A DNA stretch of 58,633 nt from an uncultured Alphaproteobacteria bacterium (GTDB taxonomy: Bacteria; Pseudomonadota; Alphaproteobacteria; HIMB59; GCA-002718135). Of the stretch, positions 1 to 58,633 are shown in pieces. Position numbers and translations under genes: made by a program. The first letter of the stretch is position 1; each line of letters begins with the position of its first letter. The notes beneath the pieces are model-generated. The model had not been told where the DNA came from. It saw nothing but the letters and a program-made list of their open reading frames with translations, and searched no databases. The DNA lies in assembly GCA_902604905.1 (NCBI GenBank), contig CACLAN010000004.1, forward strand, positions 1 to 58,633, in the 5' to 3' direction.

Positions 1-1246
1 CATTTAATTTATTTTTATTTTTATAAATAACTAATCTTCTTTTGATTATTTTATTAAATTTTTTTAAATATCCATTATGTGATCCTTCAAATATTTCTTC
101 ATGGTCGTTAACCTCCTTTCTAAAAGCTACTGATTGGGGAAATTTAATATGAGGGTTGTCTTCCTTTATTTCACTAATATTAGTATTTTGTAAAATAATA
201 GTAGAATGAGCTGCGCTGTACCTCAAATATTCAGGATTTTTACCAAAACTTTCTGAGGCACCACAATTTGTAAGTATTTTCTCTCCAAAACCACTTAATT
301 CAAATGATAAAGTTCCAGCACTTAAGTTAGAGCTAATCATATCCGAATTAGGTTGTACAACATCAAAAAATATTTTTTTATTTTTATCTGAGTAAAATGC
401 AATTCCATTATTAATATTTGAAAATTCTCTTTTTTTTAAATAAATCTCTTTGTTTAATGATTTATAGATATTAATTGTATAAATATTATTAGTACCATTA
501 AATAAAGCTAACGAACCATCTACATGGAAATATTCATTTAATATAGATGACATTTTAAGAATTACTTCATCAAAAATATTTGATTTCTTTGATTTAAAAA
601 AAAGTAAAATATTTTTAATTTCACTAAGATTATTTATAAATTTAGAATGCTCTAAGAAATTATAACTTTTATGCATACCAATTTTATCAATCTGGTTATC
701 AACAATAAATTTAATATAATCAATTTCTGTTTCATTAATTTTTTTTAAGATTGAGCAGGATAACAAGTATGCTATTAAATCAAATGAAGTAAATTCAGAT
801 ATTCTTTTTGAGTTGAAATCAAATAAAATTCTTTGAATATGAAAATATATTATAAAATCTAGTTTTTTCTTGTCATTTTCTTTTGAAGCAGAATTTATGT
901 ATTCATAGTTATACAAAAGATTTATCAATCTTTTTGATGATAAATCCTCTATCCAAGGAAAGCCTAACTTATTTTTGTTTAATTTGTGCCACCCAAAGAT
1001 AGCTTGCTTAGACAAATTTATACCTATTTTCCCACCAAGTTTATTTGAGAAATTTAAAAAATCAAAACTATGAATATTTTTGTTTTTGTATGTATAAAAA
1101 TTTTTTTTAAAAATGAATGATTTTATTTTATAGTGATTTGTAAAATCTATTTTTCTAAAATTTAAATCTAAATAAGATAAGTTTTTCTTTTTATAAAACT
1201 TAGAAGTAATAAATATAAATAATATTTTCTTTATGATTAAAATCAT
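1..1246 (-). CDS. Heparinase II/III family protein (partial, runs off the left edge)
   Basis: This is an open frame from an ATG at 1246 to the window edge (about 415 codons, no stop), so the C-terminus is missing. Its start overlaps the stop of the upstream methyltransferase gene as ATGA, which implies translational coupling. The visible protein begins with a basic hydrophobic stretch, has a helical N-terminal region containing FPWIEDLSS, and then a beta-rich region with FNGTNNIY, GFGEKILTNCGAS and YLRYSAAHSTIIL. This last part is the pattern of the heparinase II/III-like fold, including the AAHST segment. An rsmB-heparinase pair is a recurrent alphaproteobacterial arrangement. The likely role is a polysaccharide lyase or envelope-glycan protein; the substrate is unknown. 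Family call fairly sure, function not. Confidence 0.75.
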   Translation of the reverse strand, partial: MILIIKKILFIFITSKFYKKKNLSYLDLNFRKIDFTNHYKIKSFIFKKNFYTYKNKNIHSFDFLNFSNKLGGKIGINLSKQAIFGWHKLNKNKLGFPWIEDLSSKRLINLLYNYEYINSASKENDKKKLDFIIYFHIQRILFDFNSKRISEFTSFDLIAYLLSCSILKKINETEIDYIKFIVDNQIDKIGMHKSYNFLEHSKFINNLSEIKNILLFFKSKKSNIFDEVILKMSSILNEYFHVDGSLALFNGTNNIYTINIYKSLNKEIYLKKREFSNINNGIAFYSDKNKKIFFDVVQPNSDMISSNLSAGTLSFELSGFGEKILTNCGASESFGKNPEYLRYSAAHSTIILQNTNISEIKEDNPHIKFPQSVAFRKEVNDHEEIFEGSHNGYLKKFNKIIKRRLVIYKNKNKLN

Positions 1247-2511
1247 TTTATTTTTTTTAAAATAGCTGCAAAGTATCCATCAATATTATAGTCAAAAATT
1301 GTATTAGGAATAGTAATCATAAAATTATTTTTCATTAATTTTGAGTAATTACCTTTATTTCCTTTAAGTTTGAAATTTGAAAGCAGAAAATTATTATTAA
1401 GTTTAAGAAACCTTTCAATCTGATTAATGGTTTCAATCTTTAAAAAAGAGCAAGTCATATAAATTATAAATCCATTTGTATTTAATAAAAATGATGCTTT
1501 TTTTAACATATTTTCTTGTAAAGAAAGTAGTTTGTCAAAATTTGGACCTTTTTTTTTAAAAAATATTTCAGGATTTCTCCTTATCGTTCCGACAGCTGAA
1601 CAAGGAGCATCAATTATAATTACGTCATACTTTCTTTTATTACCAAATTGAATAAAATCTTCATTTAGAATTTGGGCATTTAATTTGAGTCGCTTTAAAT
1701 TTGTTTTAAGAGTTTGAATTCTATTCTTGTTCTTATCGTTCAAGATAACATTTAATTTTTTTGACAAAATTTGAAAAGATTTTCCACCAGGTGCAGCACA
1801 GGCATCAAGAAGTACTTTATTTTTTTTTATTTCTTTAAAACTGTATAATGGAAGAAAGGAGCTAAAATCTTGTACCCACCAATCGCCTTTAATAAAAGAA
1901 ATTCTATTCTGAAAATTTTTTTCATCCAATAAAAAACCAGATATCAATGATGTTTTAACTAATTTAGCATCAAATTTTTTCAATCTTTCTTCATCTTTAA
2001 AAACAATGTGAATATTTGGTTCCTTATGAAAATTTTCTAAGAATTGTTTCTTCTCATGATCAGACAAAAAGCTAGTTTCTTTTTGAAACCATAAAGGTAA
2101 ATCACTAAAATTAATTTTGATTTGTTTCAAATCATTTTTATTTTTGGCTATTTTTTTTAATACTGCATTTATAATTCCAGGATATAGCTTTAGTTTTTTT
2201 GCTATTTCAACTGAACAATTTATGACAGCGTACTCCTTAAAATTTAAAAAAACAATTTGGGTTATGGCACTGATTAATAGGATCTTCTCATGATCTCTTA
2301 ATTTTTTTTTTATAAATTTGTCTATTATCTTTAAAGAATGTAAATGTAACCTCATTGAATTTAGGGTTACATTATTTAAAAAACCTATATCTTCTTTTCT
2401 TTGTTTATTAATTTGTTTTTTAATTAAAGAACTATTTAGTGTTTTATTAAATTTATAAATTGAAAATAATATATTATGAATTTCAAATCTTATTTTTACA
2501 CCTTTTATCAT
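1243..2511 (-). CDS. rsmB: 16S rRNA (cytosine-C5)-methyltransferase RsmB (Sun)
   Basis: Methylates C967 of 16S rRNA (E. coli numbering) using S-adenosylmethionine, in the cytoplasm during 30S assembly. Residues 1 to about 140 form the NusB-like RNA-binding domain. The methyltransferase domain follows, with the SAM-binding loop DACAAPGGK at 236-244, motif IV DAPCSAVG at 301-308 (C304) and motif VI MTCS with C354; these two cysteines are the catalytic and release residues of the family. Length 422 matches E. coli RsmB (about 429). Its stop overlaps the start of the heparinase-like gene by four bases. Confident assignment. Confidence 0.93.
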   Translation of the reverse strand: MIKGVKIRFEIHNILFSIYKFNKTLNSSLIKKQINKQRKEDIGFLNNVTLNSMRLHLHSLKIIDKFIKKKLRDHEKILLISAITQIVFLNFKEYAVINCSVEIAKKLKLYPGIINAVLKKIAKNKNDLKQIKINFSDLPLWFQKETSFLSDHEKKQFLENFHKEPNIHIVFKDEERLKKFDAKLVKTSLISGFLLDEKNFQNRISFIKGDWWVQDFSSFLPLYSFKEIKKNKVLLDACAAPGGKSFQILSKKLNVILNDKNKNRIQTLKTNLKRLKLNAQILNEDFIQFGNKRKYDVIIIDAPCSAVGTIRRNPEIFFKKKGPNFDKLLSLQENMLKKASFLLNTNGFIIYMTCSFLKIETINQIERFLKLNNNFLLSNFKLKGNKGNYSKLMKNNFMITIPNTIFDYNIDGYFAAILKKIK

Positions 2512-2577
2512 TACTAAAAATTTATATTTATTTAAAATAATTATATAATAAATAATAAAAATAAAATATATTGAGAT

Positions 2578-3129
2578 ATGCGAGGAAATCTTGAGACAAT
2601 CGTTGGAGCAATGTTTGCTGGTAAAACAAGTGAACTACTTAAGAGAATTCTATGGGCAAAACATCAAAATAAAAAAATTATAGTAATTAAACCAAGTATT
2701 GATAACAGATACTCTAATGAAAAAATTATCACTCATAATGATTTGAGTCATGAGTGTTACGCAATGAATGATTGGACAACAACATTAAAAAAATTTATTT
2801 TTGAAAAAAGCGAAGTTGATATGGTTTTCTTAGATGAAATTCAGTTTATGGATACAAAAGATACATTAAACAATGTAGAAATAATATTGAATAAAGGTAT
2901 AGATGTTGTTTGTGCAGGTCTTGATCAAGACTCAAGAGGGAAGCCTTGGGAAACATCTTCGATGTTATTAGGATTGTCAGATAAAATAGTAAAGATTTAT
3001 GGTTTTTGCAATGTATGTGGTTTGGAGGCAACCAAAACTTTTAGAAAAACATCGGGTGGTGAAAGAACGCAAGTTGGAGCAGCAAATATTTATGAGCCTA
3101 GATGTTTAAAGCACTGGGAGCCTCGATAA
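2578..3129 (+). CDS. tdk: Thymidine kinase
   Basis: Phosphorylates thymidine (and deoxyuridine) with ATP for nucleoside salvage. The type II thymidine kinase pattern is clear: a P-loop around residues 10-17 (GAMFAGKT), the Walker B/catalytic DEIQF at 86-90 with E87 as the expected base, and a zinc site from C144, C147, C176 and H179. The lasso/substrate segment GGERTQVGAANIYEPRC is near the C-terminus. At 183 residues it is slightly shorter than E. coli Tdk (205). It lies alone on the plus strand, converging with acs with only 3 bases between the stops and no evident terminator. Confidence 0.92.
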   Translation: MRGNLETIVGAMFAGKTSELLKRILWAKHQNKKIIVIKPSIDNRYSNEKIITHNDLSHECYAMNDWTTTLKKFIFEKSEVDMVFLDEIQFMDTKDTLNNVEIILNKGIDVVCAGLDQDSRGKPWETSSMLLGLSDKIVKIYGFCNVCGLEATKTFRKTSGGERTQVGAANIYEPRCLKHWEPR

Positions 3130-3132
3130 ATT

Positions 3133-5055
3133 CTAGTTATTTTTTCTGTTTTCAATCAAATCATTCACAACTGATGGATCTGCCAGTGTTGAAGTGTCTC
3201 CTAAGTTATCAAAATCATTGGAAGCGATTTTTCTTAGAATTCTTCTCATAATTTTGCCTGACCTAGTTTTCGGCAAACCAGCAGTGATGTGTATAAAATC
3301 AGGTGTTGCAATTGGACCAATTTTTTTTCTAATAGTTTCTTTTAAATCTAATACCAAATCTTCTGAAGATATTATACCCGCTTTTAAAGAAACATAACAA
3401 TATAAACCATTACCTTTAACATCATGAGGGTAACCCACTACCGCTGCCTCAGACACATCTTTATGAGAAACAAAAGCACTTTCTATTTCTGCTGTACCCA
3501 GATTATGACCAGAAACAATAATTACATCGTCGACTCTACCTGTAATCCAATAATAACCATCTTCATCTCTTTTACATCCATCACCAGTAAAATATTTTCC
3601 ATCAAATTGTGAAAAATATGTATTAATGAATCTTTTATGATCACCATAAACAGTCCGCATCTGACCGGGCCATGATCTTTTCATACATAACATTCCTTCA
3701 CATTCCCCTTCTAGTTCTTTACCATTTTTATCTACAATACATGGTTCAATACCAAAGAATGGTTTTGAAGCTGAACCAGGTTTTAATTTTATGGCACCAG
3801 TCTGAGGAGATATCAATATCCCACCAGTTTCAGTTTGCCACCAAGTATCAACAATTGGACAATTTGAATTACCTGGAACTTCAAAGTACCATTTCCATGC
3901 TTCTGGATTTATAGGTTCACCAACAGTTCCTAAAAGTTTTAATGATGATCTACTAGTTTTAGTTACGTAATTATCACCCTCTCTCATTAAAGCTCTAATT
4001 GCAGTTGGGGCAGTATAAAAAATATTTACTTTATGTTTATCTACTATTTGCCAAAATCTTGAGAAGTCAGGATAGTTTGGAACTCCTTCAAACATTAAAG
4101 TTGTAGCTCCATTAGAAAGAGGTCCATAAATAATGTAACTATGACCAGTTATCCATCCTATGTCCGCAGTACACCAATATATATCGCCATCATTGTAGTT
4201 AAAAATATATTCATGAGTCATAGAAGCATAAACTATGTAACCGCCTGATGTATGCATTACCCCTTTCGGCTTACCCGTTGATCCTGATGTATATAAAATG
4301 AATAATGGATCTTCAGCATTTAAAATTTCCGGTTCACAAAAATCATTAACTTCTTTAAGAATATCATCATAGAATAAATCTCTATCTTTTTTTAATTTTA
4401 TTTCTTTATTTGTTCTTTTAACAATTAAACACTTCTTAACATCGGGACATGTTTCTAATGCTTTATCTGTTGTTAATTTTAAAGGAATAGTTTTACCACC
4501 CCTTACTCCTTCATCAGCGGTTACAACATACTCTGATTGACAATCTTTAATTCTACCAGCAATAGACTCTGCGGAGAAACCTCCAAATATAATTGAATGC
4601 ACAGCTCCAATTCTTGCACAAGCTAACATTATATATGCTAACTCAGGTATCATTGTTAAATATATGGTTACTCTATCACCTTTTTTTACACCAATTTTTT
4701 TAAGTACATTAGCTGCTCTTGATACATTTAATAATAGCTCTTTATAAGTTATTTTTTTTGTCTCATTTGGGTCATCACCCTCCCAAATTATTGCGATTCT
4801 ATCAGGATTACTTTTAGCATGTCTATCTATACAATTATAAGATACATTTAGATTACCATCTTCAAACCATTTAATGCTTACATCATCTTTAGAATATTTT
4901 ACATTTTTGATTTTTGTAAACTTATTAATCCAAACCACCCTTTGCGCCTGCTCAGCCCAAAATTCATCATTATTTTGGAGAGAATGATCATACATTGAAG
5001 AATATTTCTCTTCATCAACCTTTGCATATTCTAGCCATTCTTTTTTAATTTCCAT
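3133..5055 (-). CDS. acs: Acetyl-CoA synthetase
   Basis: AMP-forming acetate-CoA ligase that activates acetate to acetyl-CoA through an acetyl-adenylate. Signatures seen are the AMP-binding loop [11 protein letters not shown] (roughly residue 260), the adenylate/acetate pocket WWQTETGG, the hinge region ITGRVDDVI, and the C-terminal [12 protein letters not shown] whose lysine is the residue normally controlled by acetylation. Length 640 is typical (E. coli 652). It is transcribed alone on the minus strand. No GNAT acetyltransferase or sirtuin gene is adjacent, so regulation by acetylation cannot be inferred from context. Confidence 0.95.
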
Positions 5056-5110
5056 ATTAAGAGACTAATTCTAAATTATTTAAATATCAACAAGTAATTA
5101 TTTTTTTAAG

Positions 5111-5515
5111 CTAATTCGACATTTTAATTATTATATCCCATTCAGTTTTTTTTAAAGGCATTACTGAAAGTCTGCTTTGTTTAACAAGAGCTATATCTTT
5201 CAACTTATTATTTTCTTTTATTTGATCAAGAGAGACTGGGTTTTTTAATTTTCTTATTGCTTTAACATCAACGACAACAAAACGGTCTGTTTTATCAGTA
5301 GGATCTGGATAATATTCTTTTACAACCTTAACAATACCAACAATACTTCTTTCTGTTACTGAGTGATAAAAAAAACATAAGTCATTTTTTTTCATTTCTT
5401 TTAAATTGTTTCTAGCTTGATAATTTCGGACCCCATCCCACATCGATGCACCTTCTTTAACTTGATTATTCCAAGACCATGCATCAGGTTCAGATTTCAA
5501 CAACCAATATTTCAT
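5111..5515 (-). CDS. EVE domain-containing protein (thymocyte nuclear protein 1-like)
   Basis: A 134-residue single-domain protein of the EVE/PUA-like fold, which is thought to bind modified bases in DNA or RNA. Family marks are the N-terminal YWLLKSEPDAWSW, the segment MWDGVRNYQARNNL, and FFYHSVTERSIVGIVKV. It sits between acs and tsaD on the same strand, with gaps of 55 and 35 bases to those genes. The biological ligand in bacteria is not established. Family assignment is confident; function is open. Confidence 0.85.
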   Translation of the reverse strand: MKYWLLKSEPDAWSWNNQVKEGASMWDGVRNYQARNNLKEMKKNDLCFFYHSVTERSIVGIVKVVKEYYPDPTDKTDRFVVVDVKAIRKLKNPVSLDQIKENNKLKDIALVKQSRLSVMPLKKTEWDIIIKMSN

Positions 5516-5550
5516 TTTAGTATTTTTAGTTCAAATTTTTTATAATAATT

Positions 5551-6561
5551 TTATAATACACTTCTTATACCTAATCTAGGCATAGGTTTAAAAAATAAAT
5601 CATTTCTGTCTTTTTTATAAAATTTTATACATGCCCATGCAATCATAGCAGCATTATCTCCCATCATTTCTTTTATAGGATAGTAAACTTCAACATTTTT
5701 GTCGACAAAAAAATTTTCTATTTTACTTCGAATGTATTTGTTATTTGAGACTCCTCCTACTACGGAAATTGATCTTATATTTTTATTTTCAGAACTTAAT
5801 CTTTTTATACCTCTTTCTAACTTTTCAATAAGAATTTCAGTAATATTTTTTTGAAATGATGCTGATAAATCTTCTACGAATTTTTTATCAATTTTATTTT
5901 TTTTTGTTAAAAGATTTATATTTGTTTTAATACCAGAAAATGAAAAATTAAAGTTTTTTTCTTTAACTAATGGTTTTGGTAAAACAAATTTATCCTCATT
6001 CCCCTTAAGCGCTTGTTGTTCAATTTCACTACCACCAGGATATGATAGACCGATTAATTTTGCAGTTTTGTCAAAAGCTTCTCCTATTGCATCATCAACA
6101 CTTTGTCCCAATAGTTCTATTTCATTCTCACTTTTCATGAGATAAACCTGAGTATGCCCCCCGGTTAAAAGCAAGATAAGATTTGGAAATTTAATATTAT
6201 TATTAAAACTTGTAGACAATATGTGTCCTTCAAGATGATTAGTTGGAATGAATGGTTTGTTAAAAGAAATTGCTAAAGATTTGGAAAAAGTTGAACCAAC
6301 CAATAAACTACCTATAAGTCCAGGTCCACAAGTAGCAGTGAAAACATCTATTTCCTTTGGTTCTATTTTTTTATTATTAAATAAATCATTTGTCATACTT
6401 TGTATTTTTTCCAAATGTGATCTTGAGGCTAACTCTGGAACAACCCCACCATGTATTTTATGAATTTCCTGAGAAAAAGTAATATGTTTTACAATAGAGC
6501 TGTTTTCCATTAGACATACCGATGTTTCGTCGCACGAAGTTTCTGCAGCAAATACAAGCAT
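5551..6561 (-). CDS. tsaD: tRNA N6-adenosine threonylcarbamoyltransferase TsaD
   Basis: Transfers the threonylcarbamoyl group to A37 of ANN-decoding tRNAs, making t6A, as part of the TsaB-TsaD-TsaE complex. The Kae1/TsaD pattern is complete: AETSCDETS near the N-terminus, the metal-binding HLEGH (H109 and H113), a TGGHTQ segment, VDDAIGEAFDK and the ASKH-fold C-terminal GGVSNN. Length 336 matches E. coli (337). It is divergent from the mitofilin-like gene, as in many alphaproteobacteria. The mtaB gene near 49 kb acts on the t6A product. Confidence 0.95.
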   Translation of the reverse strand: MLVFAAETSCDETSVCLMENSSIVKHITFSQEIHKIHGGVVPELASRSHLEKIQSMTNDLFNNKKIEPKEIDVFTATCGPGLIGSLLVGSTFSKSLAISFNKPFIPTNHLEGHILSTSFNNNIKFPNLILLLTGGHTQVYLMKSENEIELLGQSVDDAIGEAFDKTAKLIGLSYPGGSEIEQQALKGNEDKFVLPKPLVKEKNFNFSFSGIKTNINLLTKKNKIDKKFVEDLSASFQKNITEILIEKLERGIKRLSSENKNIRSISVVGGVSNNKYIRSKIENFFVDKNVEVYYPIKEMMGDNAAMIAWACIKFYKKDRNDLFFKPMPRLGIRSVL

Positions 6562-6622
6562 ATTTTTTTGGTATAGTATTTTACTCTGTTAAACAACAAA
6601 CTAATAATGTTAAAAAAAGAGG

Positions 6623-7507
6623 ATGAAAAAGATTTTTGACAGTTTTTATATTTTTTCTAAATTTTCATTAAGCTTTATTCTTTTATTATGTGTTTTTTTC
6701 TTAATTTATCTTCTCTATACGAATTATCAAAACGAAGATAAGGTATCCAAACTTCAGATTGAATTAGAAAATGAACTTAGGGACAATATAAATGAAAATT
6801 CTGAATTGATAAAAAATATATCTAAACAAATATTTGAAACAAAAACAGCTTTAACAAACATAGAAAAACTTATTAAAGAAAATTCTAATAAAGAACCAAA
6901 AGTTGATTTGACGAGAATCAATGAAAGTATAGAATTGTTAAATAAGAATTTTAATTCTCTAAGTTATGAGATTTCTTCCATAAAAAATAAAAATATTGAA
7001 GATCAGCCTAATAACAACCCTGAACTAGTGAATCAATCTATCAAAGAAGTAGTTGAGCTAATAAAAATCAAATACGAAAACAACATAGATTTTGATAGAG
7101 AGCTCAAATATCTTGAAACAATTTTAGAAAATAACAAAAATCCTATTTTGGAAAAATTATCAATTCTAAAAAGAAATAAATACAAAGGTCATTTATTTCT
7201 AGAAGATCAATTTAATAATGAAGCTAATTTATATTTAAAGAATATTGTGAATGAAAATAATAGTTTATTTAACAAAATCCTTTTACCTTACATAAACCTT
7301 TCTCCATCTTCTGAAAATATTATTTCTGATGAAAAAATTTTAATATTAGAGGAGACTAAATTTTTTATTAAAAATAGAAATATAACAAAAGCTTATGACA
7401 GTATAAGTAAGATAGAAAATTATAAAGTTTTTTTTAAAGTATCTTTAAATGAAATGAATAATTATAATAATTTTATAACAGAAATATCAAAATTAAATAA
7501 TGTATAG
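6623..7507 (+). CDS. Mitofilin-like inner membrane protein (COG4223 type)
   Basis: A 294-residue protein with a short cytoplasmic start, one transmembrane helix at about residues 13-33, and then a long lysine/glutamate/asparagine-rich coiled coil (about 40-130). A helical C-terminal domain follows, containing ILILEETKFFIKNRNITKAYDSI. This architecture and its position (next to tsaD and directly before hemY) match the alphaproteobacterial homologues of mitochondrial Mic60/mitofilin. Sequence conservation is low, so the call depends on architecture and synteny. It is short compared with usual homologues because the coiled coil is reduced. It overlaps the hemY-like gene by 8 bases. Likely role: envelope or inner-membrane organisation. 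Confidence 0.65.
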   Translation: MKKIFDSFYIFSKFSLSFILLLCVFFLIYLLYTNYQNEDKVSKLQIELENELRDNINENSELIKNISKQIFETKTALTNIEKLIKENSNKEPKVDLTRINESIELLNKNFNSLSYEISSIKNKNIEDQPNNNPELVNQSIKEVVELIKIKYENNIDFDRELKYLETILENNKNPILEKLSILKRNKYKGHLFLEDQFNNEANLYLKNIVNENNSLFNKILLPYINLSPSSENIISDEKILILEETKFFIKNRNITKAYDSISKIENYKVFFKVSLNEMNNYNNFITEISKLNNV

Positions 7508-8801
7508 ATTTTCAATTTTTATATTGCAGTTTTTACTATTAATCATAGCGCTCACTTTTATTTTTACTAATCCATTTATTGTATCCTTAGATATAGGAAA
7601 TTTAAAATATTCTTTTTCTTCAAATTTATTTGCCGTTGTTTTTTTATCTTTTGTTTTTCTATTATATTTGCTGCTTTATTTATTTTTCCGATCAAGACTT
7701 TTACTCGGTAAATATTTCTTAAAAAATAAATATAATAAAATTGAAAAAGGTTACTTACATTTTGTTGATGCAATGATTGCTGTAGCGAATAAAGACAATA
7801 AATCTGCAATAAAATCTCATAAAAAAATGATTTCTTATTTAAAAGATAACCCATCTTTATCTCTTTTATTAAAATCTGAAGTATTAAAGATAGAGAAAAA
7901 ATTTCCAGAACTTAACAATGTCTATGAAGATATGATTAAATCAAAAAAGACAGAAACACTAGGTTATAGGGGTTTAATGGAACAAAATTTAAAAAATCAT
8001 GATTATCACCATGCTTTTTTATATGGAGAAAAATTATTCTCTTTAAATCCTAATATAGAAAAGCTTTATGAAACATTAATATTTATTGCTGCCAAAACAA
8101 AGAATTGGAATCAACTAATTTTATTAACTGATAAAGCCTTCTCAAATAAAATTATAAATAAAAATGATCTAAGTGAAAATAAATCAATTGGATATTACGA
8201 GATAGCAAAAATTAAATCTGAAAGTGAAATAAAGGATGCTTTAAAAAATATTCTTAAAGCAATTGAATTAAAGAAAGGCTTTGCCCCATATATAAAATTA
8301 CATTTAGAGATTCTTGCAAATTTAAATGATAAAAGAAATTTAAGTAAACAAATTAAGAAGTATTGGAACTTAAATCAAAGTTCTCTACTGAGATCTATTA
8401 TAACAAAAATATTAATTCAGAATAATTTAAGTGAAACAAAATTTATAAATGATTTAGTTAAAAATAATTTAAATTCAGAGGAGTCTAAAAAACTTTTAGT
8501 GTATTTTGCTATAAAAAATCTAAACTGGGATTTGGCTAGGGAAAATATTTCAGGTATGATCGGAGCTAATCCATCAAAAGAAATTTGTTACTTTATGTCA
8601 GACATAGAACTTGGAGAAAATAATGATAAACAGAAAAGTGATTCATGGATTATGAGAGCTGAAAATGCAAATATGGAAGATACATGGATTTGTAGAATTA
8701 CCAATCAAACCCAAGATGAGTGGAGTAGTTTATCTAATTCTGGAAATTATAATTCGCTTGTTTGGGCATCACATAAAATGTTAAGAAATAACAATTATTA
8801 A
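7500..8801 (+). CDS. HemY N-terminal-domain membrane protein with TPR-like repeats
   Basis: A 433-residue protein with two predicted transmembrane helices at the N-terminus (about residues 5-25 and 43-64) followed by helical repeats resembling TPRs. The paired helices, the basic segment after them and the GYLHFVDAMIAVANKDNKSAIKSHKKM stretch match the HemY_N family. Despite the name, this is not the oxidase that makes heme; the family's role in heme metabolism is inferred from gene order. It starts inside the end of the mitofilin-like gene. The usual hemC and hemD genes are not present at this locus. Confidence 0.75.
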   Translation: MYRFSIFILQFLLLIIALTFIFTNPFIVSLDIGNLKYSFSSNLFAVVFLSFVFLLYLLLYLFFRSRLLLGKYFLKNKYNKIEKGYLHFVDAMIAVANKDNKSAIKSHKKMISYLKDNPSLSLLLKSEVLKIEKKFPELNNVYEDMIKSKKTETLGYRGLMEQNLKNHDYHHAFLYGEKLFSLNPNIEKLYETLIFIAAKTKNWNQLILLTDKAFSNKIINKNDLSENKSIGYYEIAKIKSESEIKDALKNILKAIELKKGFAPYIKLHLEILANLNDKRNLSKQIKKYWNLNQSSLLRSIITKILIQNNLSETKFINDLVKNNLNSEESKKLLVYFAIKNLNWDLARENISGMIGANPSKEICYFMSDIELGENNDKQKSDSWIMRAENANMEDTWICRITNQTQDEWSSLSNSGNYNSLVWASHKMLRNNNY

Positions 8802-8802
8802 T

Positions 8803-9504
8803 ATGAAACTACATTTCTTCATAGGGTATGATTCTAAAGAAGATATTGCATATAGAGTATGTAAACACTCACTTTTAAAGCGATCTAGCATTAAAGTAAA
8901 CGTTATGTCTTTAAAGCTTGAGGAGCTTATAGCTAAAAAATTATATACTAGAAATGTTGACCCACTAGCTTCTACAGAATTTACTTATTCCAGATTTTTA
9001 GTTCCTAAACTTATGAATTATGAAGGGTGGGCAGTTTTTTGTGATTGTGATTTTATTTTTTTAGGAGATGTTGCAAATTTGTTAAACAATCTTGATGAAA
9101 CTAAAGCTGCTTATTGTGTTCAACATGATTATACCCCAAAAGAAAAACATAAGATGGATGGACAAAAACAAACAATCTATCCAAGAAAAAATTGGTCTAG
9201 TTTTATCCTATACAATTGTTCTCATCCAAGCACAAAGAATCTTACAGTTGAGAAAGTAAATAATGAAACTGGTGCATATCTTCATCAATTCAAATGGTGT
9301 CAAGATAATGAAATTGGCTTACTAGATGAAAGATGGAACTGGTTGGAAGGTTGGACCTCAGGTCATAATAATAAAAAGCCTTATGCAGTTCATTATACAC
9401 GAGGTGGACCCTGGTTTTCTGAATGGCAAGATGTTGAATTTGCAAAAGAATGGATATTGGAAAGAGATGAATATCTTTCTAATAAATTCAACTCAAATAC
9501 CTAA
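8803..9504 (+). CDS. Glycosyltransferase, GT8-like
   Basis: A 233-residue cytoplasmic-looking protein with a GT-A-type glycosyltransferase pattern: an N-terminal strand HFFIGYDSKED, the segment STEFTYSRFLVPKLM, and a DxD metal/sugar-nucleotide motif in CDCDFIFLGD (D81 and D83). A late histidine in AVHYTRGGPW fits the second metal ligand. The ATG follows the hemY-like stop by one base, so it probably shares that transcript. Its end overlaps the oppositely oriented TPR-glycosyltransferase gene by 12 bases. Donor and acceptor are unknown; surface glycan synthesis is an inference from neighbours. Confidence 0.65.
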   Translation: MKLHFFIGYDSKEDIAYRVCKHSLLKRSSIKVNVMSLKLEELIAKKLYTRNVDPLASTEFTYSRFLVPKLMNYEGWAVFCDCDFIFLGDVANLLNNLDETKAAYCVQHDYTPKEKHKMDGQKQTIYPRKNWSSFILYNCSHPSTKNLTVEKVNNETGAYLHQFKWCQDNEIGLLDERWNWLEGWTSGHNNKKPYAVHYTRGGPWFSEWQDVEFAKEWILERDEYLSNKFNSNT

Positions 9505-11280
9505 AATATTTTTTAAAAATTTAGAATCATTTAAAAATTTTTTTTTGTCAATCAGTCTAACTGAAGGATACCATGGAGTATTATCTGTTTTTTGATTCCA
9601 GTAATGAAAAACAGCAAAATTTTCTGGCTTAATCAAAATTGTTTTCACACCCAGCGCTCCTGCAAGATGTGCAGTACTGTTACTAACAGAAATAAAAACA
9701 TCAAGTGACTTTAATAATGAAGCAATACCTTCAAAATCATTTATCAAATCCAAACCATCTATATTAAGTAGTTTATTTTTAGTTGTATTATTGAAACTAT
9801 TTATTTCATCTCCAACATCACCATATTGTAAATTAAAGATATCACAATTAGTAAGACTAAACATTTTATTAAGATCTTTAAGGTTTAGAGATTTATCTTT
9901 GGCAAATTTATCACTAAAACTTTTCCATGATAATCCAATCTTGTATTTTTTTTTATAAATCGACAATTTTCTACTCATTTCCTCTAATTTTTTTTCGTCT
10001 AATTTTAAAAAAGAATTATTTTTAAAATCTTTTATATTCTTACGGTAATATCTTCCTAGGCTTCCGGCATAAATTATATAGTCAATTTTTTTAAACTCTT
10101 CATCATAATTTGTAATAGTTCCAAGGCTAACAAATTTTGTCCTATATTTTGGGAATGATCTTTTGTAGAAATTTAATAAACGAGGATCACACTCTATAAT
10201 TATATTATCAAAATCACTTAATACATCTTCATACATAGAACTATAAAGTATTTCATCCCCAACTCCCTGTTCACGTACAATTAGAAATTTACCTTTTTGA
10301 TTATTAAGACTACGTGATCTGTATAATTTTTTGTTTAATTTTTTTATGAAATTATTTTTCTCTTTAAAATCCTCTATATCCAATCTCCCATCATAGTAGT
10401 TCCAACCATTTTCAAAATCATGATCTTTAAGATATATAAATGCAATTGTTTTTTGAATATCACCATCACTTTTTTTCATTTTTAAAGCTTTAAAACTATT
10501 TTCCATAGCTTTTTCATGATTATTCAAATCAAAATATATTTTAGCTAAATTGTTATAGATATACGCATTATTTGGATTTACCGAAAGAGCTTGTTTGTAG
10601 TAATCAATAGCTTTACCGTAAGATGAATTCTCTCTATAAAAACCTGCAATATTATTCAACAAATAAAAAGATGACCCGTCAATCCTTAGTGCTTTTAGAT
10701 AGTATTCTTGAGCTTTTAGTTTATCGTTTTTTTCATTATGTGTCCTTGCTAAAGAGTTTAATGCTGAGAGATTTTTTGAATCTATTTGTAGAATTTTTTC
10801 AAATATTTTAATAGCTTCATCATATTTTCTTTCATGAAATAAACACTGACCTATTACAGTAAGAAAACCTAAATCTTTATTATTTTTATTTAGGTAAGAT
10901 ATGCAAATTTTTTTTGCTTCTTCAATTCTATTTAATTTATAAAGAACAAAAGCTTTGTCTTTAACTACGTTTATAATTGTCTTTATTTTTAAAATACTTT
11001 CTATTGTGTTAAAAGCTTCATAATAATTTGCTTCTGTAATATCCATATTATAAAGATTAATCATTGCTTTCAGATTTTTTTCATTTTTTATTAAATAATT
11101 ATAATTTATTCTAGCCTCTTTATTCATGTTTAGGCTTTGTTGAATAACTGCTAGGTTATATCGTAATAAATTATTATCTTTATTTTTTATAAAAATTTTT
11201 TGAAGTTCTTTATAACTTTTTAATTTATCACCAGTTTCAAATTTTTTAAGAATATCATTAATTTGAGAAATTAAATTCAT
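9493..11280 (-). CDS. TPR repeat protein fused to a GT9-like glycosyltransferase domain (second of tandem pair)
   Basis: A 595-residue protein. About residues 30-300 consist of degenerate 34-residue TPR units such as AIDYYKQALSVNPNNAY and KAQEYYLKALRIDG. From about residue 331 a Rossmann-like segment (FLIVREQGVGDEIL) begins a domain resembling ADP-heptose:LPS heptosyltransferases. It continues with KIGLSWKS, FNLQYGD and FISVSNSTAHLAGALG, the last being the sugar-nucleotide-binding region near the C-terminus. It overlaps the upstream paralogue by 23 bases, so the two are probably co-translated. A TPR scaffold with a glycosyltransferase suggests modification of protein or polymer substrates; the target is unknown. 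Confidence 0.7.
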   Translation of the reverse strand: MNLISQINDILKKFETGDKLKSYKELQKIFIKNKDNNLLRYNLAVIQQSLNMNKEARINYNYLIKNEKNLKAMINLYNMDITEANYYEAFNTIESILKIKTIINVVKDKAFVLYKLNRIEEAKKICISYLNKNNKDLGFLTVIGQCLFHERKYDEAIKIFEKILQIDSKNLSALNSLARTHNEKNDKLKAQEYYLKALRIDGSSFYLLNNIAGFYRENSSYGKAIDYYKQALSVNPNNAYIYNNLAKIYFDLNNHEKAMENSFKALKMKKSDGDIQKTIAFIYLKDHDFENGWNYYDGRLDIEDFKEKNNFIKKLNKKLYRSRSLNNQKGKFLIVREQGVGDEILYSSMYEDVLSDFDNIIIECDPRLLNFYKRSFPKYRTKFVSLGTITNYDEEFKKIDYIIYAGSLGRYYRKNIKDFKNNSFLKLDEKKLEEMSRKLSIYKKKYKIGLSWKSFSDKFAKDKSLNLKDLNKMFSLTNCDIFNLQYGDVGDEINSFNNTTKNKLLNIDGLDLINDFEGIASLLKSLDVFISVSNSTAHLAGALGVKTILIKPENFAVFHYWNQKTDNTPWYPSVRLIDKKKFLNDSKFLKNILGI

Positions 11281-13063
11281 TATTCTTTTCTACAATGTTG
11301 TTAATTTGCTCTATAGTTTTATTTATTGAACCTTCTACTCTTAAAACTTTTAGATTTTTATACCATATTGATGATCCACTATTTGTATTCCAATAGAAAT
11401 ACGTAGACGATTTTTTAGGACATATTAATATTGTGGGTATACCTAGAGCTCCAGCAAAATGAGCTGTCGAGTTACTAACTGTTATAAATAAATCTAAGTT
11501 TTTTAGTAAGCCCATACAAGCTTCAATATCATTGAATAAGTCTAATTCATTAAAAATTTTTAAATTCTTGTTCTGACTTGATAAATATTCTTTGTCTTTT
11601 TCAACATTTCCATATTGTAAGTTTATGATAAGCCTGTCATTTGTAAATAATGGTTCAAAATCTTTGATAGATAACGATTTTAAACTTCCATAAATATTTA
11701 TTACACTTTTCCATGAAATACCCACTTTGAGTTTTTCTTTGTAATTAGATAATTTTTCTTTGTATTTATTAACAATATCATTTCTAGCTATTAAATAATT
11801 ACTTTTAGTAAAATCACTTTTGCTTTTTCTAAAAAATTTGATTATGCTTCCGGCGTATACCACATTATCAAATTCAGATATCTTCGAATTTTTTGAATAA
11901 TATCCATCTTCAACAAATATATCATTTTGAAATGATCGATTAAATACCGATACCAGCCTTTTATCAGCTTCAATTTTAATATCTTTAAATTTATCAATGA
12001 TCTCTTGATACACAGAGCTAAATAAAATCTCTTCACCAATTCCTTGCTCTCTCAAAATTAGTATTTTATTTTCTGGATTAACTTTTAAATTCTCAAATAG
12101 GTTATTTTTAACTAATTCAAAATTATTTAAATTAACTTTATTTTTTTCAATCAATAATCTTGAGTCAAACAAGTCCCATGAATTGGTAAAATTATTCAAT
12201 TTCAACTGTAAAGTACAATAGGCATATATTAATTTATAATCATATGGATTAATTTTTATTGCTTTATCATAGTAAATTTTAGCTTCTTTTTCTTTATTTT
12301 CTCTGCAATAACATATTGCTATATTAGATAGAATTTCTTGATTATTAGGAGACAAATTTAAAGCTTTACTGTAAATTTTTATAGCTTCTAAAATATTATC
12401 TTGAAGACTTAAAACATTACCCAAATTTATGAGAGTTTTAAAATTATCAGAGTCTATTTTATAAGCGTCTTTAAATATTTTGTGTGCTTCATTCAATTTT
12501 TCTAATTCGAGCAAACAAACACCTAGATTATTGTAACTATCAACATGTTTATTATTTATTTTAATTGCTTGTTTAAAATAATCCTCTGCTTCATACAAAA
12601 TATTATTTTTTAAATATATTAAACCCTTGATATTATATGCAAAAAAATCACTCTCTTTTAATTGTGAAATTTTATCTATGTATTTTTTTGCATTACTAAA
12701 ATCATTTTTCAAAAAAAAAATATAAGCTTTATCGCGCAATGATTCATAATGTCCCTTATCTATTTTTAAAATTGTATCAATATATTTTAAAGCTTCATCC
12801 AATGAAGATTTGATTAAAAATAATTTATAAATTTTAGAAAGAAGAGCGACATTATTATTTTCGATTAATAAAATTTTTTTTAAAGAATTTAATGCTGTAT
12901 CAATATCACCCATCTTTTGGGATATCTGTGATAATACATTTAGAACTTTTAGATTCTTCTTATATTTTGCAGATAATTTTTTTATATCTCTATAGCCTTG
13001 TTCCTTATTTATATTGTTATAGGTGTTAACTATTTTCTTAAGTTTATTTTCTAAATTAGACAT
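11258..13063 (-). CDS. TPR repeat protein fused to a GT9-like glycosyltransferase domain (first of tandem pair)
   Basis: A 601-residue paralogue of the next gene, with the same order of parts: TPR units over about residues 30-310 (for example AEDYFKQAIKINNKHVDSY and AIKIYSKALNLSPNN), then ILILREQGIGEEILFSS, VGISWKS, INLQYGN and FITVSNSTAHFAGALG. The G-x-G-D of the heptosyltransferase loop reads G-x-G-E here. The ATG at 13063 directly follows the T tract of the terminator of the BI-1 gene, so no free Shine-Dalgarno lies upstream. The next methionine is about residue 51, so the start is uncertain. Confidence 0.7.
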   Translation of the reverse strand: MSNLENKLKKIVNTYNNINKEQGYRDIKKLSAKYKKNLKVLNVLSQISQKMGDIDTALNSLKKILLIENNNVALLSKIYKLFLIKSSLDEALKYIDTILKIDKGHYESLRDKAYIFFLKNDFSNAKKYIDKISQLKESDFFAYNIKGLIYLKNNILYEAEDYFKQAIKINNKHVDSYNNLGVCLLELEKLNEAHKIFKDAYKIDSDNFKTLINLGNVLSLQDNILEAIKIYSKALNLSPNNQEILSNIAICYCRENKEKEAKIYYDKAIKINPYDYKLIYAYCTLQLKLNNFTNSWDLFDSRLLIEKNKVNLNNFELVKNNLFENLKVNPENKILILREQGIGEEILFSSVYQEIIDKFKDIKIEADKRLVSVFNRSFQNDIFVEDGYYSKNSKISEFDNVVYAGSIIKFFRKSKSDFTKSNYLIARNDIVNKYKEKLSNYKEKLKVGISWKSVINIYGSLKSLSIKDFEPLFTNDRLIINLQYGNVEKDKEYLSSQNKNLKIFNELDLFNDIEACMGLLKNLDLFITVSNSTAHFAGALGIPTILICPKKSSTYFYWNTNSGSSIWYKNLKVLRVEGSINKTIEQINNIVEKNNEFNFSN

Positions 13064-13069
13064 AAAAAA

Positions 13070-13092
13070 ACCCAGTCTTTTATAGACTGGGT
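13070..13092 (-). terminator. Intrinsic terminator of the BI-1 gene, abutting the next start codon
   Basis: Perfect 8-bp stem CCCAGTCT/AGACTGGG (13071-13078 with 84-91, loop of 5), extended by an A-T pair. On the minus strand it is followed by seven T at 13070-13064. It lies 32 bases after the BI-1 stop, and its T tract ends exactly at the ATG of the downstream TPR gene. Confidence 0.88.
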
Positions 13093-13123
13093 ATAATAAA
13101 AAGATATTTTGGATTTAAAAGAA

Positions 13124-13876
13124 TTATCTTCTTTGACCAAATAATTGCAGTAATAAAATGAATAGATTAATGAAATCTAGGTATAATTTTAAAGCACCCA
13201 TTAATGCTTTCTTAGAACCTATCTCCTCACTATCACCACTATAATACATATTTTTGATATTTTGAGTATCGTACGCTGTTAAACCCACAAATACTAGAAC
13301 ACCAATAACTGAGATTGCAAATTGTAAGGCTGTTGATCCAACGAAAATATTTACTACACTTGCAATAATTATACCAATTAGACCCATGAACAAAAAACCA
13401 CCAAGTTTTGTTAGATCTCTTTTTGTAGTGTAGCCGTATAAGCTCATTGCCCCAAAAGTACTTGCCGTAATGAAAAATACTCTTGCTATAGAAGTTTGGG
13501 TAAATTCTATAAATACTGATGCAAGTGATAAACCCATGATACTTGCAAAAAGCCAAAAAGTAATTTGTGCGGCTGAAACTGACATTCTATTAATTCTCGC
13601 ACTTAAATAAAAAACAAATCCTAAAGGTGCTAGCATAACCACCCATTTTAGAGGAGACCCAAAAAGTAATGCCCCTACCTGAGTTACTCCAATAATTTGC
13701 CCTATCTCATTAGTAACTATTGATGCTTTTCCAAAAAAATAAGCAATAAAACCAGTAAGCAATAGGCCAATTGCCATATAATTGTAGACTTTAAGCATGT
13801 ACGCCCTCAAGCCTTCATCAATTGCTGCCTGATCTACTGATTTAGTATAAGATCGTTGATTAAAGTCTAAAGCCAT
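13124..13876 (-). CDS. Bax inhibitor-1 (BI-1/YbhL) family membrane protein
   Basis: A 250-residue protein with about seven hydrophobic helices, matching the BI-1/TMBIM family (YbhL/YccA). Typical pieces are YMAIGLLLTGFIAYF near the N-terminus, AQITFWLFASIMGLSLASVF in the middle, the AYDTQNIKNMY loop, and the C-terminal LYLDFINLFILLLQLFG. Eukaryotic and bacterial members are proposed Ca2+ leak channels or stress-related membrane proteins; the role in this organism is not known. A strong AAAAGGAG Shine-Dalgarno at 13889-13882 and a clear terminator suggest a well-expressed single-gene unit. Confidence 0.88.
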   Translation of the reverse strand: MALDFNQRSYTKSVDQAAIDEGLRAYMLKVYNYMAIGLLLTGFIAYFFGKASIVTNEIGQIIGVTQVGALLFGSPLKWVVMLAPLGFVFYLSARINRMSVSAAQITFWLFASIMGLSLASVFIEFTQTSIARVFFITASTFGAMSLYGYTTKRDLTKLGGFLFMGLIGIIIASVVNIFVGSTALQFAISVIGVLVFVGLTAYDTQNIKNMYYSGDSEEIGSKKALMGALKLYLDFINLFILLLQLFGQRR

Positions 13877-13897
13877 AATTTCTCCTTTTAATTATTA

Positions 13898-13927
13898 CTA
13901 ATATCGCTATAAATCCGACAATTTCAA
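13898..13927 (-). promoter_or_regulatory. Candidate sigma-70 promoter of the BI-1 gene
   Basis: On the minus strand TTGAAA (13927-13922) is followed after 18 bases by TATTAG (13903-13898). A start near 13891 would leave a short leader containing the AAAAGGAG ribosome binding site. This is sequence resemblance only. Confidence 0.35.
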
Positions 13928-13946
13928 GGCATTTTATAAAAATAGT

Positions 13947-14999
13947 ATGAAATATAGAAAACTAGGGAATACAGATATTGATATAAGCGTAATTTGTTTG
14001 GGCACCATGACATTTGGTGAACAAAATAGCCAACAAGATGGTTTTGATCAAATGAATTATGCTGTCGAAAGAGGAGTAAATTTTTTTGACACCGCTGAAT
14101 TGTATGCTGTAATGCCTCGCAAAGAAACTTATGGAAAAACTGAAGAAATAGTTGGCAACTGGTTTCATGAAAAAAAAAATAGAGATAAAATAATTTTAGC
14201 ATCAAAAATAGCATCAAAATCAGACGGTCTAGAGTGGATTAGAGAAGGATCTAAAAGTCTTGGTTTTGATAAAAAGAATATGAATGCTGCAATAGATGAA
14301 AGTCTTAAAAGATTAAAAACTGATTATATTGATTTATACCAACTTCATTGGCCTGAAAGAAAAGTACCTAAGTTTGGAGTTTTAGACTTTGAGTATGATG
14401 CAAGTGATAATGATTGGACTACAGTAGAAGAGGTTCTATATAATTTAGATCAGCTTGTTCAGTCAGGTAAGATTAGATATGTAGGTTTATCAAATGAAAC
14501 ACCCTGGGGCGTTATGAAATATCTCCAAATTTCTAAGGAAAAAAATCTTCCTCGTATGATGTCAATACAGAATGTTTACAGTCTAGTTAACCGTGTATTT
14601 GATATTCATAATTCTGAAGTTTCTATCAGAGAAAGCTGTGGTTTACTTGCTTACTCGCCTTTAGCAGGTGGTAGATTAAGCGGTAAATATATTGGTGGAA
14701 AAAATCCTCAAAAAGCCAGATATACCCTTTGGCCACGAAGATTTTCTAGACATCATACTGAAAGAGGAGAAAGAGCAATTGAAAAATATTTTAAACTTGC
14801 TCAAAAACACAATATCGCTCCTTCCACTTTCGCAAATTCTTTTGTGAATGATCGTCCATTTGTTACGAGTAATATAATTGGAGCTACAACAATGGATCAA
14901 CTTAAAGAGAATATAGATAGCATCGATATATCACTTTCAAAAGAACTATTAAAAGAAATAGAAGACATACACTTATCTGATCCCAACCCATGTGTTTAA
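13947..14999 (+). CDS. Aldo/keto reductase (Tas-like)
   Basis: NADPH-dependent oxidoreductase of the aldo/keto reductase superfamily with a TIM-barrel fold, 350 residues, similar in length and layout to E. coli Tas. The catalytic tetrad is visible: D in NFFDTAELY with its tyrosine, K in ILASKIA, and H in DLYQLHWPER. The C-terminal NADP-binding part reads FVTSNIIGATTMDQLKENI. The ATG is the first in frame. It is divergent from the BI-1 gene across a 70-base spacer. The physiological substrate cannot be told from sequence. Confidence 0.85.
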   Translation: MKYRKLGNTDIDISVICLGTMTFGEQNSQQDGFDQMNYAVERGVNFFDTAELYAVMPRKETYGKTEEIVGNWFHEKKNRDKIILASKIASKSDGLEWIREGSKSLGFDKKNMNAAIDESLKRLKTDYIDLYQLHWPERKVPKFGVLDFEYDASDNDWTTVEEVLYNLDQLVQSGKIRYVGLSNETPWGVMKYLQISKEKNLPRMMSIQNVYSLVNRVFDIHNSEVSIRESCGLLAYSPLAGGRLSGKYIGGKNPQKARYTLWPRRFSRHHTERGERAIEKYFKLAQKHNIAPSTFANSFVNDRPFVTSNIIGATTMDQLKENIDSIDISLSKELLKEIEDIHLSDPNPCV

Positions 15000-15003
15000 T
15001 CTT

Positions 15004-15879
15004 TTATATTTTAATTTTATCTAACAATCCTCGAACATTTTCAATATAGCTTCTATCCCATAAATAGACGTTTAATAATGAATAATACAATTGATAAATT
15101 GGTTCATAATTTACGTAATACTTATCAATACTAATATGATCATTATATTTATCTAAAAAATTCTTATCAATAAATTTAGGGTTAAACCATCTTAAATAGG
15201 ATACTTCTAATTCATTATGACCATAAAAAGATCCTGGATCAATAAAACCTGAAAACCTTTTATTTTTAAAAAGTATATTTCCTTCCCATAAATCACCATG
15301 TAGCAGTGATGGTTTTGGGTTATTGGGAATGAAATTATTTATTTTTTTTAATAATAGTTCAATTTTATTATTTATACCTTTATCCATTGGTTGATTTTTA
15401 TTAATTAAATTAAATATGTATTGTAATCTTTTGTCTCTGTAGAATTCTACCCAATTTTTTGTGTTTGAGTTTGACTGCTTTAATCCACCAATTTGAGTGT
15501 CAAAATTAAATCCATAATTTTTACTCCTTTTAGAATGAAGTGAAATTATGGCACCTAATAAATCATCATTAGTCTTAATTGGTAAATTATTATTGTTATC
15601 TATGAATGAAATTATAAGAAATTTATTATTATTATTAATGATTTTTGGAAAAAAATTGAACTTATGACTATTTAAAAAAAGAATATTATCAGCTTCAGAT
15701 CTTATTGCATTGAACTTACCCTCTTTTTTGTAATAATATTTTACAATATATTGTTCTTTATCTTCTATCTCAATTTTCAAACAATTTATTCCAAAAGAGT
15801 CAGATAAAATGTTGTAATCTAAAATTTTTTTATTATCTAAAAGTTTTTCTATTTCTAAAATGATATTATTTTTAATCAT
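15004..15879 (-). CDS. Fructosamine kinase family protein
   Basis: A 291-residue protein with the aminoglycoside-phosphotransferase-like fold of the fructosamine/ketosamine-3-kinase family. The signature HGDLWEGN at 194-201 and the IDPG at 213-216 provide the catalytic aspartate and metal site. A lysine in YIVKYYY (K47) and a glutamate (E62) fit the ATP-binding pair. Members phosphorylate sugar adducts on amines and help repair glycated proteins. It is convergent with the aldo/keto reductase gene (4-base gap) and divergent from the small membrane protein gene that starts at 15885. Confidence 0.8.
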   Translation of the reverse strand: MIKNNIILEIEKLLDNKKILDYNILSDSFGINCLKIEIEDKEQYIVKYYYKKEGKFNAIRSEADNILFLNSHKFNFFPKIINNNNKFLIISFIDNNNNLPIKTNDDLLGAIISLHSKRSKNYGFNFDTQIGGLKQSNSNTKNWVEFYRDKRLQYIFNLINKNQPMDKGINNKIELLLKKINNFIPNNPKPSLLHGDLWEGNILFKNKRFSGFIDPGSFYGHNELEVSYLRWFNPKFIDKNFLDKYNDHISIDKYYVNYEPIYQLYYSLLNVYLWDRSYIENVRGLLDKIKI

Positions 15880-15884
15880 AATAA

Positions 15885-16322
15885 ATGTTCAAAAAAATTA
15901 ACATACAATTCTTAATTTCATATTTTGGGTTAATACCATACGCTATAGTATTTTTAGATAAATATTATTTTTTGAAAATTAAAGAAGAGATTTTATTCAA
16001 TTTTATTACTTATTACAGTTTAATAATTATTGTTTTTATTGGATCAATTAACTGGAATTTAAAAAATAATCCACCTATACATATTGTAGTTTATGGTTTT
16101 CTCCCAAGCCTATTCTCTGTTATTATTATAATATTAAATCTTTATAATATTAATATTTTTATAATATTTATTTTAATAATTCTGCTTTTGTTAACACAAT
16201 TATTTTTTGACTACATTATTATATTTTCTAACGAATTAAATAAAAACGCTTTTTATTTTTTAAGATTGCCACTAACATTATTAATTGCTTTATCTTTGTT
16301 ACTTATATTATCTTACAGTTAA
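15885..16322 (+). CDS. DUF3429-like membrane protein
   Basis: A 145-residue very hydrophobic protein with about four to five transmembrane helices. The segment YYSLIIIVFIGSINWNL resembles the DUF3429 signature, in which a glycine-rich turn followed by HW or NW occurs in the second helix region. The arrangement YFGLIPYAIVF near the N-terminus also fits. It starts 5 bases from the divergent fructosamine-kinase-like start, and its C-terminus overlaps the convergent asparaginase gene by 20 bases. Function is unknown. The family assignment is tentative because hydrophobic low-complexity sequence gives little support. Confidence 0.55.
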   Translation: MFKKINIQFLISYFGLIPYAIVFLDKYYFLKIKEEILFNFITYYSLIIIVFIGSINWNLKNNPPIHIVVYGFLPSLFSVIIIILNLYNINIFIIFILIILLLLTQLFFDYIIIFSNELNKNAFYFLRLPLTLLIALSLLLILSYS

Positions 16323-17298
16323 TATGCCCAATTTTCTTTTCTGCATGATTCTTAAGATAAAATTCTTCTTTTCTTTGTAGGTTTCTTAATTCACTTTTAT
16401 TCATTATTTTTAATTTTTTAAAAATATTTATAATAGTGATTGGTATTGCTCTTTCATTACCATCTGTTACTTTAACCACTCCACTTATACCTTTATTCAA
16501 ATGAGCAAACAAAAAAACACCTTCCGCACCATGTTTACAAAATATTTTATTTTGTGAAGAATCAATTACTTTTGTATCAAAGCTTTTTGTTCCTCCAATA
16601 TAATTTGGATATTTTAAAGTTGAATCAATCAGTATTCTTGCTGCTATTGAATATTCAAAATTACTATTATAACATTTAATTAAATTATTTAAGGCTTTAG
16701 ATATTGATTTTATTTGGAATGAATATTGTGGAGCACTACAGCCATCTAAAGAGAAATTTTTTTTTGATAATTTTTTCTCTGTGAACTTATTGAAAACTGT
16801 TCTAATATTTTTTTGATGTGGATGATTGAAATCTAAATAATTTGTAATGCTATGATTATTAAATAAACAGCTTGTTAACATAGCTAAGTGTTTGCCAGCA
16901 CAATTGTTATGTAATTCGTTAAACTTCTTTCTAGAATATATTATCTTTTCTGAAGCTGTTTTGTCTAATGGTCCATGAATACCACATTGTAAATTTTTTG
17001 TTTTTAATTTTATTTTTGAAATCCATTTTTTTAGTTCACTTATATGAAATCTCTCTCCTTTGTGTGAAGCACAAGCTAAAGCTATTTGTTTACCGTTTAA
17101 TTTATATTTTTTTGCTGCACCTGACATTGTTAAAGGAATAGCTTGAAATATTTTAATTGAAGATCGAGGAAAAAAAAAATCATTATCATTATTTGTAGAT
17201 AACAAAATTTTACCATCAATATTTGTTACTAATGCTTTAACTTGATGAGAGCTTTCAATTTTATTACCTCTAGTAAAGTCAACGTGAATTTTGGTCAC
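16303..17298 (-). CDS. L-asparaginase II family protein
   Basis: Hydrolyses asparagine to aspartate and ammonia; a member of the Rhizobium-type asparaginase II family (Pfam Asparaginase_II), unrelated to E. coli AnsB. Seen are the N-terminal FTRGNKIESSHQVKALV, ACASHKGERFH, HNNCAGKHLAML and DGCSAPQYSF, all conserved marks of the family. Length 331 is normal. No export signal is evident, so it is probably cytoplasmic. It lies 24 bases downstream of the chrR-like gene and may be co-transcribed with it. Confidence 0.85.
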   Translation of the reverse strand: MTKIHVDFTRGNKIESSHQVKALVTNIDGKILLSTNNDNDFFFPRSSIKIFQAIPLTMSGAAKKYKLNGKQIALACASHKGERFHISELKKWISKIKLKTKNLQCGIHGPLDKTASEKIIYSRKKFNELHNNCAGKHLAMLTSCLFNNHSITNYLDFNHPHQKNIRTVFNKFTEKKLSKKNFSLDGCSAPQYSFQIKSISKALNNLIKCYNSNFEYSIAARILIDSTLKYPNYIGGTKSFDTKVIDSSQNKIFCKHGAEGVFLFAHLNKGISGVVKVTDGNERAIPITIINIFKKLKIMNKSELRNLQRKEEFYLKNHAEKKIGHINCKII

Positions 17299-17322
17299 GT
17301 TTAGAATTATATATTAATGAAT

Positions 17323-17952
17323 TTATTTTGACTTAAAAAAAGATTTAATAAATGTAAATAAATTTAAGAAAGATCCATACTTACCAAAGAAAATAACATC
17401 TTTTTCAGTAATACTTAAGCATACACAGCCAGTATCTCTTGACGCAATTGGGGTATGTTTTATTTTTTGGTCATTTATCTGAATGTCACCTTTAGAGTAT
17501 TCACCATATTCATCGCAGAAGCTTCCCTCCAAGACTAAGATGAACTCTTTTCCACCATGGGAGTGCAGTGGTACAGAAACTCCAGGGTCCATTTTTATTA
17601 ATTTTAGCTCATCTTTATCGTCGATAGATGCTGTATACTCTTTGAAACCTTTATATACTTGTTTCCAATTTAAATTGTTAAGGTTTCCAAAGTATCTGGT
17701 TACTGGATCTTCTGTATTTAGCGCAGATTTACTATTTTCACCTTTAATGCAATCTGTATATTTTAGGTTTTTAGGATGAATGTTTTCATTATCCATTAGG
17801 TTTTCACCCAACAAATTTTCAAATGTACTGCTAATTCTAGAGGCATTTGAATTTAATTGTAAATATGTCGAAGCAAATAGCGATTTTGCTGGACCTAATA
17901 GCCCTGATGCAAAGTCAAATACAAGCTGGTTTTTTACTACTGTTCCGTTCAT
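17323..17952 (-). CDS. ChrR-like anti-sigma factor lacking the N-terminal zinc ligands
   Basis: A 209-residue partner of the upstream ECF sigma gene, overlapping it as ATGA. The C-terminal cupin keeps the expected metal ligands H130, H132, E136 and H166 (PLHSHGGKE and IKHTP). The N-terminal anti-sigma domain aligns by eye with ChrR of Rhodobacter (TYLQLNSNA against a T-H-L-S-L-C-D-E-C segment). However, the H and two C ligands read Y30, N34 and A37, and the first His position reads V5. Known ChrR holds its sigma in a zinc-dependent domain and releases it under singlet oxygen. Here the sigma-binding half must fold without zinc, or may be altered in function. Confidence 0.8.
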   Translation of the reverse strand: MNGTVVKNQLVFDFASGLLGPAKSLFASTYLQLNSNASRISSTFENLLGENLMDNENIHPKNLKYTDCIKGENSKSALNTEDPVTRYFGNLNNLNWKQVYKGFKEYTASIDDKDELKLIKMDPGVSVPLHSHGGKEFILVLEGSFCDEYGEYSKGDIQINDQKIKHTPIASRDTGCVCLSITEKDVIFFGKYGSFLNLFTFIKSFFKSK

Positions 17953-18485
17953 CTTAAAAATTTCTGCATTCTTGTTAATATAAGCCTTATTTTTGATTTA
18001 ACTGTCCCTAAAGGAATTTCAAGCTCATCTGCAATTTTTTTATGACTTTTATTCTCAAAAAAGTTCATTTTTATCATTATTTTTTGCTGTTCATCCAGTT
18101 CATCATTTATTCTCTCTATCTGTTTTTTTGCTTCATTTTCTTTAATGAGGTCAACTTCTCTATCTTGGTATAAAAACTCTCTTATATCTTCTTCTTTAAA
18201 ATCTATCTTTGAATTTTTCCTGAAAAAGTCTATTTTTTTGTTTCTTGCTATAGTAAAAATCCATGTCGAGAGAGCTGATTTTTCTGAGTTATATAGATCT
18301 GATTTTGCCCAAACTGTGCTCAAAACTTCCTGAGTTAACTCTTCGGAGCTCTCAAATTTTATACTATTTTGGATAAAATAGGCGTTAACTTTTGGGGCAA
18401 AATAATCAAAAATTTCCGAGAAAGCCATTTCGTCGCGGTGTTTTTGAATTTTGCTCATCAAGTTGTTTGAATGTGATTTTTCCAT
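17949..18485 (-). CDS. ECF RNA polymerase sigma factor (RpoE/ECF11-like)
   Basis: A 178-residue group IV sigma factor. Region 2 is seen in FAPKVNAYFIQNSIKFESSEELTQEVLSTVW and WIFTIARNKKIDFFRK. Region 4 helix-turn-helix is in FENKSHKKIADELEIPLGTVKSKIRLILTRM. The pairing with a ChrR-like gene places it near the ECF11 group, which controls singlet-oxygen and lipid-oxidation responses in Rhodobacter and Caulobacter. It is divergent from the ialB-like gene over a 69-base spacer. A clear ECF11 promoter was not found in that spacer, so autoregulation is unproven. Confidence 0.88.
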   Translation of the reverse strand: MEKSHSNNLMSKIQKHRDEMAFSEIFDYFAPKVNAYFIQNSIKFESSEELTQEVLSTVWAKSDLYNSEKSALSTWIFTIARNKKIDFFRKNSKIDFKEEDIREFLYQDREVDLIKENEAKKQIERINDELDEQQKIMIKMNFFENKSHKKIADELEIPLGTVKSKIRLILTRMQKFLR

Positions 18486-18554
18486 ATTTTATAAATTATC
18501 AAACATAGTCTAAACTTTCTTAACTATTTGCATAAGATATACTAAAAGAACCTA

Positions 18555-19028
18555 TTGATGAAAATTTTTATTAAGTTTCTTATAGTACTATATGTAGCAG
18601 TGCCTTCAACCTTAATGGGTTTAGAGAATGGCAAATGGTCTTTTGAGAAAGCTGATGAGTATTGCTACGTAGGTAGTTTAGCAACTGAAACAGATTTACC
18701 CAGTGATAAGAAAAGAGGAAATTTCTATGTTCTTGTTTATAAAAATATTGGTAACCCTGATACTGTAGTTCAAATAGAAGCAGGTTATAGCTACAAAGTC
18801 CCATCTGATATTATCGTAAACATAGATAAAGGAGAATACAAATTTTATACAACAGAAGACTTGCCAACTGCTGCTTGGACAGAAGAAGATGCAAAAGTAA
18901 TTTTTGCTATGAAAAAAGGATTAGAGCTTAAGGTTACAGGTGAGTCTTCAAGAGGCACTATTACAAATGACACCTATACACTTAATGGATTCACTGCTGC
19001 GTATAATCAGTTAATTAACGATTGTTAA
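18555..19028 (+). CDS. IalB-like exported protein
   Basis: A 157-residue protein with an N-terminal signal peptide (about residues 1-22, ending near STLMG) and an all-beta mature region. The ending AMKKGLELKVTGESSRGTITNDTYTLNGFTAA is the conserved part of the invasion-associated locus B family, common in alphaproteobacteria. Two cysteines (in DEYCYVG and the final DC) could form a disulfide. The first ATG is doubled (MM). It directly precedes argG, whose ATG follows the TAA stop. Role unknown outside Bartonella; a periplasmic location is inferred. Confidence 0.75.
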   Translation: MMKIFIKFLIVLYVAVPSTLMGLENGKWSFEKADEYCYVGSLATETDLPSDKKRGNFYVLVYKNIGNPDTVVQIEAGYSYKVPSDIIVNIDKGEYKFYTTEDLPTAAWTEEDAKVIFAMKKGLELKVTGESSRGTITNDTYTLNGFTAAYNQLINDC

Positions 19029-20219
19029 ATGCCTAAGAAAATTGTTTTAGCTTATTCAGGTGGATTAGACACAAGTGTTATTCTCAAGTGGCTCCAAAAT
19101 AAATATGAATGTCCTGTAGTTACTTTCACAGCAGATATTGGTCAAGGAGAAGAACTTTCACCAATTGAAACAAAAGCAAAAAATTTAGGTGTAAAAGAAA
19201 TATTTATTGAAAATTTACAAGAAGAATTCGTTAGAGATTATGTTTTTCCAATGTTTAGAGCAAATACACTTTACGAAGGAACCTATTTGTTAGGTACAGC
19301 AATAGCAAGACCCTTGATAGCGAAAAGACAAATTGAAATTGCGAAATTAGTTGGTGCTGATGCTGTTGCACATGGAGCTACTGGCAAAGGTAATGATCAA
19401 GTTAGATTTGAATTAGGTTATTATGCAAACAATCCAGAAATCGAAGTTATATCACCATGGCGAGATTGGGATTTTGAAAGTAGAAATGATTTGATCGAAT
19501 ATGCTGAAAAAAATCAGATAACGGTCCCTAAAGACAAAATGGGAGAACCTCCTTTTAGCACTGATTCAAATCTTTTACATTCTTCCTCAGAAGGTAAACT
19601 TCTTGAGGATCCTTGGATTGAACCACCTGAGTACGTTTTTTCAAGAACTAGCAGTATCGAAGATTCTCCAAATAAGGCAGAAGAATTAATAGTTGAATTT
19701 AAAAACGGTGATCCTGTTTCAATTAATAAAGATAATTTAAAACCACATGACCTTTTAGCAAAATTAAATTCTATAGCAGGTAAACATGGTGTTGGAAGAG
19801 TGGATCTTGTTGAAAATAGATTCGTAGGAATGAAATCAAGAGGAGTTTATGAAACTCCCGGAGGAACAATACTTATTAATGCAAGAAAAGCGATAGAGAG
19901 CATAACATTAGACAAAGGTGAAGCACATCTTAAAGATGAGATAATGCCTAAATATGCTGAAACAATCTATAATGGCTTTTGGTTTTCCTCAGAAAGAATA
20001 GCAATGCAAAGCTTGATTGACTCTACTCAAAAAAAGGTAAATGGGGAAGTCAAACTTAAAGTTTTTAAAGGTAATGTAATTATTTCTGGAAGAAAATCAG
20101 ATGACAGTCTATATGATACCTCCCTTGTTTCATTTGATGAAGTCGGAGATTATAATCAGAAAGATGCCGAAGGATTTATAAAAATAAATTCAGTTAGACT
20201 CAAAAAAAATAATCTTTAG
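19029..20219 (+). CDS. argG: Argininosuccinate synthase
   Basis: Condenses citrulline and aspartate with ATP to argininosuccinate, the next-to-last step of arginine synthesis. The ATP pyrophosphatase loop [12 protein letters not shown] is at residues 8-19. Further family marks are [20 protein letters not shown] and YETPGGTIL. Length 396 is typical of the bacterial type I enzyme. It starts immediately after the ialB-like stop and is followed by a GT9-like gene three bases later. argH is not in this window. Confidence 0.95.
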
Positions 20220-20222
20220 TAA

Positions 20223-21068
20223 ATGGGTTACGGGGATGACTTACTAGTAACAAAGTTAGCTTCAAAAATCAAAAAACAATTTCCACATAGACAAATTGTA
20301 ATTGGAAAATCAAAAAACCAAATGGCCTATCATTCACCCATTTATGATAATAACCCAAATATATCTGATTGCAGAAATCTTGAGAAAAACAAACCTATAC
20401 ATATTATTGATTATCATGAAAATAATAGACCTTATATTGATTATGAAAAAACTACCAATACAAATTATGTTTGGAGAAAATTTAAACCCAATCCTGGAGA
20501 AATTTATTTTACAAAAAAAGAAAAAGCTGAAGCAAAAAAAATAATATCTGATGCAATTGAATTTTGGAATAGCAAAAATAACAAAAATTATAAAAAAATT
20601 ATTTTTATAGAAACTACATCTACAAAAATTCATGATCGGCAGTTTAGTATTAAGCATCAAAATAAAGATTGGGGTTCAGAAAATTGGCAAAGATTAATAA
20701 ATGTGCTTATAAAAGATTTTTTGGTAATCCAATCAGTTCATAAAGAAAGTAAAAAAAATTTATCAGTCTTTTCCACTGAGAATATGGATTTTCGTCTAGC
20801 ATGCGCAGTTTTAAATGAAGCAGATTTATATGTTGGTCCCGAAGGAGGCTTTGGACATGTTGCTGCAGCTTTAAATAAAAAAGCAGTTTTATATTTTGGA
20901 GGGTGGATAACTCCTGATGCGATTGGTTACGATTTTCATGAAAATATATTTTATGAACATAAATCATCCCCATGTGGAGAATATAAAAAACTGTGTAGTC
21001 ATTGTGAGGAAGCTAGAAAAGCAATCTCAACAGATATTTTTTTAAAATGTATTAATAAAGTTATTTAA
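20223..21068 (+). CDS. GT9-like glycosyltransferase family protein, short N-terminus
   Basis: A 281-residue protein that begins abruptly with MGYGDDLLVTKLASKIKKQFP, which resembles the second half of the heptosyltransferase (GT9) nucleotide-binding loop GxGD followed by its helix. The usual first beta strand is absent, and an in-frame TAA directly before the ATG excludes an earlier start. The C-terminal half has EADLYVGPEGGFGHVAAALNKKAVLYFGG, the GT9-type donor-binding region. Four cysteines cluster near the end (SSPCGEYKKLCSHC). It lies three bases after argG. Substrate unknown. Confidence 0.6.
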   Translation: MGYGDDLLVTKLASKIKKQFPHRQIVIGKSKNQMAYHSPIYDNNPNISDCRNLEKNKPIHIIDYHENNRPYIDYEKTTNTNYVWRKFKPNPGEIYFTKKEKAEAKKIISDAIEFWNSKNNKNYKKIIFIETTSTKIHDRQFSIKHQNKDWGSENWQRLINVLIKDFLVIQSVHKESKKNLSVFSTENMDFRLACAVLNEADLYVGPEGGFGHVAAALNKKAVLYFGGWITPDAIGYDFHENIFYEHKSSPCGEYKKLCSHCEEARKAISTDIFLKCINKVI

Positions 21069-21947
21069 TTAATTAATTAATCTATTTCTGCATGAAATAG
21101 TTGTATTTCTTAAAAGACATGCAATTGTCATTGGTCCTACGCCTCCAGGTACTGGAGATATTGCACTTACCTTATTTTCTACATCTTTAAATAAAACATC
21201 CCCTACTAGTTTTGATTTTTCTTCATTTATTTTGACTCTATTTATACCAACATCAATAATAATTGCCCCTTCCTTTACCCAATCTTTATTTACGAATTCA
21301 GGTTTTCCAATTGCAGCAATTAGAATATCAGCTCTTTTGCAAATACTTTCAATATCTAAAGTTTTAGAATGCACTGTTGTTACAGTACAAGACTCTTTTA
21401 GTAATAATTGAGCCATTGGTTTTCCAACTATATTAGACCTTCCAATTACAACAGCATTTTTACCAGCTAACTCTATACCAAGTTCTTTTAGAAGTAGTAA
21501 ACAACCATATGGTGTACAAGGTATCATTAAATTTTCATCATTCGTGTTACTTATTGAAAGTTTACCAACATTTAAAGGATGAAAACCATCAGCATCTTTT
21601 TCTGGTATTATACAATTTAATACAGCTTCATCATTTATTGTTTTGGGCAAAGGTAGTTGAACAAGAATGCCATCAACTTCTTCATTACTATTTAATTGAT
21701 TAATTAAATTTATTAAATCATTTTGATTAGTTGTGTCTTCTAGATGATGATCAAAAACATTAATTCCCACTTCTTTTGCAGCTTTTGTTTTAGCTTTAAC
21801 ATAGACACTGCTCGCAGCAACATTTCCTAGTTGAACTACAGCCAATCCAGGAACACGATTAAATTTTGATTTAATATTTTCAATTTCAATTTTAAGCCCA
21901 TCTTTCAGTTTTTGTGCAACTTTTTTTCCATCTAAAATTTGAGACAT
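21069..21947 (-). CDS. folD: Bifunctional methylenetetrahydrofolate dehydrogenase/cyclohydrolase
   Basis: Interconverts methylene-, methenyl- and formyl-tetrahydrofolate with NADP, supplying one-carbon units. Recognised by SSVYVKAKTKAAKEVGI with the catalytic Y-x-x-x-K, DGILVQLPLP, the Rossmann segment NAVVIGRSNIVGKPMAQLLL, and the C-terminal AISPVPGGVGPMTIACLL. Length 292 matches E. coli (288). Its end lies in a (TTAA)n tract at about 21064-21081, abutting the convergent GT9-like gene. The YggT-family gene is just upstream in the same direction, with a 2-base gap. Confidence 0.95.
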   Translation of the reverse strand: MSQILDGKKVAQKLKDGLKIEIENIKSKFNRVPGLAVVQLGNVAASSVYVKAKTKAAKEVGINVFDHHLEDTTNQNDLINLINQLNSNEEVDGILVQLPLPKTINDEAVLNCIIPEKDADGFHPLNVGKLSISNTNDENLMIPCTPYGCLLLLKELGIELAGKNAVVIGRSNIVGKPMAQLLLKESCTVTTVHSKTLDIESICKRADILIAAIGKPEFVNKDWVKEGAIIIDVGINRVKINEEKSKLVGDVLFKDVENKVSAISPVPGGVGPMTIACLLRNTTISCRNRLIN

Positions 21948-21949
21948 AA

Positions 21950-22231
21950 CTATCTAGGCCAATACTCAATTAATAAACTTTTTATAAACCACAAGCCTAG
22001 ATAAACAACTATCGGAGATAAATCTATTGCACCAAAAGTAGGTATGTATCTTCTTACAAAATTTAAACTTGGTTCACATAATCGGTATAAAGCATCAAGA
22101 ATACTATAAACTAATCGATTACTGGTATTAATTATATTAAAGTTTACTAGCCATGTTAGAATTATGTAAACTATAAGAATAAATTGAAATAAGTTTATAA
22201 CTTGAATGATTAAATACAAAAGTGAGTTCAT
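21950..22231 (-). CDS. YggT family membrane protein
   Basis: A 93-residue protein with two hydrophobic helices (about residues 5-28 and 67-88) joined by a conserved amphipathic loop reading ILDALYRLCEPSLNFVRRYIP, the YggT (CCB3) signature. Members are linked to membrane organisation, cell division or osmotic tolerance, but the molecular role is unclear. It sits 2 bases upstream of folD, so the two are likely co-transcribed, and about 50 bases downstream of the terminator of the amino-acid binding-protein gene. Confidence 0.82.
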   Translation of the reverse strand: MNSLLYLIIQVINLFQFILIVYIILTWLVNFNIINTSNRLVYSILDALYRLCEPSLNFVRRYIPTFGAIDLSPIVVYLGLWFIKSLLIEYWPR

Positions 22232-22280
22232 TATAAAATTTTTATTTAATATTCATTATGCATTATGGCTTTAATTTAAT

Positions 22281-22312
22281 CAAAAAAAAAGCGGTCTCTA
22301 GGACCGCTTTTT
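22281..22312 (-). terminator. Intrinsic terminator (bidirectional shape) after the binding-protein gene
   Basis: Stem GCGGTC/GACCGC (22291-22296 with 22302-22307, loop TCTAG), flanked by an A tract at 22282-22290 and a T tract at 22308-22312. It can terminate the minus-strand binding-protein gene and has the symmetry to act on either strand. Confidence 0.9.
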
Positions 22313-22330
22313 ATTAAAATAAAATTAGCT

Positions 22331-23164
22331 TTACATCGAGATATCTCTGCCAAACCATTCTTTAGTTATTTCAGCAGTAGTTCCATCTTTAGACATTTCT
22401 GCAATAGCAGCATTCCACATCTCTAAGATATCTGTATCTTCTTTTCTAACTGCTCCGCCAACACCATCACCGAAGACTCCGCCAGAAAATGTTGGACCTG
22501 TAAATGCAACATCAACACCGCCATCAGATTCCATAAAATCAATAATTGATCCTACATCAGCTAAAACCGCATCACATCTTCCAGCAGCTAAATCTAAATT
22601 ATGATCATCAACCGCTTGATACAGCTTTACATCTACTGCACCAGACATATGTTTTTCTAAAAAATTTTGATGAATTGTAGAAGATTGAACACATACAGTT
22701 TTACCGTTCATTGCAGCAATTAACTGACCTACTGCAGCTTGTTCTTTTCCGCCTGCATTATTAAGATTAACTTTAGCCATACCAGCAATATTTAAATTTG
22801 CTAAACCACTATTTTTTAAAACAGCAAATCTTGCTCCATCAGTCATATACCCAGTTGTAAAATTAACCTTTTCTTTTCTTTCTTCAGTTATAGACATTCC
22901 GGCAATAATAATATCATACTTACCTTGAAGAAGGGCAGGTATTATACCATCCCAATCTTGAGTTACCCACTCACAAGTAACACCCATTCTTTTGCAGGCT
23001 TCGTTACCAAAGTCTATCTCCGCACCTTCTAGTTCACCAGCCGAGTTTAGATTATTCCATGGTGGATAAGCACCTTCTGTACCAATTCTTATTGTTTGTG
23101 AATTTGCAATTGAAGCAACTCCAAAAAAACCAATTGATAATAAATATATTAAAATTTTTTTCAC
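22331..23164 (-). CDS. Amino-acid ABC transporter substrate-binding protein (family 3)
   Basis: A 277-residue periplasmic binding protein with a signal peptide (first about 22 residues, cleavage near IANSQT). Typical marks of cluster 3 polar/basic amino-acid binders are TIRIGTEGAYPPWN, GAEIDFGNEACKRMGV, GKYDIIIAGMSITEERKEKVNFT, and a late GTTAEITKEWFG. It starts with GTG at 23164, because an overlapping ATG is followed at once by TGA in its frame. A strong AAGGAGG lies at 23175-23169. No permease or ATPase is adjacent, so the partner is encoded elsewhere. Expected high expression is an inference from the ribosome site and terminator. Confidence 0.9.
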   Translation of the reverse strand: MKKILIYLLSIGFFGVASIANSQTIRIGTEGAYPPWNNLNSAGELEGAEIDFGNEACKRMGVTCEWVTQDWDGIIPALLQGKYDIIIAGMSITEERKEKVNFTTGYMTDGARFAVLKNSGLANLNIAGMAKVNLNNAGGKEQAAVGQLIAAMNGKTVCVQSSTIHQNFLEKHMSGAVDVKLYQAVDDHNLDLAAGRCDAVLADVGSIIDFMESDGGVDVAFTGPTFSGGVFGDGVGGAVRKEDTDILEMWNAAIAEMSKDGTTAEITKEWFGRDISM

Positions 23165-23191
23165 ATTTCCTCCTTGAAGAAGTATTTATAA

Positions 23192-23211
23192 ATTATATGG
23201 GAACCATATAA
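23192..23211 (-). promoter_or_regulatory. Palindrome overlapping the -10 box of the binding-protein gene (candidate operator)
   Basis: A perfect inverted repeat TTATATGG-GAA-CCATATAA occupies 23193-23211. On the minus strand a consensus TATAAT lies at 23197-23192, inside one arm, about 28 bases before the GTG start. Only a weak -35 (TTATTT) is seen 17 bases upstream. The placement suits a repressor site. Confidence 0.45.
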
Positions 23212-23241
23212 GCTAAATAAAAAAAAACAAAATAAATTGTT

Positions 23242-23628
23242 TCAGACCTTGTTTCCTTTGCTCTTAATTAATACAAAAAATAAGCCAATTATTAGTAATA
23301 TAAAAGGAAAACTCCAAAGAAAGATATTATTATAATTCATTAATGGTCTAAAAAGTATGTATTCACCATATCTTTCAACTAAAAATTTTTTGATATTTCT
23401 CTCACTTTCACCTTCTTGTAATTTTTGTTTAACTATTTTTTTGATATCATTTGAGAATTCAGCATCCGAGTCATAAATACTTTGGTTTTGACAAGTCATA
23501 CATCGTAACTCTAAAGTTAAGTTTTTTACTCTTTCATCGATATTTTCATTAGCAAATATTGTGAAGGCAAAAAATATAAAACTCAAAATTCCTATATTTA
23601 AAATTTTAAAGAAGTGGTTCGATTTCAT
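23242..23628 (-). CDS. ccmH: Cytochrome c maturation protein CcmH
   Basis: Thioredoxin-like-pathway reductase that acts on the apocytochrome CxxCH thiols before heme attachment. The 128-residue protein has a signal/anchor helix at about 10-27, the redox motif LRCMTCQNQSI, and a C-terminal transmembrane helix (about 103-122), as in the short CcmH/CycL form. It is last in the ccm operon; its start overlaps the ccmG end by 23 bases. No CcmI (CycH) TPR part is fused or adjacent. Confidence 0.92.
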   Translation of the reverse strand: MKSNHFFKILNIGILSFIFFAFTIFANENIDERVKNLTLELRCMTCQNQSIYDSDAEFSNDIKKIVKQKLQEGESERNIKKFLVERYGEYILFRPLMNYNNIFLWSFPFILLIIGLFFVLIKSKGNKV

Positions 23629-24130
23629 TTTTTAAAATATCCTTCGTTATTGGACCCATAAATTTAAAGATAATCTTACCATCTTCATTAATTAAATATG
23701 TTTCTGGTAGTCCAAAAACACCAAACTCTAAGGCAATTAATCCATCAGAGTCCACACCAACAAAATGATATGGATTTCCATCGTTTTCCAAATACTTTTT
23801 GGCGTCTGCAGTTGGATCTTTATGATTAAATCCCAACAAATATAGCTCAGGATGTTTTTTACGTATTTCAAAAAAAAGTGGATGCTCTATTTTACAAGGA
23901 CTACACCAAGAAGCAAAAAAATTAATTAAGGTCTTCTTATTTTTTATATCTTTTGTTTTGATTACATCCTTTAAATTGTATAGAGAACTACTTTCAAAAA
24001 TTGGCACATCTTTGTTTAAAAGCGCACTTGGTGGTTTATTCGGATCTTTACCACTTAATAAATAAGTTAGTGAAAAAATACAAATTATTAAAAGTACTAT
24101 TAATGGTGTTAAAATAAATATTCTACTCAT
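23606..24130 (-). CDS. ccmG: Thiol:disulfide interchange protein CcmG (DsbE)
   Basis: Membrane-anchored periplasmic thioredoxin that keeps apocytochrome c or CcmH reduced. One N-terminal transmembrane helix (about residues 3-25) is followed by a thioredoxin fold with the active site SWCSPCK and the loop VFGLPETYLI. The start was set at 24130 because this ATG overlaps the ccmF stop as ATGA and is followed directly by the hydrophobic anchor. A longer frame opening at 24184 would lie inside ccmF. The protein is then 174 residues, normal for the family. Confidence 0.92.
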   Translation of the reverse strand: MSRIFILTPLIVLLIICIFSLTYLLSGKDPNKPPSALLNKDVPIFESSSLYNLKDVIKTKDIKNKKTLINFFASWCSPCKIEHPLFFEIRKKHPELYLLGFNHKDPTADAKKYLENDGNPYHFVGVDSDGLIALEFGVFGLPETYLINEDGKIIFKFMGPITKDILKNEIEPLL

Positions 24131-25989
24131 CTTCTTGAAACTGCAATTAAACCTGAATACATCATTATTATTACTCCAAGCCATATAAAGCTAACAAATG
24201 GATTAATTAAAACTTTTACAAACCACTCATTATCTTTTTGATCACCAAGGATAAAATATATATCCTTATTCCACTGATGTAAAATACCAGCTTCAGACGT
24301 AATCATCTTAGAAACAGGATAATAATTTTTTCCAGCCTCTATTTGCTTTGATTGATTTTTTTCAATATTGAACAAAAATTTTCCCCTTAAAGCTTGAAAA
24401 TTAATTTGATTAGTTGTTTCAATTTCTTCAAACAAAACTGTTTTTCCATTTACAATAAACTTATCTCCTTCACTAAGATTAAAATCTAGCTCATTTTGAA
24501 AAACACTAGAACAAGTGATACCAATTATAGCAATACCAACTCCAATATGAGCTATATGAGGATTAATTATTTTGACAAATTTAATAGTAAATTTAACTTT
24601 GTATGAAGAAAAGATTGCAATAATTGATGCTAATATTATCCAAAAACCAAGAAGTAGTCCAACAAAGCCCCATGTATTAAAATCTAAAAAATATGATTGA
24701 ATTAAAACTAAAATACTTAAGATAATAAAACCTAGTACATATTTTTTTGAATTTTGGATTTTATTTGTTTGCCAGGATAAAATTGGTGCAATACTCATTA
24801 ATAAAAAACCAGGGATCATTATTGGAATTACTGTTGCGTTAAAATAAGGGCCTCCAACTGATATTCTCTTATTATACAAAACTTCAATTATAATTGGGTA
24901 TATAGTTCCTAAAAGAATAGTTAAGGTTGCTATAATCATTAAAATATTATTTATTACAAGTGCTGAAACTTTGTTGATAAATAACAAGTTTAAAGCATTT
25001 GATTTTTTTGGTTCTTTTAACAAGAAAACTAAAAAACCAAATCCAGTTACAATAAAAAAAATTAGTAGTATAAATATGCCTCTAGATGCATCTGCTGCAA
25101 ATGAATGTACACTTGTTAAGATTCCAGATCTTACCAAAAATGTTCCAAAAACACTTAATGAAAAGCATAGAATTGATAAAAAAACTATCCACTTTTTAAT
25201 AGCTTGCTCACCTCTTACCATCATGAGAGAATGAACTAATGCAAGTCCAGCAATCCAAGGCATCAGTGAAATATTTTCCACTGGATCCCAAAACCACCAC
25301 CCACCCCATCCTAATTCATAATATGCCCAATATGAACCTAGAGCTATTCCACCAGTTAAAAAAGTCCAACTAATCAATGACCATTTCTTTGCAACATAAA
25401 GCCATTCATCATCTGTATTTTGAAATAAACCTGCAATGGCAATACTGAAAACTATGGAATAACCAACGTAGCCTCCATATAAAATTGGAGGGTGAACAGC
25501 TAAACCTGGATCTTGTAAAATTGGATTTAAACCTAAACCTTCATTAATTAAAATTGAATTAACCAGAAATGGATTAGATGTAAAAACGATAAAGAGACCA
25601 AATAAAATATGAAGTAAAGATTGGATAATTAATGTCAATCTTTGAAAGCTCTCGTCTATATTTTTTGTAAAAGAGAAAAAAAAACTAAAAATAGATAATA
25701 TACTTAGCCACAATAGCATCGAACCTTCATGATTTCCCCAAGTACCTGAAATTTTATATATTAATGGTTTATTTGAGTGAGAGTTTTGAAAGACATTATA
25801 ATTTGAGAAATCAGATACCACATAGGCATACATTAATGAAAAGAAAGATAACAAAGTCAATAATGACGAAAAACGGATGAATAAATTAAATTTCTGTTTT
25901 TGAAATTTAAATATGTATCTAGATAAAAATAAGTAAAAATTAATACCTATAGCAAAAACTAAGCTTAAAAAACCAACTAATGAACTCAT
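24127..25989 (-). CDS. ccmF: Cytochrome c heme lyase subunit CcmF
   Basis: Large polytopic membrane protein that ligates heme, delivered by CcmE, to apocytochrome c. The tryptophan-rich WWD domain GWGGWWFWDPVENISLMPW is intact and is preceded by the conserved GTWGNHEGSMLLW and HPPILYGGYVGYS segments. Length 620 is close to E. coli CcmF (647), with many transmembrane helices and a periplasmic C-terminal region. It overlaps ccmE at its start and ccmG at its end, each by four bases, indicating tight coupling within the operon. Confidence 0.96.
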   Translation of the reverse strand: MSSLVGFLSLVFAIGINFYLFLSRYIFKFQKQKFNLFIRFSSLLTLLSFFSLMYAYVVSDFSNYNVFQNSHSNKPLIYKISGTWGNHEGSMLLWLSILSIFSFFFSFTKNIDESFQRLTLIIQSLLHILFGLFIVFTSNPFLVNSILINEGLGLNPILQDPGLAVHPPILYGGYVGYSIVFSIAIAGLFQNTDDEWLYVAKKWSLISWTFLTGGIALGSYWAYYELGWGGWWFWDPVENISLMPWIAGLALVHSLMMVRGEQAIKKWIVFLSILCFSLSVFGTFLVRSGILTSVHSFAADASRGIFILLIFFIVTGFGFLVFLLKEPKKSNALNLLFINKVSALVINNILMIIATLTILLGTIYPIIIEVLYNKRISVGGPYFNATVIPIMIPGFLLMSIAPILSWQTNKIQNSKKYVLGFIILSILVLIQSYFLDFNTWGFVGLLLGFWIILASIIAIFSSYKVKFTIKFVKIINPHIAHIGVGIAIIGITCSSVFQNELDFNLSEGDKFIVNGKTVLFEEIETTNQINFQALRGKFLFNIEKNQSKQIEAGKNYYPVSKMITSEAGILHQWNKDIYFILGDQKDNEWFVKVLINPFVSFIWLGVIIMMYSGLIAVSRR

Positions 25990-26426
25990 TTATATTTTTT
26001 ATTCCAATAACCTGTATCTTTCAGATCTTCTTTTATTGATGCTGGCATATAATTTTCATCATGTTTTGCAAAAACATTAGTTGCATTAAAAATATCATTA
26101 TCAACAAAAGCACCCTCTATCACTGCGCCTTGCCCTTCTCTAAATAAATCAGGAAGAATTCCATTAAAAATAACAAGTATAGATGCTTTTTCATCAGTAA
26201 TTTTGAATTTAAATGAACTTGAAGAAATTTTATTAAAACTATTATTTTCTACAAAACCACCTATCCTTATCGTCTCATTTTTTACGATATCTGGCTTATT
26301 AATCTCAGATGGCGTGTAAAAATACGATACATTTTCTCTTGTATTATAAAGGATAAGTAAGACTGCACTTAGTATAATTACCAAAGTAAGTAGTATAAGC
26401 AGCAATCTTTGAAATCGTAAACTCAT
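25986..26426 (-). CDS. ccmE: Heme chaperone CcmE
   Basis: Periplasmic heme carrier that covalently binds heme through a histidine and passes it to CcmF. The 146-residue protein has one N-terminal membrane anchor (about residues 9-28), an OB-like beta domain with RIGGFVENNSF and GQGAVIEGAF, and the heme-binding AKHDENYMP motif, where the H is the covalent ligand and the Y an axial ligand. It follows ccmD without a gap and overlaps ccmF by four bases. Confidence 0.96.
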   Translation of the reverse strand: MSLRFQRLLLILLTLVIILSAVLLILYNTRENVSYFYTPSEINKPDIVKNETIRIGGFVENNSFNKISSSSFKFKITDEKASILVIFNGILPDLFREGQGAVIEGAFVDNDIFNATNVFAKHDENYMPASIKEDLKDTGYWNKKYK

Positions 26427-26528
26427 TTACTTTTTTATTCTTCTAAATTTTAAATAACTAAAAAATAATAACAAAATAATTAAAAGAAAGGCTACAAAGT
26501 AAGACCCAAAAATATACCAGAAATACAT
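26427..26528 (-). CDS. ccmD: Heme exporter protein CcmD (33 residues)
   Basis: A very short frame fills the space between ccmC and ccmE. It encodes a 33-residue protein beginning MYFWYIFGSYFVAF, with a single transmembrane helix (about residues 8-25) and a basic tail ending RRIKK. This is the layout of CcmD: W and Y residues near the N-terminus, one helix, then a charged cytoplasmic end. CcmD helps release heme-loaded CcmE from the CcmABC complex. The stop is directly followed by the ccmE ATG. Confidence 0.85.
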   Translation of the reverse strand: MYFWYIFGSYFVAFLLIILLLFFSYLKFRRIKK

Positions 26529-26589
26529 AATCTCTATTAGCAAAAATATTTAAGAAAGATACTTAATCAAAAGGACTAAAAGTCACAAA

Positions 26590-27288
26590 TTAATTTAGAT
26601 TAGATTTTCTTGAAATTATCTCTGATTTAATTCTTAAAATAGCTATTGCTAACCCAACCATAATAAATGCAAAAGTCATAACAATTAAAGGAATCATCAT
26701 CGAAGGATCAATGCTGGGTTTTGATAATTTACTTATTGTTGCTGGTTGATGTAAGGTATTCCACCAATCTACAGAAAATTTAACTATGGGGAGGTTTATC
26801 GATCCAACAAGAACAAATATTGCTACAACTTTTTCTCTTACAATCCTGTTTTCAAAAGATAAATTCATAAAAATAATAACAAGATAAATAATAAAAAGTA
26901 TTGCCACTGAGGTTAAACGTGCATCCCATACCCACCAAGTACCCCACATTGGTTTACCCCACAAAGATCCACTTACAATACATATTAGAGTAAAGACTGC
27001 TCCAATGGGAGCTACTGCCGTATTGATTATAAATCCAAACGGTATTCTAAAGGCTAATCCAACAATACTATATACTGTCATAATAGCATAGGTAAGTAAT
27101 GCTAACCAAGCACTAGGAACATGAACATACATTATACGTACAGTTGATCCTTGTTGATAGTCATCAGGAGATAAATAAAATGAAAATATTAATCCTATAG
27201 AAAATAATATAATTGATAAAATCAAAACTGGTAGAAATACATTATCTGCAAACTTATTAAATTTACTAGGATTAACTAAAAACTTCAT
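26590..27288 (-). CDS. ccmC: Heme exporter protein CcmC
   Basis: Integral membrane protein that loads heme onto CcmE as part of CcmABCD. Six transmembrane helices are apparent in 232 residues, with the WWD-type heme-handling motif WGKPMWGTWWVWDARLTS and the conserved histidines in MYVHVPSAW and WNTLHQP. It starts one base after the ccmB end and precedes ccmD. Length and motif are typical. Confidence 0.96.
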   Translation of the reverse strand: MKFLVNPSKFNKFADNVFLPVLILSIILFSIGLIFSFYLSPDDYQQGSTVRIMYVHVPSAWLALLTYAIMTVYSIVGLAFRIPFGFIINTAVAPIGAVFTLICIVSGSLWGKPMWGTWWVWDARLTSVAILFIIYLVIIFMNLSFENRIVREKVVAIFVLVGSINLPIVKFSVDWWNTLHQPATISKLSKPSIDPSMMIPLIVMTFAFIMVGLAIAILRIKSEIISRKSNLN

Positions 27289-27289
27289 A

Positions 27290-27961
27290 TCAATTATTTT
27301 CTAATGCAAGTTTAAGACACAAACCACTTGCCCAAGGATTTATAGCAAAAACTATTAATAGTATTCCAAATAATATACTTATGAGAGAATTAAAGTTTTC
27401 TTCAAGATTTACAACGCCAACAGAAAAAATAATTATTGGAACACTAAATATCATAACTATAACACTTCCTAGTAGAAAGTTTCGTTGGTTCATTAGGTTC
27501 ATTGAAGATGAAATAGAGCCTAAGCATGATAGAATGAATGATCCTATCACAAAACTGGAAAACAGATAGATAAGTTTATCATTTGCAATATTTAACAAGA
27601 TACATGCAATTGGTATAGACAACAAAAAAGGTATCTGAACAAAGATAAAATGTGAAAAAGTTTTTAAAATAGCAATAAAACCAAAACTAAGTCCATTTAA
27701 ATGCATAATCAATAAATTACCATTTTCAAAATCATCTTGATAAAATTTTCTTAAAGATAGTGTTGAGCTTAACAATAATAATGTCCATACAATGCCAATT
27801 CCTATACTAGAGATTGTTTCCTTGTCCGGTCCAATAGAGAAAATAAATATAAAAATCGAAACAAAGAAAAAAATAATATTTGTCAAAATATCTTGAAAGC
27901 CACTTAGATTTAATTTGTACTCTCTATAATAAAAAGAAATTATTTTATTTAAAATTATCAT
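27290..27961 (-). CDS. ccmB: Heme exporter protein CcmB
   Basis: Membrane subunit of the CcmAB ABC transporter that provides energy for release of holo-CcmE. The 223-residue protein has about six transmembrane helices. Family marks are GIGIVWTLLLLSSTLSLRKFYQDDFENG near the middle and NPWASGLCLKLALENN at the end. It lies between ccmA and ccmC with gaps of a few bases. Confidence 0.9.
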   Translation of the reverse strand: MIILNKIISFYYREYKLNLSGFQDILTNIIFFFVSIFIFIFSIGPDKETISSIGIGIVWTLLLLSSTLSLRKFYQDDFENGNLLIMHLNGLSFGFIAILKTFSHFIFVQIPFLLSIPIACILLNIANDKLIYLFSSFVIGSFILSCLGSISSSMNLMNQRNFLLGSVIVMIFSVPIIIFSVGVVNLEENFNSLISILFGILLIVFAINPWASGLCLKLALENN

Positions 27962-27966
27962 TTTAT

Positions 27967-28572
27967 TTATAGTATAACTTCCTCTGACACATTGATTTCT
28001 GATTCTTGATGCGAGCTAAATATTATTGAGCCTCCCTTTAAGCGATGATCTTCAAAAGTCTGTGCTATTACATCAATTGACTCATCATCTAAATTGGAAA
28101 GTGGTTCGTCTAGAATCCAAATTTTTTTATTTTCTAGAATTAATCGTAATAACTCTAATTTTTTTGTTTCTCCAAATGATAATGAATTTACTTTTTGATT
28201 TAAATAAATATCTAATTTTAATGTTTTTAAAATATTCTCAACTTGAGAATTACTAATATTTGATAAAAAGATTTTTTTCCAAATTTTAATATTTGTTTGA
28301 ACTGATAATTTACTTAAACTTGATGTTCTGTCAGCAATATATGTAACATGATTAAAAAAATTATATAAATTTTTTTTTAATAATTTTCCTTTCCAATATA
28401 TCGTACCAGATGAGGGCTCTATTAGGTTAAGTAATGCTTTTAATAATGTAGTTTTCCCAGAACCATTCTTTCCTTTTAATAATACTATTTTTCCAGATCC
28501 AAGAGATAGGTTAACATCCTTAAATATTTTTTTATTTGATCTTTCAATGGATAAATCTTTTACGAGTATCAT
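27967..28572 (-). CDS. ccmA: Cytochrome c biogenesis ATP-binding export protein CcmA
   Basis: ABC ATPase that pairs with CcmB. It shows a Walker A GKNGSGKTTLLKAL, a signature-like SFGETKKLELLRL (where the usual LSGGQ reads LSFGE), and a Walker B IWILDEPLSNLD followed by a switch-region histidine in IIFSSHQES. Length 201 is normal for CcmA. It is the first gene of ccmABCDEFGH. Only about 38 bases separate its ATG from the terminator of the upstream lysine-repeat gene. Confidence 0.93.
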   Translation of the reverse strand: MILVKDLSIERSNKKIFKDVNLSLGSGKIVLLKGKNGSGKTTLLKALLNLIEPSSGTIYWKGKLLKKNLYNFFNHVTYIADRTSSLSKLSVQTNIKIWKKIFLSNISNSQVENILKTLKLDIYLNQKVNSLSFGETKKLELLRLILENKKIWILDEPLSNLDDESIDVIAQTFEDHRLKGGSIIFSSHQESEINVSEEVIL

Positions 28573-28607
28573 TATTTAGATCTAATTACTTTTTAATTTA
28601 AAACAAT

Positions 28608-28633
28608 AAAAAAACGGGGCAGAACCCCGTTTT
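28608..28633 (-). terminator. Strong intrinsic terminator upstream of ccmA
   Basis: Nine-bp stem AAAACGGGG/CCCCGTTTT (28611-28619 with 28625-28633, loop CAGAA). On the minus strand it is followed by TTTATTG. It lies between the lysine-repeat gene and ccmA, both on the minus strand. Confidence 0.88.
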
Positions 28634-28659
28634 ATCTTTTTGAAAAAGATAAGAAAAAG

Positions 28660-28682
28660 AAAACTTTAAATTAAAGTTTTCT
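28660..28682 (-). terminator. AT-rich hairpin, probable first terminator of the lysine-repeat gene
   Basis: Inverted repeat AAAACTTTAA/TTAAAGTTTT around 28661-28680, followed on the minus strand by CTTTTTCTTATC. A third weak hairpin (ATCTTTT/AAAAGAT) is at 28634-28650. Together with the GC-rich hairpin at 28608-28633 they form a triple terminator-like array. Confidence 0.6.
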
Positions 28683-28700
28683 TGAGAAATCGAAGTAATA

Positions 28701-28877
28701 TTATCTTCTCTTCTTCTTCTTTTTAGCAGCTTTTTTCTTTTTCTTTTTAGGAGCTGCTTTTTTCTTTTTCTTAGGAGCAGCTTTTTTCTTTTTCTTTTTA
28801 GGAGCTGCTTTTTTCTTTTTCTTAGGAGCTGCTTTTTTCTTTTTCTTTGGAGCAGCTTTCTTTTTCTTCTTAGCCAT
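28701..28877 (-). CDS. Lysine-rich repeat protein, histone H1-like tail
   Basis: A 58-residue protein built of seven blocks of five or six lysines separated by AAP (the last spacer is AA) and ending RR: 37 Lys, 13 Ala, 5 Pro, 2 Arg. The start was set at the ATG at 28877 because AAGGAG lies six bases upstream (28889-28884); a longer frame would translate this ribosome site. Such K/A/P repeats resemble histone H1 C-terminal tails and bacterial H1-like proteins, so nucleic-acid or polyanion binding is a reasonable inference. No folded domain is present. Its own leader, promoter and terminators suggest a genuine, strongly expressed gene. Confidence 0.8.
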   Translation of the reverse strand: MAKKKKKAAPKKKKKAAPKKKKKAAPKKKKKKAAPKKKKKAAPKKKKKKAAKKKKKRR

Positions 28878-28883
28878 AAAATA

Positions 28884-28940
28884 CTCCTTGTATTTTGTTA
28901 CCCCGGAGGAACCTCCCTCCATTATCAACATAATGATAAT
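28884..28940 (-). promoter_or_regulatory. Structured leader of the lysine-repeat gene
   Basis: On the minus strand a 7-bp hairpin ATTATCA/TGATAAT (28940-28921) is followed by GGAGGGAGG (28920-28912) facing CCTCC (28909-28905), then the true AAGGAG site. The GGAGGGAGG copy is too far from the ATG to act as a ribosome site and can pair with CCTCC; CCTCC could alternatively pair over four bases with AAGGAG. Confidence 0.45.
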
Positions 28941-28956
28941 TATAAAAGGCTAAGCA

Positions 28957-28986
28957 TTTATTCCCAAAACTTACGATTAAAGTCAA
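28957..28986 (-). promoter_or_regulatory. Candidate sigma-70 promoter of the lysine-repeat gene
   Basis: On the minus strand TTGACT (28986-28981), an 18-base spacer and AATAAA (28962-28957). This predicts a start near 28950 and a leader of about 73 bases. It matches by eye only. Confidence 0.35.
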
Positions 28987-29173
28987 CAATATACCAATAT
29001 TTTAAAATTAATCTTGTTATTGATTTAAATTAATATTTTTAGAAAACTTAATATAAAAATAACTAACTGACCTTTTTATTTTTTCGCAGAAAACTTATAA
29101 TAAATTAACATTTTGCTATACAAAAATTTATCTTCATACTATTTAATTAATATAATTATTTATCAACTTTACC

Positions 29174-31816
29174 ATGAAAAATACAAATTCTTTCAATTCA
29201 GAAGATACAATTGAAATAAATGATCAAAAGTTCAAATATTTTAATTTAAATAAAGCAGCTAAATATTTTGATACTGATCTAAGTAAAACCCCAATATCTA
29301 TTAAAATAATAATTGAAAATCTACTTAGAAACGAGGATGGCGAAAATATTAATAAAGATATGATCTCCAAAGTTTTCAATTCTTTAAAACAAATTAATAA
29401 AAAAGGTGAAAAAATTGAAATAGCCTTTTTCCCAACGAGGGTACTAATGCAGGATTTTACTGGAGTACCTGCTGTTGCTGACCTTGCTGCAATGCGAAAT
29501 GCATTAAAATCGAGAGGAATTGAACCAAAAAAAATAAACCCATTGTCTAGAGTTGATCTGGTTATTGATCACTCTGTTATGGTGGATAACTATAAAGACA
29601 ATAATGCCTTAAAAGAAAATGTTAGAAAAGAATTTGATAGAAATAAAGAAAGATATGAATTTCTTAAATGGGGACAAAGCTCATTTGATAATTTTTATCT
29701 TGTACCGCCAGGGGCAGGAATTTGTCATCAAGTTAATTTAGAAAATATAGCAAAGACTATATGGCTTAAAGAAATTAATAATCAAAACTATTTATTCCCA
29801 GATTCAGTTGTAGGAACAGACAGCCATACAACAATGGTAAACTCGCTTTCTGTCTTAGGATGGGGGGTTGGAGGAATAGAAGCTGAGGCAGCGATGTTAG
29901 GCCAAGCAATTTCCATGAATATTCCAGAGGTCATTGGTTTTGAACTTAAAGGATCCTTGAAGGAAGGCATAACAGCTACTGACTTAGTTTTATCTATTAC
30001 AAAAATACTTAGAGACAAAGGTGTAGTTGGAAAGTTTGTGGAATTTTATGGAAAAGGCTTAAATAATTTATCATTAGCTGACAGAGCAACAATTTCTAAT
30101 ATGGCTCCAGAGTACGGTGCAACTTGTGGATTTTTCCCAACAGATGAAGAAACAATTAATTATCTTAAATTAACAGGCAAACAAAGTGAGCACCTAAATA
30201 TTGTTGAAGAATATTCAAAAAAACAAACTCTTTGGGCAGATGATAAATATTCACCAGATTTCTCTGAAAAAATATTATTAGATTTAGATACAGTTGAGCC
30301 TACTCTCGCAGGCCCAAAAAGACCTCAAGATAAAATTCTTTTAAAACAAGTTCCAAATGAATTTAGTAAGATGGACGACAAAAAAATTAAAAGTAAAAAC
30401 AAATTAAATACAGGCGATGTTGTAATAGCAGCTATTACTAGTTGTACAAATACATCCAATCCTAATGTTATGATCGCAGCAGGGCTACTTGCTAAAAAAG
30501 CAATTGATTTAGGTTTAGAAGTAAAGCCCTGGGTTAAAACAAGTTTAGCACCAGGTAGTAAAGTTGTTAGTGACTATCTTGATAAAGCTGGATTAACAGA
30601 ATATCTTGATATTTTAGGTTTCAATACTGTTGGCTATGGATGTACTACTTGTATTGGTAATTCTGGCCCTTTAGATGATTGGGTGTCTAATGAAATCAAA
30701 AAAAATAATTTAACTGTTTGTTCAGTTTTATCTGGAAATCGAAACTTTGAGGGCAGAGTTCATCAAGAAGTGAAAGCGAATTTTCTTGCATCACCTCCTC
30801 TTGTTGTCGCTTATGCAATTGCAGGAAATATTAATGTAAACCTTACAACTGACTTTATAGGTAGATCTAAATTTGGAAAAAAAATATTTTTAAAAGACTT
30901 GTGGCCATCGAATAGAGAAATTAACCAAACACTAAGATTGTGTTTGACACCAGAGATGTTTAAAGAAAGATATAAAGAAATTTACAAAGGAGATGCTAAC
31001 TGGAAGAAAATTAAGAATTCTAAAAACACAACGTATGATTGGAACGATACTAGTACTTACATAAAGCACCCACCTTTTTTTGATACAAAAAATAAATTTG
31101 AGCTTAAAGATATTAAAAATGCAAGAATATTAGCATTACTTGGTGATAGTGTTACGACTGATCATATTTCACCTGCAGGAAATATTAAAGAAAATAGTCC
31201 AGCAGGCCTCTATTTAACGGACAGACAAATTAATTTTAGAAACTTCAATTCTTACGGATCGAGAAGAGGTAATCATGAAATTATGATGAGGGGCACCTTT
31301 GCAAATATAAGGATCAAGAACCAGATTTTAGATAATGTAGAAGGAGGTTACACAAAATCTTTTCTTTCTAATAAACAGATGTCAATTTATGATGCTGCTC
31401 AAGAATATATAAAAAATAATATTGATACTGTTATAATTGCCGGTAAAGAATATGGCACAGGGTCATCAAGAGACTGGGCCGCCAAAGGAACAAGACTTTT
31501 AGGAGTGAAAGCAGTTATTGCTGAAAGTTTTGAGAGAATTCATAGATCTAATTTAATTGGAATGGGTGTTTTGCCCCTTGAATTTATAAATAATGAAAAC
31601 AAGATAAACCTGAATATTAAAGGTGAAGAATTTATATCCATATCTGGTTTGTCAGATTTAAAACCAGGTATTGTACTTAATTGCATAATTAATTCTAAAG
31701 AAATTACAAATATAAAATTAAAGTGTAGAATAGACACAAATAAAGAACTTGAATATTACAAAGCAGGAGGAATTTTAAACTACGTTTTAAATGAAATAAT
31801 ATCAGAAGCTGCATAG
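29174..31816 (+). CDS. acnA: Aconitate hydratase A
   Basis: Interconverts citrate and isocitrate in the TCA cycle, using a [4Fe-4S] cluster. AcnA/IRP1-type layout over 880 residues: VVGTDSHTTMVNSLSVLGWGVGGIEAE, the cluster cysteines in TSCTNTSNP and GYGCTTCIGNSGPL, and the swivelling C-terminal domain with GDSVTTDHISPAG and the substrate loop GTGSSRDWAAKG. The ATG is the first in frame after a 240-base spacer shared with the lysine-repeat promoter. A possible promoter (TTGCTA, 18 bases, TACTAT) lies at 29113-29142. The helicase gene follows after four bases. Confidence 0.96.
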   Translation: MKNTNSFNSEDTIEINDQKFKYFNLNKAAKYFDTDLSKTPISIKIIIENLLRNEDGENINKDMISKVFNSLKQINKKGEKIEIAFFPTRVLMQDFTGVPAVADLAAMRNALKSRGIEPKKINPLSRVDLVIDHSVMVDNYKDNNALKENVRKEFDRNKERYEFLKWGQSSFDNFYLVPPGAGICHQVNLENIAKTIWLKEINNQNYLFPDSVVGTDSHTTMVNSLSVLGWGVGGIEAEAAMLGQAISMNIPEVIGFELKGSLKEGITATDLVLSITKILRDKGVVGKFVEFYGKGLNNLSLADRATISNMAPEYGATCGFFPTDEETINYLKLTGKQSEHLNIVEEYSKKQTLWADDKYSPDFSEKILLDLDTVEPTLAGPKRPQDKILLKQVPNEFSKMDDKKIKSKNKLNTGDVVIAAITSCTNTSNPNVMIAAGLLAKKAIDLGLEVKPWVKTSLAPGSKVVSDYLDKAGLTEYLDILGFNTVGYGCTTCIGNSGPLDDWVSNEIKKNNLTVCSVLSGNRNFEGRVHQEVKANFLASPPLVVAYAIAGNINVNLTTDFIGRSKFGKKIFLKDLWPSNREINQTLRLCLTPEMFKERYKEIYKGDANWKKIKNSKNTTYDWNDTSTYIKHPPFFDTKNKFELKDIKNARILALLGDSVTTDHISPAGNIKENSPAGLYLTDRQINFRNFNSYGSRRGNHEIMMRGTFANIRIKNQILDNVEGGYTKSFLSNKQMSIYDAAQEYIKNNIDTVIIAGKEYGTGSSRDWAAKGTRLLGVKAVIAESFERIHRSNLIGMGVLPLEFINNENKINLNIKGEEFISISGLSDLKPGIVLNCIINSKEITNIKLKCRIDTNKELEYYKAGGILNYVLNEIISEAA

Positions 31817-31820
31817 ATTA

Positions 31821-34370
31821 ATGACTAATTCTGATGAAAACCTATTAGCCATACTTGGGCCTACCAATACAGGTAAAACTTATGAAGCATTTGAAAAATT
31901 ACTCTCTTATTCCTCAGGAATATTTGGTTTTCCGTTAAGGTTACTTGCTAGAGAAAACTATGATAAGGCTGTAAAAAGAGTAGGACTAAGTAAAGTAGCA
32001 TTAGTTACTGGAGAGGAAAAAATATTTCCCAAAGAAGCTAAATATTTTTTCTGCACTGTTGAGTCAATGCCAAATAATATTCCAGTAGATTGTATTATTA
32101 TTGATGAAATTCAATTAGCTGCTGATTACGAACGCGGACATATTTTTACAGACAGAATTCTTAATTTAAAAGGTAATTTTGTAACTATTTTTTTAGGATC
32201 GCTGAATGTTGAAAATATATTAAAAAAAATTTATCCAGACATTATTATTCAAAAAAAAAATCGATTCTCTCAACTTACTTTTTTAAGAAAACAAAATTTT
32301 TCAAAACTTGAACCCAGATCTGCAATCATAGCCTTCAATATCAATAAAGTTTATGAAATCGCTGAAAATATTAGAACCTACAAGGGTGGGACTGCGGTTG
32401 TATTAGGATCACTTAGTCCAAGAACTAGAAATGCGCAAGTTGAGGTATATGAAAACAAAAATGTGGATTATCTTGTAGCCACCGATGCTATTGGCATGGG
32501 TTTAAATCTAAATATTAATCATGTAAGTTTTTCTTCATTAGAGAAATTTGATGGTAGATATAATCGAAATCTTGCTCCGAATGAATTAGGTCAAATTGCT
32601 GGAAGAGCTGGTAGATACAAACAGGATGGCACATTTAGTCATACAAAAGAAGCTGGTAATTTAGATCCGTTAATTATTCAACAAATAGAAAACCATAACT
32701 TTGATAAAATTCAAAAATTTTATTGGAGAAATAGTGATTTAGATTTCAATTCTATAGAAACATTATTATCCTCATTAAAAAAATATCCTATTAATAATTA
32801 TTTCATTCATAAAAAAAATGCTTTGGATGAGTTGAATTTTCGTAATTTAATAAATGATAATGATATACAAAAATATCTTAAATCAAAAAAAAATTTAAAG
32901 TTATTATGGGATATTTGTCAGATTCCAGATTTTGAAAAGTTGTTTAATGATAATTACTTATTACTTTTAAAAGATATATATTTAGTCTTAATCGAAAATA
33001 ATTATTATATACCCGAAGAATGGATCAATACTAAGATAAGTAAGCTTAGTAACTTTGGTGGAGGCATACCTGAACTTTCAATCAAAATCTCCCAAATTAG
33101 AACTTGGACATATATTTCAAATAATCACAACTGGCTTAAAGATACATACTATTGGCAAGAAAAAACTCAAAAAATAGAAAATGAATTATCTGATCTACTA
33201 CATAATAATCTTACAAATAAATTTATAGATTATTCTTCAAAATTTTTTATCAGAGAAAAAGAATTTCTAAATATTGAAGATATTCTTATAAAAAATAACA
33301 ACGAAATATTTCTAGACAAGAATAAATATGGAATTATTAAAGGTTTTGATCTAATTGAAGATAAAAATATATATTCACAATCTTTTTTTTCGATTAGTAA
33401 TATAAAAAAATCGGCAAGAAATATGATTAATGAAAAAGTAGAAAATTTTTTAAACTCACCATTTGACTCTATAAATTTTGGTGACATTGGGAATTCCAAA
33501 ATAAAAGATGAAACCTTTATTTATTGGGGTGATGAATCAGTGGGAAAATTAAGAAAAGGTAATTCAATATATAAGCCAATTGCTGATGCTTTAAATTCTG
33601 AATATTTATCATCAGAAAACAAATTATTAGTTTCTGCAAAACTTCAAAAATGGCTAGATAAAGAAATATATGACACGCTTCATCCTCTTAATAAAAAATT
33701 AGATGAAAATATAAATGCAGAAATAAGAGCAATTGTCTTTAATTGTTTTGAAAATTTTGGAAATTATCCAGTCGAAAAATTTAAAGATACTCTTAAGATA
33801 ATTTCTCAAGAAAGTAAAACACAACTATCGAAACTAGGAATTAGAATTGGTGCAAAGTATTTTTTTATACCAAATTTATTAAAGAAAAAACCTTTAGAGT
33901 TTAGTGCGATTTTATGGAAAACATTTAATCAAAACAGTAATGATAATTTTTTGCCTCTACCATCCAACGGTAGAGTATCTTTCACATCTGATGTTAAAAT
34001 GCCTGATAATTATTGGCAATCTATTGGTTACGTAAATATAAATAATTTTATATTTAGAATAGATGTTTTTGAAAAAGTTTTTTTTATTGCAAGACAAAAA
34101 ATAAAGAAAGGTCCATTTTTAGAGTCATCCGATCTTATGAATCCAATAGGTTGTAATAGCAATCAATTAAAGGATATAATGAGCTTTTGTGGTTATGATT
34201 ATGTAATTATTTCTGATGAAAAGAAACTTTTCTTTTTTTCCAATAAAAAAAATGAGATAAAAAAAGTAGTAAAAAATAAATCAAATAAAAAAACAAATAA
34301 GACAAATAAAAAAGATAAAATTAAGAGGGATCCTAATTCTCCTTTTGCAGTTTTAGAAAAACTTCTTTAA
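31821..34370 (+). CDS. SUV3-like superfamily 2 RNA helicase
   Basis: ATP-dependent helicase related to mitochondrial SUV3, which unwinds RNA in the mitochondrial degradosome. Residues 1 to about 300 hold the motor: Walker A GPTNTGKT, FPLRLLAREN (motif Ia), ALVTGEEK, DEIQLAADYERGH (Walker B) and the C-terminal RecA motifs in TDAIGMGLNL and GQIAGRAGRY. The remaining about 550 residues are helical, and the lysine-rich end closes with SPFAVLEKLL. This gene next to fdxA and carD is a common alphaproteobacterial arrangement. Length 849. Substrate in bacteria is not established. Confidence 0.87.
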   Translation: MTNSDENLLAILGPTNTGKTYEAFEKLLSYSSGIFGFPLRLLARENYDKAVKRVGLSKVALVTGEEKIFPKEAKYFFCTVESMPNNIPVDCIIIDEIQLAADYERGHIFTDRILNLKGNFVTIFLGSLNVENILKKIYPDIIIQKKNRFSQLTFLRKQNFSKLEPRSAIIAFNINKVYEIAENIRTYKGGTAVVLGSLSPRTRNAQVEVYENKNVDYLVATDAIGMGLNLNINHVSFSSLEKFDGRYNRNLAPNELGQIAGRAGRYKQDGTFSHTKEAGNLDPLIIQQIENHNFDKIQKFYWRNSDLDFNSIETLLSSLKKYPINNYFIHKKNALDELNFRNLINDNDIQKYLKSKKNLKLLWDICQIPDFEKLFNDNYLLLLKDIYLVLIENNYYIPEEWINTKISKLSNFGGGIPELSIKISQIRTWTYISNNHNWLKDTYYWQEKTQKIENELSDLLHNNLTNKFIDYSSKFFIREKEFLNIEDILIKNNNEIFLDKNKYGIIKGFDLIEDKNIYSQSFFSISNIKKSARNMINEKVENFLNSPFDSINFGDIGNSKIKDETFIYWGDESVGKLRKGNSIYKPIADALNSEYLSSENKLLVSAKLQKWLDKEIYDTLHPLNKKLDENINAEIRAIVFNCFENFGNYPVEKFKDTLKIISQESKTQLSKLGIRIGAKYFFIPNLLKKKPLEFSAILWKTFNQNSNDNFLPLPSNGRVSFTSDVKMPDNYWQSIGYVNINNFIFRIDVFEKVFFIARQKIKKGPFLESSDLMNPIGCNSNQLKDIMSFCGYDYVIISDEKKLFFFSNKKNEIKKVVKNKSNKKTNKTNKKDKIKRDPNSPFAVLEKLL

Positions 34371-34390
34371 ATGTATATTGTAGGTATAAA

Positions 34391-34837
34391 TTGATAAACT
34401 TATTAAAAAATATTTTAAATAGTCAAAATTCCAAAGAGGATAATAATAATAATAATAAAGATTTAGAATTACTTTGTGGATTGATGATAGAGGCTGCATA
34501 TACAGATGGTAACATAGATTTGAGTGAATTAAATAAAATCAAGCTAAGTTTAGTTAATATTTTTTCTGAGGATCCAAAAGAAGTTAATTTAGCTCTTGAA
34601 AAAGCAGAGCAAAATAAAAATAATTCTAAATCTCTTCATCATTACACTTCCTTCATAAATAAAAATTTTGATGATAAAAAGAAAATTCTTCTTATTGAAG
34701 CTTTATGGGAAATTGTATTATCTGATGGAAAGGTTCATGATTATGAGTCAAATCTTATAAGAAGACTAGCTGGATTACTTTATGTTTCTGATGTAGACTC
34801 TGGAAATGCAAAGAAAAGAGCTCTAGATAAAAGTTAA
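34391..34837 (+). CDS. TerB-like protein (COG4103)
   Basis: A 148-residue all-helical protein with the TerB fold pattern: [21 protein letters not shown], a middle helix pair, and [30 protein letters not shown]. Each half carries an acidic DG-x-(I/V) turn that in TerB-like proteins can bind metal. It uses a TTG start at 34391, the frame start that keeps the first helix. It takes the place often held by an S4-domain RNA-binding protein between the helicase and fdxA. Role unknown. Confidence 0.75.
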
Positions 34838-34844
34838 AAGTAAT

Positions 34845-35177
34845 ATGACATATGTTGTTGATGAAAAATGTATAAAATGTAAACACATGGATTGTGTAGA
34901 AGTGTGTCCTGTTGATTGTTTTTATGAAGGAGAAAATATGCTCGTCATACATCCAGATGAATGTATAGATTGTGGTGTTTGTGAGCCGGAATGTCCTGTT
35001 GAGGCAATTTTTTCAGATACCGAAGATGGTATGGAAAAGTGGGCAGAAATTAATAGGAAATACTCTGAAATTTGGCCTAATATTAGTGAAAAAAAGGAAC
35101 CACCCGCTGATGCAGAAGAATGGAAAAATATTAAGGATAAGTTTAATAATCACTTTAGTGAAAAACCAGGAAAATAA
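34845..35177 (+). CDS. fdxA: Seven-iron ferredoxin FdxA
   Basis: Small electron carrier with one [3Fe-4S] and one [4Fe-4S] cluster. The 110-residue protein starts [25 protein letters not shown] and has a second set [12 protein letters not shown]; the cysteine spacing is that of the FdxA family. The C-terminal extension with [15 protein letters not shown] is also typical. It sits 7 bases after the TerB-like gene and is joined to carD with no gap. Confidence 0.94.
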
Positions 35178-35681
35178 ATGAAAACAAAAAAAAACTCTAA
35201 ATTTAAAATTGGTGAGACGGTAGTTTACCCCAAACACGGAGTAGGCGAGGTAATAAAAATTGAAAATATGGAAGTAGCCAATATTAAAACAAGTTTTTAT
35301 GTCGTTAAAATGGAGCAGTCTAAACTTATAATAAGGGTACCACTTGATAAAAAAGACGAGGTTGGTCTTAGAAAAATTTCTTCAAAAAAAATTATAGACG
35401 GAGTTTATTCTACTTTAAAACTTAAACCCAAAATTAGAAGAATTATGTGGAGTAGAAGAGCGCAAGAATATGAAACAAAGATTTTTTCCGGCGATCCTAT
35501 TAAAATTTCAGAAGTAGTTAGAGATCTATTCAGAAAAAGTAGTCAAGCTGAACAATCCTATAGTGAAAGGCAAATGTTTCAAGTTGCAATTGAGCGTTTA
35601 GCAAGAGAAGTTGCGGCTGTTGAAAAAACTGATTATTTTCAATCGACTGAAAAAATAGAACAAATTTTAAGTAGTAAATAA
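35178..35681 (+). CDS. carD: CarD family transcriptional regulator
   Basis: RNA polymerase-binding protein that modulates open-complex stability, particularly at rRNA and stress promoters. The 167-residue protein has a Tudor-like RNAP-interacting domain (FKIGETVVYPKHGVGEVIKIE) and a helical DNA-contact domain containing MWSRRAQEYETKI. The ATG directly follows the fdxA stop. The neighbouring rpoH supports a stress/transcription cluster. Length and motifs are normal. Confidence 0.92.
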   Translation: MKTKKNSKFKIGETVVYPKHGVGEVIKIENMEVANIKTSFYVVKMEQSKLIIRVPLDKKDEVGLRKISSKKIIDGVYSTLKLKPKIRRIMWSRRAQEYETKIFSGDPIKISEVVRDLFRKSSQAEQSYSERQMFQVAIERLAREVAAVEKTDYFQSTEKIEQILSSK

Positions 35682-35685
35682 TATC

Positions 35686-36498
35686 TTGGATAAAATAAGT
35701 AACTTTGTAGAATTAAAAAAATCTAATAAAATATGGGCTATAGGCTCTATTCATTCAAATTTAAAATCTTTTACTTCTATAAAACAATTTCTTTTAGATA
35801 ATTTTGAAGAAAACGACAAATTAGTATTTCTTGGCAATATTATCGGACTCGGTAATAATTCGAAAGAAACTTTAAGTAGCGTTATAGATCTAAGGTTTAA
35901 TTTGATGTCAAGATTTAAATTAAAAGCTAGTTCGATAGTATTTTTAAGAGGAGCACAAGAAGAAATGTTTAGTAAATTACTACAGCTTCAACTAGCCCCA
36001 AACCCAAATGAAATTATTGAATGGATGTTTGATCACGGTGTAAATGAGACTATTAAATCTTATGGTTTTTCTGAGAATGAAGTCAAAAACATCGCTTCTT
36101 CTGGAACTATTACTATATCAAAATGGACAAGAACTTTAAATAAAGAAATACACAACAATCCTGGACATACACAATATTTTTTGAATCTGAAACATGCTGC
36201 ATATTCACACACAAAAAAAATATTATTTGTTAATAGGGGTGTGGATATAACTAGACCTCTCTCTGCACAAAATGATTGTTTTTGGTGGGGTTTTCAAAAC
36301 TTTTCTTCAATAGCTAAGCCGTACAAAACATTTTCAAGAATTGTAAGAGGTTATGAATCTGAGCACTTAAACCAAGAGGAAATTTCAAAAAACAATATTG
36401 TTTGTACTTTGTTCAAGCAACCTTTGTCCAATAACACAGTATTATGCGGTATATTCTCAGAAAATGGTGAAATTTTAGATTTATTTGAAAATAAATGA
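35686..36498 (+). CDS. Degenerate metallophosphoesterase (PPP-family fold, ligands lost)
   Basis: A 270-residue protein starting with TTG, 4 bases after carD. It aligns by eye with Ser/Thr-phosphatase-like phosphoesterases, but its signature blocks are altered. GDIHG reads GSIHS (residues 20-24, D changed to S21, H23 kept). GDxxDRG reads GNIIGLG (D to N51). RGNHE reads RGAQE (N to A90, H to Q91). The late HAG reads NRG (H to N183) and the GH box reads GY (Y223). Known family members need these residues for the two metals, so catalysis is unlikely. It is probably a pseudoenzyme with a binding or regulatory role. Confidence 0.75.
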   Translation: MDKISNFVELKKSNKIWAIGSIHSNLKSFTSIKQFLLDNFEENDKLVFLGNIIGLGNNSKETLSSVIDLRFNLMSRFKLKASSIVFLRGAQEEMFSKLLQLQLAPNPNEIIEWMFDHGVNETIKSYGFSENEVKNIASSGTITISKWTRTLNKEIHNNPGHTQYFLNLKHAAYSHTKKILFVNRGVDITRPLSAQNDCFWWGFQNFSSIAKPYKTFSRIVRGYESEHLNQEEISKNNIVCTLFKQPLSNNTVLCGIFSENGEILDLFENK

Positions 36499-36529
36499 TC
36501 TAATTTAAATATCCTACGTATAATTATGT

Positions 36530-37396
36530 ATGGTTTCTAAAAATTTGTTTTTTTCTAATAATCTTATCGAACTCTCAAAAAAAGCAGCGATTCTCGAAAA
36601 AGATGAAGAATTTTATTTAATTAATGACTGGAGAGATAATAAAACTCCAAAATCACTTCAAAAAATTCTTAACTCTTATTTAAGATTAGCTGTTTCATAT
36701 GCAAGAAAATATTCTAGCTATGGATTACCAATTGATGATTTAATTCACGAGGGTGTTTTAGGAATAATGCATGCTTTAGAGAAATTTGATACCTCTAAAG
36801 ATTTCAGACTTTCAACTTATGCATCATGGTGGATTAGGGCTTCAATTCAGGATTATATTTTAAAAAACTGGTCTGTGGTAAGAACTGGCTCAACCGCTTC
36901 TCAGAAAGCTTTATTTTTTAACCTAAAGAAAATCAAACAACAAATTAATGATGTTTCTAGAGAATTTATGGGTCAAGAAGAGCTTAATAAAGTATCAAAT
37001 ATGCTTAATGTTAAATCAATAGAAGTTCAAAATATGGAATCAAGACTTACTGGAGGTGATTTACATCTTAACCAAAAAGTTGATAATGAGACTGAAAATG
37101 ATTTAATGAGCCTTCTAGCAGATGAACGGCAAAATCCTGAAGAAACATACGAGGATTTTAATGATAAAAATATAAAAAAAGATTTTATCAACCAAGCAAT
37201 TGATACTTTAAATGAAAGAGAGAAAACAATTATTCGTCTTAGAAAATTTCGAGAGAGAAGCGTAACTTTGGATGAGCTTGGACGAAAACTGAAAATAAGC
37301 AAAGAAAGAGTGAGGCAAATAGAAACTAAAGCACTTGATAAATTAAAAAAAGCTTTACTAGATATATCTCATCAAAATAAAGAATTTTTTGTTTGA
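36530..37396 (+). CDS. rpoH: Heat-shock sigma factor RpoH (sigma-32)
   Basis: Alternative sigma factor for heat-shock genes. Over 288 residues it shows region 2 (LAVSYARKYSSYGLPIDDLIHEGVLGIMHALEKFD with LSTYASWWIRASIQDYIL), the RpoH box region after it (SQKALFFNLKKIKQ), and region 4 (TLDELGRKLKISKERVRQIETKAL). The ATG at 36530 is preceded by a 31-base gap from the degenerate phosphoesterase gene. RNA-thermometer structure at the start was not evaluated. Confidence 0.94.
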   Translation: MVSKNLFFSNNLIELSKKAAILEKDEEFYLINDWRDNKTPKSLQKILNSYLRLAVSYARKYSSYGLPIDDLIHEGVLGIMHALEKFDTSKDFRLSTYASWWIRASIQDYILKNWSVVRTGSTASQKALFFNLKKIKQQINDVSREFMGQEELNKVSNMLNVKSIEVQNMESRLTGGDLHLNQKVDNETENDLMSLLADERQNPEETYEDFNDKNIKKDFINQAIDTLNEREKTIIRLRKFRERSVTLDELGRKLKISKERVRQIETKALDKLKKALLDISHQNKEFFV

Positions 37397-37427
37397 TAGC
37401 TTAATTAAATAATTATAAGATAATAGT

Positions 37428-37958
37428 GTGAAGAGCATATTTATCTCGATTTTGATCATTTTTTTTTCAAATTCTTTAGCTAGTAAAGGAACAAATGTAT
37501 TTGGATTAGGTATTTATGATGTAAAGTTTGATGGCTCTGAAAAAAATCAAGCTACAGATTTTAGATATGAATATAGAAGTGATAAATCATTACTTGATAT
37601 TGGGCCAGAAGAAGATAATTTTTTTTTCTTGAAACCTTTCTTTGGTGTTGAATATACTAACAACTCTGCTTCTTATTTTTTAACCGGTATCTACATTGAG
37701 GATAATCTAGGTGAATTATTTGAGGGAGATAAAAGTAAATTTTTTTTTACACCTAGTTTCGGAGCAGGTATTTATCATGATGGTTCTGGAAAAAAATTAG
37801 GAAACGATCTCCAGTTTAGAACTTCATTTGAATTGAGTTATGAATTAAAGAATAAAAATAGAATTGGTATCTCATTTAGTCACATTTCAAACGCAAATTT
37901 AGGTGACAAAAATCCGGGAGTTGAAATTCTAAGTCTTTCTTATCATATACCTTACTAA
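37428..37958 (+). CDS. PagL-like lipid A 3-O-deacylase (acyloxyacyl hydrolase family)
   Basis: An outer-membrane beta-barrel candidate of 176 residues with a signal peptide (about residues 1-19, ending SLA). The C-terminal signature ISFSHISNANLGDKNPGVEILSLSYHIPY carries the proposed catalytic H152, S154 and E166 of PagL-type deacylases, and ends in an aromatic-rich last strand. The start is GTG at 37428. Lipid A remodelling is a family-based inference. It lies 31 bases after rpoH and converges on dusA. Confidence 0.8.
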   Translation: MKSIFISILIIFFSNSLASKGTNVFGLGIYDVKFDGSEKNQATDFRYEYRSDKSLLDIGPEEDNFFFLKPFFGVEYTNNSASYFLTGIYIEDNLGELFEGDKSKFFFTPSFGAGIYHDGSGKKLGNDLQFRTSFELSYELKNKNRIGISFSHISNANLGDKNPGVEILSLSYHIPY

Positions 37959-37963
37959 TAAAT

Positions 37964-38938
37964 TTAACTTAGATTTCCCTCACTTACAAATTTTATTAAT
38001 AAATCTTCAATTAAATTAATTTTTTCATCTTTCATATAATCATTGATTTTAGATTTATAAGTTTTGCTATGAGGAACAGAAAAAAAGATACTAAGCAGAG
38101 GGCTTAATAATCTAAATATTGATTCAAAGCCCAATTTTGGTTTTATATATTCAAAATAACTATTAATTATTGTTTCATCAATTAATCTATCTTTTTCTCT
38201 AAAAATTTTTTTATCAACCTCTTTTAATATAAAAGGATTATTTTTAATTAATCTTCCAACCATTACGCCATCAAATTCCTTTAATAGATTCTCTGCCTTA
38301 TCAATATTATTTATACCACCATTGAGAATAAATTTTATGTTGGGATATTTATTTTTGATTTTTTTTACAAAATCATAACTAAGGGGAGGTATTGTTCTAT
38401 TTCCTTGTGGACTAATGCCACTTAGAATTGCATTTCTTGCATGTACATAAATAAACTTAATTCCAGTCTTAGATATTTCATCAATAAATTCTTCAAAAAA
38501 TTCGTAATTTAATTCTCTGCCTAATCCCAATCTACATTTTAACGTAGCTTCAATCTTATCATTCTGTAAAGCTTCCATACAATTTCTAACAAGAACCTTT
38601 TCTCGCATTAGACATGCGCCAAAACTTCCTTTTTGTACTGCTTTACTTGGACAACCAACATTTAAGTTAATTTCATCATAATTGTAATCGATTGCTATTT
38701 TTGAAGCTTTCGTTAAATCCTTTACTTCAGAACCACCTACCTGAAGAGCAACAGGATTATTAAAGTCATTATCAATAACATTATCTCTACTCTTTGAATA
38801 AATTAGTGATTTTGTTGCTATCATTTCACTAAACAAAAAACTATTATTTGATAAAATTCTATAAAGTTTCCTGGCGTATGGTGTTGTATACCCCATCATA
38901 GGAGCTACACAGAATTTTCTACTAATTTCCTTTTTCAT
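37964..38938 (-). CDS. dusA: tRNA-dihydrouridine synthase DusA
   Basis: Flavin enzyme that reduces U20/U20a in tRNA D-loops. The TIM-barrel half has APMMGYTTPYARKLYRIL, ALQVGGSEV and NVGCPSKAVQKGSFGACLM with the catalytic cysteine in GACLM. HARNAILSGISPQGNRTIPPL is the DusA-type phosphate/loop pattern. A helical C-terminal recognition domain completes 324 residues (E. coli DusA 330). Transcribed alone, divergent from the carbonic anhydrase gene. Confidence 0.92.
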   Translation of the reverse strand: MKKEISRKFCVAPMMGYTTPYARKLYRILSNNSFLFSEMIATKSLIYSKSRDNVIDNDFNNPVALQVGGSEVKDLTKASKIAIDYNYDEINLNVGCPSKAVQKGSFGACLMREKVLVRNCMEALQNDKIEATLKCRLGLGRELNYEFFEEFIDEISKTGIKFIYVHARNAILSGISPQGNRTIPPLSYDFVKKIKNKYPNIKFILNGGINNIDKAENLLKEFDGVMVGRLIKNNPFILKEVDKKIFREKDRLIDETIINSYFEYIKPKLGFESIFRLLSPLLSIFFSVPHSKTYKSKINDYMKDEKINLIEDLLIKFVSEGNLS

Positions 38939-38978
38939 TTAATTTTGTTATATAAATAGTTTCAAAAAAAATAATATT

Positions 38979-39611
38979 ATGGAAATACCAAAATTTTTAA
39001 TTGAAAGATATCAATTCTGGAAAAAGAATACCTTTGAAGATTACAAAGGGATATACCAGCAAGCTTCTAAAACTCCACAAAAACCAATTGCTATGATTAT
39101 TACTTGTTGTGATTCTAGAATTCTTGAAAATACGATATTCGGTGGAAGTGTTGGAGATTATTTTATACATAGAAATATCGCTAATATAGTACCTTCCAAA
39201 AATGATAAGAACCAAAATATACAAACATTATCTGCTATAGAATATGCATTAAAAGTTCTAAAAATTCAAAACTTAATTATTTTGGGACACTCAAATTGTG
39301 GTGGTGTTGAATATTCTTACAAAACATTAATGGATAAAAAAAATGTTAATGATTTTGAATACATAAATCAATGGTTAAGTTGTTTACAAAATTCTTACAA
39401 CAATATCCCTAATGATTTTTCAGAAACTGAAAAAATAACTTATTTTGAGCAGGAAAATATAAAACAATCAATTAAAAATTTACGTGAATATGATTTTATA
39501 GATAAATTAATTAATGACAATAAACTGAATGTAATTGGTTTGTGGTATCAAATAAATTCTGGTTTAATCAAGTTTTTAGACAAAAATAATACCTTTACAG
39601 ATTTAGATTAA
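38979..39611 (+). CDS. Beta-class carbonic anhydrase
   Basis: Zinc enzyme that interconverts CO2 and bicarbonate. Ligands and the D-R dyad are visible: TCCDSR with C43, D45 and R47, and GHSNCGG with H104 and C107. Length 210 is typical. There is no transmembrane segment or signal peptide, so it is cytoplasmic. Its 3' end overlaps convergent panB by four bases. It probably supports bicarbonate-dependent carboxylations; no transporter is linked. Confidence 0.92.
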   Translation: MEIPKFLIERYQFWKKNTFEDYKGIYQQASKTPQKPIAMIITCCDSRILENTIFGGSVGDYFIHRNIANIVPSKNDKNQNIQTLSAIEYALKVLKIQNLIILGHSNCGGVEYSYKTLMDKKNVNDFEYINQWLSCLQNSYNNIPNDFSETEKITYFEQENIKQSIKNLREYDFIDKLINDNKLNVIGLWYQINSGLIKFLDKNNTFTDLD

Positions 39612-40393
39612 TTGTATGTAAATTTAGTACTAGGAAATTTTTTAAGTTTAACTTCTCTATTGTACTTTTTAACTACATTACTGACAACTTTATTAAAATT
39701 AAAATAATTTTTTACAAATTTTGGTTTTTTATTATTTATACTTAGATTTATTAAATCATCAAACACTAAAACTTGACCATCACAGTATTTTGAAGCACCT
39801 ATACCTATTGTAGGTATCGAAATATTTTCCGTAATTAATTTAGCTGTATTGGCTGTTACACATTCTAACAAAACAGCTTTAGCTCCAAGTGTTTCAGATT
39901 CTTTTGCTAACTTTAATAAATTTTGTTTTTCCTTATGAGTTCTTCCTAAAATTTTAATTTTATTAAAATTCTTATAACTTTGTGGAGTTACTCCTATATG
40001 GGAAATGACGTTTATTTTTTTATCTACTAAGTGTTTCAAAACAACTAATTTTTTTTCACTAATTTCTATCTTTAATAAATCAGGTTTACAGTGATTTAAA
40101 AGTATTTTAGCATTTCTATATGCATCAATTTTATTATCATATGTCTTATAAGGCATATCTAAAACCTTTAAACTTCTCTTAATTTCTTTATTAACAGCTA
40201 CTCCATGATGTTTCATCATATCCATAGTAACTCCTTGAGTATTCTTCATCCCATAAAGTGTTGAACCAAGTGAGTCTCCAACTAGTATTAAATCAATGTT
40301 TCCATCTAAAATATTTGCAATTGATGGAGAGTATGCAGTTAAACAGCTTATCGGTTTAGAAAAACTTTTGTCTAAAATTTTTATTTTCTTCAT
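39608..40393 (-). CDS. panB: 3-methyl-2-oxobutanoate hydroxymethyltransferase
   Basis: Makes ketopantoate from alpha-ketoisovalerate and methylene-tetrahydrofolate, the first committed step of pantothenate synthesis. Signatures are the N-terminal TAYSPSIANILD, LVGDSLGSTLYGMKNTQGVTMDMM with metal-binding D residues, VISHIGVTPQSY, AKAVLLECV and IPTIGIGASKYCDGQVLVFDDL. Length 261 matches E. coli PanB (264). panC is not adjacent. It lies downstream of dxs on the same strand with a 30-base gap. Confidence 0.94.
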   Translation of the reverse strand: MKKIKILDKSFSKPISCLTAYSPSIANILDGNIDLILVGDSLGSTLYGMKNTQGVTMDMMKHHGVAVNKEIKRSLKVLDMPYKTYDNKIDAYRNAKILLNHCKPDLLKIEISEKKLVVLKHLVDKKINVISHIGVTPQSYKNFNKIKILGRTHKEKQNLLKLAKESETLGAKAVLLECVTANTAKLITENISIPTIGIGASKYCDGQVLVFDDLINLSINNKKPKFVKNYFNFNKVVSNVVKKYNREVKLKKFPSTKFTYN

Positions 40394-40423
40394 TTTTTAA
40401 TTTAAATTAAATTTTTACAAGAA

Positions 40424-42340
40424 TTAAACTTTAAGTTTAAAATTCTTTATATCAATAATTTTATTTTCATAAAAATTATTAATTTCTCTGATTATTGATT
40501 CCGTATCCATTTTAATATCTTGATATTGTTCATCTGGTGTCATATGTTCAACGAAACGATCTGGAAAAATTAAATTTTTTATTAAAACATTATCCTTTTT
40601 TGATCTTATATTATGGATATAATGTAAAACATGAGATGAAAATCCACCTATTGAACCTTCTTCTATAGTTAGGATATACTTATGATTATTTAATAAGTTA
40701 TCTATTAATTGTGTGTCCAATGGTTTCGCAAATCTTGCATCTGCAATAGTAGGATAAATATTATTTTGATTAAGAAAATTACTAGCTTCAATACATTTTT
40801 CAAGTCTTGTTCCTAAATTTAAAATTGCAACATCATTGCCTTCAATTAGAATATATCCCTTACCTATATTGATATCTATAGGTTGATTATTAAAAAGTTC
40901 ATCTGATCCTGTCCCTCTTGGAAATCTAAAAGCAGATGGTGTGTCATTAATCTCACAAGATAACTCTATCATACTAGATAACTCTCTTTGGTTGCTAGGC
41001 GCCATAACTATAAAATTTGGTAATGTGGCTAAATAAGTAATATCAAATGAACCAGCATGAGTAGGGCCATCTGATCCTACTAAACCTGCTCTATCAATTG
41101 CAAATCTAACAGGTAATTTTTGAATAGCCACGTCATGTACGATTTGATCGTAAGCTCTTTGCAAAAAAGTTGAATAAATTGCAACAAATGGCTTAAAACC
41201 CTCTGTAGCCAATCCAGCAGCCATTGTAACAGCATGTTGTTCAGCAATACCAACATCAAAAAATCTTTTTTCAAAATTTTGTTGGAATAATTTTAACCCT
41301 GTTCCAGACATCATAGCGGCTGTTATTGCTACAATTTTTTCATCATTTTCGGCAAGTTTTGATAATGTTTCACCAAAAACATTTGAATAGGATTTTAAAT
41401 TTGTTTTTTTAACTGAGTTCCCAGTGTTAATATCAAACTTTTCAACTCCATGAAATTTATCTTCTGATTTTTCTGCAGGACTATATCCTTTACCTTTTTT
41501 GGTTATACAATGAAGAAAAACTGGTTTATCAAATTTGTTATCTCTTATATTTTCTAGAACTGACACCATATCGTCTATATTGTGACCATCTATTGGGCCA
41601 AGATAATAAAAACCCAATTCCTCAAATAGAGTTCCACCAGTGATAAGTCCTTTAGAATATTCTTCTGTTCTATAAAGAGTCTTTGATAGATTTGATGGTA
41701 ACGTTTTAGATATTTTTTTAATAATATTTCTCAAACTTGAGTAAGATTTAGATGATAGTAACCTAGTTAGATAAGTACTCATTGCACCAACTGGTTTGTC
41801 TATTGACATTTTGTTATCGTTTAAAATGACAATTAAACCTTTTTTTTGTGCACCTGCATTGTTTAATCCTTCAAAAGCTAAACCTGCACTTAATGCACCA
41901 TCTCCAACAACACATATAACTTTTGAGTTATCTTTATTTATATCTTTTGCAGCTTTAATTCCCAATCCTGCTGAAACTGCTGTTGAACTATGGGCTGTAC
42001 CAAATGGATCATATTCACTTTCTGATCTTCTAACAAAACCATACACACCGTCCTTTTTTCTCAGTGTCTCGATATTTTTTTTTCTACCTGTTATAATTTT
42101 GTGAGGATAAGCTTGGTGTCCAACGTCCCAAATTAATTTATCATGTGGTGTATTAAATACATAATGAATTGCTACAGTTAACTCAACAACTCCTAACCCA
42201 GCACCTAAATGACCACCAGTTTTTGAAACAGTCTCAATTGTTTTAGCTCTTAATTCTTCTGAGATTTGCTTTAGATCTTTTTTTTTAAACTCTCTTAAGT
42301 CAGATGGAAAATTAATTTTATCTAAAAGTTCATAATCCAT
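40424..42340 (-). CDS. dxs: 1-deoxy-D-xylulose-5-phosphate synthase
   Basis: Thiamine-diphosphate enzyme joining pyruvate and glyceraldehyde-3-phosphate, the entry step of the MEP isoprenoid pathway. Seen are GGHLGAGLGVVELTVAIHYVF, the ThDP motif GDGALSAGLAFEGLNNAG, the transketolase-like central part with DVGIAEQHAVTMAAGLA and DRAGLVGSDGPTHAGSFD, and the C-terminal domain with LTIEEGSIGGFSSHVL. Length 638 is normal. A weak promoter pattern lies upstream. Confidence 0.96.
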   Translation of the reverse strand: MDYELLDKINFPSDLREFKKKDLKQISEELRAKTIETVSKTGGHLGAGLGVVELTVAIHYVFNTPHDKLIWDVGHQAYPHKIITGRKKNIETLRKKDGVYGFVRRSESEYDPFGTAHSSTAVSAGLGIKAAKDINKDNSKVICVVGDGALSAGLAFEGLNNAGAQKKGLIVILNDNKMSIDKPVGAMSTYLTRLLSSKSYSSLRNIIKKISKTLPSNLSKTLYRTEEYSKGLITGGTLFEELGFYYLGPIDGHNIDDMVSVLENIRDNKFDKPVFLHCITKKGKGYSPAEKSEDKFHGVEKFDINTGNSVKKTNLKSYSNVFGETLSKLAENDEKIVAITAAMMSGTGLKLFQQNFEKRFFDVGIAEQHAVTMAAGLATEGFKPFVAIYSTFLQRAYDQIVHDVAIQKLPVRFAIDRAGLVGSDGPTHAGSFDITYLATLPNFIVMAPSNQRELSSMIELSCEINDTPSAFRFPRGTGSDELFNNQPIDINIGKGYILIEGNDVAILNLGTRLEKCIEASNFLNQNNIYPTIADARFAKPLDTQLIDNLLNNHKYILTIEEGSIGGFSSHVLHYIHNIRSKKDNVLIKNLIFPDRFVEHMTPDEQYQDIKMDTESIIREINNFYENKIIDIKNFKLKV

Positions 42341-42451
42341 AATTTATTTTACTATTTTTGCCTAGATTTGATATTTTTATATCTAGAAAAAAACAAGAGT
42401 TTGTGGAAAGATTTTATAAAAGAATTTGTAATATTTAAGTTCTTTTCGCTA

Positions 42452-42480
42452 AAATTATTAAAGATAAATTTTAAAGTCAA
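42452..42480 (-). promoter_or_regulatory. Weak candidate promoter of dxs in a 183-base spacer
   Basis: On the minus strand TTGACT (42480-42475) is followed after 17 bases by TAATTT. The rest of the 42341-42523 spacer is AT-rich with no small reading frame seen; a minor hairpin GATAT/ATATC lies at 42370-42383. Confidence 0.25.
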
Positions 42481-42523
42481 AATCTCTAGACTTTTTAGAA
42501 TATAAAAACTAATTATAATATTA

Positions 42524-43762
42524 ATGTTTTACGAAGTAGATTCAAAAAATCTTGATAAACTTGCATATCTATCCATTAAAAGAGGAGTCGCACTTCAAAA
42601 AGGTCAAAACCTTTTAATAACAGCACCATTAGAATCTTTACCTTTAGTTAGAAAAATAGCTGAATATGCTTACAAAGAAGGAGCCGGACTTGTGACCCCA
42701 CTTTTCAATGATTCTGATATTACATTATCTCGATTTAAATATGGAAATGATGAATCTTTCAATGTTGCAGCAAATTGGCTTTATAATGGGATGGGTGAAG
42801 CTTTTGATAACAATACAGCTAGAATGGCTATTGCTGGTGATGATCCAATGCTATTATCTGAAATTGATCCTGATAAAGTTTCGCGTGCAAATAAAGCTAA
42901 TGCTGTTGCATATAAACCAGCTAGAGAAAGAATTACTGAATTTAAAATTAACTGGAATATAATTTCATGGCCAGGAAAAGCATGGGCAAAAAGAGTCTTC
43001 CCAGATCTTGATGATAGCGAAGCAATTAAAAAATTAGGAGATGCAATATTTCATGCTTCTAGAGTTAGCAATGATGATCCTGTAGCTGAATGGGACCAAC
43101 ATAATAAAAATTTAAGAGATAAAACAGATTGGCTAAATGCAAAAAATTTTCATTCTTTAAAATACTCTGGTCCTGGAACTTCTTTAACTGTAGGTCTTGC
43201 TGACGACCATGAGTGGATGGGAGGCGCGTCAGAAGCTCAAAATGGTATTATTTGTAATCCAAACATCCCATCTGAAGAAGTATTCACTACTCCTCATTCT
43301 AGTCGTGTTAGTGGTGAAGTTTGCTCAACCAAACCTCTATCGTATCAAGGAACACTAATTGAAGATATTAATGTTCGCTTTGAAGAAGGTAAAATTGTTG
43401 ATGCAAAATCTTCTAAAGGACAAGATGTTTTATTAAAAGTTCTCGATTCAGATGAGGGCTCAAGAAGACTTGGTGAAGTAGCCTTAGTTCCAAATAGTTC
43501 ACCTATCTCGCAATTAGGAATAACTTTCTATAACACTTTATTTGACGAGAATGCTGCTTCTCATATAGCTCTGGGTCAATGTTATTCAAAATGTTTCAAA
43601 TCAAAAAAAGACTTATCAAAAGATGAAATCACTCAAAGAGGTGGTAATTCAAGTATGATACACATTGATTGGATGATTGGCTCAGGTAAAATTGATGTTG
43701 ACGGTGTTGATAAGAATGGAGCTGTAACACCAATATTTAAACAAGGAGAATGGTGTAACTAA
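42524..43762 (+). CDS. Aminopeptidase, M29 (AmpS) family
   Basis: Dinuclear-metal aminopeptidase of the thermophilic aminopeptidase family. Visible family marks are the N-terminal region AYLSIKRGVALQKGQNLLI, the central TDWLNAKNFHSLKYSGPGTSLTVGLADDHEWMGG, EEVFTTPHSSRVSGEV, and C-terminal DEGSRRLGEVALVPNSSPIS, NTLFDENAASHIALGQCY and HIDWMIG, which provide Glu, His and Asp metal ligands. Length 412 is typical. No signal peptide, so cytoplasmic peptide turnover is inferred. Transcribed alone. Confidence 0.9.
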   Translation: MFYEVDSKNLDKLAYLSIKRGVALQKGQNLLITAPLESLPLVRKIAEYAYKEGAGLVTPLFNDSDITLSRFKYGNDESFNVAANWLYNGMGEAFDNNTARMAIAGDDPMLLSEIDPDKVSRANKANAVAYKPARERITEFKINWNIISWPGKAWAKRVFPDLDDSEAIKKLGDAIFHASRVSNDDPVAEWDQHNKNLRDKTDWLNAKNFHSLKYSGPGTSLTVGLADDHEWMGGASEAQNGIICNPNIPSEEVFTTPHSSRVSGEVCSTKPLSYQGTLIEDINVRFEEGKIVDAKSSKGQDVLLKVLDSDEGSRRLGEVALVPNSSPISQLGITFYNTLFDENAASHIALGQCYSKCFKSKKDLSKDEITQRGGNSSMIHIDWMIGSGKIDVDGVDKNGAVTPIFKQGEWCN

Positions 43763-43767
43763 TTCTA

Positions 43768-43890
43768 CTATTCTTTTAAATAAGGTCCAAAGCTAAGATC
43801 TAAACCTACACCAACTCTAGCTAATGAATAAATAATAACTAAGAAAAAAATTACTATAATTAAGTTTCGTATAATTTTTTTTTCATCCAT
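43768..43890 (-). CDS. Small single-helix membrane protein (40 residues)
   Basis: A reading frame starting 4 bases after the MFS gene stop encodes 40 residues: a charged start MDEKKIIR, one hydrophobic helix (about residues 9-24), and a short outer tail with GVGLDLSFGPYLKE. It ends at TAG followed by a second in-frame TAG. Codon choice and the helix-plus-tail layout look protein-like, and the close coupling to the MFS gene suggests co-translation. No homologue is recognised. It could be a transporter-associated microprotein or chance. Confidence 0.5.
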   Translation of the reverse strand: MDEKKIIRNLIIVIFFLVIIYSLARVGVGLDLSFGPYLKE

Positions 43891-43894
43891 AAAA

Positions 43895-45148
43895 TTAAGC
43901 TGTTTGTATATTTGTATTAGATAATGGTTTTTCTCTAATTGGTAAATGGATTATTGCAGAAAAGGCACCTACTCCTATACCAACCCACCATACAATATCA
44001 TAACTTCCATAGATATCATAAAATAGACCACCTAACCAAACACCTACAAAAGATCCTAGCTGATGAGAAAAAAATACAATACCATATAATGTACCCATAA
44101 ATTTTAATCCATAAATATGGCCTATAATTCCTGAAGTTAAAGGAACTGTTGCTAACCATAAAGCACCCATAACTATTGAAAATATTGCAATAGATGTTGG
44201 TGTAATAGGTAGTAAGATAAATAAAATTGCCGCAACAGTCCTTCCGGTATAAATTAAAGATAAAAGATATTTTTTATAATGTCTCTTTCCTAAAGCGCCG
44301 GCAATCAAACAACCAATTATATTAAACAAACCTATAAGAGCCATAGATAATGCCCCTAAACCTTCAACAGAACTACAAACCAAACTTATTAAACTTCCTT
44401 CTATAATTGGACTACTAGATTCAACAATAAATGCTGGAAAATGTGCAGTAATAAATGCCAACTGAAAACCACAAGAAAAAAAACCAAAAAACAACATTGA
44501 ATACGTTGGGTCTTTTAATGCGACAAATACAGCGTCAGTAATTTTTTCATTTTCATTATTAATATTTGTATTTGATAATTCTGTTTTTAAAATTGGAACA
44601 AGCATCAGTGTTATTAATAATATAATTGAAAAGATTTCAAACACTGAAGACCAAGGTAAAAAAGATAATAGAATAGAAGCAAGTGGTGGACCAATTACTT
44701 GACCCGCTGATCCTGCAGCAGTTGTAATACCTAGTGCCAAAGATCTTTTTTCCGAAGATGTGGCTCTTCCAACTACAGCTAAAATTGGACCAAACCCACT
44801 ACCAGCTATTCCAAAGCCAATTAATAAGTTCAATGTTTGATGTGCTTCTGGAGTTGTTGCAGTACTACTTATGAATATTCCAATTGCATAAAGAATTAAG
44901 CCTAGCGCTATTGCTTTTCTGTCACCATATTTTTCAGCAAAAGCACTAAATAGTGGAGTGCCTATACCCCAGGCTAAATTTTGTATAGCAATGGCAAGAG
45001 AAAATTCTGAGCGGTTCCATAAAAAATCAGATGCAATAGGTATTTGAAATAGACCAAACGTTGAACGGACTGCAAAACTTATTAAAAGAATTAAACTTCC
45101 TCCAATAAGAATAGGAGTAAATACAGAATTAACTCTCTCATCTTTCAT
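43895..45148 (-). CDS. Major facilitator superfamily transporter
   Basis: A 417-residue polytopic protein with about twelve transmembrane helices in two halves. The loop GTPLFSAFAEKYGDRKAIALG between helices 2 and 3 is the MFS signature, and AVVGRATSSEKRSLALGITTAAGSAGQVIGPPLA fits helices 4-5. The overall look is that of the oxalate/formate or monocarboxylate-type MFS group, but the substrate cannot be assigned. A 40-residue membrane protein gene follows 4 bases later. The gcrA gene lies upstream on the same strand. Confidence 0.85.
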   Translation of the reverse strand: MKDERVNSVFTPILIGGSLILLISFAVRSTFGLFQIPIASDFLWNRSEFSLAIAIQNLAWGIGTPLFSAFAEKYGDRKAIALGLILYAIGIFISSTATTPEAHQTLNLLIGFGIAGSGFGPILAVVGRATSSEKRSLALGITTAAGSAGQVIGPPLASILLSFLPWSSVFEIFSIILLITLMLVPILKTELSNTNINNENEKITDAVFVALKDPTYSMLFFGFFSCGFQLAFITAHFPAFIVESSSPIIEGSLISLVCSSVEGLGALSMALIGLFNIIGCLIAGALGKRHYKKYLLSLIYTGRTVAAILFILLPITPTSIAIFSIVMGALWLATVPLTSGIIGHIYGLKFMGTLYGIVFFSHQLGSFVGVWLGGLFYDIYGSYDIVWWVGIGVGAFSAIIHLPIREKPLSNTNIQTA

Positions 45149-45198
45149 ATTTTAATAGATAACAGGTAGAATTTTTATTTCTATAATTTTTATTATTA

Positions 45199-45675
45199 TT
45201 AAATTGTATTATCTAATTCTGTTTTTTCGTTTTCTTCTTTTTCAGGAACGACATATGCAACAGCACAATGATCTAAACAATAAGGCTTATCTTCAAATCT
45301 ATCTTTACCACAAAAACGAAAGTCTGCTTCATCAGGATGACCTTCAGGCCATTCACAACCTCTCTTTGGAGCTGTATTGAATAAATTTTTAACCACTGGT
45401 TGGAAAATAGTGGCCTCTGTAGAGACAACCTCTGGTTCTTTAGAGCTTTCAAAATTTAATTTTGGCATTACAGGAGATCTAGCTTTCTTTCGATCGGGCT
45501 TAACAGCTGTTCTTCTTATGGGAGATGGTCTTCTCTCGAGTCCAATTCTATGTGCTTTTCCAACAACTGCGTTTTTAGTGAAACCTAGTAATTTTCCAAT
45601 TTGTGCCGTCGGTAGACCTTGGTCCCACAACTCTCTAAGTTTTGATACATTATTATCATCCCAAGGCATTATCAA
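45199..45675 (-). CDS. gcrA: Cell-cycle regulator GcrA
   Basis: Sigma-70 cofactor of alphaproteobacteria that activates genes with GANTC sites methylated by CcrM. The 158-residue protein begins MPWDDNNVSKLRELWDQGLPTAQIGKLLGFTKNAVVGKAHRIGL, a helix-turn-helix DNA-binding domain. It ends with the sigma-binding region GCEWPEGHPDEADFRFCG and PYCLDHCAVAYVVPE. The second methionine (residue 3) may be the real start, since the family usually begins M-x-W. It is divergent from pgk over a 132-base spacer with no GANTC site seen. Confidence 0.93.
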   Translation of the reverse strand: MIMPWDDNNVSKLRELWDQGLPTAQIGKLLGFTKNAVVGKAHRIGLERRPSPIRRTAVKPDRKKARSPVMPKLNFESSKEPEVVSTEATIFQPVVKNLFNTAPKRGCEWPEGHPDEADFRFCGKDRFEDKPYCLDHCAVAYVVPEKEENEKTELDNTI

Positions 45676-45807
45676 ACTCCATTACTACATTTAGTAGCTT
45701 ATAAAGGATTTAATATACTAAATATATGTATTAAAAAAGTCAAAACTGCAAATTTTTAAAAAAAATCAATGAATTGCTGCATTTTTTTTATATACATGTG
45801 AATAGAA

Positions 45808-47004
45808 ATGAAAGAATTAAGAAATCTAGACTGTAAAAATAAAAAAATAATTGTTCGAGTTGATTTAAACGTACCAGTATTGGAAGGGACAATTACAGAT
45901 CATTCAAGAATTCATGTTATTTTACCAACACTGGAAAAACTAATTAAAAATAAAAATAAGGTATTCTTAATTGCTCATTTTGGTCGACCTAAAGGTGAAG
46001 TTAGTAAAAAATATTCTATTGAGTTTTTATGCTCAGAATTAAAAAAATTTTTAAATCTAAACACTATTCATTTTTTAGCTAAGTGTGAAAAAAAAATCAT
46101 TGAGACAAAAATTGCTGAAATGAACATGGGGGAAATTTGTCTATTAGAAAATATTCGTTTTAATGCTGAAGAAGAAAAAAATGATCTTAATTTTTCAAAA
46201 GTATTAGCTTCTAGTTTTGACATATATATTAATGACGCGTTTTCTGCATCTCATCGCAATCATGCATCTATAGTGAGTATTACTAAATACTTACCTTCAT
46301 ACGCTGGATTAAGTTTCTCAAAAGAAATTGAAAATTTAGATAAATTTTTAGAAAATTCAAATAAACCAAATTTAGCAATTATAGGCGGCTCAAAGGTTTC
46401 AACAAAAATAAAAGTTTTAGAAAATATAGTTGAAATTTTTGACTCTTTAGTGATTGGTGGTGCAATGGCTAATACCTTTTTGCTATCAAATAATTATAAA
46501 GTTGGTTCTTCTCTGGTAGAAAATGATTTTATAGAACTATCAAAAAAGATACAAAAAAAAGCAGAATCAAAAAATTGCAAAATACTTTTACCAATTGATG
46601 GTGTTTGCTCAAAAACAATAAAAGATAGAGTAAATGTTAAGACTTATTCAATTAATAATATTCCAAATGACCAAATGATATTAGATGTTGGTGGGCAAAC
46701 AACAAAACTAATTTCAGATGAAATATTAAAATCTAAATCAATTTTATGGAATGGGCCTTTAGGCGCATTTGAGTATAGTCCATTTGATAAAAGTACAATT
46801 TCAGTTGCAAATATTATACAAAATTATTCAAGTAAATCTCAATTAGATGCTCTAGCAGGAGGAGGAGATACACTTGCAGCAATAAAAAAAGCTAAAGCAA
46901 ATGACGCATTTAAATATTTATCTACAGCTGGGGGTGCTTTTTTAGAGTGGCTTGAGGGAAATAAATCACCAGGATTTATAGCATTAAGAGAAAACAATTT
47001 TTAA
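45808..47004 (+). CDS. pgk: Phosphoglycerate kinase
   Basis: Transfers phosphate between 1,3-bisphosphoglycerate and ADP in glycolysis/gluconeogenesis. The N-terminal substrate domain has KIIVRVDLNVPV and IAHFGRPKGE. The middle reads INDAFSASHRNHASIV and AIIGGSKVSTKIKVLENI. The nucleotide domain ends with AGGGDTLAAIKKA and STAGGAFLEWLEG. Length 398 is typical. gap and fba are not adjacent, unlike many genomes. It is convergent with ispZ with one base between the stops. Confidence 0.95.
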   Translation: MKELRNLDCKNKKIIVRVDLNVPVLEGTITDHSRIHVILPTLEKLIKNKNKVFLIAHFGRPKGEVSKKYSIEFLCSELKKFLNLNTIHFLAKCEKKIIETKIAEMNMGEICLLENIRFNAEEEKNDLNFSKVLASSFDIYINDAFSASHRNHASIVSITKYLPSYAGLSFSKEIENLDKFLENSNKPNLAIIGGSKVSTKIKVLENIVEIFDSLVIGGAMANTFLLSNNYKVGSSLVENDFIELSKKIQKKAESKNCKILLPIDGVCSKTIKDRVNVKTYSINNIPNDQMILDVGGQTTKLISDEILKSKSILWNGPLGAFEYSPFDKSTISVANIIQNYSSKSQLDALAGGGDTLAAIKKAKANDAFKYLSTAGGAFLEWLEGNKSPGFIALRENNF

Positions 47005-47005
47005 C

Positions 47006-47545
47006 TTAATCTTCAATTTGATATTTTTTTATCAGAGGGAATTGTGTCATAGTAAAAATAAACGTAATTGGCAAGATACCAAAAACTTTAAAATTTACCC
47101 AAACATCAGTACTTTGTGTTCTCCAAACAATTTCATTTAAAACAGCAAGTGCAACAAAAAAAGCAATCCACCTTTGAGTTAATATTCTCCATCCATCTTC
47201 TTCTAGTTTAAGTGCAGCACCTAAAAGATACTTTAAAAGAGGTTTTTTAACAATCACTCCTCCATATAAAATTAATGCGAAGACCATATTTATTATTGTT
47301 GGTTTCATTTTAATAAAAATTTCATTGTCAAAATAAATTGTTAGACCTCCAAATATTAATACAATCGCAGCCCCAAGAGTTGGCATAATTGGTATTTTTT
47401 TCTCAAGTATATATGAAATGATTACTGAAATTACAGTTGCAATCATAAGAGGAAGTATTGCTTCTTGAAGACCACTTCTTGTATAAAAAATAAAGAATAC
47501 TGCAAGCGGTCCTATATCAATTAATAATTTATAAACTGACTTCAT
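47006..47545 (-). CDS. Inner membrane-spanning protein YciB / septation protein A family
   Basis: A 179-residue polytopic protein with about five helices. It matches the IspZ/YciB family through LLIDIGPLAVFFIFYTRSG at the N-terminus, KMKPTIINMVFALILYGG, and ALNEIVWRTQSTDVWVNFKVFG near the end. The role is linked to envelope or septum integrity in enterobacteria. Its start overlaps the ftsY stop by four bases, so it belongs to the dapF-mtaB-ftsY operon. Confidence 0.9.
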   Translation of the reverse strand: MKSVYKLLIDIGPLAVFFIFYTRSGLQEAILPLMIATVISVIISYILEKKIPIMPTLGAAIVLIFGGLTIYFDNEIFIKMKPTIINMVFALILYGGVIVKKPLLKYLLGAALKLEEDGWRILTQRWIAFFVALAVLNEIVWRTQSTDVWVNFKVFGILPITFIFTMTQFPLIKKYQIED

Positions 47546-48462
47546 TTTTGTTCTTCTAGATTTAAAATAGACCTAGCAAAGTTTTGAGAATTAAAGGTTA
47601 CAAGGTCCTCAATACTTTCTCCAAGACCAACATAACTTATAGGGATTTCAAATTTATTTGCAATTGAAATTAATGCTCCACCTTTTGCTGTTCCATCCAA
47701 TTTAGTTATTATAAGACTTGATACATTAAGTTCATTTCCAAAGATTTCTACTTGCTTAATCATGTTCGAACCATTCGTTCCATCTAAAACTAACACAGTT
47801 TCAATATTAAAAGAGGAATTAACTTTTGAGATAACATTCTTCAATTTAATTAGCTGATTAATGAGGTTAGTATTATTTGATAATCTTCCAGCAGTATCTA
47901 TAAGTAAAAAATCATAATTTTCTTTTCCAAATTCTTCAGTTGCCTGATACGCTACGCTTGCTGGATCTTGATTACTTTTTCCAGCGATAAAACTATTATT
48001 ATTTTTTTTCGCCCAATTTTCCAACTGCTCAACAGCTGCTGCCCTAAATGTATCACAAGCCGCAATCAGAATTTTTTTATTTGATAAAATTTTATTTGCA
48101 ATTTTACCAATAGTGGTTGTCTTTCCACTTCCGTTTACTCCAACAAATATTAATATTTTTTTTTCATCATTTTTTCCATTTATCAGAACATGTTCTCTTG
48201 GAAGTAATATACTTTCTATATTTTGAGCTAACATTTCTAATACATTTTTTATTTCATCATCATTTGAAATTTTTATTTTTTTTATAGAATCTATTAGCTG
48301 ATTTACAACATCCAAACTAATATCAGATGAAATAAGAACATTTTCTAATTCTTCTAAAGTTAAATCGTCTATTTTTTTGTTTTTTAAAATCTCTAAAATA
48401 TTAAAAGAAAGTATATTTGAAGTTTTACTTAACTTATCTTTAAATATTGAGAACAAACTCAT
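47542..48462 (-). CDS. ftsY: Signal recognition particle receptor FtsY
   Basis: SRP GTPase receptor that docks ribosome-SRP complexes at the membrane. The 306-residue protein is an N-domain plus G-domain form without the long acidic A-domain of E. coli (497). G-domain signatures are FVGVNGSGKTTTIGKIA, AACDTFRAAAVEQLENW, DFLLIDTAGRLSNN, IITKLDGTAKGGALIS and YVGLGESIEDL. It overlaps mtaB and ispZ by four bases on each side. Its partner ffh is encoded about 2 kb away on the other strand. Confidence 0.95.
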   Translation of the reverse strand: MSLFSIFKDKLSKTSNILSFNILEILKNKKIDDLTLEELENVLISSDISLDVVNQLIDSIKKIKISNDDEIKNVLEMLAQNIESILLPREHVLINGKNDEKKILIFVGVNGSGKTTTIGKIANKILSNKKILIAACDTFRAAAVEQLENWAKKNNNSFIAGKSNQDPASVAYQATEEFGKENYDFLLIDTAGRLSNNTNLINQLIKLKNVISKVNSSFNIETVLVLDGTNGSNMIKQVEIFGNELNVSSLIITKLDGTAKGGALISIANKFEIPISYVGLGESIEDLVTFNSQNFARSILNLEEQK

Positions 48463-49718
48463 GCTATTCTTGCTAATAACGTATCATTTTCTACGCCTGT
48501 GTATATACAGGAAATTATATTCCCCTCTTTAAACTCTTCTTCAAGTTTTACCTTTAAAAAATGCTGATCTTTTCCAAGTGAAAAATTTTCTTTTCTACTT
48601 TCAATTAAAATTTGTTCCTTTTTTCCAATATTTTTTTTTAAATGTTGTTTTAATTTTTCCATACCTCTCTCTCTAAGTCTTCTAGCTCTATCTTTGATAA
48701 TATTTTTTTGAACTTGAGGCATTCTAGATGCAGGAGTGTTTTCTCTTGGTGAATATGGAAAAATATGAAGATGAGTTAAATTACACTCATCAACTAGTTT
48801 AATTGAATCTTGAAACATTTTTTCTGTCTCTGTTGGAAAACCGGCAATTATATCAGCACCAAATGTTGCGTCTTTTCTAATGGATAAAACTTTTTTACAA
48901 AAACTAATTGCCATTTCCCTTGAATGTCTTCTTTTCATTCTTTTCAAAATTAAATTGTTTCCAGCTTGTAAACTTATATGAAAATGAGGCATCAATCTTT
49001 CGTCCTTTAAAACATCCCAAAAATCTTCGTCTATTTCAGCGCAGTCAATTGAGGACAAACGCAGTTGTTTTAATTCAGGTACTAATTTTAGAATTCTTTT
49101 AATTAAATTAGAAAAAGTAGGTTTTGCTGGAAGATCTTTTCCATAATCAGTTATATCTACTCCTGTTAAGACTACTTCATTATATCCATTGCTAACAATT
49201 TTTTTTATTTTATTTATTATTTCTCCAGCAGGTACACTTCTATTATTGCCCCTGCCAAATGGAATAATACAAAAAGTACAGCGATGGTTACAACCTTGTT
49301 GTATTTCAATATAAGCTCTCGATTTTCCATCAAATTTTTCAATTGAATTAGGTACTGTTTTACTTTCTTCTAATATATTTCCTACTTTAAGATTTTTAGA
49401 CTGATAGATATTTTTCCATGTTAAAGTTTCTAATTTTTCTGTATTTCCAATTACTGAGTCTACTTCTTTTAAATCTTTATATTTTAATGGATTGATTTGA
49501 GCCGCACATCCTGTAACTACTATTTTATTATTAGGAAAATTTTTTTTTGCCTTTCTTATTTCATAAGAAACTTTTTTCTCAGCTTCTTCAGTTACTGCAC
49601 ATGAGTTTATGACTGTAATATTATTTAAATTATTTGTTCTAAGATGGTTTTTAATAATTTCACCTTCATAAATATTCAATCTACAACCTAGATTGACTAC
49701 GTAGTTTTTATTTTTCAT
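48459..49718 (-). CDS. mtaB: tRNA t6A37 methylthiotransferase MtaB
   Basis: Radical-SAM enzyme that converts t6A37 to ms2t6A in tRNA. It has the N-terminal MTTase domain with VNLGCRLN, INSCAV and VVTGCAAQ cluster cysteines. The radical-SAM motif CNHRCTFC is within IEIQQGCNHRCTFCIIPFGRG. A GADIIAGFPTETE segment and a C-terminal TRAM region follow. Length 419 fits MtaB rather than MiaB. It lies between dapF (3 bases) and ftsY (4-base overlap). Its substrate depends on TsaD activity. Confidence 0.92.
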   Translation of the reverse strand: MKNKNYVVNLGCRLNIYEGEIIKNHLRTNNLNNITVINSCAVTEEAEKKVSYEIRKAKKNFPNNKIVVTGCAAQINPLKYKDLKEVDSVIGNTEKLETLTWKNIYQSKNLKVGNILEESKTVPNSIEKFDGKSRAYIEIQQGCNHRCTFCIIPFGRGNNRSVPAGEIINKIKKIVSNGYNEVVLTGVDITDYGKDLPAKPTFSNLIKRILKLVPELKQLRLSSIDCAEIDEDFWDVLKDERLMPHFHISLQAGNNLILKRMKRRHSREMAISFCKKVLSIRKDATFGADIIAGFPTETEKMFQDSIKLVDECNLTHLHIFPYSPRENTPASRMPQVQKNIIKDRARRLRERGMEKLKQHLKKNIGKKEQILIESRKENFSLGKDQHFLKVKLEEEFKEGNIISCIYTGVENDTLLARIA

Positions 49719-49721
49719 AAA

Positions 49722-50540
49722 TTATATTTCTAAACTACCCCGATAACTTATTTCTGCAGGTCCTGTCATAATAGATTCATTATTAATTATATTTATGTGC
49801 AGTGAACCTTTTTCAAGTTTCACTTCAGCGTTATTTTCAATCAATCCTTTTTTCCACGCTGCATATACAGCCGCACAGGCACCACTACCACAAGCTAAAG
49901 TGATTCCAACTCCTCGTTCCCAAACCCTCATTTCAATTAAATTTGTATTAATAACTTTAACTATTTCAACATTAGTTTTTTTTGGAAAGAGCTCATGATT
50001 TTCTATTCTAGGACCTATACTTTCAAGATCTGTATTTTTGATCGATTTCCCAAAAAAAACTACATGTGGATTACCTACATTAACAGCAATTCCATTACTA
50101 TATCCATCAATCGAAATTGGTATATTCATTGTATCGACTTCTTTACTTAAAGGAATTTTATCCCAAGTATTTTTTATTGAACCCATGTTTACACTTATAT
50201 TATCATCTATTCTTTTTGATTCTAATATGCCTGCATCAGATTGAATTTTTAAAATTTCTTTATTTAAATCTTCTTCAAATAGTATTTTTGCTACGCAGCG
50301 TGTTCCATTACCACAAGCTTCGGCTCTATCACCACCAGGATTAAAAATTTCAATTTCAGCATCAGCACTTTGATTATTTGTATTATTAATTGTGATTAAT
50401 TGATCACAACCTGCCCCAGTTCTTCTGTCACTGAGTCTTTTAATAATATCTTCAGTAATTGCGATATTGTTAGACCTTTTATCTATGATAACAAAATCAT
50501 TCCCAAGTCCATGCATCTTTATAAAGTCTACTTTTTGCAT
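49722..50540 (-). CDS. dapF: Diaminopimelate epimerase
   Basis: Converts LL- to meso-diaminopimelate for lysine and peptidoglycan synthesis. The two catalytic cysteines are in EACGNGTRC and TLACGSGACAA. The N-terminal KMHGLGNDFVIID and the C-terminal GPAEISYRGSLEI are family marks. Length 272 matches E. coli (274). It is the first gene of a dapF-mtaB-ftsY-ispZ run, a common alphaproteobacterial order. Confidence 0.95.
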   Translation of the reverse strand: MQKVDFIKMHGLGNDFVIIDKRSNNIAITEDIIKRLSDRRTGAGCDQLITINNTNNQSADAEIEIFNPGGDRAEACGNGTRCVAKILFEEDLNKEILKIQSDAGILESKRIDDNISVNMGSIKNTWDKIPLSKEVDTMNIPISIDGYSNGIAVNVGNPHVVFFGKSIKNTDLESIGPRIENHELFPKKTNVEIVKVINTNLIEMRVWERGVGITLACGSGACAAVYAAWKKGLIENNAEVKLEKGSLHINIINNESIMTGPAEISYRGSLEI

Positions 50541-50687
50541 ATTTGGTTTATAACCTAATTTATCGATAAATCTCAGTAAATATGGGAAATTTAAGAATAC
50601 TTGACTTTCAATTATTCAGCTAATAGAGGGTCACCAACAAATCCTATATTTGTAAACGAATTGAGCTTGTTACAATTGTGATAGGTA

Positions 50688-50716
50688 CTCTAGCCCACGA
50701 GTTTCGTGCCCTGGAG
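50688..50716 (+). promoter_or_regulatory. GC-rich leader hairpin upstream of ffh
   Basis: Stem CTCTAG/CTGGAG (50688-50693 with 50711-50716) carries an internal CC/CC loop and an inner stem CACGA/TCGTG (50696-50700 with 50704-50708) closed by GTT. It ends about 14 bases before the ffh GGAG site, and is far more GC-rich than nearby spacers. An alternative AT-rich pairing lies upstream at about 50651-50676. Confidence 0.5.
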
Positions 50717-50737
50717 TTAAAAGGCTATTGGAGATTT

Positions 50738-52102
50738 ATGTTTGATACACTGAACACAAAATTTGAAAAAATTGTTCAAAGTATTCGGGGTAAGGCTGTT
50801 ATATCAGAAACAGATCTTGAAGTTACATTACGTGAAATTAGAATTGCTCTCTTAGAGGCAGATGTTTCATTAGTTGTAGTAAAAGAATTTATAAATTCCA
50901 TCAAGTCAAACATTTTAGGAAAAGAAATTCTCAAATCTGTTAAGCCAGATCAAATGATCATAAAGCTTGTGCAAGATGAGCTTGTAAAAATTCTTGGATC
51001 AGAAAATAAATCTCTTAATTTATCTTCTTCTCAATTAACTAAAATATTGTTTTGTGGATTACAGGGATCTGGGAAAACAACTTCAATTGCCAAACTTTCC
51101 TATTTGTTAAATAAGTCTTCAAAGAAAAAAATTTTACTAGCATCGGCAGACATTTATCGACCAGCAGCACAAGAACAATTAAAAGTATTAGCTGAAGAAA
51201 CTGGCTCAGATTTCTTTAATCACAATCTATCATCAGCCATTAAGATTGTTGATGATTCCATAGACTATGCTCAAAAAAATTTATTTGATATTCTTATTTT
51301 AGATACTGCTGGACGACAAGTTATAGATAAAAAGTTAATGAGTGAATTAATAGAAATTGAAAATAAGTTTAAACCTGACGAAACATTATTAGTAGCAGAT
51401 GCTCTTACAGGGCAAGATGCTGCAAATGTAGCTAAAAGTTTTAGTGATGCAATAAATATTACTGGATCAATTTTAACTCGAATAGATGGAGATAGCAGAG
51501 GCGGTGCAGCACTATCAATTAAATCGATAACAAACTCTCCTATAAAATTTATAGGACTAGGTGAAAAAGTAGAAAATTTTGAACCTTTTCATCCTGAAAG
51601 AATTGCACAAAGAATTTTAGGTATGGGAGATATTGTATCTCTTGTCGAAAAAGCTGCTGAAAATATTGATAAAGAAGAGATGGAAGATATGGCAAAAAAG
51701 ATCGCTAAAGGAAAATTTGATCTTGAAGATTTTGCCAATCAATTAAAGCAAATGGGTAAAATGGGTGGGGTCTCCGGTTTACTTTCTATGATGCCAGGTG
51801 TTTCAAAGGCACAGAAGTTAATGGCAGAAAATAAAATTTCTAATTCAATGATTGATAAACAAATAGCTATAATCAGTTCAATGACAAAAAAAGAAAGGGC
51901 TGATCCAGATATTATAAAGGCTTCACGTAAAATTAGAATTTCAAAAGGATCTGGAACAAAAGTTCAAGACGTTAACAGGTTATTAAAACAGTTTCTCCAA
52001 TCACAAAAAATGATGAAGAGAATGAAATCAATGGGCAAAGGAGGAATTCCCAGTGATTTAATGCAAAAATTACAAGGAAATCTTCCTCCAAACATAAATT
52101 AG
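50738..52102 (+). CDS. ffh: Signal recognition particle protein Ffh
   Basis: SRP54 GTPase that binds signal sequences and the SRP RNA. The chosen ATG at 50738 has GGAG four bases upstream and gives the standard N-terminus MFDTLNTKFEKIVQSIRGK. A longer in-frame opening at 50678 would translate a leader hairpin and is not homologous. G-domain signatures are FCGLQGSGKTTS, SADIYRPAAQEQL, LDTAGRQ and TRIDGDSRGG. The methionine-rich M domain begins near MGKMGGVSGLLSMMPG. The final length is 454 residues, normal. No 4.5S SRP RNA gene was seen nearby. Confidence 0.95.
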   Translation: MFDTLNTKFEKIVQSIRGKAVISETDLEVTLREIRIALLEADVSLVVVKEFINSIKSNILGKEILKSVKPDQMIIKLVQDELVKILGSENKSLNLSSSQLTKILFCGLQGSGKTTSIAKLSYLLNKSSKKKILLASADIYRPAAQEQLKVLAEETGSDFFNHNLSSAIKIVDDSIDYAQKNLFDILILDTAGRQVIDKKLMSELIEIENKFKPDETLLVADALTGQDAANVAKSFSDAINITGSILTRIDGDSRGGAALSIKSITNSPIKFIGLGEKVENFEPFHPERIAQRILGMGDIVSLVEKAAENIDKEEMEDMAKKIAKGKFDLEDFANQLKQMGKMGGVSGLLSMMPGVSKAQKLMAENKISNSMIDKQIAIISSMTKKERADPDIIKASRKIRISKGSGTKVQDVNRLLKQFLQSQKMMKRMKSMGKGGIPSDLMQKLQGNLPPNIN

Positions 52103-52114
52103 AAAGGAAATAAA

Positions 52115-52555
52115 ATGCCAGTAAGAATAAGATTATCAAGAGGTGGTGCAAAGAAAAGACCATTTTATAGAATAGTAGTTGCTGATTCTAGAAGAGCTAG
52201 AGATGGAAAATTTATAGATCAAATTGGAACTTATAACCCAATGCTTCCAAAAGATAGCGCTGATAGAGTTAAATTGGATTTAGACAAAGCTAAGGAATGG
52301 ATTGCAAAAGGAGCAAAACCATCAGATAGAATTTCTATTTTTCTTAGCAATCTTGGTGTGATGGAAAAACCAGTTATTACTGAAAAAACAAAAAAACATC
52401 TACCTAAGAAAAAAGCACAGGAACGTTTAGCTGCTGCTAAAGAAAAAGAAGAAGCTGCGAAAGCTGCAGCAGAAGAACCAAAAGCAGAAGAAGCAGAAGC
52501 TAAGCCAGCTGAAGATGCGCAACCTGCTGAAGAACCAAAAGCTAAAAAAGAATAA
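52115..52555 (+). CDS. rpsP: 30S ribosomal protein S16 with long acidic C-terminal tail
   Basis: Small-subunit protein; residues 1-82 are the conserved S16 core ([33 protein letters not shown]). The remaining about 60 residues are a low-complexity tail rich in Ala, Glu, Lys and Pro (for example [15 protein letters not shown]), which lengthens it to 146 residues compared with about 82 in E. coli. The ATG follows AAAGGAAAT. It is 12 bases after ffh and 14 before rimM. The tail shares a 22-base identical DNA segment with the tail of rplS. Confidence 0.93.
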
Positions 52556-52569
52556 AATTAATTTTTGCT

Positions 52570-53076
52570 TTGAGTAATAAAGATATTATTCTTGTTGGTC
52601 AGTTTGGATCTCCTTTAGGATTAAAAGGTGAAATAAAAGTTAATATGATGACTACCTCTTTTGAAGTTTTTAAAAATCTAAAAACCTACTATAACTTTGA
52701 TGGTTCAGTTGCTTGGAATTTTAAAAATATTTTATTTAAAAATAATAAGTGTGTTGTTCAAGTTGAAAAATACTTTTCTAGAGAAGATGTTTTAGAGCTT
52801 AAAGGACAAAAAATTTTTTCAAATAAGAAATTCTTTCCAAAAACAAAAGATAATGAGTTTTATATAAACGACCTTATAGAATGCATGATTGTCTTGAAAG
52901 ACAATACTATTATTGGAAAAGTTTTAAGTGTTCAAAATTTCGGGGCAGGTGATTTATTAGAAGTTAAATATAATACCAAACTTACTCTCATACCTTTTGA
53001 TAAAACAAATATTTTATCAGTTAATATCAATAAAAAAGAAATTATAGCTGATCCAATACCTGGTATTCTTGATTAA
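52570..53076 (+). CDS. rimM: Ribosome maturation factor RimM
   Basis: Assists late 30S assembly around the 16S 3' domain and S19. The 168-residue protein has the RimM N-terminal beta-barrel (LVGQFGSPLGLKGEIKVNMMTT) and the PRC-barrel C-terminal part (DLIECMIVLKDNTIIGKVLSV, LEVKY, IPFDKTNILSVN). It uses a TTG start at 52570, which yields MSNKDIILVGQFG with the expected first strand. It lies in the rpsP-rimM-trmD-rplS order found in most bacteria. Confidence 0.9.
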   Translation: MSNKDIILVGQFGSPLGLKGEIKVNMMTTSFEVFKNLKTYYNFDGSVAWNFKNILFKNNKCVVQVEKYFSREDVLELKGQKIFSNKKFFPKTKDNEFYINDLIECMIVLKDNTIIGKVLSVQNFGAGDLLEVKYNTKLTLIPFDKTNILSVNINKKEIIADPIPGILD

Positions 53077-53077
53077 A

Positions 53078-53776
53078 ATGAGAGTAGTAATTTTAACCTG
53101 TTATCCTGAGATGTTTCCTGGCTCACTAGGATATTCTGTAATTGGAAATGCATTAAACAATAAAAAATTTTCTCTCGAGATAGTCAATCTACATAATTTT
53201 GGAATTGATAAAAGGGGAAGTGTTGATGATGAACCTTTTGGTGGAGGCCCTGGAATGGTTATTCGTCCAGATGTGATAGAAAAAGCATTAAATTCAATCA
53301 CGTTCAAAACTGATAATTATTGCAAAATTTTTCTAACACCATCAGGTCAGAAATTATCTCAAGCCAAACTTAATAATTTATCAAAACATGATGAAATGCT
53401 TATTTTATGCGGTAGATTTGAAGGGGTGGACCAAAGAGCTATAGAAATTCTTGATTTTCAGGAAATAAGTATCGGTGATTACGTCCTTTCTGGTGGTGAG
53501 ATTGCTGCCCAGGTGTTAGTTGAAGGTTGTATTCGTCTCATTCCTGGAGTATTAGGGCAGCCACAAAGTTTATTAGAAGAATCTTTTTCTAATAATCTGC
53601 TTGAATATCCTCATTATACCAGACCGCAAATCTGGCAAGATATTCAGGGAAATAAACATGAAGTTCCAGATGTTTTAACATCAGGTCATCATGAAAAAAT
53701 TGATAAATGGAGAAAAGAAAAATCGGTTGAAAAAACTAAAGAATTAAGACCAGATCTTTATAAAAAGGAAATATAA
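53078..53776 (+). CDS. trmD: tRNA (guanine-N1)-methyltransferase TrmD
   Basis: Makes m1G37 in tRNAs to prevent frameshifting. The SPOUT deep-knot region is clear: [27 protein letters not shown] and [22 protein letters not shown], with [12 protein letters not shown]-like ending [15 protein letters not shown]. The ATG at 53078 was preferred over an upstream in-frame TTG that adds three residues, because it lies one base after the rimM stop. Length 232 fits the family. Confidence 0.94.
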
Positions 53777-53777
53777 A

Positions 53778-54383
53778 ATGAGTAATTTATTAGAGACATT
53801 TGAAAAACAACAGATTGAAAAGTTAACTTCAAAAAAAAGAATTCCTGCTTTTCGCCCAGGTGATACTCTAAAAGTTACTGTAAGAATTACAGAGGGAAGT
53901 AAGTCGAGACTTCAAGCATTTGAAGGTATTTGTATTGCAAGAAAAAATAATTCAGTAAACTCTAACTTTACTGTTAGAAAAATATCTCATGGAGAGGGTG
54001 TTGAAAGAGTATTCCCTTTATTCAGTCCATTAGTTGAAAAAATTGAAGTTGTTAGAAAAGGCGATGTAAGAAGAGCTAAGCTATATTATCTAAGAGAATT
54101 ATCTGGAAAGAAAGCAAGGATCGCAGATAAAGATAGGGGCGATGAAGCTGATCAATATGAATATATAGAGGAGGCTCCTCCGGTAGAAGAAACAAAAACT
54201 GCAGATACAGATACAAATGCTGCAGAAGAACTAAAAGCTGAAGAGGTAGAAGCAAAACAAGCAGAGACAAAAGCAGAAGAAGCAGAAGCCAAACCAGCAG
54301 AAGAATCTAAAGCAGAAGCTGCAGAGGAATCTAGTAAAGAAGAGGAAAAAGCAGCCGAAAATAAATCGGATGACAATAAATAA
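53778..54383 (+). CDS. rplS: 50S ribosomal protein L19 with long acidic C-terminal tail
   Basis: Large-subunit protein at the 30S-50S interface. The core (about residues 1-118) has [47 protein letters not shown] and [18 protein letters not shown]. From about 133 to 201 a low-complexity Ala/Glu/Lys tail follows ([18 protein letters not shown]), so it is 201 residues compared with about 115 in E. coli. Its final 14 bases overlap the leuC start region. A 22-base segment (54268-54289) is identical to one in the rpsP tail. Confidence 0.93.
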
Positions 54384-55773
54384 TCCTAAAACTCTTTTTG
54401 ATAAAATTTGGGAACATCATCTTGTTGATAGACAAGAAGATGGAACTTGTCTTATATATATTGATAGACACCTTGTTCATGAAGTTACAAGCCCTCAAGC
54501 ATTTGAAGGTTTGAGAAATAATAACCGTAAAGTTAGAAGGCCTCAAAGTACTTTTGCTGTAGCTGATCATAATGTCCCAACTTCAGATAGATCTAAAGGT
54601 ATAGAAAATAAAGAAAGTAGAATTCAGGTTGAAACACTAGAAAAAAATTGCAAAGATTTTGATGTTACACTTTTTCCATTATTAGATAGCAGACAAGGTA
54701 TAGTTCATATAGTTGGACCAGAACAAGGTATTACTCAGCCAGGTATGACAATAGTTTGTGGTGATAGTCATACAGCAACACACGGAGCATTTGGCGCCTT
54801 AGCTTTTGGTATCGGCACAAGTGAAGTTGAACATGTATTAGCTACTCAGACCTTGATTCAAAAACCTGCAAAGAATATGCGAATTTCTGTTGAAGGTAAA
54901 TTAAACTTAGGTGTTACAGCAAAAGATATTATTCTTCATATAATAGGAAAAATAGGAACAGCTGGTGGAACTGGTTATGTTATTGAATATGCCGGTAATG
55001 CAATTTCCTCTCTTTCTATGGAAGGAAGAATGACAATCTGTAATATGAGTATTGAAGCAGGTGCTAGAGCAGGCTTAATCGCTCCTGACGAAAAAACTTT
55101 TGAATATATTAAAGGTAGACCGTATGCTCCATCAGGAGATAATTGGTACAAAGCGGTAGAATTTTGGAAATCTCTTCCTTCTGATGAGGGTGCAAAATAT
55201 AATGAAGAAATTTTAATTAATGCTGAAGATATTTCACCACAAATTACTTGGGGCACAAGCCCACAAGACGTTGTCGCTATAAATGGTATAGTACCAAATC
55301 CTCAGGAAGAGAGTAATCCAAATAGAAAAAAGGCTATGGAGCGTTCTCTTGAATATATGGGTTTAGAACCCAAACAAGAAATACAAAAAATTAAAATTGA
55401 TAAAGTATTTATTGGCTCTTGCACTAATGGAAGAATTGAGGATTTAAGAGAAGTTGCCAAAGTTGTAGAGGGCAAAAAAGTTTCTGTAGACTCAATGATC
55501 GTTCCTGGTTCAGGTCTAGTTAAAAAACAAGCTGAAGAAGAAGGTTTAGATAAAATTTTTATTGAAGCAGGATTTGATTGGAGAGAGCCAGGCTACTCCA
55601 TGTGTTTAGCTATGAATCCAGATCAATTAAAACCGCAAGAAAGATGTGCATCAACATCAAATAGAAATTTTGAAGGTAGACAAGGTAGAGAAGGTAGAAC
55701 ACATCTTGTTAGTCCTGCAATAGCTGCTGCTTCTGCAATCAAAGGTTCTTTTGCAACAGCAGAGGATTTATAA
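54370..55773 (+). CDS. leuC: 3-isopropylmalate dehydratase large subunit
   Basis: Aconitase-family enzyme that isomerises 2- to 3-isopropylmalate with a [4Fe-4S] cluster, in complex with LeuD. Marks are [57 protein letters not shown] and the cluster cysteines in [13 protein letters not shown] and [16 protein letters not shown]. Length 467 is typical. Its ATG lies inside the last codons of rplS in another frame, and leuD starts directly after its stop. Confidence 0.95.
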
Positions 55774-56376
55774 ATGGAATCATTTAAAACAATAATTGGT
55801 ATCCCTGCACCATTACCAATGATTAATGTCGATACCGATATGATTATTCCAAAACAATTTTTGAAAACAATAAAGAGATCTGGTTTAGGAAAAAACTTAT
55901 TTCATGAATTAAGATACGATATTCAAGGTAACATAAAGAATGATTTTGTTCTTAACTGGGACCCTTATAAAACTTCAACAATTTTAATTGCTGGGGCAAA
56001 TTTTGGTTGTGGATCAAGTAGAGAGCATGCACCATGGTCACTTTTAGATTTTGGTTTTAAGTCAATAATTGCACCAAGCTTTGCAGATATTTTCTATAAT
56101 AATTGTTTTAAAAATGGAATACTGCCAATTAAGTTAGATCAACAAAAGGTAGATATATTAATGAACGAAGCAGAAAATAAAAATGATGTTTCAGTTGATT
56201 TAGAAAATCAAAAAATCACTTATCAAAATGATAAAACAATAGAATTTGAAATTGATGCATTTCGAAAAAAATGTTTGCTAGAGGGTTTGGATGATATTGG
56301 TTTGACACTCCAAAAAAATAAAAAAATTGATGTTCACGAAGAAAAAATACACAGTATCCAACCTTGGATAGTGTAG
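55774..56376 (+). CDS. leuD: 3-isopropylmalate dehydratase small subunit
   Basis: Swivelling subunit of isopropylmalate isomerase. Marks are NVDTDMIIPKQFLKTIKRSGLG, the substrate loop NFGCGSSREHAPWSLLDFG, and FADIFYNNCFKNGILPI. Length 200 matches E. coli LeuD (201). It begins directly after leuC and precedes leuB by 6 bases; the three form the leucine block of this operon. Confidence 0.95.
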   Translation: MESFKTIIGIPAPLPMINVDTDMIIPKQFLKTIKRSGLGKNLFHELRYDIQGNIKNDFVLNWDPYKTSTILIAGANFGCGSSREHAPWSLLDFGFKSIIAPSFADIFYNNCFKNGILPIKLDQQKVDILMNEAENKNDVSVDLENQKITYQNDKTIEFEIDAFRKKCLLEGLDDIGLTLQKNKKIDVHEEKIHSIQPWIV

Positions 56377-56382
56377 TCAAAA

Positions 56383-57495
56383 ATGAGTAATAAAAAAATT
56401 TTAATTTTACCTGGTGATGGAATTGGTAATGAAGTTATGGCTGAGGTATTAAAAATCATTGATTGGATGGAAAAAACTAAATCTTTATCTTTTGATATTT
56501 CTGAAAGATTAGTTGGGGGTACGGCATACGATCAAGAAGGTAATTCTATAAGTGATGAAACAATGCAAGTAGCTATGGATTGTGATGCAGTATTATTTGG
56601 TGCGGTAGGAGGCGCTAAATGGGATAACGTAGAAAGAGATAAAAGACCTGAAGCAGCCTTATTAAGATTAAGAAAAGACCTTGATCTCTTTGCTAATCTA
56701 AGACCAGCGGTTGTTTTAGATGCTCTTTCAGATTCATCATCTTTAAAATCTGATCTTGTTAAAGGATTAGATATTTTGATAATAAGAGAGTTAACAAGTG
56801 GTGTATATTTTGGACAACCAAGAGGTATATCAAAAATTAGTGAGACTGAAAGTAAGGCAGTTGATACTCAACTGTATACCACATCAGAAGTTAATAGAGT
56901 TTCACGAGTGGCATTTGATTTAGCAAAGTTGCGTAATAATAAAGTTACATCAGTAGAAAAATCAAATGTAATGGAAACAGGTTTATTTTGGAAACAAACC
57001 GTAACAGATTTACATAAAAAGGAATATTCTGATGTTAATTTAGAACACATGCTTGCAGATAATTGTGCAATGCAATTAGTTCGTTATCCAAAACAATTTG
57101 ATGTCATACTTACAGATAACTTATTTGGTGATCTTTTAAGTGATACTGCAGCTATGCTTACAGGATCTTTAGGAATGCTTCCTTCAGCAGCTCTTGGACC
57201 AGTTAAAGAAAATGGAACTAGAGCAGCAATGTATGAGCCTGTTCATGGTAGTGCACCAGATATAGCTGGGCAATCTAAAGCAAATCCTTTAGCAATGATC
57301 ATGAGCTTTGCTATGATGTTGAAATATAGTTTTGATATGCAAGAAGATAGTCAAATGATTGAGAAAGCTGTACAGAATGTATTACTAAAAGGTTTAAGAA
57401 CAGCTGATATAAAAGATGGAGCAGAAAAAATTATCTCAACTCAAGAAATGGGTAATGCTGTTATTGAAGAATTAAAAATTCTATCTGGAAATTAA
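56383..57495 (+). CDS. leuB: 3-isopropylmalate dehydrogenase
   Basis: NAD-dependent oxidative decarboxylase of the leucine pathway. Marks are [90 protein letters not shown] and the NAD-binding [19 protein letters not shown]. Length 370 is typical. It directly precedes asd without a gap. Confidence 0.95.
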
Positions 57496-58539
57496 ATGAC
57501 TCAAAAATACAACATAGCAGTAGCAGGAGCAACAGGTGCGGTAGGAACAGAAATAGTTCAAATATTAGAGCAAAGGGATTTTCCAATAGACAATTTATAT
57601 TTACTTGCATCATCAAAATCAAAAGGCAAAAAAGTAGAGTTTAACGATAAAGAAATTGTTGTAGAAGACTTATCAGAATTTGATTTTTCAAAAGCTCACC
57701 TTGGTTTATTTTCACCTGGCGGTAAAATTTCTGCAGAATATGCACCAAAAGCAGCTAAAAAAGGATGTATTGTTATAGACAATACCTCTCATTTTCGAAT
57801 GCAACAAAATATTCCTTTAATCGTTCCTGAAGTAAACGCTAATGCACTTGATGAATTTTTTGATGATGAAAACAGAACGAATATTATTTCAAATCCTAAC
57901 TGTTCAACTATACAAATGGTTGTTGCATTAAAACCACTTCATGAAAAAGCAATTATAAACAGAGTTGTTGTATCAACATATCAAGCTGTTTCTGGAGCAG
58001 GTAAAACAGGTATGGATGAATTATTTAATCAGACTCAAAATGTTTATGCAAACCAAGAATTAAAAAAAGAAAAGTTCACAAAACAAATTGCGTTTAATGC
58101 CATTCCACACATTGGGGCTTTTTTGGAAAATGGTAATACTGAAGAAGAGCAAAAAATGATTGATGAAACAAAAAAAATTCTAGACGAGGGAATCAATGTT
58201 TCAGCAACTTGTGTTAGAACAGCTGTATTTATTGGTCATTCAGAAGCTGTAAATATAGAGTTTGACTCACCATTAGATGAAAAAGAAGCTAACGAAATAT
58301 TATCTAACTCTGAAGGTATTTCAGTAATTGATCATCGAAAAGATGAAGGTTATGTAACTCCTGTTGAAATTGCAGGAGAGGATAAAGTTTATATTAGTAG
58401 AATTAGAAATGATCAATCAATAGACAATGGTTTGAATTTATGGGTGGTCTCGGACAATTTGCGCAAAGGAGCAGCGCTTAATGCTGTTCAAATTGCTGAA
58501 TTAGTAATTTCAAAGTATTCAGAAAAAATAACTATTTAG
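57496..58539 (+). CDS. asd: Aspartate-semialdehyde dehydrogenase
   Basis: NADPH-dependent enzyme that reduces aspartyl phosphate, the branch leading to lysine, threonine and methionine. Marks are the nucleotide loop AGATGAVGTEI, the active site SNPNCSTIQMVVAL with its catalytic cysteine, and VVSTYQAVSGAGKTGMDEL. Length 347 is normal for the short Asd type. The ATG follows the leuB stop directly, and the gene ends one base before a tRNA on the opposite strand. Confidence 0.95.
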   Translation: MTQKYNIAVAGATGAVGTEIVQILEQRDFPIDNLYLLASSKSKGKKVEFNDKEIVVEDLSEFDFSKAHLGLFSPGGKISAEYAPKAAKKGCIVIDNTSHFRMQQNIPLIVPEVNANALDEFFDDENRTNIISNPNCSTIQMVVALKPLHEKAIINRVVVSTYQAVSGAGKTGMDELFNQTQNVYANQELKKEKFTKQIAFNAIPHIGAFLENGNTEEEQKMIDETKKILDEGINVSATCVRTAVFIGHSEAVNIEFDSPLDEKEANEILSNSEGISVIDHRKDEGYVTPVEIAGEDKVYISRIRNDQSIDNGLNLWVVSDNLRKGAALNAVQIAELVISKYSEKITI

Positions 58540-58540
58540 A

Positions 58541-58615
58541 TGGCAGTCTCGTAGGGACTCGAACCCCAAATTCATGTTCCGAAGACACGTGTGATATCCA
58601 TTTCACCACGAGACC
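58541..58615 (-). tRNA. tRNA-Arg, anticodon UCG
   Basis: On the minus strand a full cloverleaf folds by eye: acceptor GGTCTCG/CGAGACT (with a G1-U72 wobble), D stem GTGA/TCAC, anticodon stem CGTGT/ACATG with loop CTTCGGA (anticodon TCG at 58582-58580), a four-base variable loop, T loop TTCGAGT and an encoded CCA at the 3' end. A at position 20 in the D loop fits arginine identity. Its 3' end is one base from the asd stop. Confidence 0.92.
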
Positions 58616-58633
58616 TTTTATTTATCTAACATT

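Follow-up and report, generated by a model that had tools for sequence, protein, structure and literature searches.

The best described relative of the system reported here is the ChrR/SigE pair of R. sphaeroides. Its anti-sigma factor, ChrR, has two zinc sites, formed by H6, H31, C35 and C38 in the anti-sigma domain (ASD) and by H141, H143, E147 and H177 in the cupin domain; the ligands were identified with single alanine mutants, inhibition needs the ASD zinc, and the response to singlet oxygen needs the cupin (PMC6852236). Where ChrR senses singlet oxygen is debated, in that the genetics points to the cupin, whereas work on an HHCC model peptide places the site of reaction at the zinc finger of the ASD (PMC6432622). 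The motif of the ZAS family is H/C-x24/25-H-x3-C-x2-C (PMC6432622); it is absent in about 44% of class I ASDs and in roughly 28% of the soluble ones, and B. subtilis RsiW binds its sigma independently of zinc (PMC7406223). The ASDs of ChrR and RseA have a common fold, in which the helical bundle is held by either zinc-protein or protein-protein contacts (PMC6852236). Our literature search turned up general statements on zinc-free ASDs, but nothing on ChrR-type proteins that are zinc-free.

The locus studied here lies in a window of 58,633 nucleotides, by which we mean the whole stretch of DNA that was analysed, from a 59%-complete alphaproteobacterial genome of 1.0 Mb that belongs to the marine order HIMB59/AEGEAN-169 (below, HIMB59). 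Its features are as follows.

17323..17952, minus strand: ChrR-type anti-sigma factor, 209 aa, with an ASD devoid of zinc ligands and an intact cupin metal site
17773..17952, minus strand: ASD, residues 1-60, supported by HMMER alignment to 2z2s, the profile-profile match and invariance in 75 homologs
17698..17772, minus strand: variable linker, residues 61-85, containing the invariant, genus-specific D67-C68
17383..17697, minus strand: cupin-like domain, residues 86-190, with H130, H132, E136, H166, C176 and C178
17949..18485, minus strand: cognate ECF sigma factor, 178 aa, SigE/ECF11-like by its best PDB match (SigE, 2q1z_A) and by adjacency
17949..17952, minus strand: ATGA overlap of the stop and start codons of the sigma and anti-sigma genes
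18486..18557, no strand: 72-bp intergenic region between the sigma gene and a divergent IalB-like gene, partly conserved

Both open reading frames were found intact at these positions, as was the ATGA overlap described in the preliminary description; the overlap is present again in most loci of the genus, and the two genes are probably coupled in translation through it. Near-identical loci were recovered from single-cell genomes. The divergent gene (18555-19028, plus strand) codes for a short IalB-domain protein (Pfam PF06776, E 3e-9), and a gene of similar size occupies its place in the sister family of the order (L101, 1930-2406).

Assignment of the 209-aa protein began from the NCBIfam profile TIGR02451 ('ChrR family anti-sigma-E factor'), which matched residues 6-200 over profile positions 3-214 of 216, with a score of 113.7 bits (E 1e-32); the same profile matched 21/21 genus members at E<=0.001, and Pfam Cupin_7 matched the window protein with 49.2 bits. 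Homology is thus clear, but the score falls just under the curated TIGR02451 cut-off of 124.5 bits, and we therefore treat the protein, on its sequence, as a divergent relative of the ChrR type, without claiming formal membership. For the sigma factor, comparison with solved chains placed R. sphaeroides SigE (2q1z_A) first with E 9.6e-34, the second-best chain being at 3.3e-09; its ECF11-like character is judged from this nearest solved relative and from the ChrR-type gene beside it, rather than from an ECF11 profile. Such adjacency was seen in every locus of the HIMB59 order that was read. A Foldseek search with an AlphaFold model of the anti-sigma retrieved the ChrR chains of 2q1z and 2z2s as its first six matches, followed by cupins. 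It is to be noted that the model (pLDDT 64.5) is good in the cupin but poor in residues 37-79 and 185-209; its ASD is weak (helices I-II at pLDDT 54-76, residues 37-79 under 50) and is unfit for claims about side chains. Overall, the two-domain layout, the ASD register, the cupin quartet, the adjacent genes and the SigE-like sigma are all shared with the ECF11 pair ChrR/SigE (2z2s, 2q1z), from which the window protein differs in lacking all four ASD zinc ligands.

The loss of these ligands was read directly from the alignments. With HMMER against solved ChrR (2z2s), ChrR residues 8-54 were aligned and the register was unchanged up to the zinc knuckle, so that H31, C35 and C38 correspond to Y30, N34 and A37, and V5 sits at the expected place of H6; the ZAS motif is accordingly missing. 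All four cupin ligands are kept, H141, H143, E147 and H177 corresponding to H130, H132, E136 and H166. Because the N-terminal segment by itself scored only 3 bits in phmmer, the ASD alone was re-aligned by profile-profile comparison, in which the genus ASD matched 112 zinc-type ASDs over 47 ungapped columns in the same register (probability 92%, E 5.7e-7), while a control against the cupin profile gave a probability of 0.1%. The N-terminal domain is thus homologous to the ChrR ASD, and both halves of what the preliminary description proposed, namely the complete loss in the ASD and the complete retention in the cupin, are borne out. Substitute ligands from other positions were likewise sought: residues 1-58 of the window protein contain neither Cys nor His, Cys is absent from residues 1-60 in all 75 congeneric homologs, and His recurs there at one position alone, H59 (38/75). 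An upstream start adding a zinc-binding segment had also been envisaged; the in-frame upstream extension amounts to 15 residues (IKNKAYINKNAEIFK) and has no Cys, His or ATG. The idea that a sequencing or assembly error, or a wrongly chosen start codon, hides the ligands is refuted by this extension together with the 75 homologs that share the state, many of them from separately sequenced single-cell genomes, and its probability is practically nil.

Within the genus, all 75/75 congeneric proteins, which are 54-100% identical to the window protein, have Y30, N34 and A37 without exception, and position 5 varies; the gene is present in 71/91 genomes of the genus, the window's own included, most of these genomes being incomplete. 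Averaged over more than 1000 pairs in each case, dN/dS was lowest in the cupin (0.035), similar in the ASD (0.086) and the sigma (0.098), and highest in the linker (0.254). These values bear on the suggestion that the sigma might be constitutively free, the protein having given up sigma binding and inhibition and being kept for its cupin alone. Such a state would fit the zinc requirement of inhibition by R. sphaeroides ChrR, the cupin being the most constrained part of the protein, and the existence of zinc-free homologs with no adjacent sigma (see below). Nonetheless, the lack of variation at Y30, N34 and A37 and the adjacency of the two genes in every genus locus read speak against it, and since the ASD is under purifying selection as strong as that on the sigma, neither decay of the ASD nor a constitutively free sigma is likely; to the latter we give only a small probability. 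Between the two interpretations offered in the preliminary description, therefore, zinc-independent, cupin-centred release stands as the best reading, and the free sigma does not.

The most probable explanation, to which we assign a probability of roughly 0.7, is that the locus encodes a working pair of an ECF11-type sigma and a ChrR-type anti-sigma, in which the zinc-free ASD is held by packing and the cupin senses. The three-helix bundle of the ASD would be stabilised by ordinary side-chain packing, as in E. coli RseA, with the invariant Y30, N34 and A37 occupying the old zinc knuckle, and the sigma would be sequestered through helix I (bound to region 4) and helix IV (bound to region 2). 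Sensing and release are predicted to depend on the cupin domain, release probably occurring by a conformational change in, or proteolytic degradation of, the anti-sigma; by analogy, the signal may be singlet oxygen or organic peroxides. As the ASD of R. sphaeroides ChrR must bind zinc for inhibition, sigma binding without zinc is not to be taken for granted here. It has parallels, however, in other anti-sigma factors. RseA of E. coli and RskA of M. tuberculosis, both zinc-free class I anti-sigmas, are membrane proteins without a cupin; the window protein would be like them in doing without zinc to hold its ASD together, and unlike them it is fused to a cupin and has no evident membrane span. 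It would also resemble B. subtilis RsiW in binding sigma independently of zinc, although RsiW retains the zinc motif.

To what extent the loss is shared was next seen in the relatives. The sister family in HIMB59, which includes a single-contig genome of 1.41 Mb, also lacks the ASD ligands, at a syntenic locus (argG, the IalB-like gene, sigma, the ChrR-type gene, a small membrane protein, aldo/keto reductase and Bax1-like). Helices I-III of its ASD have diverged too far for a match to zinc-type ASDs, and the helix-IV part alone matches (E 1e-4); in L101-L114 and L120, Gly stands at the Cys178 position and the sigma is still adjacent. The wider sample consisted of the best-listed TIGR02451 proteins from 386 alphaproteobacterial genomes; outside the order, H-x3-C-x2-C was kept in 112/150 and lacking in 38/150, the latter share (25%) likely being an underestimate because the sample leans to high scorers of a zinc-type profile. 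The cupin quartet HHEH, on the other hand, was kept in 176/176 family proteins sampled. When the ligand columns were left out of the tree, the zinc-site state changed at least 17 times by parsimony over the full tree, or 7 times when only branches with SH-aLRT >=95 were trusted; the count itself gives no direction, and it is simplest to take the zinc site as ancestral because the motif is common to other ZAS proteins. Since the loss is common to the two HIMB59 families, where the locus is syntenic, and to about a quarter of the alphaproteobacterial homologs sampled elsewhere, it is, as far as these sequences tell, a recurrent state of the ChrR family and not a peculiarity of the window protein. 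The open reading frames of L116 and L117 (425 and 463 aa) were considered as sigma-ChrR fusions and rejected; they are read as GC-rich open frames, because tblastn locates a sigma gene of its own immediately upstream of the ChrR-type gene, with ATGA where the two meet. Viral contigs were also searched, and no relative was found in them.

The zinc-free proteins of other alphaproteobacteria are not all alike. L170, L172, L182, L193 and L281 have, like the window protein, lost the ASD ligands and kept the cupin quartet, but with different replacements (YSA, YEA, HSA, HDS and YNQ), and the zinc-free proteins outside the order fall mostly on separate branches of the tree. In the non-HIMB59 subset with enough flanking DNA, a recognisable sigma was adjacent in 12/20 zinc-free and 47/51 zinc-type loci, on which ground some zinc-free relatives may no longer be anti-sigmas and may have another role. 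Such a role is possible for the zinc-free L168, L170, L172, L173, L177, L186, L192 and L198, in whose surrounding DNA, as far as it was examined, there is no recognisable ECF sigma.

Recurrence also bears on the proposal that the ligands were lost to spare zinc, i.e., that in streamlined open-ocean cells the loss is an adaptation to very scarce zinc which leaves the function as it was. The order does consist of marine bacterioplankton with small genomes (PMC10308909), and the zinc-free L168, L170, L172 and L173 all belong to one family with genomes of 1.7-2.0 Mb. Zinc-free homologs occur, however, in genomes of 3-5.6 Mb in other families as well, and the cupin metal site is retained, which makes this proposal rather unlikely; moreover, it answers why the site was lost and not how the protein works, and is as such compatible with the working pair favoured above.

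One more feature of the genus required consideration. The pair Asp67-Cys68 (17749-17754, minus strand) lies inside the fast-evolving linker and is invariant in the genus, and C68 is the best candidate, from sequence conservation, for an added redox element. It could be supposed that a new redox or metal element of this kind, e.g., Cys68 with the cupin residues Cys176 and Cys178, has replaced the ASD zinc site. C68 is found in 75/75 genus proteins despite the variability of the linker, in which only 16% of the zinc-type relatives have any Cys, and Cys176 and Cys178 are invariant in the family sample and in the genus, respectively. The ASD itself, however, has no Cys or conserved His, and the corresponding residues of ChrR, C187 and C189, are dispensable (PMC6852236). 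In addition, C68 is absent from most other ChrR proteins and from the sister family, which also lacks C178 and yet has lost its ASD ligands too. Replacement by such an element is therefore doubtful.

The regulon offered a further comparison with known systems. The ECF11-type promoter motif is TGATCC-N16-CGTA (PMC4336711, which also covers the Shewanella phr and cfa promoters), and unlike in the R. sphaeroides system, no promoter of this type was recognisable here: in the regions scanned, TGAT-N18-20-CGTA was absent from the sense strand both upstream of sigma, where an autoregulatory copy was looked for, and in the photolyase operon loci. Footprinting upstream of sigma gave only a partly conserved block, nearer to the sigma70 -10 element of the divergent IalB-like gene. 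A TGATCC string upstream of the photolyase operon was dismissed as chance, because it falls within rpmG codons and the sister family does not conserve it. The genes themselves are kept in relatives, photolyase, DUF1365 and CMAS genes forming one cluster in five genus genomes and three sister-family genomes; L313 (3939-9136), the only such locus read from end to end, has photolyase, amine oxidase-like flavoprotein, DUF1365, CMAS and DUF2878 genes in this order. This operon follows closely behind an rpmG-like gene (ribosomal protein L33), and the rpmG-photolyase junction recurs in the sister family. Neither DUF1365 nor the photolyase operon was found in the genome of the window itself, which is 59% complete. 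By gene content, the relatives' operon resembles the conserved sigmaE-ChrR regulon (photolyase/amine oxidase/DUF1365/CMAS), of which we take the amine oxidase/DUF1365/CMAS set to be the furan-fatty-acid part. Since no TGATCC-N16-CGTA-type promoter was found either before sigma or in the operon loci, a regulatory link of the HIMB59 sigma to this operon is put forward only as an inference.

With respect to the sensing debate, the zinc-free ChrR proteins constitute a ready-made separation of the two metal sites. Because the ASD is strongly conserved and its ligands were lost repeatedly in the family, the ASD zinc is probably replaceable and the cupin is the part not to be lost; a conserved zinc-free ChrR in bacteria of the sunlit ocean, together with repeated loss of the ASD site and a cupin quartet never lost in the sample, argues that the cupin is indispensable. 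We would more tentatively suggest, as a possibility that falls somewhat short of an even chance, that the HIMB59 pair, as a ChrR system occurring in nature, detects photo-oxidative stress with no zinc finger in its ASD at all, the cupin being the sole sensor, perhaps with help from Cys68. If this is true, the ASD zinc, a proposed target of singlet oxygen in ChrR, would be a replaceable structural part. Some genus genomes (L131-L136) also encode an extra, small single-domain cupin of about 125 aa, which is weakly similar to the ChrR cupin.
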